Shown here: positions 1-45,210 of the stretch, piece by piece | Layout of the letters: each line of letters starts with the position of its first letter | How positions within the stretch are numbered: position 1 is the first letter of the stretch | Origin: Gammaproteobacteria bacterium | GTDB lineage: Bacteria > Pseudomonadota > Gammaproteobacteria > Ga0077536 | Direction of reading: 5' to 3' | DNA: 45,210 nucleotides | NCBI GenBank assembly: GCA_020845935.1 | Contig: JADLEV010000003.1 | Coordinates: forward strand, 1 to 45,210 | Translations under genes and position numbers: made by a program | The notes under the pieces: generated by a model | Databases searched by the model: none | What the model was told of the DNA's origin: nothing | Seen by the model: only the letters and a program-made list of their open reading frames with translations

Positions 1-939
1 GCGATTCTGATTCACAAATTCCGCCGCCAACACCCGGCCATCCTTAACTTTCTTACCATCCTTGAACAACTCCTCATATACGACCGCGTAGGAATCACCA
101 ACGCGTATATCCAGCAGGAAATCAATATCCCAGCCGAATATATCCACCAGCTGCATCAAGACGTTATCCGAAATTCCCGCTTTTTGTCCGGCCAGAAACA
201 ACGAGTCCTCAATGGTAGCCGTAGCCGTCGCCACCCGTCGATCTGGCTCGGTAACGAGTAACCGCGACCGAAAGCCGGAGTCCTCTTTAACTACATGGAG
301 CATGGACTCGAGATCGATGTCGAGAATCATCTCGAGGACCTGATCACCAGCGACACGGAAGCGAACTTCCTGTCCCGGCCGAATGTCTCTCAGGCGGTTT
401 GCCTCAGGGCCGGAATCGAGAATTGCTTGCAGCATGCCTCGGGCTAGTCCGAGGCGAGAAAAAATCAGGGCCATGTTGTCGCCGGCGACAACCGCTACGG
501 TTTGCCAGGTTCCGCTCGTGGCCAGAGCCTGCGACGCCCGATGCCACGGTTTGACGTTGACGTCGAAATATTCGAGCGTGTCGTTAACAGAAGCGCGAAG
601 TGCGGGCAAGGACACGCTCGACGCGACCGTCAATCCCCTGTCGCGCGCGTCAATGTGCGTATCAACCAGTCTGTGACCTGTTGGACTTCGCAGAACAAAT
701 GCCGCAATCGCGCCAACAACAACCGCCAGGATCGCTGTGACCTTCAACGTCCCCCTCTGGCGCTTGCGCGCGAAGCTCCCGCGCTGGTCAAAACAGAGGC
801 GATAGCTCTGTCTGCTTCGAGACTTTAACCGCAACGTTAAGTCCTTATTGTTATCGTGGTTAAGATAGCGTGCGAGCCGACGATGGGTCAATCCTTTTTG
901 TGCGCCGCAGGTGCTTTTTGTACGTGGCGAGAACAGCAT
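1..939 (-). CDS. Murein DD-endopeptidase MepM-like / M23-family peptidase, N-terminal part (3' end truncated by window edge)
   Basis: Reverse strand translated by hand is open from ~939 to 1: ...GTLKVTAILAVVVGAIAAF...GDNMALIFSRLGLARGMLQAILDSG...IRPGQEVRFRV...ISDNVLMQLVDIFGWDIDFLLDIRVGDSYAVVYEELFKDGKKVKDGRVLAAEFVNQNR, matching the N-terminal OapA/LysM-like region of MepM-type endopeptidases. Start codon uncertain (ATG at 939 or a later alternative start). Not listed in the ORF track because it leaves the window. Confidence 0.85.
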   Translation of the reverse strand, partial: MLFSPRTKSTCGAQKGLTHRRLARYLNHDNNKDLTLRLKSRSRQSYRLCFDQRGSFARKRQRGTLKVTAILAVVVGAIAAFVLRSPTGHRLVDTHIDARDRGLTVASSVSLPALRASVNDTLEYFDVNVKPWHRASQALATSGTWQTVAVVAGDNMALIFSRLGLARGMLQAILDSGPEANRLRDIRPGQEVRFRVAGDQVLEMILDIDLESMLHVVKEDSGFRSRLLVTEPDRRVATATATIEDSLFLAGQKAGISDNVLMQLVDIFGWDIDFLLDIRVGDSYAVVYEELFKDGKKVKDGRVLAAEFVNQNR

Positions 940-1012
940 TCCATTGCGCCAGTTGCATCGTCGACAATCATTTTCCCAGACTGTCTTGCGGCATGCGAAA
1001 GAGGGCATTGCC

Positions 1013-2133
1013 ATGAAACGAAGCCGGGTAACATCGTTGGTCACCGGCATCGCCGCTCTTATGGCGACATTGTCCGCACAGACCGAGCTACGACCAAACA
1101 CGGCGACCCGGACCACCAAGCAGGGTCATCAATACATGCGGGAACAGCTAGGCATCCCCCCGGCTCCGCTCCGGGCCGGGCGGATGCTGCAAATTATGAC
1201 GAGGCTTTAACCCCTATCCGGAGTTGCCCGATCCGTTGGCGCTGGCAAACGTGTCACGATTACCGATACCTGGTGGCGCCGACGACGCCCCGGAGATCGT
1301 CGAGGCATTCGAGCATGAAGTGATCGGTGGGGTCCCGGTCGAGACGCCGAGCATTACCTGGGCCGTGACTCGGCAGACCGAAATGGATGCGGTGGTTAGC
1401 GGCGTACCGGTGACAGACCGACAACGGCACGGGGCTGACCAAGGGCATCATTGGACTCGCCAATCGTGGCCAACCTCGTCCGCCCGACGACTGGGGCGCG
1501 CTGCGCGCCCGGGCTTGGGGCGCAGCGCGGGCGCTCGATTACCTTGAAGCCGAGCCGCGGGTGGACGCGAAACGAGTCGGTCTCGAGGGTGTATCGCATT
1601 ATGGCAAAGCGGCACTGGTGACGCTTGCCTTCGAACCGCGCTTTACCATTGCGCTGGTCGACTTCTCCGGCGCGGGCGGTGCAAGACTGTACCGCCGCAA
1701 TTTTGGTGAAGCCGTCAAAAACCTTACTGGCAAGGGGGAATATCACTGGAAGGCGGGCAACTTCCTTAAATACGGTACCGCTGAGTCTTCATTTGGCAGC
1801 CGTAACGCCAACGACCCTCGGGTCGATGCGCACGAACTGATTACGCTATGCGCGCCGCGCCCGATGTTCATCAGTTACGGCATTCCCGAAAAAGCTGACA
1901 CACTTTGGCTCGACCGGCGCGGTTGTTTCATGGCCGCGGTCGCGGCACAGCCGGTCTACCGCCTGCTGGGCGCCAAGGATCTCGGCGTCCCCGATGACTA
2001 TCGCAACGTGACCTCGCCGGCCGTCGAGGTCGGGCTGCTCGACGGCCAGGTGGCTTGGCGCCAGCACGACGGAGGCCACGAAGGCCAGTCGAACATGGCG
2101 CACTTCATTACGAGGGCGAAGCGGATGCTATAA
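1013..2133 (+). pseudogene. CE15 glucuronoyl (4-O-methyl-glucuronoyl) esterase, frameshifted and internally deleted
   Basis: Fragments in three forward frames reconstruct one protein: MKRSRVTSLVTGIAALMATLSAQ / HQYMREQLGIPPAPLRAGR / ADAANYDEAL / NPYPELPDPLALAN / KRVTITDTWWRRRR / PEIVEAFEHEVIGGVPVETPSITWAV / DNGTGLTKGIIGLANRGQPRPPDDWGALRARAWGAARALDYLEAEPRVDAKRVGLEGVSHYGKAALVTLAFEPRF...GGHEGQSNMAHFITRAKRML. Confidence 0.85.
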
Positions 2134-2147
2134 CGCAACGACTCGAG

Positions 2148-4712
2148 CTACGCGCGCTCAAGCCAAATCATGCGCCCCATCTCGAAGCGATGCGCCAGCA
2201 ACTCGTGGCGCGGATACATGCGTATGCGGAATGCCAGGAGACCGGAGAGATCCGGTGTCACGGTCAGCGTGAATACCGCTTCGCCTTCCGGCGTAAAGCC
2301 AGCGTGCTCCAGCCGATACTCGATACCGGCTTCCGGTGTCGGCGGTGCATCGGCCGCCCCCAACAGCAGGCTCAGTTCGACATCGGTCGGCTTGAGCATC
2401 CCGAGGCGGGCGGCAACACTGAAAGTCAACGGCGTATCCGCCAGTGCGGTGGTCTCCGGTCCGGCGAGCAGACGCAACGCGACACCCTCCCAACCATCGC
2501 GGATGCGGCGCTTCCATTCTGCGAGTATCCGAGCGGGTGCGTAATCATTGCCGGCAAGACGCAGCGCGTGGCGATGCGCGGGCCGGTAGAACTTGCGCAG
2601 ATAGTCCAACACCATTCGCTCGGAGCTGAACCGCGGCAACACGGTCTTCATGCTGTTCTTGGACAGTTTCACCCAGGGCGCCGGATAGCCGTGCTGATTG
2701 CGGGCGTAGAAGCGCGGCCGGATTTCGTCCTCGATGATGTTCATCACCTCGTTCGCTTCGATCCGATCGCGCTCATGTGCGGGCACGTGCGATGGTACCG
2801 GCGCGATGCCGAAACCGTTGTCTCCGGTATAGCCTTCGGCCCACCAGCCGTCGAGGATGCTGAGGTTGACGACCCCGTTGATCGCGGCCTTCATGCCGGA
2901 AGTGCCGCTGGCTTCCATCGGCGCCTGCGGCGTGTTCAGCCAGACATCGACTCCCGCCACCAGCGTACGCGCCAGCGCAAGGTCATAGCCTTCCAGCACG
3001 ATCAACCGCCCGGCTATTTCCGGCAGACGTGAAAAATCGTGCAGTTCCCGAATCAACTCCTGCCCGCCATGGTCACGGGCATGCGCGCGCCCGGCAAAAA
3101 TAAAGGCGATGGGCCGCTCGTCATCACGCAACAGCCTTATCAACCGCTCCCGATCGGACAGCAACAAGGTCGCACGCTTGTAGGTCGCGAAACGACGGGC
3201 AAAGCCGATGAGACAGATGTCGCGATCCGGGTCGAGGCAACGCACCATGTGATTGATTTCGGATTCGCCGAGCCCATTGCGCCGGTGCTGGATGATGGCG
3301 CGCCGGCGCAAGTCCGCAATCAGATCGAACTTCAGCATTTGCCGCACGCTCCAGAAGGTCTGATCCGGCAAAGCATCGATCTGTTGCCAGAATTCGACAT
3401 TGTGGAGCTCGTTGCGCCACTGGTTGCCGAAGCGCAAATTGAACAGGTTGACCCAGGCCTCAGCCAGGAACGTCGGCACATGCACGCCGTTCGTGACATG
3501 CTCAATGGGGTTCTCATGGGCGCTGATCTGCGGCCAGATGTGCGCCTCGGTCGCCGCCGCGACTTCGCCGTGAATGCGGCTGACGCCGTTATGGTGCCGC
3601 GATCCTCGCAGCGCCAGGGCGGTCTGGTTGAAACCGTGACTGTTCAGCGGGCTCGCGCCGAGGGCAAAGAATTCCTCGGCACTGAGACCGATCTCGTGCA
3701 TGTAATCGGGAAAGTACGCCCGCATCAAGTCGTGATCGAACACGTCGTGCCCGGCCGCAACCGGGGTGTGGGTCGTGAACACGGTGTCGGCGGCGACCAC
3801 TTCCAGCGCGGTACCGACATCGACACCGGTGCGGACCAACTCGCGCATCCGTTCCAGAATCAGAAAGGCGGCGTGTCCTTCGTTGATATGCCAGCAGGTC
3901 GGTTGCAGGCCCAACGCGCGCAACACGCGCAGGCCACCCATGCCGAGAGCAAGCTCCTGCTCGATGCGGACACGTGCATCGCCGCCGTACAGCTCATGGG
4001 TAATCATGCGGTCATCCGCCGCGTTGGTGGCGACGTCGCTATCCAGCAGCAACAGTCGCACATGTCCAAGCCGTGCCTGCCAGACGCGCAGCGCGACGGC
4101 ACGGCCCGGCAACGCAAGCGAAACGTGCAACTCGTCTCCGGCGGCATCGCGTACCGGCACCAGCGGCAGATCGCCGGCGCGGATCGGCGTGTAACTCATG
4201 TGCTGACGGCCGTTGACATCGATGACCTGCCGGAAATACCCCGCGTTGTACAGCAGCCCCACGGCGACAAACGGCAAGCCGAGGTCGCTCGCCGCCTTGC
4301 AGTGATCGCCGGCCAGCACGCCCAGCCCTCCGGCATACAGCGGCAGGCTCTCGTGGAACGCGAACTCGGCGCAGAAATAGGCGATGAGGTCACGCTCGGT
4401 CTCGAAGCGCGAGTAGACGCGCGGATCGGCCAGCTTCGCCCGATAGGAATCGAACGTAGATAGCGCCCCTTCATACTCCTGGCGGTAATTCGTGCTCGCC
4501 GCGGCTTCATTGAGCCGTTGTTGCGACACCCGCCGCAGGAACACCTTCGGGTTATGGCCGCAGGCATCCCACAACTCGCGATCGAGCCCGGCGTACAACT
4601 CGCGGATGCGGCGATTCCAGCTGTAGGAAAGGTCCATTGCCAGCTCTTCGAGCCGGGCGAGCTCCGCAGGGATTTTTGGTTGCATTTCGAAGATGTAGCG
4701 GCGGTCGCTCAT
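2148..4712 (-). CDS. glgP: Alpha-glucan (glycogen) phosphorylase, GT35
   Basis: 854 aa [43 protein letters not shown]... N-terminus typical of bacterial alpha-glucan phosphorylases; PLP region [29 protein letters not shown]. Confidence 0.95.
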
Positions 4713-4769
4713 GGCTCAATTTCCTGTCGTTTACCGGGTGCAGTTCAGCTGCCTGCTATCATTGCGCCA

Positions 4770-6206
4770 ATGCTCAAGATCCTGTTCGCCTGCAGCGAAA
4801 TTCACCCGCTTGCCGCGACCGGAGGACTCGGTGAAGTCTGCGCCAGCCTGCCGGTGGCACTACCCGCATTTGGTTGTGATTGCCGCGCCATCATACCCGG
4901 CTACCGGAGTGTCCGGGACAAGCTGCGACTCACGCCCATTGCCAGCGATCTGCGGGTGCCTGGCTGGCCCGGCTCAATCCAGATTCTGCGTGGCGATCTC
5001 GAATCCGGACTCGCTGTTTATGTCGTCGATGTGCCGGAATTGTTTAACCGGCCCGGCTCGCTGTACGCAGCGGAAACCGGCACCGAATGGCCGGACAACC
5101 CGTTCCGGTTTGCGATCTTCAGCCGCGTGGTCGCAGCGCTGGCCACCGGCCATGCCTTCGGTGATTGGCGGCCGGACCTGGTGCATTGCCACGACTGGCA
5201 GACCGGCCTGGTGCCCGCACTGCTGCAGGCGCTGCCGCGGCGCCCGGCGACGGTATTCACGATCCACAACCTCTCCTATCTCGGGCAATGTGATTACGCG
5301 ACCTTCCAGCAGCTCGAACTGCCCGGGACGCTCTGGCACCTCGATGCGCTCGAGTTCTATGGCAGTTGCGCGCTGATCAAGGGTGGCATCCGCTTCGCGG
5401 ATGCGGTGACCACGGTCAGCCCGAACTATGCCCGTGAGATCCAGACACCCGAGTTCGGCCATGGTCTGGACGGTCTGCTGCGTGCGCGATCCCAGGTGTT
5501 GAGCGGCATCCTCAATGGGATTGACTACCGGCAATGGAATCCGGCCGCCGATCGGCTGATTGCGCCGCCCTACGACGCCGATCGACTGGACACCAAAGCC
5601 GAGCACCGGCGCGCCTTGTGCCAGGAATTTGGCTTGCGGCAGGAGCCGACGGCGCTGTTGCTCGGTGCCGTGTCGCGGCTGACCGAGCAGAAAGGGATCG
5701 ATCTCGCGATTGATGCATTCAATGCGCTGGCCAAGGAATTGCCGCTGCAACTGGTGCTGCTCGGTTCCGGTGAGCAGCGACTGCAAGACGCGTTGCGAAC
5801 ACTGGCGCAAGCTCATGCGGGCCGGGTCGGATTGCGAATCGGTTACGATGAGGCGCTGGCCCACCGCATCATCGCCGGCAGCGATGCGCTGCTGATGCCT
5901 TCGCGGTTCGAGCCATGCGGGCTGACGCAGTTGTGCAGCCAGCGCTACGGCACGCCGCCTATCGCCCGCAGAACCGGTGGACTCGCCGACTCGATCGATG
6001 ACTCCGGCAACGGCGGCGCGACCGGTTTCCTGTTCGATGCTCCGTCAACCAATGCGCTTGCCGGTGCGATCCGCCGTGCGCATGCGAGTTTTCGTGACAC
6101 CGCGGCCTGGCGCGCGCGGCAACGCGCCGGCATGGCGCGCGATTTCAGCTGGGTCGCCAGTGCTGCGCTGTACCGCGATATCTATCGGCGGCTGCTGTCG
6201 CGGTAG
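4770..6206 (+). CDS. glgA: Glycogen synthase (ADP-glucose type, GT5)
   Basis: MLKILFACSEIHPLAATGGLGEVCASLPVAL...; C-terminal GSDALLMPSRFEPCGLTQLCSQRYGTPPIARRTGGLADSI. ORF track starts at 4518, but the ATG at 4770 gives the canonical N-terminus. Confidence 0.95.
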   Translation: MLKILFACSEIHPLAATGGLGEVCASLPVALPAFGCDCRAIIPGYRSVRDKLRLTPIASDLRVPGWPGSIQILRGDLESGLAVYVVDVPELFNRPGSLYAAETGTEWPDNPFRFAIFSRVVAALATGHAFGDWRPDLVHCHDWQTGLVPALLQALPRRPATVFTIHNLSYLGQCDYATFQQLELPGTLWHLDALEFYGSCALIKGGIRFADAVTTVSPNYAREIQTPEFGHGLDGLLRARSQVLSGILNGIDYRQWNPAADRLIAPPYDADRLDTKAEHRRALCQEFGLRQEPTALLLGAVSRLTEQKGIDLAIDAFNALAKELPLQLVLLGSGEQRLQDALRTLAQAHAGRVGLRIGYDEALAHRIIAGSDALLMPSRFEPCGLTQLCSQRYGTPPIARRTGGLADSIDDSGNGGATGFLFDAPSTNALAGAIRRAHASFRDTAAWRARQRAGMARDFSWVASAALYRDIYRRLLSR

Positions 6207-6217
6207 AATGCTGCCAC

Positions 6218-6253
6218 TGCCGGCGCCGCCATGCGCCGGCACTTTTGTGTTTT
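6218..6253 (+). terminator. Rho-independent terminator-like hairpin downstream of glgA
   Basis: Perfect 9-bp stem TGCCGGCGC-(CGCCAT)-GCGCCGGCA followed by CTTTTGTGTTTT. Confidence 0.65.
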
Positions 6254-6268
6254 GCCAAGGAGACTCTC

Positions 6269-7399
6269 GTGCCTGCTCTGCTTCCGGACGTCGATCCCGA
6301 CGGCCTGCTCGAATTTTCCGTGGTCTTCACCGACCGCGCGCTCAACCACATGTCGCAGCGCTTTCAGGGCGTGATGCGGGATATCTCGGCGACGCTGAAG
6401 AAGGTCTATCACGCCGACGCCGCGGTGATCGTTCCCGGGGGCGGCACCTATGCGATGGAAGCCGTCGCGCGGCAATTCGCATCCGGCGGCAAGACACTGG
6501 TGATCCGCAACGGCTGGTTCAGCTTCCGCTGGACCCAAATCTTCGAAATGGGTCGGATCCCGGCGACAAGCAGCGTGCTCAAGGCGCGACCGATCGAACC
6601 GGGCCGGCAGGCTGCGTTCGCGCCGGCGCCGATCGCCGAAGTGGTCGCCGCCATTCGCGCGGAGCGCCCCGATGTCGTGTTTGCACCGCATGTCGAAACC
6701 GCCTCCGGCATGATACTGCCGGACGATTACCTGCAAGCCGTGAGCGCCGCGGCGCATGAAGTTGGCGCCCTGTTCGTGCTCGACTGCGTCGCCTCGGGCA
6801 CGGTCTGGGTCGATATGACGATGGCCGGCGTCGATGTGCTGATAAGCGCGCCGCAGAAAGGCTGGTCGAGCACGCCGTGCGGCGGGCTGGTGATGCTGAG
6901 CCGCCGCGCGCTGGAGCGATTGGAAGCGACCACCAGCACCAGCTATGCCTGCGATCTGCGCAAGTGGTGGCAGATCATGCAGTCGTATGAAAACGGCGGT
7001 TTCGCCTATCACGCGACGATGCCGACCGACGCGCTGCTGACCTTGCGCGACGCGATGCGCGAAGCCGAGAACGCCGGTTTCGATTTGCTGTGCGAACGGC
7101 AGCGCACGCTCGGACGCAAGGTCCGGGAACTGCTTGCCGCACACGGCTTCAAGAGTGTCGCCGCGCCTGGCTTCGAAGCGCCCGGTGTCGTGGTCAGCTA
7201 CACCGACGACGACGGCATCCATACCGGCAAGCGCTTCGCCGCGCTTGGCTTGCAGGTCGCCGCCGGCGTCCCGCTGCAATGCGACGAAGGCGCCGACTTC
7301 AAGACCTTCCGGCTCGGCTTGTTCGGCATCGACAAGCTGCTCCACGTCGATCGCACTGTGACCCATCTCGCCACGGCACTCGATCAACTCGCCAAATAG
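6269..7399 (+). CDS. Class V PLP aminotransferase (serine-pyruvate/alanine-glyoxylate type)
   Basis: PGGGTYAMEAVARQF, FVLDCVASGTVWVDMTMAGVDVLISAPQKGWSSTPCGGLVML (PLP Lys context). GTG at 6269 is preceded by AAGGAG at 6257-6262; the ATG at 6245 lies in the terminator hairpin region. Confidence 0.88.
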   Translation: MPALLPDVDPDGLLEFSVVFTDRALNHMSQRFQGVMRDISATLKKVYHADAAVIVPGGGTYAMEAVARQFASGGKTLVIRNGWFSFRWTQIFEMGRIPATSSVLKARPIEPGRQAAFAPAPIAEVVAAIRAERPDVVFAPHVETASGMILPDDYLQAVSAAAHEVGALFVLDCVASGTVWVDMTMAGVDVLISAPQKGWSSTPCGGLVMLSRRALERLEATTSTSYACDLRKWWQIMQSYENGGFAYHATMPTDALLTLRDAMREAENAGFDLLCERQRTLGRKVRELLAAHGFKSVAAPGFEAPGVVVSYTDDDGIHTGKRFAALGLQVAAGVPLQCDEGADFKTFRLGLFGIDKLLHVDRTVTHLATALDQLAK

Positions 7400-7516
7400 C
7401 CAACAGCCGGGGTGCTTGGCCTTCGCGCGCAGGAATGATGCGCGGAGGCCGGTCCGGTCAGGTATCGAAGCAGACGAGTCGGACGCGGTCGGGGACGGAC
7501 TCGGCGAACCATTCGT

Positions 7517-8470
7517 TCACGCAGGGAACCTGACCGCCGCGGCGTCAAACACCGGACCGTCGACACAGACGCGACGCATCGCCAATTTACCGGCTACGTC
7601 GATGGCCACGGTACAGCCGGCGCAACCACCGACCGCACAGGCCATGCGCTCTTCGAGCGACAGTTCGCACGGCAGATCGAAGCGCGCCGCAAGTTGCTGC
7701 ACCGCACGCAGCATCGGCGTCGGACCGCAGGCGAACAGTTCGACCTCGGCTCGCGCGCCCTCGGTCAGACCTTCGAGCCAGCACCCGGCCAACTCGGTGA
7801 CCAGGCCTTGAAAGCAGCCGGCAAAGCCTTGGCTGCTCGCGAGGCGCGACGGGATACGCCAATCCTCGAGCAAAGGCATGGCGGCGATCACGTCGGCGGG
7901 TAATCCCGGCACCAGAATCGCCGAGGGCCGCGGCGTGAACGGAAATGGAACCTCGGATCCCATGCACAGCAGCGGCTGCGCCGCCGGGGCCACCGTGCGG
8001 ATGTGCTCGACCAGACCAATCATCGGCGGGATGCCGACGCCGCCGCCCAAGAGCAGCGGCCGCTTGCGGTAACCAGCGAGCTTGAACGGCCTGCCAATTG
8101 GCCCGAGCAACGACAGGTCGTCGCCAGGTTGACGCAAAGCCAACAGCCGTGTGCCGTAGCCCTGTGCCTTATAGAGCATCTCGATCCAGCCGGCGGCAGA
8201 CGCGGCGCGCATGATGGACATGGGTCGACGCAACGGAATGGTCGGATCACATTGCAGGTTCAGGAACTGTCCCGGGCGGGCCCGGCGCGCGATCTCAGGG
8301 GCATGCACGCGCAGAACGTGCTGCCCGCCGGCACAACCGGTATTGCTGAGGACCCGCGCGGCTTCGAGGACGATGCTGCCCCGCCGCTCCAGCGCCTCGG
8401 CGCGTGACGGATACACGGCGCATGCGGCTGCCCCCTGCACCTGTGCCGCCGGCTCAGCCACGTTGGCCAA
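7517..8470 (-). CDS. pyrK: Dihydroorotate dehydrogenase electron-transfer subunit-like (PyrK-type FAD/[2Fe-2S] oxidoreductase)
   Basis: C-terminal ERMACAVGGCAGCTVAI...RRVCVDGPVFDA is the PyrK [2Fe-2S] signature (C-x4-C-x2-C...C); N-terminal FAD domain PGQFLNLQCDPTIPLRRPMSIMRA, LLLGGGVGIPPMIGLVEHI. Confidence 0.82.
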   Translation of the reverse strand: MANVAEPAAQVQGAAACAVYPSRAEALERRGSIVLEAARVLSNTGCAGGQHVLRVHAPEIARRARPGQFLNLQCDPTIPLRRPMSIMRAASAAGWIEMLYKAQGYGTRLLALRQPGDDLSLLGPIGRPFKLAGYRKRPLLLGGGVGIPPMIGLVEHIRTVAPAAQPLLCMGSEVPFPFTPRPSAILVPGLPADVIAAMPLLEDWRIPSRLASSQGFAGCFQGLVTELAGCWLEGLTEGARAEVELFACGPTPMLRAVQQLAARFDLPCELSLEERMACAVGGCAGCTVAIDVAGKLAMRRVCVDGPVFDAAAVRFPA

Positions 8471-9749
8471 GCACGTCGTAGGCCACCCGGCCGCCCACCA
8501 GCGCCAGCACCGTGCGACCGGTCAGGGACTGACCGAGCCGCGGCGAGTTCTTGCCATCGCTGTGCAGTGATTCCACGTTACAGGACCACCGCAGGTTCGG
8601 GTCTATCAGAATGAGGTCGGCCACGGCACCCACGCCCAACTGCCCGCCCTTGGAACCAAGGACCCGGGCCGGCGCCTGTGTCACCGCCGCGATCGCACGC
8701 GCCAACGGCAGCCGGTGGCGGTGGGTGAGTTCGAGCAGCATCGGCACGAAGGTATCGAGCAAGGACATGCCTGGCTCGGTGGCACTGAACGGCGCCGCCT
8801 TGGCATCCGCATCGTGCGGCTGGTGGTCGCTGCAGATCGCGTCGATCGCGCCACTGCCTAGCGCCCGCACCAGTTCGGACCGATCCGCGCTGCCGGCGAG
8901 CGGGGGCTGCAGATGAAACATGCCGTCGAAATCGCCGACATCGACATCGGTGTAGTGCAGGTAGGCGATCCCGACATCGGCACTGACCGGCAGCCCGGCC
9001 CGCCGCGCCGCTCGCACCAGCCGCACCGATCGCGCCGTGCTGAGTCGTCCGAAATGGATTCGCGCCCCGGTCTGTTCACACAGCAGCAGCCAGCGGCTGA
9101 CTTCGATGGATTCGGCACAGCCGGGCGTCGCCGAGATGCCAAGCCGGGTGCTGATCGCGCCTTCGTGCATCCGTCCGGTCGCGCCGAGCCACGGATCCTC
9201 CGGTCGCGCGAACACCGTCAGATTCAGCGTCGCCGCGTATTCGAGCGCGTGGCGCAGCACCAGCGTGTCGCGGATCGGTTGCCGGGCGTTGCTGACACCG
9301 ACGCAACCGATGGCGCGCAGCGCGGCCATTTCCGACAGCACCGAACCGGCCCGCCCCTGCGTCACAGCGCCGAGACACAGCACCCGCGCGGCGCGCGCCT
9401 GCGTCGCCCGGTGCTTGATCAGATCGACCACGGCTGGCGTATCGATCACCGGATCGGTATCCGGCGGACAGCAGATGGTCGTGAAACCGCCGCGCAGCGC
9501 CGCCGCCGCTTCGCTGGCGATGGTCGCCTTGTATTCCGCGCCCGGTTCGCGCGGATGCGCGCACAAATCGATGAAGCCCGGACTGACGATCAGGCCGCGG
9601 GCGTCGATCTCGCGCTGCGGCCGGAAACCTGCCGGGGCGCGGCCAAGCGCGACGATGGCGCCATCACCGATGCACAGATCGGTCTCGGCATCGATACCGT
9701 TCGCCGGGTCGATGAGGTGGCCGCCGCGGATCCGGAGCGACAGCGTCAT
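8454..9749 (-). CDS. Dihydroorotase-like protein, probable non-catalytic PyrC' (PyrX)
   Basis: 431 aa; overall dihydroorotase pattern ([52 protein letters not shown]), but the HxH motif reads C-A-H ([10 protein letters not shown]) and other His positions are replaced. Overlaps pyrB start and pyrK-like start by a few bp. Confidence 0.9.
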
Positions 9750-10723
9750 TCCGGCTGGCGTCCCATGATCATCGCCATCACCGCCATGCGCACGGCGATG
9801 CCGTAACTGACTTGTTGCAGGATCACCGAGCGCGGCCCGTCGGCGACCGCCGAATCGATCTCGACGCCCCGGTTGATCGGGCCTGGATGCATCACGATGG
9901 CGTCGCGCTTGGCGGCGCGCAGCCGCTTCTCGGTGACGCCGTAAATCCGGAAATACTCGTGCGCGCTCGGCAACAGTGCGCTTTCCATCCGCTCCTGTTG
10001 CAGGCGCAGCATGATGATGACATCGCAGCCGCTGATGCCGTCCTCCAGCACGTGGTGCACGCTGACGCCGAGCGACTCAATCGCTGCCGGCAGCAAGGTC
10101 GCCGGGCCGACCACGCGCAGCTCCCGCACGCCAAGCGTTTTCAGCGCGTGGATTTCGGAGCGCGCGACGCGCGAATGGGCGACATCGCCGACGATCGCGA
10201 CCGTCAGGTCCTCGAACCCACCCTTGACGCGGCGGATGGTGAAGGCATCGAGCATCGCCTGGGTCGGATGCGCATGCCGGCCATCGCCGCCGTTGATGAC
10301 GCTGACCTCGGGCGCGACCTGTCGGGCAATGAAGAACGACGCACCGCTGTCCTGGTGGCGCACGACGAACATGTCGGTGTGCATCGCCTCGAGGTTGCGC
10401 AGCGTATCGCGCAGCGACTCGCCCTTGCGCGCCGACGACATCTCGATGTTCATGTTCATGACGTCGGCGGAGAGGCGCTTGGCCGCGAGTTCGAACGTCG
10501 TCCGCGTCCGCGTGCTGGGCTCGAAGAACAGGTTGATTACCGTCTTGCCGCGCAGCAGCGGCACTTTCTTCACCGCGCGATCACCGACGCCGACGAAGCG
10601 CTCGGCGTTGTCGAGAATCTCGGTGAGCAAGGCTTGCGGCAGGCCTTCGATGGAGAGGAAATGTCGCAGGCGTCCCTGCGGATCGAGTTGCAGATTCTGG
10701 GTTACATTCGTCGCCACGCGCAC
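9746..10723 (-). CDS. pyrB: Aspartate carbamoyltransferase catalytic subunit
   Basis: [74 protein letters not shown]; extended N-terminus as in class A ATCases that pair with PyrC'. Confidence 0.97.
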
Positions 10724-10767
10724 GGTGCGGCAGTATACCGAAGATCCCCGGACCGGCGCGCGCTAAC

Positions 10768-11355
10768 ATGCCACCCGTGACGCACTCCGACATGATGGTC
10801 TGGCGCAGTCTGCGCTGCGAACTCGCTGCCATGGCGCTGCTGGCCCTCGTTGCCGGCTGTTCCACGGTGCCAGCACCGCGACCGCCGGCTGCCGCGGCGC
10901 CGCACGCGCCGCCACAACCGATCACGTCGCGCGATTATCTCGGCGTCCTCGCCTATGCGGTCAGCCTGCGCGGCGCGCCGTACCGTGCCGGCGGGGAATC
11001 GCCCGACACCGGTTTCGATTGCAGCGGTTTTGTCCGCCATGTCTACGCCAGATTGGGCGTCGATCTGCCGCGCAATACCGCAGCGCTTGCCACGGCACTC
11101 GGCACCGTTGACTTCGCCGAACGCGAGGCCGGCGATCTGGTGTTTTTCAACACCACCGGCACGCCGTACAGCCACGTCGGCATCTATCTTGGCGATGATC
11201 GCTTCGTGCACGCGCCCAGCACGCGCACCGGCAAGGTCATGGTGTCGAGTCTGATGGAGGAATACTGGCGCAGACGCATCAACGGGATCCGGCGCGCGCC
11301 ACCCGGAGGCCCGGCCCGCGCGCTACGGCACGACGACGACGTCGCCCGGCCGTAA
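10768..11355 (+). CDS. NlpC/P60 (C40) family lipoprotein cysteine peptidase
   Basis: Lipobox LVAGC; FDCSGFVRHVYARLGVDLPRNTAALA and AGDLVFFNTTGTPYSHVGIYLGDDRFVHAP catalytic motifs. Confidence 0.93.
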   Translation: MPPVTHSDMMVWRSLRCELAAMALLALVAGCSTVPAPRPPAAAAPHAPPQPITSRDYLGVLAYAVSLRGAPYRAGGESPDTGFDCSGFVRHVYARLGVDLPRNTAALATALGTVDFAEREAGDLVFFNTTGTPYSHVGIYLGDDRFVHAPSTRTGKVMVSSLMEEYWRRRINGIRRAPPGGPARALRHDDDVARP

Positions 11356-11916
11356 CACCAGATTCTGCGCGACGTCGTCGCCGCTGGCGACGTCGCCATA
11401 ATTGAATGGAATCGAGCGCTCCACGCCGCTCTCATCCCGGCGCAGCACGCGAATCTTGTTGACACTGGCGTAGGTGCTCGCGCCACCGGCCATTGCCAGC
11501 GCCTGCATCACATCGACCGCCCGTTGCATCACGAACATGCCGGGGCGGTTCACCTGACCGACCACGTAAACGACATTGCCGGCGGTCTGGCGCACCTGCA
11601 CCGTGACCATCGGATCCGGGATGTAACTCTCGATCCGGGTCGCGATCTGCTCGCGTACCGCCGCCACACTCTGACCCTGCGCCGCGATGTCGCCGACCAG
11701 CGGAAACGAGAACTTGCCATCGGGCCGGACGATCACTTCCTGCTGCAAGTCCTGCTCACGCCAGACCGAGATCGCCAGCACGTCGCCGGCCTGAATCGCG
11801 TAGTCCACTGCTTCCTCGGCGCGTACCGGTGACCCTGGAAAAATGCAGCTGCCGGCGACGAGTGCCAGCGCGAAAAGGGCGCGGCACCGAGCGCGCCCGA
11901 CTACGGTTGCTGTCAT
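11323..11916 (-). CDS. Polysaccharide export (Wza/Poly_export-type) protein
   Basis: VDYAIQAGDVLAISVWREQDLQQEVIVRPDGKFSFPLVGDIAAQGQSVAAVREQIATRI...VVYVVGQVNRPGMFVMQRAVDVMQALAMAGG...NLVLRPGDVVVVP; signal peptide from ATG at 11916. Confidence 0.92.
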   Translation of the reverse strand: MTATVVGRARCRALFALALVAGSCIFPGSPVRAEEAVDYAIQAGDVLAISVWREQDLQQEVIVRPDGKFSFPLVGDIAAQGQSVAAVREQIATRIESYIPDPMVTVQVRQTAGNVVYVVGQVNRPGMFVMQRAVDVMQALAMAGGASTYASVNKIRVLRRDESGVERSIPFNYGDVASGDDVAQNLVLRPGDVVVVP

Positions 11917-12271
11917 GGCGATACTGCGGTTGAAATGAAATGCTTTGCACACGCTGATGTTCCTCTTGGCAATTTCCACAATGCGCTGTGGCCAGGCCGG
12001 CGTCATAAGCCGATGCCACGCCAGACGGCCGTTGCTTGCTGTGGCGTTTATCGTAATTCAACCGGTAGGGCGTTCATAGGTTCACGGCCGGATGGGTCAG
12101 GGACAAGAAGCCAGACCGGCCCCGGTAAGTGCTATCCGCGAACAGTTCCCACACCGGGTTTGCCGAAGTTAGACTCTCGTCACGAAACGGCCACCCGTTT
12201 GTGACGATTTGCAGCTCCGTGGTGTGCCCCCTCTGCTCGCAGCATGTAATAGATGGCGAAGGGCATCCGCA

Positions 12272-12805
12272 ATGGCCTCAGGCACCGCACTCATTGAACT
12301 CAGGTTGCAGAGCATCGGTCGGCTCTACAACTCGCTGGATCCCTCGCCATTTCACGAGCGCGACCTGGATCGCGACGCCGAGCAGTTCATCGTTTCCTGG
12401 GCTCAGGAGTATCCGCTGCGGCAGCCCCTGCGGCTGCGGATTCATTTCGATCGGCCGCCGGAACCCGCTGGCGAGATCGAGCGCATCGCCGATTCCGTGC
12501 ATCACTTCTTCGCCTACCGCAGCACACTCAATCGGCTCGATTTGCGCCGGCTGGTCTATGAGGGCTGGATCAGCCGGGTCATTGGCCTGCTGTTTCTCAC
12601 CAGCTGCATCCTGATCGCACATACGCTGGTACGTGGCGGCAGCGTCGTGAGCCTCGTGCTGCGCGAAGGTTTGACGCTGGTCGGCTGGGTTGCGATGTGG
12701 CGACCGCTCGACATCTGTCTCTACCGCTGGTGGCCGATCCGCCGGCTCGGACGGATCTACGACAAGCTGGCGTCGGTCCCCATCGAGATTCACCCCGGGC
12801 GCTGA
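12272..12805 (+). CDS. Conserved hypothetical membrane protein
   Basis: MASGTALIELRLQSIGRLYNSLDPSPFHERDLDRDAEQFIVSWAQEYPLRQPLRLRIHF...; hydrophobic segment VIGLLFLTSCILIAHTLV and GWVAMWRPLDICLYRWWPIRRL. Confidence 0.75.
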   Translation: MASGTALIELRLQSIGRLYNSLDPSPFHERDLDRDAEQFIVSWAQEYPLRQPLRLRIHFDRPPEPAGEIERIADSVHHFFAYRSTLNRLDLRRLVYEGWISRVIGLLFLTSCILIAHTLVRGGSVVSLVLREGLTLVGWVAMWRPLDICLYRWWPIRRLGRIYDKLASVPIEIHPGR

Positions 12806-13130
12806 GCCCGATGGCCATTACCACCGGATCCGGTCATCTCCGGCGCTGGCGGGTTGGCTTCGGGCCGAGGCCATCGTGCTCAATGAACCTTCGTGGTATG
12901 CGGCGCACGGCATCGCGCGGCCTGCCGGCCACAGCGTGACCCGGGTCGAACGCAAGCGACGCGTCGTCGTCACCGAAACGACACGATGCAGACCTGCGAC
13001 CCGAGCCGCGGGGCACAACCTATGGCTCGGTCGCACCGTTGTGCGAACAGTCGCGCGGTCGCACGAAGCGCTTCGTGACGCTGCCCTCATCGCGGTGGCC
13101 CGCCGTCGCAGGGGCTGGTGTTCGATCACA

Positions 13131-13157
13131 AGGTCGCGGCCGGGGCCCGCTCCTACC
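13131..13157 (-). repeat. REP-like (repetitive extragenic palindromic-type) element
   Basis: Reverse strand reads GGTAGGAGCGGGCCCCGGCCGCGACC, resembling the GTAGGAGCGGG...CCGCGAC REP core of Pseudomonas/Xanthomonas-type genomes. Only one copy seen in the window. Confidence 0.55.
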
Positions 13158-14274
13158 ACCGGGGCGGGATCGCGTGCTTGCGCAACTGACCGCGAAACTG
13201 GTGGTAGCTCAGGCCGAGCAAGGCCGCGGCCTTGCGCTGGTTGAATCGGGTCCGCCGCAGCGCGGCTTGCAGCAATCGTTGCGCAAAGGCCGCGGTCAAT
13301 GCATCGAAACTGCACGGCAGCTCGGGGTCCCCTTCCACCAGTGCTTGCTGCGCTGCGGGTGCTGCGTCCGGAGCCGCGGCGGTCAAGCGTTCATCGGCGA
13401 TTCCTGCCGCAACCAACCCTGGCGCAGTTCCGGTCGCAGGAAGCCGTTCGATCGGTGTGACAGGTGAGGCAACCGCCGCCAGGCGGTACGGCGACGCGAA
13501 GGGATCGAACTCGATGGCCTCGATGATTTGCTCGGTACGTTCCAGCCGGTAGACCGCGCGCTCGACGACGTTGCGCAACTCGCGCACGTTGCCCGGCCAG
13601 GGATACGCCCGCAGGGACGCTTCGGCGTCACGCGAGAAGCCGGCGAAATACTCGCGGCCGAGTTCGCGCGTCATGTTCTCCGAGAACCGCCGCGCCAATA
13701 ATGGAATGTCACCGGGGCGCGCCCGCAGCGGCGGTACCGTCAGCACATCGAACGATAGGCGATCGAGCAGATCGGCGCGGAAGCGGCCGCTGTGCGCCAG
13801 GCTCGGCAGATCGACGTTGGCCGCGGCGACGAGCCGGACATCGACCGACTCGGTCGCGCTGGAGCCGACGCGCTCGTACTCGTGATACTCGACCACCCGC
13901 AGCAGCTTCTCCTGCAAGCGCAGGCTCATGCTGGAGATCTCATCGAGAAACAGCGTGCCGCCGTCGGCCAGTTCGAACCGCCCGACCCGCGCGCGCGTCG
14001 CGCCGGTATAGGCACCGGCGACATGGCCGAACAGTTCCGACTCGAGCAGATCCTCGTGCAGCGCGGCGCAGTTGAACTTGACGAAGTTGCGCTGCCAGCG
14101 CTCCGACAGGTAATGCAGCCGCGCCGCGATCAGTTCCTTGCCGGTGCCACGCTCGCCGACGATCAGGACCGGCTTATCGAGCGGTGCGAGGCGCGAGACC
14201 TGTTCCAGAACGGCGAGAAAGTTGTCCGCTTCACCGACGATGGGGTCCGGTGATTCGACTCGCTCAGGCGTCAT
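13153..14274 (-). CDS. pspF: Phage shock protein transcriptional activator PspF (sigma-54 enhancer-binding AAA+)
   Basis: GERGTGKELIAARLHYLSERWQRNFVKFNCAALHEDLLESELFGHVAGAYTGA...GGTLFLDEI...WPGNVRELRNVVERAVYR; C-terminal Fis-type HTH; no receiver domain; divergent from pspABC. Confidence 0.94.
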   Translation of the reverse strand: MTPERVESPDPIVGEADNFLAVLEQVSRLAPLDKPVLIVGERGTGKELIAARLHYLSERWQRNFVKFNCAALHEDLLESELFGHVAGAYTGATRARVGRFELADGGTLFLDEISSMSLRLQEKLLRVVEYHEYERVGSSATESVDVRLVAAANVDLPSLAHSGRFRADLLDRLSFDVLTVPPLRARPGDIPLLARRFSENMTRELGREYFAGFSRDAEASLRAYPWPGNVRELRNVVERAVYRLERTEQIIEAIEFDPFASPYRLAAVASPVTPIERLPATGTAPGLVAAGIADERLTAAAPDAAPAAQQALVEGDPELPCSFDALTAAFAQRLLQAALRRTRFNQRKAAALLGLSYHQFRGQLRKHAIPPRW

Positions 14275-14435
14275 GGCAGTTAGCCTCGATTACCACGATG
14301 TGGCGAATTATCTCGAACATTAGCCATATTGACCACGAACAATAGGGTAACCCAAGCAAAAGGTGGGTGTCCCAGATTAGGCTCAGTTCGATGGACATTC
14401 AGTTAAATCAATCGGTTGCCGCGCAAGCGCGACAC

Positions 14436-14453
14436 TTGGCACGGGGATCGCAA
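14436..14453 (+). promoter_or_regulatory. Sigma-54 (-24/-12) promoter of pspABC
   Basis: TTGGCACGGGGATCGCAA: GG at 14438-14439, 10-nt spacer, GC at 14450-14451; close match to TGGCACG-N4-TTGCA; ~70 nt upstream of pspA. Confidence 0.85.
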
Positions 14454-14520
14454 TGTCTAGCCCATGATTCGCCACCGGCGAATCGCTTGGGACATACCAG
14501 AGGAAACTGCGGAGACTGCC

Positions 14521-15198
14521 ATGGGAATATTTTCACGATTCTCGGATGTCGTTAACTCGAACATCCACACGATGCTGGACAAGGCCGAAGACCCGGAAAA
14601 GATGGTCCGGCTGATCATTCAGGAGATGGAGGACACGATGGTCGAGGTGCGCTCGACCGCGGTCCGCGCGCTGGCGCGCAAGAAGGAGATTCAGCGAGCA
14701 CTCGAACAATTGCGGCATGATGCCGAGGACTGGGCCGCGAAGGCGGAACTCGCGGTCACGCGCAACCGTGACGATCTGGCGCGCGGCGCGCTCGGTGCGC
14801 GCGAGCGTGCCGTTGCTCAGGCCGCGCATCTGGAGCAGGAAGCCGCGACGCTGGAGCAGGAGATCGACAAGCTCGATCACGACATCGCGCAACTGAAGGC
14901 GAAGCTCGGCGACGCCCGCCAGCGGCAAAAGGCGATCACGCTCCGGCGCCAGTCGGTCAGCTCGCGGCTGAAGGTCAAGACGACGATCAACGATCAGCGC
15001 GCCACGGATGCGATGGAAAAGCTGTCGCGCTACGAAGGCCGGATCGATCGGATGGAAGCGGAACTCGAAGCCTATGATCTCGGTACGCGCGATCTGGCGG
15101 AGGAGTTCAAGACCATGGAGGAAAATGAGCGCGTCGAGCGTCAACTAGAAGAGCTGCGCAGCAAGCTGCGCGCGCAAAAACCGGTGCGACCGGAATAG
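14521..15198 (+). CDS. pspA: Phage shock protein A
   Basis: MGIFSRFSDVVNSNIHTMLDKAEDPEKMVRLIIQEMEDTMVEVRSTAVRALARKKE...; coiled-coil PspA/IM30 family. Confidence 0.97.
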   Translation: MGIFSRFSDVVNSNIHTMLDKAEDPEKMVRLIIQEMEDTMVEVRSTAVRALARKKEIQRALEQLRHDAEDWAAKAELAVTRNRDDLARGALGARERAVAQAAHLEQEAATLEQEIDKLDHDIAQLKAKLGDARQRQKAITLRRQSVSSRLKVKTTINDQRATDAMEKLSRYEGRIDRMEAELEAYDLGTRDLAEEFKTMEENERVERQLEELRSKLRAQKPVRPE

Positions 15199-15228
15199 TT
15201 CTGGCACGGTCAGGAAAGGCTTGCGGCA

Positions 15229-15528
15229 ATGGGACACCTGTTTGGCAGCTTGATACCGCTCGCGCCCTTCATCATGGTCGTCGCGATCGTGTGGATCACC
15301 TTCCACTACAAGCACAAATATCCGCGCGACACCGCGCGGCACGATCGCCACCGGCGCAACCGCGGCGAACAGACCACCACCGCGCCGGAACCGGAGCCGA
15401 CGGCAACGCCCGTCACGCCGGACCAGGCCGATTTGGCCGAGGTCGCCGAGCGTATGGAGCAGCGCATCGCGGCGCTGGAACAACTGCTCGATGCGAAATC
15501 ACCGGGCTGGAGAAACCGACATGATTAG
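15229..15528 (+). CDS. pspB: Phage shock protein B-like
   Basis: MGHLFGSLIPLAPFIMVVAIVWITFHYKHKYPRD then a C-terminal coiled coil; between pspA and pspC. Confidence 0.85.
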   Translation: MGHLFGSLIPLAPFIMVVAIVWITFHYKHKYPRDTARHDRHRRNRGEQTTTAPEPEPTATPVTPDQADLAEVAERMEQRIAALEQLLDAKSPGWRNRHD

Positions 15529-15913
15529 AGAATCGATTCACGACCTGTTTCCGGTCCTGCGCCGGATCCGGCGCAAGCCAAGCGAAGGCTTTTGGGCTGG
15601 CGTCTGCGCCGGACTGGCCGATTTCCTGTCGGTCGATCCCAAGCTGGTCCGCTTCATCTGGTTCTTCGGCGCGCTGATGACCGGGCTGTTCCCGTTCGTC
15701 ATCGTCTATCTGGCTCTGTGGTACCTGACCGATCCAGAACCGGCTGCCAGCACGGCATCGCACCCATTCGGCAACTTTACCGGGCGCGCGCCGTCCTATG
15801 AGGCATCGGCGTTGCGCGATCGCTTCGCTCGGCTCGAAGAGCGGCTGCGTTCGCTCGAAGCCTGCGTATCCTCGCGCGAATTCCAGTTACGCCGCGAATT
15901 CGAGGATCTCTAA
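15521..15913 (+). CDS. pspC: Phage shock protein C (PspC domain)
   Basis: RIRRKPSEGFWAGVCAGLADFLSVDPKLVRFIWFFGALMTGLFPFVIVYLALWYLTDPEP; start overlaps pspB end. Confidence 0.93.
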   Translation: MIRESIHDLFPVLRRIRRKPSEGFWAGVCAGLADFLSVDPKLVRFIWFFGALMTGLFPFVIVYLALWYLTDPEPAASTASHPFGNFTGRAPSYEASALRDRFARLEERLRSLEACVSSREFQLRREFEDL

Positions 15914-15990
15914 GCCGCAGCAATTGCGTCATCTCTGAACCAGTTCCTCCTGGACTCGTTCAGACCTTCCCTGGCCGAGGAGGAGCGGAC

Positions 15991-16902
15991 ATGGCAGAAG
16001 CAATGATCGTCGCCGAGGGTGTGCGTCACGTGTACCGGGGCGGTCGCGTCGCGCTCGATGAAGTCAGTCTCAGCATCGGCACCGGGCTGTTCGGCCTGCT
16101 TGGCTCGAATGGTGCCGGCAAGAGCACCTTGATGCGGATCCTCTGCACGCTGCTCGCGCCGACCGCCGGCACCGTGCGCGTTGGCGGCCGAGACGTGCTG
16201 CGCGAGCGCACCGCGGTGCGCCGGTTGCTCGGCTACCTGCCGCAGGAGTTCGGGGCCTGGCGCCTGCAACGCGTCGCCGAGGTCGTCGATTCACTCGCGG
16301 CCTTGTCGGGCATGAGCGATCGCACCCAGCGCCAGCGCCGGGTCGCCGAGGTGCTCGATTCGGTCGGGCTCGGCAAGGTCGCCGATCGCAAGGTCAAGCA
16401 ATTGTCCGGCGGCATGCTGCGCCGTCTCGGTGTCGCGCAGGCGCTGGTGCACGAGCCGCGCGTGCTGATCGTCGATGAACCGACCGTCGGCCTCGATCCG
16501 GAGGAGCGCTTGCGCTTTCGCCAGTTGATGGCGGATCTTGGCCGCGATCGCACCGTGGTGCTGTCCACCCACATCGTCGCCGACCTCGGCTCGGGCTGCG
16601 CCGATCTGGCGATCATCGACCACGGCAAGGTCCGCTTTCGCGGCGCGCCCACCGAACTGCTGCGCGAGGCGCACGACAAGGTGTTCGAGATCACCGTGCC
16701 GGTGGCCGCCGAAGGTGCGCTGCTGGAGCTGCTCGAGATCGTCCGCCGTGTCGCCAATGGCGGCATGCTCCAGCTCCGCGGCGTGCTGCGCGGCAGCACG
16801 ATTCCCGCCGGCGCGACGCCGGTCGCAGACATCACGCTCGAAGAAGCCTATCTCGCGTTCATGCTGCCGCATGGACTCGTCGTCGAGGAGACCGCGCCAT
16901 GA
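15991..16902 (+). CDS. ABC transporter ATP-binding protein (ABC-2 type)
   Basis: Walker A GSNGAGKST, signature LSGGMLRRLGVAQAL, Walker B VLIVDEPTVGLDPEER, H-loop STHIV; SD GAGGAGGAG upstream. Confidence 0.95.
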   Translation: MAEAMIVAEGVRHVYRGGRVALDEVSLSIGTGLFGLLGSNGAGKSTLMRILCTLLAPTAGTVRVGGRDVLRERTAVRRLLGYLPQEFGAWRLQRVAEVVDSLAALSGMSDRTQRQRRVAEVLDSVGLGKVADRKVKQLSGGMLRRLGVAQALVHEPRVLIVDEPTVGLDPEERLRFRQLMADLGRDRTVVLSTHIVADLGSGCADLAIIDHGKVRFRGAPTELLREAHDKVFEITVPVAAEGALLELLEIVRRVANGGMLQLRGVLRGSTIPAGATPVADITLEEAYLAFMLPHGLVVEETAP

Positions 16903-19900
16903 TTCGTTTCGCACCGATCTGGACCGTCGCCCGGGATGAGTTGCGCCTGACCCGACGGACGTTTCGTTACTGGGTGTTCACCGCGGGTTCGTTCCTGCTG
17001 GGGCTCGTCGCCTGGGTGTACTACTCGGCGTTGCATGGCTTCCTCTCCGGCTACTCGGGCACGGTCGCATTGATCGGTCCGCATTACCTGTTCACCGCGG
17101 TCGGCTTCTATTTCCTCACGGTGTTCATGTTCGGCGTCGCCTTCCTCGGCTTCGACGTGCGCGCCCGGGATCAGCGCGAAGGGATCGTCGAAGTGTTGGA
17201 CGCGCGACCGCTGTCGAATCTGGAATTGATTGCCGGCCGCTGGCTCGGCCTCGTGCTTGCGGCCTGGCTGCCGGTGGTGGGGCTGACGCTGTTCGCGACG
17301 CTGCTCGGCTGGCTGCTGACCGCGCTCGATGCGCCGCTCGGCGATGTCCCGACGCTGCACTCGCTGCTCGCCTTCGTCGGTTTCATGGCGATCCCGGCGC
17401 TCGCGTTCGGCTTCGCGCTGGTGTTCGTGATCACGCTGCTGGTGCGGCACCGGTTGCTCGCCGCAGTGCTGTCACTTGCGGCGTTGTATGGCCTGTTCGC
17501 GGCGCTGGTGATCGCCGGGCCGGGAACGGCGGCGCTGGTCGATTACATCGGCATCGCGCAGCTTGGCGCGACATCCGATTTCGTGCCGGCGATCGCGCGT
17601 GATCTGTGGGCCTGGTTGCAACGCGTTGGCGTGCTGCTGGTCGCGTTCGGCCTCATCGGCATCGCCGCCGCGATCCATCCCCGGCTCGATGATGGCCGCC
17701 GCGCGATACGGTTCGCCGCGGGCACCGCGGTGGTTATCGCGGGCCTGGGGCTGCTCGGCGGTGCCGGCGGCGCGCGGCAACGCGCGATCCCGCAGCTCGA
17801 TCAGTGGGCGGCGGCGCACCAGGCGCATGCCGATGATGTCGTGCCGGATCTGGTCGCAATCCGTGGCGAGGTCGTCATCGAACCCGGCCGCGTTCTCGAC
17901 GGCAAGCTCGCGCTCGAATTCCGTGCCCGCCCCGGCACGTCGCTGACGCGCGCGCTGTTCACGCTGAATCCCGGCCTCACGGTGCAGCGCATCACGAACG
18001 CAGACGGCAACCCCATCGAATTCACTCACGCCAATGGCTTGCTGGAACTGGTGTTGCCACAACCGTTGGCTGGTGGCGAGGTGATGACGGTAGCGCTGGA
18101 TTATCGCGGTGCGCCGCGGCTGGCGTTCGGTTATCTCGACAGCGCGGTGGTCATCGAACGCGGCAACATCATCGCCAGCACCGTCGGGCTGCTCGGCACC
18201 GATCGCGGCATTTTCGATCGCCGCTACGTCGCGCTGCTGCCCGGCATCGGCTGGTTGCCCGTCCCCGGCGCCGATGTCGCCCGTGACGATCCGCGCTTGC
18301 GCCCACGCGACTTCTTTTTGCTCGACCTCGAAGTCGAGGTGCCGGAGGGCTGGTTGCCGGCCGGACCCGGGCGGCGCGAGGATCGCACCGGCGCGGCGCC
18401 TGACCGCGCGCGCTACCGGTTCGCGCCCGGCGTGCCGGTACCGGAAGTCGCATTGCTTGCCGGCCGCTTCGCGCAGCGCCAGACCGAGATCGAAGGCGTC
18501 ACGATCGAACTGCTGACGCATCCGGCGCACCGCCGCGCGCTCGGCGCGCTCGAACCGCACGGTGAGCGCATCCGCGCCTTCGCGGCGGACAAACTGCGCC
18601 TGGCACGCGCGGAAGGCCTCGCCTATCCGTTCACCGCGCTGACATTGGTCGAGACGCCGTTCAATCTGCGTGTGTTTCGCGGCGGCTGGCAGCTCGGGCT
18701 CGGCATCGGCCCGCCCGGACTCATCCTGCTGCGCGAGTGCGGTTTTCCGACGGCACGGTTCGACACGTTGTATCGGAACGAGGACGATCCGCCAGACGCG
18801 GCGATGGTGCTGAACCGCTTCTTCAGCAATGACTTTTCCGCGGGCAATGCGCTCGCCGCGCTCGCGCAATCCTTTTTCGCGCATCAGACCGGCGCCACCG
18901 GCGCCGAAGCGCTGGCGCTCGATTTCACGCTGGACGAGCTCGCGACGCTGACGCTGACGGAAACCCGATCGTACTTTTCCGCGCATCTGTTCGATGGCGG
19001 CTTCAACACGCGGGTCGGTCAGGTCGTCCAGCAGTATCAGGACCGGCGCCCCCGCACGCTGACGCTTGGCGACGTCGTGGTGCAGACCTTCGCCTCGCGG
19101 CCGGAGGTCTGGGAGCGCGTGCTGTCGTCATCGCTGCTGGAGCTTGCGCCGCGGCAGAATCCGCGCCAGACCCTCGACATCCTGTCGCTGAAGGCGGGCG
19201 CGCTGGCGAAGCTGCTGTACGACCAGCTCGGCGCCGCCGGCAGCTCGCGGCTGCTCGGGTCCCTTGCCGAGCTGCATCGCGGTGGCAACTTTACCGTCGA
19301 GGACTTTGTCACCGCGCTCGCCGACGCCGGCATCGCCGAACCGCAAACGCTGGTCGCCGACTGGCTGACCACGACCCGCCTGCCCGGCTTCGTCGCGGCG
19401 CCGGTCGAGTTCTACCGGATCGCCGACGACGCCCTCGGCACGCCGCGGTTCCAGCTGAAGGTGCGGGTCCGCAACGATGAGCCGGTGCCGGGCACGATCC
19501 GCGTGACCTCGGTCGAGAGCACGCGCGATGACGATCAGATCGACACCAATCAGATGCGGCTGATGCCGAGCGAGCTGATCCGCGTGCCGGGTGAGAGTGC
19601 GATCGAATACGCGGTGGTGCTGACGCGCAAGCCGATCTCGGTATGGATCGAGCCATCGCTGTCGTTGAACCGTGGCTCGTTCGTCGCGTTCTCCGATTAT
19701 GAAAGCACCTCGGTCGCGACCGTTGGCCGCCGCGACGATCCCCCCCAGCTGGGCGTCAGCACGATCGACTGGACGCCGCCGGATGAAGGCATCGTCGTCG
19801 ATGACCTTGACCCCGGCTTCGCCATCGTGCGCGACGCCGCCGCGACCGGCACCCGCCTCGGTGGCGTCCTCGCGACCAATTCCGGCGATATCGATCAGGG

Positions 19901-20324
19901 CTTGCCGCGCGTGCCGGAGCGCCAGGTGCCGAACAACTGGAGCCGCGCCGACGCACCGAACGGCTGGGGCAAATACCGGCACACGGTGGCATTGCAGCGG
20001 CCCGGCGATGGCGCGACCCGCGCCACGTTCACGACGACGCTGCCGCGGGCAGGGCGCTGGCGGCTGGAGTTGCACCTGCCGAATCTGGTGTTCACCAGTG
20101 GCATCGCGGCCTGGGGCCGCTGGACGCTGCACCTCACCGCCGGCGATACCAAACATCAGGTCGCCTTCGACACCGCGGGCGGCGTCGCCGGCTGGAATGA
20201 AATCGGCGAATATGAGCTGCCGCCCGGCGAAGTCACGCTGGCGCTCAGTGACAGCACCGAAGGCCGACTGATCGTCGCCGATGCGATCCGCTGGCTGCCG
20301 CGGGACAACGGCCGCGAACAATGA
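16899..20324 (+). CDS. ABC-2-type permease fused to M1-peptidase-like periplasmic domain and golvesin/CBD-like C-terminal domain
   Basis: 1141 aa: ~7 hydrophobic segments in the first ~290 aa; M1-like fold cues (beta-saddle region; LTLVETPFNLRVF...GLILLRE) but no HEXXH; C-terminal NNWSRADAPNGWGKYRHTVAL...RATFTTTLPRAGRWRLELHLP...GWNEIGEYELPPGEVTLALSDSTEGRLIVADAIRWLP resembles golvesin/Xly CBD-like domains. ATGA overlap with upstream gene. Confidence 0.82.
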   Translation: MIRFAPIWTVARDELRLTRRTFRYWVFTAGSFLLGLVAWVYYSALHGFLSGYSGTVALIGPHYLFTAVGFYFLTVFMFGVAFLGFDVRARDQREGIVEVLDARPLSNLELIAGRWLGLVLAAWLPVVGLTLFATLLGWLLTALDAPLGDVPTLHSLLAFVGFMAIPALAFGFALVFVITLLVRHRLLAAVLSLAALYGLFAALVIAGPGTAALVDYIGIAQLGATSDFVPAIARDLWAWLQRVGVLLVAFGLIGIAAAIHPRLDDGRRAIRFAAGTAVVIAGLGLLGGAGGARQRAIPQLDQWAAAHQAHADDVVPDLVAIRGEVVIEPGRVLDGKLALEFRARPGTSLTRALFTLNPGLTVQRITNADGNPIEFTHANGLLELVLPQPLAGGEVMTVALDYRGAPRLAFGYLDSAVVIERGNIIASTVGLLGTDRGIFDRRYVALLPGIGWLPVPGADVARDDPRLRPRDFFLLDLEVEVPEGWLPAGPGRREDRTGAAPDRARYRFAPGVPVPEVALLAGRFAQRQTEIEGVTIELLTHPAHRRALGALEPHGERIRAFAADKLRLARAEGLAYPFTALTLVETPFNLRVFRGGWQLGLGIGPPGLILLRECGFPTARFDTLYRNEDDPPDAAMVLNRFFSNDFSAGNALAALAQSFFAHQTGATGAEALALDFTLDELATLTLTETRSYFSAHLFDGGFNTRVGQVVQQYQDRRPRTLTLGDVVVQTFASRPEVWERVLSSSLLELAPRQNPRQTLDILSLKAGALAKLLYDQLGAAGSSRLLGSLAELHRGGNFTVEDFVTALADAGIAEPQTLVADWLTTTRLPGFVAAPVEFYRIADDALGTPRFQLKVRVRNDEPVPGTIRVTSVESTRDDDQIDTNQMRLMPSELIRVPGESAIEYAVVLTRKPISVWIEPSLSLNRGSFVAFSDYESTSVATVGRRDDPPQLGVSTIDWTPPDEGIVVDDLDPGFAIVRDAAATGTRLGGVLATNSGDIDQGLPRVPERQVPNNWSRADAPNGWGKYRHTVALQRPGDGATRATFTTTLPRAGRWRLELHLPNLVFTSGIAAWGRWTLHLTAGDTKHQVAFDTAGGVAGWNEIGEYELPPGEVTLALSDSTEGRLIVADAIRWLPRDNGREQ

Positions 20325-20357
20325 TCGACCGGCGCGGCCGCGCCGGGCAAGGACCAC

Positions 20358-21467
20358 ATGAGAATTTCCCCTGAGCCGTCGGTTGCACCCGTGTTGCCGC
20401 GCCGGCAGTTGCTGAACGCGCTGCCGGCGCTGCTGCTGATGCTCGCCGCCTGTACCCCGGCCGGCGACAACGAGGCGGTCGATTTCCTGGTGCCGATCAC
20501 GGCGCAGGAAGTCACGCTTGGCAGCATCGAGGATCGCGTCATCGCGACCGGCACGCTGCGCGCCCATCAGGTGATCACGCTGACGGCGGAGTCGGCCGGC
20601 ATCCTCGAAATCCTGCCCGGCACCACGGGCCGGCCGCTGGCCGAGGGCGATGCAGTGCAGGCCGGCACGCGCCTCGCGCGCGTGACCGGCGAGGATGCGC
20701 GCATCGCGGTACGGCGCGAAGTCAGCCAGAAGCGTTTCGACGCGGCACGGCAGGATCTCGAAGCGGCGCAGAAGCTGCGCGAGCGCGGCCTCATCTCGCA
20801 GAAGGAACTGAAGAACCTGCAAACCGCGTTCGAGGACGCCAAGCTGGAACTCGATCGCTCGCTGCACACCGAGCAGCGCAACCAGATCGTCACGCCGATC
20901 GACGGCGTCATCCAGAAACTCGGCCGCAACAGCGACGGCCAGTACATGTCGAACGGGCAACTGGTCGCGACGGGTCAGGTGATTGCGCAGGTCGCGCCGA
21001 CCGATGTGCTGATTGCCGACGTCGATCTGGTCGGCAGGGATCTGGCGCGCGTCGTGCTCGACACCCCGGCACGGGTCCGTTATCACGCCTTCGGCGCGCG
21101 CGAGTTTCCCGGCACCTTGCGGCGCTTCGCGCCGATGATCGACGAACGCACGAGGGCGCTGCGCGCCGAGGTCGAAGTCGCCAACGCCGACGGCGTGCTG
21201 CGCCCGGGCATGTTCGTCGAGGTGACGCTGATCGTCGAACGCCGCGATGACGTGCCGCTGCTGCCGCGCCAGGCGGTCACGGTACGCGGCGGCCAGCCGG
21301 TGGTGTTCGCGCTGAGCGGACAGCGTGCGCTGCAACGTGCGGTGACGCTCGGCCTCGGCGACGATCGCAGCGTCGAGATCACCAGCGGCGTGCAGGCCGG
21401 CGATCGCATCATCGTCAGCGGCCTGGAAACGCTCGCCGATCAGACCCGCGTGCGCGAGACCCGCTAG
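20358..21467 (+). CDS. RND efflux periplasmic adaptor (HlyD/MFP family), probable lipoprotein
   Basis: Lipobox-like LLMLAAC; IEDRVIATGTLRAHQVITLTAESAGILEILPG...EGDAVQAGTRLARV; coiled-coil hairpin EVSQKRFDAARQDLEAAQKLRERGLISQKELKNLQTAFEDAKLEL; RPGMFVEVTLIVERR. Confidence 0.93.
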   Translation: MRISPEPSVAPVLPRRQLLNALPALLLMLAACTPAGDNEAVDFLVPITAQEVTLGSIEDRVIATGTLRAHQVITLTAESAGILEILPGTTGRPLAEGDAVQAGTRLARVTGEDARIAVRREVSQKRFDAARQDLEAAQKLRERGLISQKELKNLQTAFEDAKLELDRSLHTEQRNQIVTPIDGVIQKLGRNSDGQYMSNGQLVATGQVIAQVAPTDVLIADVDLVGRDLARVVLDTPARVRYHAFGAREFPGTLRRFAPMIDERTRALRAEVEVANADGVLRPGMFVEVTLIVERRDDVPLLPRQAVTVRGGQPVVFALSGQRALQRAVTLGLGDDRSVEITSGVQAGDRIIVSGLETLADQTRVRETR

Positions 21468-21469
21468 CC

Positions 21470-24400
21470 ATGGAGTCCCTGGCGCGCGGCGCCGCACGGC
21501 GGCCGGTCGGCGTCACCGTACTGGCCATCGTACTGACTATTCTCGGCGTCGCGTCGTGGCCGCGGCTCGCGCTCGATCTGTTTCCCGACCTGCAGAGCCC
21601 GACCGTGCTGGTGTCGGTCAATGCCGGCAATCGCCCGCCGATCGAAATGGAGCGGTTGTACGGCGAGCGCATCGAGCAACTGCTGTTCACGGTGCACGGC
21701 CTGCGCGCGGTCGATCAGGTGGCGCGTACCGGCCGGCTGGTGACGCGGGTGACGTTCGACTGGGACGTCGACCTCGATTACGCGCTGGTCGATGTCAGCA
21801 AGGCGGTCGCGCCGATCGGCGCCGATCCGGATGTCGACGAAGTGCTGGTGCGCCGCTTCGATCCACGGCAGTTGCCGATCCTGACGCTTGGCCTGGTCGC
21901 GCCCTCCGGCACGCCGGATCTTGCCGAGCTGAAGCGCATCGCCGAGCGCCAGCTCGCACCGGCGCTGCAACGGCTGGCGGGCGTCGCCGAAGTGCGGGTC
22001 ACCGGCGGCCGCGATCGCGAAGTGCAGGTCCGGCTCGACGGCACCCGGCTCGCGGCGCACGGCGTCACGCTGAACGAAGTCGAGACCCGGATTCGCGCGA
22101 CCAACGTTGATCGCAGCGCCGGCACGCTGGTCGAGGACGACAGGGTCTATCTGGTGCGCGGCCTGACGCGGTTCGCCTCGGCCGCCGATGTCGCCAATAC
22201 CGTGGTGCGCTATCTCGATCAGCCGAACGGCGGCAAGACCGCGCTCAAGGTGTCCGACCTCGGCGAGGTGATCGTCGCCAACGCCGACATCACGCATCTG
22301 GTGCGCGTCGATGGCAGCGAGGGCGTCGGCCTCGATGTCTACAAGGAGGCGGGCGCCAATACCGTCGCGGTATCGCGCACGGTGCGCGACGCGCTCGCCA
22401 ACCTCGGCGCCGATCTGCCGGGGGTCGCGGTGCGCGTGATCGGCGACGAGGCGGCGCTGGTCGAGGATTCGATTGCCGACGTCGAGAGTTCGGCGTTGCT
22501 CGGCATCGGCCTCGCGATGCTGGTGCTGGCGCTGTTCCTGCGCGGGCTCGGGCCGATCCTGATCGTCGCCGCGGCGGTGCCCGTGTCGCTGTTCGTCACC
22601 GTGTTCGCGATGAAGTTCGCCGGACACAGCCTGAATCTGATGACCCTCGGCGGCCTCGCGCTCGGTGCCGGCATGCTGGTCGACAACGCCATCGTCGTGG
22701 TCGAGAGCATCTTCCGCCAGCGCGCCGCCGGCCTCTCGGCGCGCGACGCGGCGGCACGCGGCGCCGGACTGGTCGGCACCGCGATCGCGTCGAGCACGCT
22801 GACCACCTGCGTCGTGTTTCTGCCGGTGCTGTTCGTCGAAGGCATGGCGGCGCGGCTGGTGTCCGGCATCGCGTTCACCGTCGTGCTGTCCCTGCTCGCG
22901 TCACTCGCGGTCGCGCTGGTGCTGGTGCCGGCGCTCGCCGCCTGGTTCCTGCCGAAGCAACCGGCGCGCGGGCTCGATGTCGGCAGCGCTTGCATCGAGC
23001 GGCTGGTGACCCGCCTGCTGCAGCGGCCGTGGACCGTGATCGCCGTGGCCGCGGCGCTGTCGGCGCTGTCGTGTCTGGCGCTGTTGCGGCTCGGCTCGGA
23101 GCTGTTGCCACCGGCCGATCCCCGCCAGCTCGGGCTGCGCCTGGTCGGTACGCCGGGCCAGCGGGTCGAGTCGATGGCGCAGTCGGTCGCGATCGTCGAG
23201 GACCTGCTGCGCGGCGCCGCCGGCACGGAGCTGGTCGCGCTGCGCGCCGAAGTCGGCCGGCTGCCCAATGACGATCGCCTGATCCGCGAGCGCCAGACCG
23301 AGGAGCACACCGCCGAGATCCGGGCACGGCTCGCCGCGGATGGCCGCGGCGCCGGTGCGCTGGCCGGATCGATCCAACCGGTGCTGGCGCAGCTGCATGG
23401 CCTCGATGCCGAATGGGACACCGGTGGCAGTGCGCTCGCCACCGCACTCGGCATTGGCGGCCCGCCGGTCGTGGTCGAGATCCGCGGTCAGGCGCTGGAG
23501 GATCTGCGCCGCGCCGGGACGCTGATCCGCGACCGGTTGGCCGCGCGCGATGAACTGTGGAACGTGCGCACCTCGTTCGAAGGCGGCCCGCCAGAAGCGC
23601 GGCTGCACCTGGCGCAGGCGCGCGCCGATGGTCTGGGCGTCGATCTGGAACAGCTGACCGGCATCGTCGCCGCGGCGCTCGACGGCCGCCGCGCGACGAC
23701 GCTGACGCTTGGTGACGAGGAGCAACATGTCGTGCTGTACCTGACGCCGCCCGCTCGCGGCACCTTGACCGAATTGCCGTTCCTGACCCGCGACGGCGCG
23801 CGGCTCCCCGTCGGCGACGTCGCCACGCTGGAACCGGTCGCGGGCGCGAATGAAATCTTCCGGCGCGATCAGCGGCGCGTAGCGCAGGTCACGGCGAGGA
23901 TCCGTGCTGGCGTCACCGCCCCGGCGGCGCGCGCGGCGACGCAGGCGGCGCTGGCCGAGGTCGCCTTGCCGCCCGGGCTCGGCGTCACCCTGGCCGGCGA
24001 CGAACTGGAACGCAGCCGGACGCTGACGCAACTCCAGTGGGCCGGCGCGCTGGCATTGTTGCTGGTGCTGATGGTGCTCGCCGCCAGCTTCGAATCGTTG
24101 CTGCATCCGCTGACGGTGCTGAGCTCGATCCCGATCTCGTTGATCGGCGTCGCCCTCGCGCTGGTGCCGTTCGGTCAACCGCTCGGCGTGATGGCGCTGC
24201 TCGGGCTGATCGTGCTCGCCGGCATTGCCGTCAACGATTCAATCCTGCTGATCGAACAGGCGCGCCAGCTCGTGCGCGACGGTTGTGACACAGCCACCGC
24301 ACTGGCGCGCGCCGCCGCGCTGCGGCTGCGGCCGATCGTGATGACCACCGCGACCACGGTGTTTGCGCTGCTGCCGCTCGCGTTCGGGCAAGGGGAATCG

Positions 24401-24532
24401 GCGCGGCTGCGCGCCCCGCTGGCGCTGACCGTGGCCGGCGGCGTCACCGCATCGCTGGTGGCATCGCTGGTCGTCATCCCCTGCGTCTTCCTGGTGCTGG
24501 AGCGGCTGCGCCGACGGGCGCACCGCGCCTGA
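21470..24532 (+). CDS. RND efflux transporter permease
   Basis: 1020 aa: RRPVGVTVLAIVLTILGVASWPRLALDLFPDLQSPTVLV; TM4 GGLALGAGMLVDNAIVVVESIFRQR; TM10-11 GLIVLAGIAVNDSILLIEQARQL...RLRPIVMTTATTVFALLPLAFG. Confidence 0.95.
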   Translation: MESLARGAARRPVGVTVLAIVLTILGVASWPRLALDLFPDLQSPTVLVSVNAGNRPPIEMERLYGERIEQLLFTVHGLRAVDQVARTGRLVTRVTFDWDVDLDYALVDVSKAVAPIGADPDVDEVLVRRFDPRQLPILTLGLVAPSGTPDLAELKRIAERQLAPALQRLAGVAEVRVTGGRDREVQVRLDGTRLAAHGVTLNEVETRIRATNVDRSAGTLVEDDRVYLVRGLTRFASAADVANTVVRYLDQPNGGKTALKVSDLGEVIVANADITHLVRVDGSEGVGLDVYKEAGANTVAVSRTVRDALANLGADLPGVAVRVIGDEAALVEDSIADVESSALLGIGLAMLVLALFLRGLGPILIVAAAVPVSLFVTVFAMKFAGHSLNLMTLGGLALGAGMLVDNAIVVVESIFRQRAAGLSARDAAARGAGLVGTAIASSTLTTCVVFLPVLFVEGMAARLVSGIAFTVVLSLLASLAVALVLVPALAAWFLPKQPARGLDVGSACIERLVTRLLQRPWTVIAVAAALSALSCLALLRLGSELLPPADPRQLGLRLVGTPGQRVESMAQSVAIVEDLLRGAAGTELVALRAEVGRLPNDDRLIRERQTEEHTAEIRARLAADGRGAGALAGSIQPVLAQLHGLDAEWDTGGSALATALGIGGPPVVVEIRGQALEDLRRAGTLIRDRLAARDELWNVRTSFEGGPPEARLHLAQARADGLGVDLEQLTGIVAAALDGRRATTLTLGDEEQHVVLYLTPPARGTLTELPFLTRDGARLPVGDVATLEPVAGANEIFRRDQRRVAQVTARIRAGVTAPAARAATQAALAEVALPPGLGVTLAGDELERSRTLTQLQWAGALALLLVLMVLAASFESLLHPLTVLSSIPISLIGVALALVPFGQPLGVMALLGLIVLAGIAVNDSILLIEQARQLVRDGCDTATALARAAALRLRPIVMTTATTVFALLPLAFGQGESARLRAPLALTVAGGVTASLVASLVVIPCVFLVLERLRRRAHRA

Positions 24533-24534
24533 CG

Positions 24535-27500
24535 ATGGTCCGGCTCGCCGCGATCCCGATCGAGCGCCCGGTCGCGACCTCGATGCTGTTTCTCGGCATC
24601 GTGCTGCTCGGGTGCATCGGTTGGCTGCGGCTGCCGGTCGAGCTGCTGCCGGCGCTCAGCGGCAGCGAGCTGTTCGTGCAGTTCCAGCGGCGCGGCGCCG
24701 AACCGGCGGTGGTCGAGCAGGAAATCCTGTTGCCGCTGGAAGCGGCAATCAAGGCGCTCGGCGGCGTCACCGAAACCGAAGCGCAGATCCGCGGCTCCGG
24801 CGGCCGGCTGCGGGTGCAGTTCGACCGCTACGCCAACGGCAAGGTACGCGAACTCGAGCTGTCCCGCGTCGCCGCCGAGCTGGCGCGCACGCAACCGGAA
24901 GGATCGTTCATCAACGTCAGCGCGCAGGATCTGTCGGCGCTGTCGCGCATCGTGATGATCGTCCAGGTCACCGGCGGCGCGGACGCGAACGCACTGCGCG
25001 ATCTGGTCGAGGAGCGGATCCAGCCGCGGCTGCTGGCGATCCCCGGCCTGTCGCAGGTGCTGGCGACCGGAGGCGCGCCACGCGCGATCACGGTCTCATT
25101 CGATGCCGATCGTGCGGCGGCGCTCGGCGTGCACTCGGCCGAGGTGCTCGCGGCGCTGAACCGCGCGGTCGGCCGGCTCGGCTTCGCCGGCGGCCTCGAG
25201 GACGCGAACCGGCGCGAGGCGATCATGCTCGACGGCCGGCCCGGCGGCATCGCCTCGCTCAGCGAGATCCGCATCGATCCACGCCGGCCAGTGCTGCTGC
25301 GGCACGTCACCGACATCGAGCTCGGCACGCGGCGCCAGGATCAAATCTATCGCGTCAACGGCGCGCCGGCGGTCGGCCTGCTGGTGTTCCAGAACGAAGG
25401 CGAGAACCTGGTGCGGATCGGCCGCGCGGTGCGCGCCGAGCTGGAGCGGTTACGCACCGAATATCGCGGCCATGGCCTCGATTTCGTGCTCGGCTTCGAC
25501 GCCGCAGCGACCGTCGAACAGCAGTTGCAGCGGCTCAAGTCGCTGGCACTGTCCGGCTTTCTGGCGGCGCTGGTCGTGCTGTATCTGTTCTTGCGCGAAT
25601 TGCGCGCAGTCGCCGTGGTCGCGATCGCGGTGCCGGTCAGTCTGTTGGCCGCGGCGGCCCTGCTGTATCTCGGCGGCTGGACACTGAACATCATCACGCT
25701 GCTCGGCTTCGCCATCGGCATCGGCATGCTGGTCGACAACAGCATCGTCGTCTATGAAGCGGTACAGCGTGCGGTCGAACTGGGCAGCGATGCCCGCACC
25801 GCGGCGAGCGCGGGGATCCAGCGCACGCTGCGCGCGATCCTCGCTGGCAGCGTCACCAACGCCATCGTCTTCCTGCCCGGCCTGATCCTGATCGACGATC
25901 CGCTGATTCGCGATCTGCTGGAACTACTCGCGGTGACCATCCTGTTGCCGCTCGCCGCGTCGCTGCTGGTCGCGGTGGGGCTGGTGCCACTGCTGGCGCA
26001 ACGGCTCACCGCGCCGGCCGCGATCGCACGCCATGCCGGCGACGAGGCCAGGCGCCTGCGCTATGCCGGCTTGCTGCCGCCACAGCGTGCCCGGGCCTTG
26101 TTCACCGGAATGCTGAAGGTCGCGCTGCGCCGGCCAACGCCGTGGCTCGCCACGATCGGCGGCATGGTGCTGGCGACGATTGTCATCGCCGTGCCCTGGG
26201 TGCTGGTCAGTGCGATGGGGCAGCCGGCGCAGCAGGCCGACGAACTGCGCTTCGATCTCGAGTTTCCAACCCGAAACACGCTGGCGGCCGCGGCCGTGGC
26301 GGCGGCGCGGCTGGAGCAGGCGTTGCTCGCGACCCCCGGCGTCGAGCGCATCGAAAGCACCTTCGGCGAGGAGCAGGGCGCGCTGACCGCGCATCTGATC
26401 GACCGCGCTGAACGCCCGGCGACGGCGACCGCCGCCGCGATCCGCAAGGTGGTCACCGACACGCTGGCGGAGCTGCCCAACGTGCGCTTGCGCACCGGCG
26501 CCGAAGCCGGCGGCGGTGACAGCGGCGGAGGCTTGCAGGCGCTGTTCGGCGGTGCGCCCGCCGAGATCGCGGTGTCGGGACCGGACATGACGCGACTCGG
26601 CCAGATCGCGCAGGAGCTGGCCAGCCGGCTGCGCGCGATCGCCGGGGTCGGCAACGTCGAGGTGGTGCGGCCGGTGGGGCAGGACGAGCTGCGCATCGCA
26701 CCGCGCCTGAATGTACTGACCGATTACGGTCTGCATCCGGAAGCGGTGCTGAACGCGCTTGGGGTCGTCTCGCGCGAAGGCATCGCGTTGCCGGTCGGCT
26801 TCACCTTCAGCGACGGCCGCGAAATCCCGATCGAACTGCGGCGGCCGGAGCGCGAACGCGAGCGCGCGGTAGCGAGCCTGGCCGAGTTGCGCATCCCGAC
26901 CAGCGAGGGGCTGGTGCCGCTCGGCGTGCTGGCGACGATCAGCCGGGAGCTGCCACCGGAGGTCATCACCCACCACAACGGCCGGCGCGAGGTGATCGTG
27001 CGCTACCAGCTCGGCGACGACGCGCCCGCGTCCGGGCCGGCACGGGTCGCGCTCGAAGCGCGGATCCGCGATGCGGTCCGGCTCGCCGTGCGCCCGCCCG
27101 GCTATGCGATCGAGGCCTTGGGCGCAGAAGCCAACATCGACTGGTTCAAGCGGCTCGCCATCCCGGCGATCCTGCTGCTGTACGCAGTGCTGGCGATCAC
27201 ATTCGAATCGCTGACGCTGCCGGTGCTGGTGCTGCTCGCGGTGCCGCTGACCGTGCTCGGCGCGACCTGGGCGCTGGTGGTGACCGGCACCGGTCTGGAG
27301 ATGATGGCCCTGCTCGGTGTATTGACACTGCTCGGGCTGACCGTGAACCCGGCCATCCTGCTGGTCGATCGGATGCAGGAGCGGATCCGTCGCGGTGGCA
27401 CCGGTGCCGCCGCGGCGGCGCTCGCCTCGGTGCGCGAGCGCACCCGGCCGCTGCTGCTGACCACCGCGACCACCATCGCCGGGCTGTGGCCGCTGGCGCT

Positions 27501-29334
27501 CGCGACCGGTCGCGAGAACGAAATCTGGCCGCCGTTTGCGATCGTGATGATCGGCGGCCTGACGACCTCGGCGCTGCTGACGCTGCTGGTGATCCCGGTC
27601 GGTTTCGTGTTCCTGGCGCGGCTCGATCGCCTGTTCGGCCGGCTCGGCCCCTGGGTCGTCCTGTGCTGGCTCGGCCTCACCGCGGGCCTGCTGTATCCGC
27701 TCATCGCCGCCGACCTCATCACCTCATTGACCTGGCAAGTGTTGACCGGCGTGCTGCTCGCCATCGCCGTGCTGGGCGGTTGCGTCCTCGTAATGCCGCG
27801 GCCGGCGCCGCCCGAGCCGGACAGCGCGGCACTGTCGGTGGATGTCCGCTATCTGCGCAAGGTCTATGGCGAACCGGGCCCCGTCCGGCGCGCCTGGCAC
27901 GCCGGCACCGGCTTCGCCGAACGCGTGCTCGCACGCGGCGGCGACCCGCGCGATCCGGCACTGGCCCGCCGCCAGGCGGTAACCTTGGCACTGCTGCTCG
28001 GTGCCGTGCTGGTGCTGCTCGGTCAATTGCAGACGACGTTCTGGCAGCTTGTCTATACTGGCGGCGCGGTCGCGCTGCTGCACCAGCTGCTGCTCGCGCT
28101 GGCGCGATCGCTCGAGCGTACCGATGTGCTCGGCCGGGTGCGGGCCGACGATCCGTTGCGTCACGCGCTGCCGCTGCTGCCCTGGCTCGCGCTCGCGCTG
28201 TTCGTCTGGCACGGCATCGTTGCACCGAAGCTCGCGGACGCGCCGGCAACACTCGCGACGGCGGTGCCGCTGCTGCTCGCGGCGCTGCTCGTGTTCGTCC
28301 AGCTGGCGCGCGGGACCGCTTTGCGCATTGGCCGCGGCACGCTCGCCGGCCGGCTCGATCGAGGCGCCCTGCTCGCCGTGCGCAATGTCTGGCGCGCCTT
28401 CTGTCTGCGCGTGTTCGGGCTCGATCTGCCACGCCGCGAGGTCGAGGCGTTGCGGCCTGTGAGTTTTCACGCGACGACCGGCATGGTCGGTCTGCTCGGA
28501 CCGAACGGCGCTGGCAAGACGACCTTGCTGCGCTTGCTCGCCGGGGTGCTCGAACCCTCGCTCGGCACCATCCGCTACGGCGGCGCGCGGCTCGATGCGA
28601 TCCGTACCCGCGTCGCGCATTGGGTCGGCTATCTGCCGCAGGAGTTCGGCCTGCCGCAACACCTGAGCGCGCGCGAATACCTCACCTGGTTCGCGCTGCT
28701 GTACGGCATCGCCCCGCGCGCCGTGCGTGAGGCGCGGGTAGCGAAGCTGCTGGCCGACGTCGGTCTTGCCGAGCGTGCCAATGATCGCATCGGCTCGTTC
28801 TCCGGTGGCATGCGCCAGCGCGTCGCGGTGGCGCGGGCATTGCTGCGCGAGCCGCCGGTGATCATCGTCGATGAACCGACGGTCGGTCTCGATCCGCGCG
28901 AGCGCATTCGCTTCCGCACGCTGCTGACGACGCTGGCGCGCAGCCGCATCGTGCTGTTCTCGACGCATGTGGTCGAGGATGTCGCGGTGTCCTGCGATCG
29001 CGTCATCGTGATGGCGCGCGGCGCGATCGTGCATGACGGCGCGCCGGAAAGCCTGGCCGGTGTCGCGCGCGGACACTGCTGGGAGCTGGTGCTTGCCGCG
29101 GGCGCGATGCCGCTGCTGCCGGCGACCACGAAGATCGTCGATCGCGTGCCACTGCCGGATGGGCAGGAGCGGTTGCGCTTGCTCGCAGAGACCTCGCCGC
29201 ACAGCACGGCGTCGGCGATCGAACCGACGCTGGAGGATGGCTATCTGTATCTGATCGCCCGGGCAACACCACCGGCGCGGGCGGGCAACGATGCGCCGGA
29301 GGAGGTCGCACCGGTGCGGGCGCAGCCGACATGA
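24535..29334 (+). CDS. RND transporter permease - ABC transporter ATPase fusion protein
   Basis: Single 1599-aa ORF: RND permease over ~aa 1-1030 (AIPIERPVATSMLFLGIVLLG; TM4 FAIGIGMLVDNSIVVYEAVQRA; LRERTRPLLLTTATTIAGLWPLAL), extra hydrophobic segments, then a full ABC NBD (GLLGPNGAGKTTLLRLLAG; SFSGGMRQRVAVARALL; PPVIIVDEPTVGLDPRER; FSTHVVEDV). Confidence 0.93.
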   Translation: MVRLAAIPIERPVATSMLFLGIVLLGCIGWLRLPVELLPALSGSELFVQFQRRGAEPAVVEQEILLPLEAAIKALGGVTETEAQIRGSGGRLRVQFDRYANGKVRELELSRVAAELARTQPEGSFINVSAQDLSALSRIVMIVQVTGGADANALRDLVEERIQPRLLAIPGLSQVLATGGAPRAITVSFDADRAAALGVHSAEVLAALNRAVGRLGFAGGLEDANRREAIMLDGRPGGIASLSEIRIDPRRPVLLRHVTDIELGTRRQDQIYRVNGAPAVGLLVFQNEGENLVRIGRAVRAELERLRTEYRGHGLDFVLGFDAAATVEQQLQRLKSLALSGFLAALVVLYLFLRELRAVAVVAIAVPVSLLAAAALLYLGGWTLNIITLLGFAIGIGMLVDNSIVVYEAVQRAVELGSDARTAASAGIQRTLRAILAGSVTNAIVFLPGLILIDDPLIRDLLELLAVTILLPLAASLLVAVGLVPLLAQRLTAPAAIARHAGDEARRLRYAGLLPPQRARALFTGMLKVALRRPTPWLATIGGMVLATIVIAVPWVLVSAMGQPAQQADELRFDLEFPTRNTLAAAAVAAARLEQALLATPGVERIESTFGEEQGALTAHLIDRAERPATATAAAIRKVVTDTLAELPNVRLRTGAEAGGGDSGGGLQALFGGAPAEIAVSGPDMTRLGQIAQELASRLRAIAGVGNVEVVRPVGQDELRIAPRLNVLTDYGLHPEAVLNALGVVSREGIALPVGFTFSDGREIPIELRRPERERERAVASLAELRIPTSEGLVPLGVLATISRELPPEVITHHNGRREVIVRYQLGDDAPASGPARVALEARIRDAVRLAVRPPGYAIEALGAEANIDWFKRLAIPAILLLYAVLAITFESLTLPVLVLLAVPLTVLGATWALVVTGTGLEMMALLGVLTLLGLTVNPAILLVDRMQERIRRGGTGAAAAALASVRERTRPLLLTTATTIAGLWPLALATGRENEIWPPFAIVMIGGLTTSALLTLLVIPVGFVFLARLDRLFGRLGPWVVLCWLGLTAGLLYPLIAADLITSLTWQVLTGVLLAIAVLGGCVLVMPRPAPPEPDSAALSVDVRYLRKVYGEPGPVRRAWHAGTGFAERVLARGGDPRDPALARRQAVTLALLLGAVLVLLGQLQTTFWQLVYTGGAVALLHQLLLALARSLERTDVLGRVRADDPLRHALPLLPWLALALFVWHGIVAPKLADAPATLATAVPLLLAALLVFVQLARGTALRIGRGTLAGRLDRGALLAVRNVWRAFCLRVFGLDLPRREVEALRPVSFHATTGMVGLLGPNGAGKTTLLRLLAGVLEPSLGTIRYGGARLDAIRTRVAHWVGYLPQEFGLPQHLSAREYLTWFALLYGIAPRAVREARVAKLLADVGLAERANDRIGSFSGGMRQRVAVARALLREPPVIIVDEPTVGLDPRERIRFRTLLTTLARSRIVLFSTHVVEDVAVSCDRVIVMARGAIVHDGAPESLAGVARGHCWELVLAAGAMPLLPATTKIVDRVPLPDGQERLRLLAETSPHSTASAIEPTLEDGYLYLIARATPPARAGNDAPEEVAPVRAQPT

Positions 29335-30083
29335 CGGGTCGAACCGACACGGGTGGCGGAAACACGCAAGCACGCTCGCTCGAGCGTGCGCGCGATGCAC
29401 TGGAACTCGTGCCACACGCGCTGCGCCTGCTCGCCGGCCGGCGCTACTGGCTGGCGCTGGTGCTACCGTTGGCGTGGCCAGCGTTCCAGGCCATGCGCCT
29501 GCTGCTCGGCTGGCAGGAGCGGAGCTTCCTGCCGGAGAACGTCCAGTTCCAACTCATCGGCTTGCCGCTGACCGCGCTCGCCATCGCCCTCGGTGTGCGC
29601 ATCGTCGCGGTAGAGATCGAGCAACGCACGCTCGAAGTCACCTACACCGTACCGGGCGGCGCCCGCCGCGTCTGGCTGGCGAAACTCGCCGGCGCGCTGG
29701 TGTTGCTCGTCGGCGCCGAAGCTCTGCTCGCCTTGACCACCGCCATCGCCTTCACCTCGGTGCCGCTCGTGGCGCTGCATGGCGCCTTGCAGGGTGCGGT
29801 GTTCTATCTGGTGCTGGCGATGGCGCTCGGCACCGTGACCCGCGGCGAACTCACCGGCGCGCTCGCGACCGGTGCGCTGCTGTTCGGCAACCTGTTGTTC
29901 ACCGGCTTCGGCCAGGTTCAGCTCCGCGCCTCACCGCTGTTCAATCCCCTCGCGCTGCGCGACGCCCCCGCCGACCTGCTCGCCTGGACCGTGCAGAACC
30001 GCCTCGGCGTCGCCCTCGCGACGCTCGCGCTGCTGGCCCTGACCATCGCCCGTGCGGAGCGACGGGAGCGGTTGTTGATGTAG
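29331..30083 (+). CDS. ABC-2-type transporter permease
   Basis: 250 aa, multiple hydrophobic segments; ALGVRIVAVEIEQRTLEVTYTVPGGARRVWLAKLAGALVLL typical of ABC-2 permeases; ATGA overlap with the preceding fusion gene. Confidence 0.82.
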   Translation: MTGRTDTGGGNTQARSLERARDALELVPHALRLLAGRRYWLALVLPLAWPAFQAMRLLLGWQERSFLPENVQFQLIGLPLTALAIALGVRIVAVEIEQRTLEVTYTVPGGARRVWLAKLAGALVLLVGAEALLALTTAIAFTSVPLVALHGALQGAVFYLVLAMALGTVTRGELTGALATGALLFGNLLFTGFGQVQLRASPLFNPLALRDAPADLLAWTVQNRLGVALATLALLALTIARAERRERLLM

Positions 30084-30321
30084 CGCTGTTTCGATTTGCG
30101 GGAGAGTCGCTGCGGCGTGGTTTCGATTGCGTCATCAAGGGACGCACCGCTGGAAGAACCTGTAGTAATCACGAGCGACGAGGCTCTCGGTAGCGCCGAT
30201 TCTCGCGCGGACTGCGGCCATACACCACGAAGCAATGATCCAGCTCGATCCCCGGTTTCCGTGACTCCGCGACGCTGCGCGAGCAGCAAAGGGAGACCGC
30301 CAGGCTGGATGAACACATCAG

Positions 30322-30537
30322 TTCGTGTTCCAGCTATCCGCTGCCGAGGTCGCACGTTCAAGGTCACAATCTGTGACCTTGAACATCGGCCGCGGGCAGC
30401 ATCGCAAGGACCAGCCTTAGGAGAAGAAATACGATGTGCAATTCAAGATCGTGTTCGACGCCATCCGTGAGCTGATGACTCCGCCGGAACCGCAGCAGAA
30501 GCGCTCCATCGGCTTTGCGCCCTGGGAGGAAAAATGA
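30322..30537 (+). pseudogene. ORF6N domain (phage-type DNA-binding) protein remnant
   Basis: Same frame, interrupted by TAG at 30418: [70 protein letters not shown]; matches the middle and C-terminal end of ORF6N proteins with the intervening PYAFTEQGVAML... segment missing and no N-terminus. Confidence 0.75.
30356..30384. repeat. Perfect 13-bp inverted repeat, 3-nt spacer
   Basis: GTTCAAGGTCACA-ATC-TGTGACCTTGAAC. Confidence 0.95.
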
Positions 30538-30603
30538 ACACGCACCTCGCGGTTCTGTATAGCGTAATCGATAGCCAGAGTAGAAATGGACGGTAGGGGC
30601 GAC

Positions 30604-30840
30604 ATGACACAAGAACACCTTAGGTACATGCAGCATAGCGAGTCCGTCGTGGCACATATGTCAGCGACTCTGCTGGCGGCATTCATTTCCAAGGGTGCGC
30701 TCAGCGACGCCGACGAAGATGAGCTCGTGGAGAAGGCCATCGGTCTTGCGTGCAAGCTGGCGGAACGAGCCGAGAAGCTCGTGAAAAGTGATCAGGAGTG
30801 GATGAAAAAGGACGGCGAATCTCCCTATCTCGTTGGCTAG
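30604..30840 (+). CDS. Small hypothetical protein (possible phage/mobile-element cargo)
   Basis: 78 aa from ATG 30604: MTQEHLRYMQHSESVVAHMSATLLAAFISKGALSDADEDELVEKAIGLACKLAERAEKLVKSDQEWMKKDGESPYLVG; acidic/helical composition unlike the surrounding random-frame ORFs. Confidence 0.55.
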   Translation: MTQEHLRYMQHSESVVAHMSATLLAAFISKGALSDADEDELVEKAIGLACKLAERAEKLVKSDQEWMKKDGESPYLVG

Positions 30841-31573
30841 TGCATCTGCGGCAGTTGTCGCTGCTGAGCCGCAAAGGCAGACACAGGGGTCTGCCCCTGC
30901 CAGTTGCCGCCGATTCGGCAGCGGCCGATTACGTGTCGGCCCGCGACCTTGTTCGCGTGCGGGGCACCCACTCCTGCACACACCAGCCGTACCAATCCAT
31001 GAATGCGACTGTGGATGCGTACGAGTCCGACCGAAATGCCGGTCGCCCTGCCGAAGACGTGATTGCGGATATCAGAAAGAGACTATGAAGCGGGACGTCC
31101 GGCTCAGGGACGAGGCACTTTCTGCGTTCCAACTCATGGCCGGGCAACCATTGGCGTACCCAGTCGTTCATCGGCATGCCCGTCGTGCGTGATGCCGCGC
31201 TTTCCGTTCGGAATCTGCTTCCGAGTCGACCAATCCCAAATCGTTGTCGTGGCAGTAGTCCATGGGAGTCGTCATCCTCGTCGCTGGCAAGGCCGCACCT
31301 GAAGGCAAAGGATAGGTCGCGCTAAGACCGCAGCCTTGCACCCTGCTTGCAGGGCTTTCAGGAACACCCTGCCTGTCACGCGTCACACCGGAACGCCCCC
31401 CTCGAAGGCGCCGGAAGCTTTGCTGCACCAGACGTCTCGGCCGGCTGACGATCGCCTCTTCGAAAGGGCCGGCTGCGGCATCGCCGGCTATCCGCGGATC
31501 CTCCGTTCGGGCATCCGGTTCGACGCGCTCGGCGTTACACTGCGCAGCGTTACCTACACGGGGAGCGAGCTCG

Positions 31574-33754
<2,181 letters not shown>

Positions 33755-33762
33755 GGCGAAAC

Positions 33763-33803
33763 CCGGCACGGGCAGCGGCGCACTGGTCGCCGCCTCGTGC
33801 CGG
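33763..33803. terminator. Bipartite hairpin between convergent genes
   Basis: CCGGCACG-GGCA-GCGGCG-(CACTGGT)-CGCCGC-CT-CGTGCCGG; no U-tract. Confidence 0.4.
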
Positions 33804-33806
33804 CGA

Positions 33807-34517
33807 TCATTCCCCGGCGATACACCGCAACAACGAGACGACCGCATCGGGTTGGTTGCTCGGCAGCAGGTGGTTGCCCGCAATCTCGAAGTAATTCCAG
33901 GCCGGCGAAGCCGCTGCCATCCTCGCCGCGCGCCAGAACGCGGCACCGCCCGGTTCGGGGCCGGTGTCGTGGCTCGCCTTGATGTAGGTCCGGCCGAACG
34001 GATAGGCCTCGATCGGTCGTGAGAGCTGCACCGGCTCGGTGAAGCAGCCACGCGGCTGCGGCACGCGGCGCGGCATCATCCATGCGGTTTCCGCTGGGTC
34101 ATCGAATGCGCGCGCGGGGCCGACGACCTGCCAATCCTCCGCCAGCGTGATCGCCGGGCGCCCCTCGCCATGGACATGGCTCAATACCGTCTCACCATCG
34201 CCCGGCACGAAGGCGTCGAGATAGACCAGTTCGCGGACGTGATCGGCGATGTGTTCCAGCGCGCCGGTGACGACGAACCCACCGTACGAGTAACCGAGCA
34301 GCACGATGTCGCGCAGGTCCTCGAACAGCACGCAGTTGACGACATCGCGCACATGCGTGCCGAGCCCGACCAGCGGGCTTGCCAGATGCACCCGTTCACC
34401 AAGCCCGGTCAGGCTCGGCGTATAGACATCATGCCCCGCCGCACGCAGCAAGCGCCGGACGTGGCGGAAGCCGTGCGCTCCACTCCAGGCGCCATGAACC
34501 AGAACGAAGGTTGCCAT
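33807..34517 (-). CDS. Alpha/beta hydrolase (salicylate-esterase/HNL-like family)
   Basis: MATFVLVHGAWSGAHGFRHVRRLLRAAGHDVYTPSLTGLGERVHLA...DIVLLGYSYGGFVVTGALEHIADHVRELVYLDAFVPGDGE; SD GGGAGGTCAC upstream of ATG 34517. Confidence 0.93.
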   Translation of the reverse strand: MATFVLVHGAWSGAHGFRHVRRLLRAAGHDVYTPSLTGLGERVHLASPLVGLGTHVRDVVNCVLFEDLRDIVLLGYSYGGFVVTGALEHIADHVRELVYLDAFVPGDGETVLSHVHGEGRPAITLAEDWQVVGPARAFDDPAETAWMMPRRVPQPRGCFTEPVQLSRPIEAYPFGRTYIKASHDTGPEPGGAAFWRAARMAAASPAWNYFEIAGNHLLPSNQPDAVVSLLRCIAGE

Positions 34518-34627
34518 GTTGTGACCTCCCATATCCTGCAACGCCGTCAGCCATGGTTTGGCGGCCGCCAGAACCTTTGCGACGATGAGCTTTTCGAGTT
34601 TGCGATACCGCCGGACGAAGGCTGGGC

Positions 34628-34786
34628 TCAGCCCGGGATTGGACCGCTCCTTCGTCGTACGCGCTTGCTCGGCGCCGCCATCGTCTGCACGCCTTCAACC
34701 GAAGGCGTGCACGATTCGGCTTCATCGGCGCTTACCGGCAAGACGCCGGGCCACAGCAGTGGCCACGCAAGTATGCCTGCTTTCAT
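34628..34786 (-). pseudogene. Short secreted ORF, probable 5' remnant of a disrupted gene
   Basis: MKAGILAWPLLWPGVLPVSADEAESCTPSVEGVQTMAAPSKRVRRRSGPIPG* with strong SD (GGAGAGATCCCC) and signal-peptide-like start, then stop. Confidence 0.35.
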
Positions 34787-34994
34787 GGGGATCTCTCCGT
34801 GCAACGGTGCAGGCCGATTCTAGCCGGTGGCGTCACACCGCCGCGGACATCGAGGCCCCTCGGCTGGAATGTCCGGACGGACAGCCAACCGCATTAATAT
34901 CTGTAGGAATTCTTTACACTTGGCCCGGTCACGGAGTCCCCCGGCCGAAAGCTCTGCCGACTAACACGTTGAAACCCCGGTGCTTTGCTCGCTC

Positions 34995-35011
34995 CGGGAA
35001 TATCTCTTGCA
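34995..35011 (+). promoter_or_regulatory. Candidate sigma-54 (-24/-12) promoter for the PEP-CTERM gene
   Basis: CCGGGAATATCTCTTGCA: GG 34997-34998, N10, GC 35009-35010 with a perfect TTGCA -12 box; -24 box weak; ~65 nt upstream of ATG 35075. Confidence 0.4.
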
Positions 35012-35074
35012 GGAACTTTTCTCAGTCTTTGATTTCGCCGCGACGTGACCTGCACCCTAAGAGGGAGAGCCTGC

Positions 35075-37015
35075 ATGAGAACCAAATGTCATCGCCACAA
35101 CGGTCCCCGCTTCACCTCGCTGCTCGGCATCAGCATTGCGTTGCTCGCCGCCGGATCCGCGCGCGCCTGGGTCGTCGACCAGACATCGACGGTGAACTTC
35201 AAGTCCACCAAGAATTACGGCGGCGTCCCGTATACGAAGAAGACGCTCCCACTCATCGACAATTTCAATCCTTCGATCCCGTACGGCGGTATCGTCGGCG
35301 GTGTCGGCCTGTACGCCGGGGCCGGCGGCCATGCCGACATCGATCTGGAACTTGAAACCTGGTTCGACAACTCGTTCGATCTCGCCGCTGCGGCGAAGCA
35401 GCAGACTTTTCTTTTCTCGCCGAACTCGGTCAGCCACGTCGGCGACTCATTTTTCCTGGTCAACAACATCGACTCGCTCGGCATCCAGAAGCTCAATCTG
35501 TCGAGCGGCAACCTATATGCAGGCGCCGGCCTCGACATGACGCTCGGCGGTTGGGCGAAGGCGAAGGCTTGCATCGGCTTTTGCGTCTCGGCTGGTATCA
35601 AGCTGAATATCAGCAGTAATTTCGACCTTGCCGAAATCAGCAACAGCGGCCTCAGCGTGTTCGACAACCAGGTCGACAGTTCCTCGCCGTTTCAGTACAC
35701 CGATCCCAGCGGCCTCTTTTCGGTGTCGGCCAATGCGCCGACCTTTGCCAAAACGAACGTCGCAATCCTGCCGGGCCTCGGCGTGAATACCGGCTGGATG
35801 CAGCAGCCGGTTCTGACGGCGAACCTCGATGTCGCCGAGTTGATTGCGAAAGCGGCAGGATTTTCCATCCCGCTCGAAGGCGATCTGCTGGGCTTTGGCT
35901 ACGAGCTCTTCAGTCTGGACGCTTACCTCGGCCTCGACCTGCGCCAGCTAATCAAGTTTCAACCGCCAACGCTGACGACCAACTACAACTTCACCGCACC
36001 GGTCCAGCTGTTTGACGACGGGACCAACACCTGGAGCGCGCCGCTGACGCAGTTGACGCTCGCCGACGGCCAGGCGGTCGAGCTGCGCAGTGCCGGCGCC
36101 GCCAATATCGGTATCACCAGCGCCCCGACCTTGAACTACAAGATCGACTACGACGTCGATTTCGCGCTGAAGGCCGGCATCGACCTGAGCGCGCTCGAAA
36201 TCCACGGCTTTGGTCTTTCGCTCGGTCCGCTGATCGATCCCGATCCGTGGGAACTCAATCTCGGCACGCTGGACGTCGATTCCGGCACCGACACCGGCGA
36301 GGTCGCGGCGAAGGCGGGAACGATCAATCTGCATTTCGAGAACCTCGTGGCAATGCCTCCGAGTTATGAGGGTGGTGAGCCAATCATCGTCGACCTGTGC
36401 GCCGCTCCGGCGGCTTGCTCCAGCACCGGCTACGTCACGACGGAGCTTGCCACGGGCGATCCCGATTCCGGCTTGGTCGAGCAGACGACCCGGAGAGTCT
36501 TCAATTATGGTGGCGTGGATTGCGATGACCTGATTCAGGTCGGCTGCGATTTCGATTGGGACTTTGTGCCCGTCGTCCGCCAGCGCCGCAGTAGCCTCGT
36601 CGATCTTCCGGTCTGGTTCGACGATACCGCGCTTTTGGCGCAGTTGACCGAACTCGGCTTGCCGCTACCGGATTTCGGTACTCCGTTGCTGGCCGACATC
36701 GGTGGCGATTTCGCGGAAGACTTTGCGTTGCTGGGCGAGTTTCTAGCCGCGGCGGCGGCGCCGGATTTGATTGACTCCGACGATGCCGCGATGCTCGCCG
36801 CGCTTGCCGCACTTGGCGTCGATACCGACGTCCCGTTCCCGCCGCGCCCGCCGCTGACCGGGGCGCCGTACGACGCGTTGAACGACCTGACCGAAAATCG
36901 AGAGGGCTTGATTGCGTTCGGCGTGCCGGAGCCCTCGCCGGTCGCGCTTCTCACCGCCGCCTTGCCGGCGTACCTTTGGTGGCGACGCCGCCGCACACGG
37001 CACGCGCAACGCTGA
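35075..37015 (+). CDS. PEP-CTERM sorting-domain secreted protein
   Basis: Signal peptide MRTKCHRHNGPRFTSLLGISIALLAAGSARA; C-terminus VPEPSPVALLTAALPAYLWWRRRRTRHAQR = PEP motif + TM + Arg cluster; SD GAGGGAGAG. Confidence 0.9.
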   Translation: MRTKCHRHNGPRFTSLLGISIALLAAGSARAWVVDQTSTVNFKSTKNYGGVPYTKKTLPLIDNFNPSIPYGGIVGGVGLYAGAGGHADIDLELETWFDNSFDLAAAAKQQTFLFSPNSVSHVGDSFFLVNNIDSLGIQKLNLSSGNLYAGAGLDMTLGGWAKAKACIGFCVSAGIKLNISSNFDLAEISNSGLSVFDNQVDSSSPFQYTDPSGLFSVSANAPTFAKTNVAILPGLGVNTGWMQQPVLTANLDVAELIAKAAGFSIPLEGDLLGFGYELFSLDAYLGLDLRQLIKFQPPTLTTNYNFTAPVQLFDDGTNTWSAPLTQLTLADGQAVELRSAGAANIGITSAPTLNYKIDYDVDFALKAGIDLSALEIHGFGLSLGPLIDPDPWELNLGTLDVDSGTDTGEVAAKAGTINLHFENLVAMPPSYEGGEPIIVDLCAAPAACSSTGYVTTELATGDPDSGLVEQTTRRVFNYGGVDCDDLIQVGCDFDWDFVPVVRQRRSSLVDLPVWFDDTALLAQLTELGLPLPDFGTPLLADIGGDFAEDFALLGEFLAAAAAPDLIDSDDAAMLAALAALGVDTDVPFPPRPPLTGAPYDALNDLTENREGLIAFGVPEPSPVALLTAALPAYLWWRRRRTRHAQR

Positions 37016-37927
37016 TCAGCGCCACCACTCCAGCGCCATTGCCAGCAACGGTATCAGGCAGACGCCGGCCAGGATCGACAGCGAGACTGCGGCGGACATC
37101 AGTTCGCTGTCGAGCCTGGCCAGCGAACTGAACGCCAGCGCCATGAAGCCAATCGGCGCGGCGCTGCAGAGGACGACGACCTTGAACGTCGTGCCGTCCA
37201 GGCCGAACAGCAGCGCCAGCGCAACGCCGCAACACAGACCAAAAGCCATCCGGATGGCGACCATCTTCACCGCCAGCGCCGGACGGTGAATGTTCCAGGT
37301 CGTATGGATCCCCAGCGCCACCAGAATCAGCGGCGCAGTCATCTTGCCAAGGGGGTCAAGAATGGCTTGCGCCGCCACCGGTAGCGCGGTTCCGGTCGCG
37401 GCCAGGGTCGCCGCCAGCAACAGCGCCCAGATCAGGGGCGACGCGAACACCCGCCGCGCCATGGCGCGGAACTCGCCGTGCAAGCCGCCATAATGCAACG
37501 CGGTCGCGTAGGTGAAAGTCGCGGTCATCACGGCATTGCCGAAGTCCCAGAGGATGGCGTCAGCGAACCCCGCCTCGCCGTACAGCGCCAGCACGAACGG
37601 GAACATGACGGCGTTGTTGACGATCAGCGTGCCGACCGCGATCGATCCGGCGCTGGCGCGATCGAGTGAATTCGTCTTCAGCAGCAGCAGCGCCGCGCCG
37701 TAGCACAGCGCGTTCACGCTGATGTTCAGCAGCGGCAGCAGCGCGCGCTCGGGCGTGAACGTGATCGTCGCCACGGTGATCACGACCAGTGCGGGCAGCG
37801 TGACGAAAAACACGAAGCGCAGCAGGAAGTCGCCCTGCGACCGATCCGCGAGACCACGCGCGCGCAGCACCATGCCCAACCCGAGGAACACGAAGATCGG
37901 CAGCAGCTGCAGCAGGGTCGAGAGCAT
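37016..37927 (-). CDS. AEC (auxin efflux carrier) family transporter
   Basis: MLSTLLQLLPIFVFLGLGMVLRARGLADRSQGDFLLRFVFFVTLPALVV...; ~10 hydrophobic segments. Confidence 0.9.
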   Translation of the reverse strand: MLSTLLQLLPIFVFLGLGMVLRARGLADRSQGDFLLRFVFFVTLPALVVITVATITFTPERALLPLLNISVNALCYGAALLLLKTNSLDRASAGSIAVGTLIVNNAVMFPFVLALYGEAGFADAILWDFGNAVMTATFTYATALHYGGLHGEFRAMARRVFASPLIWALLLAATLAATGTALPVAAQAILDPLGKMTAPLILVALGIHTTWNIHRPALAVKMVAIRMAFGLCCGVALALLFGLDGTTFKVVVLCSAAPIGFMALAFSSLARLDSELMSAAVSLSILAGVCLIPLLAMALEWWR

Positions 37928-38060
37928 CGCGGGTCTCTAACGAGGGGCAGGCGCCATCATAAGGTACCGGGCCGGCCGGGTCGTACCGGGTTGGTTGTTC
38001 GGCCTGGCGGAAACCCAATACACTGGCGCCACCGCAAAACGCGTAACGGGAGGACGTCTC

Positions 38061-38645
38061 ATGAAGGGCAGTCAATGGCTGTTGCACGTTGTGGCCGCGG
38101 CGCTCGCGCTCGCGGCAGTCAGCGCACGCGCCGATTACGGTGACGACCGCGCACGCATCGAGGATCTGCAGGCGCGCTATCTGTTCGCGTTCGACTTCGG
38201 TGATGCCGAGGGTTACGCCGGGACCTTCGCACCCGACGGCATCCTCGATTACGGCGCCGGCGAGATCAAAGGGCGCGCGGCGATTGCCGAGTTCATCGCG
38301 TCCGGCCGCAAGCGCACCGAGGAGGCGCGCGCCAGGACACCCGCCGGGCAGCGGCCGAACGTCGGCCGGCACATCATCAGCAACATCGTGATCCAGGTGA
38401 ACGGCGACAAGGCTCGTTCGCTTTCCTACTGGTCGCACATGACCAGCGGCGCCGATGGCCGCGGTGGGGTCGACTTCTTTGGCCATTACGAGGATGAGCT
38501 GGTGAAGGTGAACGGCGAGTGGTTGTTCGCCCGGCGCCGGATCTACAACGAAGCGATCCCGGAATGGGCGTCCGAATACGTCAATCCGGTCACGACGCCC
38601 AGCGCAGCGCCACGGCAGCGGGCACCGGCCGCGCCCGCAGGGTAA
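38061..38645 (+). CDS. Secreted nuclear transport factor 2 / SnoaL-like family protein
   Basis: Signal peptide; RIEDLQARYLFAFDFGDAEGYAGTFAPDGILDYGAGEIKGRAAIAEFIA...SYWSHMTSGADGRGGVDFFGHYEDELVKVNGEWLFARRRIYNE. Confidence 0.88.
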   Translation: MKGSQWLLHVVAAALALAAVSARADYGDDRARIEDLQARYLFAFDFGDAEGYAGTFAPDGILDYGAGEIKGRAAIAEFIASGRKRTEEARARTPAGQRPNVGRHIISNIVIQVNGDKARSLSYWSHMTSGADGRGGVDFFGHYEDELVKVNGEWLFARRRIYNEAIPEWASEYVNPVTTPSAAPRQRAPAAPAG

Positions 38646-38671
38646 TTGATGCTTCCGGAACCCTCTCCGTC

Positions 38672-38719
38672 GCGCCGCCCCTGACCGCACCCTGAGATTC
38701 GCGCCATCAGGGGCGGCGC
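38672..38719. terminator. 13-bp perfect inverted repeat between convergent genes
   Basis: GCGCCGCCCCTGA-(22 nt)-TCAGGGGCGGCGC between stops at 38645 (+) and 38729 (-). Confidence 0.5.
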
Positions 38720-38728
38720 CCACAGTCG

Positions 38729-39658
38729 TCAGCGATATGTCGCCGGCAACGGAAACAGACCATCATACGGTGACCAATTCGGCACGGGTCGATCATCCGG
38801 CGCGTAGTAGAACGCGGCGTGGATATCGCGGATCCTGCCGTGGTCGAGGTGAAACACTTCGGTGAAGTGATTGCGCCATTTGCTGTTCCCCGCCTCGCGG
38901 CGGAACACCGCCGAGACCATGACCGCCTGAGCCTCCTCGTCGATGACGAAATAGTCTCGTCCGGCGACGATCGCGACGCCGAAGTCGGCCTGGGTGCGGC
39001 AATCGCTCTTGCCGTCGTTGCCGATGTCCATGCCTGCACGCAGCGGTGAGTTGAACGTCGGGAAACCGTTCTCGTAGCGGCTGCACCCCGGATGACCCTT
39101 GACGATGCGACCATCATGGCTGGTGATGCCGTCGAAATAGCTGTTGACGATCGCCTGCAAGGCCTCGCGCTGCATGCGTTCGCCGGCAGGGACGATACGC
39201 TCCGCCGGCAGCGTGGCGCGCAGCCTCTCGAGGTCGAACGGCGTCTTGCCCGGCTCGCCAGTCACGCCCGGATCGCTCTTGCGCGCAACGAACCATTCGG
39301 CTTCGGTGACCTGCTCCCAGCCCACTTTCAGGCGCAGCGCGACGACGGCCTCTTCGGCACCCAGCAGCACCGTGCCGAAATAGCCGGCCTGCGCGCGCAT
39401 CGGATCCAGATAGCGCCGTTGCACCGAGCCGAGCGCCGTCACGTTCCGCCAGACCCCCTCGCCTGCCGGGATCACGATCGAGTTCTCGGTCTGCCGGAAA
39501 CCCACCCAGAGATTGGCGGCGGCCGGATCGTGTTCGACGACCGCGGCCAGATACCCTTCCAGATGTCGCCTGAGACAGGCGCGGTCACAATCCGCCGCCC
39601 CCGCAACCCGACCGAGCAATAGGCTTGCCATGAGGACCATCGTCAAACGCAGCTTCAT
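38729..39658 (-). CDS. Secreted protein of uncharacterised family with HPxCxRxENG motif (DUF8021-like)
   Basis: Signal peptide MKLRLTMVLMASLLLGRVAGA; ENSIVIPAGEGVWRNVTALG...; GHPGCSRYENGFPTFNSP; paralogous to 42784..43638. Confidence 0.75.
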   Translation of the reverse strand: MKLRLTMVLMASLLLGRVAGAADCDRACLRRHLEGYLAAVVEHDPAAANLWVGFRQTENSIVIPAGEGVWRNVTALGSVQRRYLDPMRAQAGYFGTVLLGAEEAVVALRLKVGWEQVTEAEWFVARKSDPGVTGEPGKTPFDLERLRATLPAERIVPAGERMQREALQAIVNSYFDGITSHDGRIVKGHPGCSRYENGFPTFNSPLRAGMDIGNDGKSDCRTQADFGVAIVAGRDYFVIDEEAQAVMVSAVFRREAGNSKWRNHFTEVFHLDHGRIRDIHAAFYYAPDDRPVPNWSPYDGLFPLPATYR

Positions 39659-39716
39659 TAATTTCCCCTCGTCGCCCCGATTGGTGAATCGGAAGCAATG
39701 GTCCGAGTCGTCGAAA

Positions 39717-40592
39717 TCAACGACGCTCGGTTCTTGCTTGCCCGAGAAACCTTGCCATCGCCGCGCGATCCGCCGCAGTGAGCTGGCTGGTGTTGTGCTC
39801 GATGACCTCGGCCATGGTGCCGCCGACAAAATCGATATCGGGCTTCATGCCGAGCCGCAGCAGGGTTTCGATCTCCTCGTGCGACCAGCCGGCGAGCGCC
39901 GCCGCATCAATCGCCTCGATTTTCTGCTCGCCGAGCATCGTGCCGGCCAACTCGCTGTCGGCGCGCGGAATCCCGAGCGCATTGCGCGGGGTATGACATT
40001 CGCCGCAGTGCCCGAGATGACGCACCAGATAGGCGCCCCGCGCCCGCACCGGATCCGTTTCCGGCGGCGGCGTGGCCTGTAACCGATCGGCGAGACGGTT
40101 CCAGCCCGCCATCAGCCAGGGCGACAGCCACGGCGGCAGGACGTGCCCGGGCACCGCGTTGCGCACTGGCGGTTGCGCCAGCAGCCAGGCGCCGATATCG
40201 AGGATGTCGGCCGTCGTCAATCCGGCGTAGGCGCGGTAGGGAAAGGCGGGGAAATAGAAACCGCCCTCCGGCCGGCGACCGTGGCGCAGCGCCAGCACGA
40301 ATTCGCGGCCACCCCAGCCGGCGATGCCGGTCTCCGGGTCCGGGGTGATGTTGGGCGCGCGAAACGTGCCGAAGGGGCTCTCGATCGGCCGGCCGCCGCT
40401 GAGCCCGGCACTGCCATCGGCGCCGGCATGACACGGAATGCAACCACCGGCATGCACCAGGTAACGGCCGCGTTCGATCGCCGCCGCGTCGCGCGGCAGC
40501 GCGGCATCTGCCGTGGCCGGCAGGCGGAACAGCCAGATGCCGCCACCAGCCAGCGCCAGCAGCAGCACGGCGAGGGTCAGTCGGCCGCCCAT
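39717..40592 (-). CDS. Di-haem c-type cytochrome, membrane-anchored
   Basis: Two CXXCH motifs: GGCIPCHAG and LGHCGECHTPRNALG; N-terminal TM LTLAVLLLALAGGGIWLF. Confidence 0.9.
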   Translation of the reverse strand: MGGRLTLAVLLLALAGGGIWLFRLPATADAALPRDAAAIERGRYLVHAGGCIPCHAGADGSAGLSGGRPIESPFGTFRAPNITPDPETGIAGWGGREFVLALRHGRRPEGGFYFPAFPYRAYAGLTTADILDIGAWLLAQPPVRNAVPGHVLPPWLSPWLMAGWNRLADRLQATPPPETDPVRARGAYLVRHLGHCGECHTPRNALGIPRADSELAGTMLGEQKIEAIDAAALAGWSHEEIETLLRLGMKPDIDFVGGTMAEVIEHNTSQLTAADRAAMARFLGQARTERR

Positions 40593-40665
40593 CGATGGCC
40601 CCGGCAGCGCACGGCAGATGGCCAAACCATCCCGACACCGCGCGCCGGCGTCATGACGAGCGGCG

Positions 40666-41145
40666 CTACTCCGCGCGGTTGCTGTCGTGACAGGTACTGC
40701 ACGCCGCGCCCAACGGCCGCAAGGCAGCGATGGTGGCCGCCTGGTCACCGCTGCGTGCCGCGGCGGCGAGCGCGGTCGCATGGCGGATCAGGTCCTGCGC
40801 CTTCGCCTTGAAATCGTCGGCGTTGTCCCAAATCTTCGGCAGCGCGCGTGTCTCGACCTTGAAGGCGCGCGTATCAGGCACGAAGGTCTCGGCGATCATG
40901 TCCGCGAGCTGCGCGATGCGTGTCGCGTTGCGTTCGGCAATGGCGGCGTCGAACGGAGTCGTGCCACGCGCCATGCCGCCGATCGGAGCCATGTTGTGGT
41001 TCATCAGCTTGAATATTGCCTGGCGTGTTTCGACGGCCGTTTGCGCACGTTGCTCCGGCGTCGGAGGCGGCTGCTGCGCGACCGCGGTTCCGGTCCATGC
41101 CAGCAAGCCCAACAGTGCCAGGCGGCCACTCGTCGCATCGATCAT
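40666..41145 (-). CDS. Cytochrome c' (class II)
   Basis: Signal peptide; helical bundle; C-terminal haem motif GAACSTCHDSNRAE. Confidence 0.9.
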   Translation of the reverse strand: MIDATSGRLALLGLLAWTGTAVAQQPPPTPEQRAQTAVETRQAIFKLMNHNMAPIGGMARGTTPFDAAIAERNATRIAQLADMIAETFVPDTRAFKVETRALPKIWDNADDFKAKAQDLIRHATALAAAARSGDQAATIAALRPLGAACSTCHDSNRAE

Positions 41146-41266
41146 GTCGTCACGCTCCCGCAGGTTGAGGAACGGCCCGGGCATGCTAGCACGACCCTCG
41201 CGACCGCCGGAGGCCGGCGCAGGAGCCGGTGGTAAACTCGGGCGCGACAGCGGGGGGATTCTGGCA

Positions 41267-42607
41267 ATGCCACAGCAACAGACCTTGACACCGGAGCAGA
41301 AGCGGCAGGAACGATTGCGGCGCTGGCAACAGCCCGCCGGCGTGCAGTTCGCCAGCGACGAGGTGGCGGCGGGCTATCGGCAGCGGGTACAGAACCTGAT
41401 CGACGTGCTCGAGCTGCGGCGACCGCAATGGATTCCGGTCTGTCCCATGTCCGGGTGTTATCCCTTCGTCTATGCCGGCATCACGCTGCAGGACGCGATG
41501 TACGACCACGCCAGGCTCAGCGCCGCGATGCTGCGCTATCACACCGATTTCCAGCCGGACTTCGGCGCCAGCTCGATGCTGTTCGGCCTCGGCGGCGTGC
41601 TGGAAACACTGGACTACAAGCTCTATCACTGGCCGGGCCACGGCATCCCAGCGAACCGGCCCTATCAGTGCGTCGAAGACGAATACATGAAGGCGGATGA
41701 ATACGATCATCTGCTCAATGACCCCTCGGACTTCTTCATGCGCTGCTTCCTGCCGCGCATCTTCGGCGCGCTGGAACCGTTTCGTGCCATGGCGCCGCTC
41801 ACCGACATACTCGAGATTCCTTCCGCCGGCCTGTTCGCCATGCCGTTCGGCTTGCCGGCGATGCAGCAGACGCTGCGGCGGCTGCTCGCAGCAGGCGACG
41901 CGGCCATGGCCTGGATCCAGACCAGCTCCGCGATCTCGGGACGCCTGGCGGCGACGCTCGGCTTGCCGACCCTGGTCGGCGGTTTCACCAAGGCCCCGTT
42001 CGATTGCATTGGCGACACGATGCGCGGCACGCGCGGCATCATGCTGGACCTGTATCGACAGCCACGACAGGTCCTCGCCGCGGTGGAGCGCTTCGTGCCG
42101 CTGGCGATCGAAGCCGGCGTACGTTCGGCCAACGCCTCCGGCTGCCCGTTGGTGATGCTGCCGTTGCACAAGGGCGCGGACGCCTTCATGTCGCGCCGGA
42201 ACTTCGAGAAGTTCTACTGGCCGACGCTGAAGGCCGTGGTGCTCGGCCTGATCGAGCAGGGCGTGATCCCGTATCTGTTCGTCGAAGGCAGCTACAACCA
42301 GCGGCTCGATTTGATCCGCGACCCGGAGATTCCGGCTGGCAAGACGTTTTGGGTCTTCGATCGCACCGATCTGCGCGAAGTGAAGAAACACTTCACCGGC
42401 TGGGCCTGCATCGGTGGCAATGTGCCGGTCTCGATGCTGGTCGCGAGCACACCGGACGAGATCCGGACGCACGTACGGGATCTGCTCCGGGACTGCGGCG
42501 GCGACGGCGGCTACGTCCTCACCACCGGCGCCCCGATAGACGACGCCCGCGCCGAGAACGTGCATGCGCTGATAGCAGCCGGCAGGGAATTCGGCGTGCA
42601 TGGCTGA
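41267..42607 (+). CDS. Uroporphyrinogen decarboxylase (URO-D) family protein, probable non-HemE member
   Basis: ATG 41267; RRPQWIPVCPMSGCYPFVYAGITLQDAMYDH...; LPLHKGADAFMSRRNFEKFYWPTLKAVVLGLIEQGVIPYLFVEGSYNQRLDLIRD...GWACIGGNVPVSMLVASTPDEIRTHVRDLLRDCGGDGGYVLTTG. Confidence 0.88.
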   Translation: MPQQQTLTPEQKRQERLRRWQQPAGVQFASDEVAAGYRQRVQNLIDVLELRRPQWIPVCPMSGCYPFVYAGITLQDAMYDHARLSAAMLRYHTDFQPDFGASSMLFGLGGVLETLDYKLYHWPGHGIPANRPYQCVEDEYMKADEYDHLLNDPSDFFMRCFLPRIFGALEPFRAMAPLTDILEIPSAGLFAMPFGLPAMQQTLRRLLAAGDAAMAWIQTSSAISGRLAATLGLPTLVGGFTKAPFDCIGDTMRGTRGIMLDLYRQPRQVLAAVERFVPLAIEAGVRSANASGCPLVMLPLHKGADAFMSRRNFEKFYWPTLKAVVLGLIEQGVIPYLFVEGSYNQRLDLIRDPEIPAGKTFWVFDRTDLREVKKHFTGWACIGGNVPVSMLVASTPDEIRTHVRDLLRDCGGDGGYVLTTGAPIDDARAENVHALIAAGREFGVHG

Positions 42608-42783
42608 GGCGCGCGGCCTCGAAATCGAACAGAGCGCCGGCATCAATCCGTTTCGGTTCGGTTTCGTCGGCGCCGCGGATTTCCATTCCGGCATCTCGGC
42701 ATCGGAAGAGGAAAACTTCGCCGCGCTCGGCACTACGCCGCAGGCCCGGCCCCGAGCCACGGGAACGGGCGTGCCGTGGCGGC

Positions 42784-43638
42784 TCACCATGCCGCAGGCA
42801 TGTGATACGGCACGGTGATAAACACCGCTTCGACCTGGCGGATCAGCCCGTCGTCGATCTTGAACAGTTCGAGCAGATGGAATGTGTGCGGCCGGCGGAT
42901 CGGTGCCTCGACGACGCGGCCATCGGTCAGCGTATAGCGACCGAGCCGGCCGCGATGATCGATGAAGCCGGCGGCGAGCACCAGGCCGCGCTCCTCGTCG
43001 ATCAACGGATAGCGTCGATCGCGCAGCCGGTCGTCGTAGCGATAGATGCCGAGCCGGAACTGCTCCTCGCAGCCGAGCCGGGCATTGGGCAGGACCGTCG
43101 CGTCGGGATTGTTGGTCGTCTGAAAACCGTTCTCGATGCGGTCGCAGTCGGGATGAAAATGCGTGAACAATGCGCCGTCGTTCAATTGCAGCGTGTCTAA
43201 GTAGCCATCGGCAATCGAGAGCATTCGCGCGCGCGGCCGGCGTCGCTCCGGCGGCACGATTTCTTGTAGCACTGGTTTGTCGATTGGCGCGGCCTGCGGC
43301 AGCTTGAAGCCTTCGTCATCGAGCCGCAGCACGATGCATTCGGCTTCGGCGACCCGACCGCCGGTCACCTTGAGCCGCAGCGCGAACAGCGATTCCGCCA
43401 GCGGTTCGCGGACCTGACCGAAAAAGCCCACGGCACCCGCGACCGGATCGGCGAACCGCAGACGGTACCCGCCAAGGCCGATGCAGGTGCCCCAGAGCCC
43501 GTCGCCAATCGCGAGCTGCACGTTGTTCTCCGAGCAGCGCGCCGCCGGTGTCCACGGCACCTTGCCGGGGTCCTGGCTGGCCAGCGCGTCAAGATAGCGA
43601 TCCAGCAGCGCATCCAGCGCGGCACGTTCCTGGGTCAT
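42784..43638 (-). CDS. Cytosolic-looking paralogue of the HPxCxRxENG family (DUF8021-like)
   Basis: MTQERAALDALLDRYLDALASQDP...; ENNVQLAIGDGLWGTCIGLGGYRLRFADP...ALRLKVTGGRVAEAECIVLR; FHPDCDRIENGFQTTNNP; ATG at 43638 or 43659. Confidence 0.75.
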   Translation of the reverse strand: MTQERAALDALLDRYLDALASQDPGKVPWTPAARCSENNVQLAIGDGLWGTCIGLGGYRLRFADPVAGAVGFFGQVREPLAESLFALRLKVTGGRVAEAECIVLRLDDEGFKLPQAAPIDKPVLQEIVPPERRRPRARMLSIADGYLDTLQLNDGALFTHFHPDCDRIENGFQTTNNPDATVLPNARLGCEEQFRLGIYRYDDRLRDRRYPLIDEERGLVLAAGFIDHRGRLGRYTLTDGRVVEAPIRRPHTFHLLELFKIDDGLIRQVEAVFITVPYHMPAAW

Positions 43639-43719
43639 CGGCGAAGCCTCCGGTGGCAATAAGGTGCCCGCGAGCCTCGCACGAGGGGCGAAGCAGGGTC
43701 AATCGCTATACTCGGCGCC

Positions 43720-44898
43720 ATGGCTTACAGCGGTTCACTTCGCCGTACCGGTTCGCGCTGGCGGTACCGTGCCTGGCTGCTGCTCGCAACGCTGGTGCTG
43801 TGCTGCGGCGAGTCCGCCATGGCGCAACCGACGCGTGCGGCGGTGCTCGAAGTCTTCGTTCGCGACGGCTGCCCGCATTGTGCCGACGCCAAGGCGTACC
43901 TGCCGCAATTCGGTGCCGAGCGGCCCTGGCTGACGATCGTCTACCGGCCGGTCGATACCGATCGCGCTGCCCGCGACGATCTCGAACGCCACTCTCGCGC
44001 GGCCGGCATCTGGCCACCGGGCGTGCCGACCTTCGTCATCGATGGCCGGGTGCTGGTCGGCTTCGGCACCGCCGCCGACACCGGACCGGCGCTCGCTGCA
44101 CTGGTCGCGCACAGTGTGTCCGGCGCCGCGGTCGGCGATGGCGCACCGCAGCAAAGCAAGAGCATCGAAACCCGCTGGTTCGGCACCTTGAGCGCCGAGC
44201 GCTTCGGCTTGCCGCTGTTCACGCTGGCGCTTGGCCTGCTCGACGGCTTCAATCCCTGCGCGATGTGGGTGCTGCTGTTCCTGCTGTCGTTGTTGATCCA
44301 TCTGCGCGATCGCCGGCGCATGGCGTGGATCGCGGGTACCTTTGTCGTCGCCAGCGGTGCGGTCTATTACGCCTTCATGGCGGCCTGGCTGAACGTGTTC
44401 CTGCTGGTCGGGTTTTCCGCCGCGGTGCGCTGGACGCTGGCGCTGGCGGCGATCGCCATCGGCGCCGTCAACGTCAAGGATTACTTCGCCTTCGGCCGCG
44501 GCGTGTCGTTGTCGATCCCCGCCGCGGCAAAACCGGGTCTGTACCAGCGGATGCGTGACATCCTGCAGGCGCGCTCGCTGCTGCCGGCACTGGCCGGCGT
44601 TGCCGTGCTCGCGGTGGTCGTCAATTTCATCGAAATCCTCTGCACCGCCGGGCTGCCGGCGATCTACACGGCGGTGCTGGCGCAGCACGAACTCTCGGTT
44701 GCGGCGCGGCACGGCTATCTGCTGCTGTACATCGCCGGCTACATCACCGACGACACGCTGATGGTGGCGACCGCGGTGATTGCGCTCGGCAGCAACAAGC
44801 TGACCGAACGCACCGGCCGCCAGCTCAAGCTGGTGAGCGGGCTGGTGATGCTGGCGCTGGGGCTGGTGCTGGCGCTGCGGCCGGAGTGGGTGGCGTAG
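43720..44898 (+). CDS. Glutaredoxin/thioredoxin-domain (CPHC) - CcdA/DsbD-like membrane fusion protein
   Basis: Signal peptide; VFVRDGCPHCADAKAYLPQF...GVPTFVIDGRVLVGFG; LGLLDGFNPCAMWVLLFLLSLL; NFIEILCTAGLPAIYTAVL; multiple TMs. Confidence 0.88.
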   Translation: MAYSGSLRRTGSRWRYRAWLLLATLVLCCGESAMAQPTRAAVLEVFVRDGCPHCADAKAYLPQFGAERPWLTIVYRPVDTDRAARDDLERHSRAAGIWPPGVPTFVIDGRVLVGFGTAADTGPALAALVAHSVSGAAVGDGAPQQSKSIETRWFGTLSAERFGLPLFTLALGLLDGFNPCAMWVLLFLLSLLIHLRDRRRMAWIAGTFVVASGAVYYAFMAAWLNVFLLVGFSAAVRWTLALAAIAIGAVNVKDYFAFGRGVSLSIPAAAKPGLYQRMRDILQARSLLPALAGVAVLAVVVNFIEILCTAGLPAIYTAVLAQHELSVAARHGYLLLYIAGYITDDTLMVATAVIALGSNKLTERTGRQLKLVSGLVMLALGLVLALRPEWVA

Positions 44899-45031
44899 GG
44901 CCGCCGCAGCCGGTCGTGCCGTGTGCGCTTGTAACGAATTGCATCGGTCGCGGGCGGTCATTGTCGGCGCGGCGCGATCTCGGCTAGTCTTGAGCACACG
45001 CGATGCTCACTCGCGCACGGAGAACAACACC

Positions 45032-45210
45032 ATGAAAACACTGAAATTCATCGCTACTGCCGCAGCGGTCGCCGCCTTCTCTGGGCCCGCGTTCGCGGAT
45101 TGCACATCGAACCAGATCATGGATGCGGCGCTTGGAGAGCTGCTTCGCAACAATACCGTATGCGGCATTCCCGGCTCCGGCTACTCCGGCGATGAGGATG
45201 ATCGCTGGCA
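45032..45210 (+). CDS. Secreted hypothetical protein, 3' truncated by window edge
   Basis: MKTLKFIATAAAVAAFSGPAFADCTSNQIMDAALGELLRNNTVCGIPGSGYSGDEDDRWQ..., open to the window end; not in ORF track. Confidence 0.65.
   Translation, partial: MKTLKFIATAAAVAAFSGPAFADCTSNQIMDAALGELLRNNTVCGIPGSGYSGDEDDRW

Follow-up and report, generated by a model that had tools for sequence, protein, structure and literature searches.

A single ORF on the forward strand (24535-29334, +) of the 45,210-nucleotide stretch of gammaproteobacterial DNA analysed here (the window; contig JADLEV010000003.1) was found to unite a full RND permease with an ABC nucleotide-binding domain (NBD) in one polypeptide of 1599 aa, running from ATG to TGA with zero internal stops and with a uniform GC3 of 0.82-0.90 along its length. 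Both domains were recovered on the same chain by Pfam, ACR_tran (PF00873) at aa 7-1027 (E 8.9e-146; model positions 4-1020 of 1021) and ABC_tran at aa 1309-1449 (E 1.8e-29), and this conserved-domain search bore out the initial annotation, which had read the two domains from one uninterrupted ORF. RND pumps and ABC pumps are conventionally assigned to different superfamilies, each with its own energy source, and the remark made with that annotation, that no characterised transporter is known to carry both motors in one chain, agrees with the open-access literature that we searched, in which no RND-ABC fusion was found described; no description was found either of the six-gene export cassette in which the fusion is encoded. 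Judged from sequence, both halves belong to known superfamilies, save for half of the proton relay and the contiguity of the NBD.

The RND part of the fusion, RND2 (aa 1-1028; 24535..27618, +), is a full-length ACR_tran fold with 12 TM helices and two periplasmic loops (Pfam, hydropathy), with PDB matches to MdtB, CmeB and AcrB; its best NCBIfam drug efflux permease model, NF033617, scored 395.9 bits, below the cut-off of 1250. Between the RND permease and the main NBD block lie about six additional TM helices, confirming the hydrophobic segments noted previously at about aa 1030-1270. Two of these, TM13-14 (aa 1029-1098; 27619..27828, +), were assigned by hydropathy and were also modelled as two helices in an initial six-sequence AF2 model, at a poor pLDDT of 48. 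They are followed by the segment LSVDVRYLRKVYG (aa 1100-1112; 27832..27870, +), by about 190 aa with four TM helices (aa 1113-1303; 27871..28443, +; hydropathy and AF2 helices), by the remainder of the NBD, here NBD2, from its second strand onwards (aa 1304-1510; 28444..29064, +; ABC_tran), and by a NosF-like C-terminal accessory domain (29065..29334, +), assigned by Foldseek and by a profile that matched NosF (7o0y) over positions 267-550.

In NBD2 we located a Walker A motif (GPNGAGKT, aa 1322-1329), a Q-loop (YLPQ, Q1369), a signature (SGGMRQR, S1423), a Walker B motif (VIIVDEPT, D1446/E1447), a D-loop and an H-loop (H1478). All six motifs, the Walker B Glu included, are invariant in 30/30 orthologues, and no residue required for ATP hydrolysis is missing from NBD2. 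The NBD2 profile also matched the ABCA family, and a Foldseek search with the fusion model returned ABC ATPases, including NosF with its accessory domain (E 6.6e-20). NBD2 passed no cut-off of the named NCBIfam equivalogs; membership of TIGR03864 (PQQ-dependent alcohol dehydrogenase ABC system) was rejected at 154 bits against a cut-off of 302, and PADLOC matches were set aside as generic ATPase matches.

NBD2 departs from the usual arrangement of an NBD, in which the A-loop aromatic residue on strand 1 comes directly ahead of strand 2. The segment LSVDVRYLRKVYG resembles an NBD first strand with its A-loop (compare SIEVRDLRHVYKGG in NBD1 of locus L012), and its A-loop tyrosine (Y1111) is invariant in 30/30 orthologues but stands 200-219 residues ahead of Walker A, as against about 18 in ordinary NBDs. 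By scanning an HMM of stand-alone NBDs against NBD2 prefixed by each 19-residue piece of the same protein, we found that the aa 1100-1112 segment ranked first of about 1280-1310 pieces in 30/30 orthologues (z 6.2 to 11.4). An AF2 model of aa 1093-1599 was built with stand-alone NBD rows from which strand 1 was absent, to keep them from dictating its position; in it aa 1100-1112 were modelled as a strand (pLDDT about 89) that would pair with the NBD sheet, most of the NBD exceeded a pLDDT of 90, and the insert was modelled as long helices (pLDDT 53-84) in an uncertain arrangement relative to the NBD (pTM 0.63). The agreement of HMM scan and structure model gives good support to the conclusion that NBD2 is apparently split after its first strand by an insertion of about 190 aa with four TM helices. 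This insertion within the NBD had been missed in the initial annotation, and the description given there of an intact NBD holds for the catalytic motifs, all of which are present, but apparently not for the contiguity of the fold. The four-TM insert matched no Pfam family and is the least conserved part of the protein (mean identity of 36%, versus 72% for the NBD). An origin of the insert as a copy of the neighbouring permease PERM2 was rejected (hhalign probability of 0.2%).

The genome that contains the window is a draft, 62.5% complete and in 94 contigs, which made it necessary to test for an artefact. In a scan of GTDB genomes, six MAGs were found to carry the same full-length protein at 46-48% identity with the same junction layout, among them L011, in which the RND part has a frame break and the junction is intact, and a profile of the junction and NBD detected the fusion in a further genome, G364, that is 98% complete. 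In all, 29 genomes yielded 30 intact orthologous ORFs, 1576-1619 aa long. Three lie on contigs of 5.07, 4.33 and 4.31 Mb, and such megabase-scale contigs suggest that cultured sources may exist. Purifying selection acts across the junction: in close orthologue pairs dN was much lower than dS throughout, in the extra TM helices and the linker as in all other segments. No locus examined had RND2 and NBD2 as separate genes, contrary to one outcome that had been put forward as a refutation of the fusion. Shorter matches were accounted for by contig-end cuts (G862, G881, G841) or by the frame break in L011, and a seemingly separate NBD in G862 was rejected for the same reason, the contig end cutting its ORF. 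The joining of two adjacent genes by an assembly or sequencing artefact, the other refutation put forward and one that the draft state of the window's genome might have favoured, is thus refuted with near certainty by the intact orthologues, some on contigs of 4.3-5.1 Mb, and by purifying selection across the junction.

The same domain order, for which a genome search had been suggested, was recovered in all 30 orthologues. In the family to which the L009 genome belongs, 30/121 sampled genomes had the fusion, as did 31/121 sampled around the L014 genome; roughly one in four genomes sampled within a single gammaproteobacterial family carries the cassette. It was rare elsewhere, at 2/369 genomes of a class sample (the window's own counted), 1/399 of a phylum sample and 1/53 sampled from the family of G364, and among the sampled relatives of the window's genome it occurred in that genome only. 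One genome (G915) held two nearly identical copies (L119, L125), from a true duplication or a merged assembly. No relatives were found on the viral contigs searched, and none spanning 80% of the query on the plasmids searched.

The fusion is encoded among six genes that lie head to tail with gaps of -4 to 33 nt, in the order NBD1, PERM1, MFP, RND1, fusion and PERM2; a second NBD, a second ABC permease, an adaptor and a second RND in the same operon had escaped the initial annotation. NBD1 (15991..16902, +) is a stand-alone ABC ATPase of 303 aa (PF00005, E 5.9e-31) that is 46% identical to NBD2, with GldA and DrrA as its nearest NCBIfam models, all below cut-off. PERM1 (16899..20324, +), whose start overlaps the end of NBD1 through ATGA, is a 1141-aa ABC-2-like permease whose ABC2_membrane_2 match (E 4.9e-06) falls just short of the cut-off. 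Its large extracytoplasmic portion, at the C-terminal side, terminates in a Golvesin C-terminal domain, and here the Golvesin_C match (E 1.4e-08) passed the cut-off. No known fold was identified in this extracytoplasmic region; peptidase activity of PERM1 was rejected as neither a HEXXH motif nor a Pfam peptidase match was present. In several genomes PERM1 occurs in two or three tandem copies (L115, L123, L124, L139, L142). MFP (20358..21467, +) is a periplasmic adaptor (TIGR01730 RND_mfp, 175.7 bits where 94.9 is the cut-off; HlyD_D23), and RND1 (21470..24532, +) is a stand-alone RND permease of 1020 aa (ACR_tran E 4.6e-194), 31% identical to RND2. PERM2 (29331..30083, +), coupled to the fusion through ATGA, encodes 250 aa with about six TM helices and fell below every family cut-off; its weak matches to ABC2_membrane_2 (E 0.21-0.86), its topology and its position hint at a small ABC-2-like permease. 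The MacB/FtsX permease model was absent among the Pfam matches of the fusion and the permeases. The cassette contains no gene for an outer membrane channel, and TolC-family proteins (PF02321 matches) are encoded elsewhere in the window's genome.

The order NBD1-PERM1-MFP-RND1-fusion-PERM2 was kept in most loci with enough flanking sequence, a PERM1 orthologue being present in most loci. PERM2 was the next gene 3' of the fusion in each of the 30 loci whose downstream sequence reached far enough. Six loci make up a clade (100/100 support) in which only the fusion and PERM2 remained together, and these genomes keep NBD1-PERM1-MFP-RND1 at another site. In these loci a divergent membrane protein flanks the fusion-PERM2 pair (L110, 9884-11314, where a Urate_ox_N match was tested and found; on the same side in L114, L117, L118, L120 and L121), as does a second small conserved protein. 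In the near-complete genome G870, MFP, RND1, fusion and PERM2 were together, with NBD1 and PERM1 not seen nearby. In the class sample, the fusion, PERM1 and PERM2 were confined to the same two genomes, and two fusion-negative genomes of the sampled fusion-bearing family were without RND1. This co-occurrence, the persistence of the components after the operon had split and the absence of RND1 from fusion-negative genomes indicate joint inheritance of all six components, among which the fusion and PERM2 form the tightest unit.

Every inner-membrane role in the cassette is paired (NBD1/NBD2 and RND1/RND2, each a pair of paralogues, and PERM1/PERM2), which fits a heterodimeric ABC exporter combined with a heterotrimeric RND pump. 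We propose, with about an even chance of being right, that the fusion acts as a tether within a composite envelope exporter. The RND2 half would assemble with RND1 into a heterotrimer, as in MdtB2C, a known RND heterotrimer (PMC4462101), and this trimer would meet MFP and a TolC-type outer membrane channel. NBD2, apparently with its inserted four-TM anchor, would pair with NBD1 as an ATP-driven heterodimer that powers the ABC-2 membrane domains of PERM1 and PERM2, which would be docked on the RND trimer. Substrate extracted from the inner membrane at the expense of ATP would emerge on the periplasmic side, from where the RND part would move it into the MFP and outer membrane duct. The pairings, the complex, the direction of transport and the hand-over are all inferred. 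Of the two readings offered at the outset, direct coupling of the two energy sources or an NBD tethered to the RND part for a neighbouring ABC permease, the second is the better supported, as PERM2 follows the fusion in 30/30 loci with sufficient downstream sequence and stays beside it even where the rest of the operon has moved. A further reading, in which ABC motor and RND pump are functionally as well as covalently coupled, ATP and proton-motive force acting on one cycle through an NBD threaded into the membrane by its four-TM insert, is less likely than not but has a real chance of being right.

The fusion might also do no more than keep an ABC exporter and an RND pump that handle the same compounds in equal amounts and in one place, with neither hand-over nor energetic coupling. 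This would agree with the tight packing of the ABC and RND genes in one operon and with the frequency with which protein fusions join partners of one pathway. We regard this as unlikely, since the retention of the fusion-PERM2 unit after the other genes had moved, and the elaborate split-NBD junction conserved in 30/30 orthologues, both suggest more than dosage.

In RND2 of 30/30 orthologues D401 (AcrB D407) and R971 are invariant and N402 and N938 replace AcrB D408 and K940, leaving the AcrB-type proton relay (D407, D408, K940, R971) incomplete. RND1 of the window likewise has Asn at the positions matching D408 and K940, and other RND pumps of the window's genome have the classical pattern. 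Lacking D408 and K940 equivalents, RND1 and RND2 are uncertain users of a plain AcrB-type proton drive, a point overlooked when RND pumps were called proton-driven in the initial annotation. The same DN and N pattern was present in an ordinary, unfused RND of Ilyobacter (L091), so the Asn change is not specific to the fusion. One machine with two motors, in which ATP hydrolysis by NBD1/NBD2 drives or gates the RND2 cycle via TM13-18 and replaces or supplements proton-motive force, would draw on the strictly conserved covalent link, on membrane helices inside the NBD itself as a possible mechanical lever, and on the Asn found at half of the classical relay in all orthologues. The invariance of D401 and R971, the Ilyobacter pattern and the presence of PERM1 and PERM2 with the system (PERM1 was not seen nearby in G870), which gives the ATPase permeases of its own, make this doubtful.

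Less probable still is a MacB-like role, in which the RND part has no proton cycle of its own and serves as a scaffold or outlet gate that bridges an ATP-driven ABC exporter to MFP and the outer membrane channel. Such a role would accommodate the two Asn residues (RND2 of 30/30 orthologues and RND1 of the window) and the membership of MFP in the cassette, but the invariant D401 and R971, a complete RND fold evolving under strong constraint and the occurrence of the DN/N pattern in ordinary RND pumps speak against it.

The composite exporter resembles several known systems in part. MdtABC-TolC likewise has two different RND permeases and one MFP per operon, and RND2 is closest to MdtB in a PDB sequence search, but MdtB and MdtC are without an NBD, the system lacks an ABC ATPase and ABC permeases, and its relay reads DD...K where DN...N is found here. 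MacAB-TolC shares an ABC ATPase acting with a periplasmic adaptor, and MacB bridges to the adaptor and outer membrane channel with its own periplasmic domain. MacB joins NBD and permease in one chain (PMC8277102), but is a type VII ABC permease with four TM helices and no RND, whereas the NBD described here shares its chain with an RND permease and has two putative ABC-2-type permeases as neighbours. Exporters of the ABC-2/ABCA/NosDFY group (NosF, DrrA, GldA, ABCA4) have ABC-2-like permeases alongside, as is probable here, and NBD2 with its C-terminal domain matches NosF; here, in contrast, a four-TM insertion of about 190 aa apparently interrupts the NBD behind its first strand, and an RND permease is joined to it. 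SecDF and HpnN/MMPL are RND-fold proteins with roles beyond drug efflux, and SecDF acts beside the ATPase SecA, but there the ATPase is a separate protein of another fold, and their domains match the fusion weakly.

If its two engines are functionally coupled, the fusion would represent a new kind of exporter. The widespread and strictly conserved union of RND and ABC parts makes substrate hand-over between the two kinds of pump directly testable and allows one to ask if two energy sources act on one export cycle, and NBD2 apparently offers a case of an ATPase domain that accommodates a membrane domain between its first strand and the rest of the fold.

Several further genes were observed around the cassette. 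Near it in three lineages (downstream in the window, 31574-33754; L088, 2-2203; L087, 6837-8747; upstream in G404 and G364) is a PQQ-dependent dehydrogenase whose C-terminal domain is cytochrome c-like, which may point to the physiology or substrate of the cassette. Just upstream of the cassette in the window (13153-15198) are a divergent pspF-like sigma-54 activator and a pspA-like gene, a possible link to envelope stress. Further downstream (35045-37015) the window encodes a secreted-looking protein of 656 aa without a Pfam match, the tail of which (VPEPS...WWRRRR) resembles a PEP-CTERM sorting signal.
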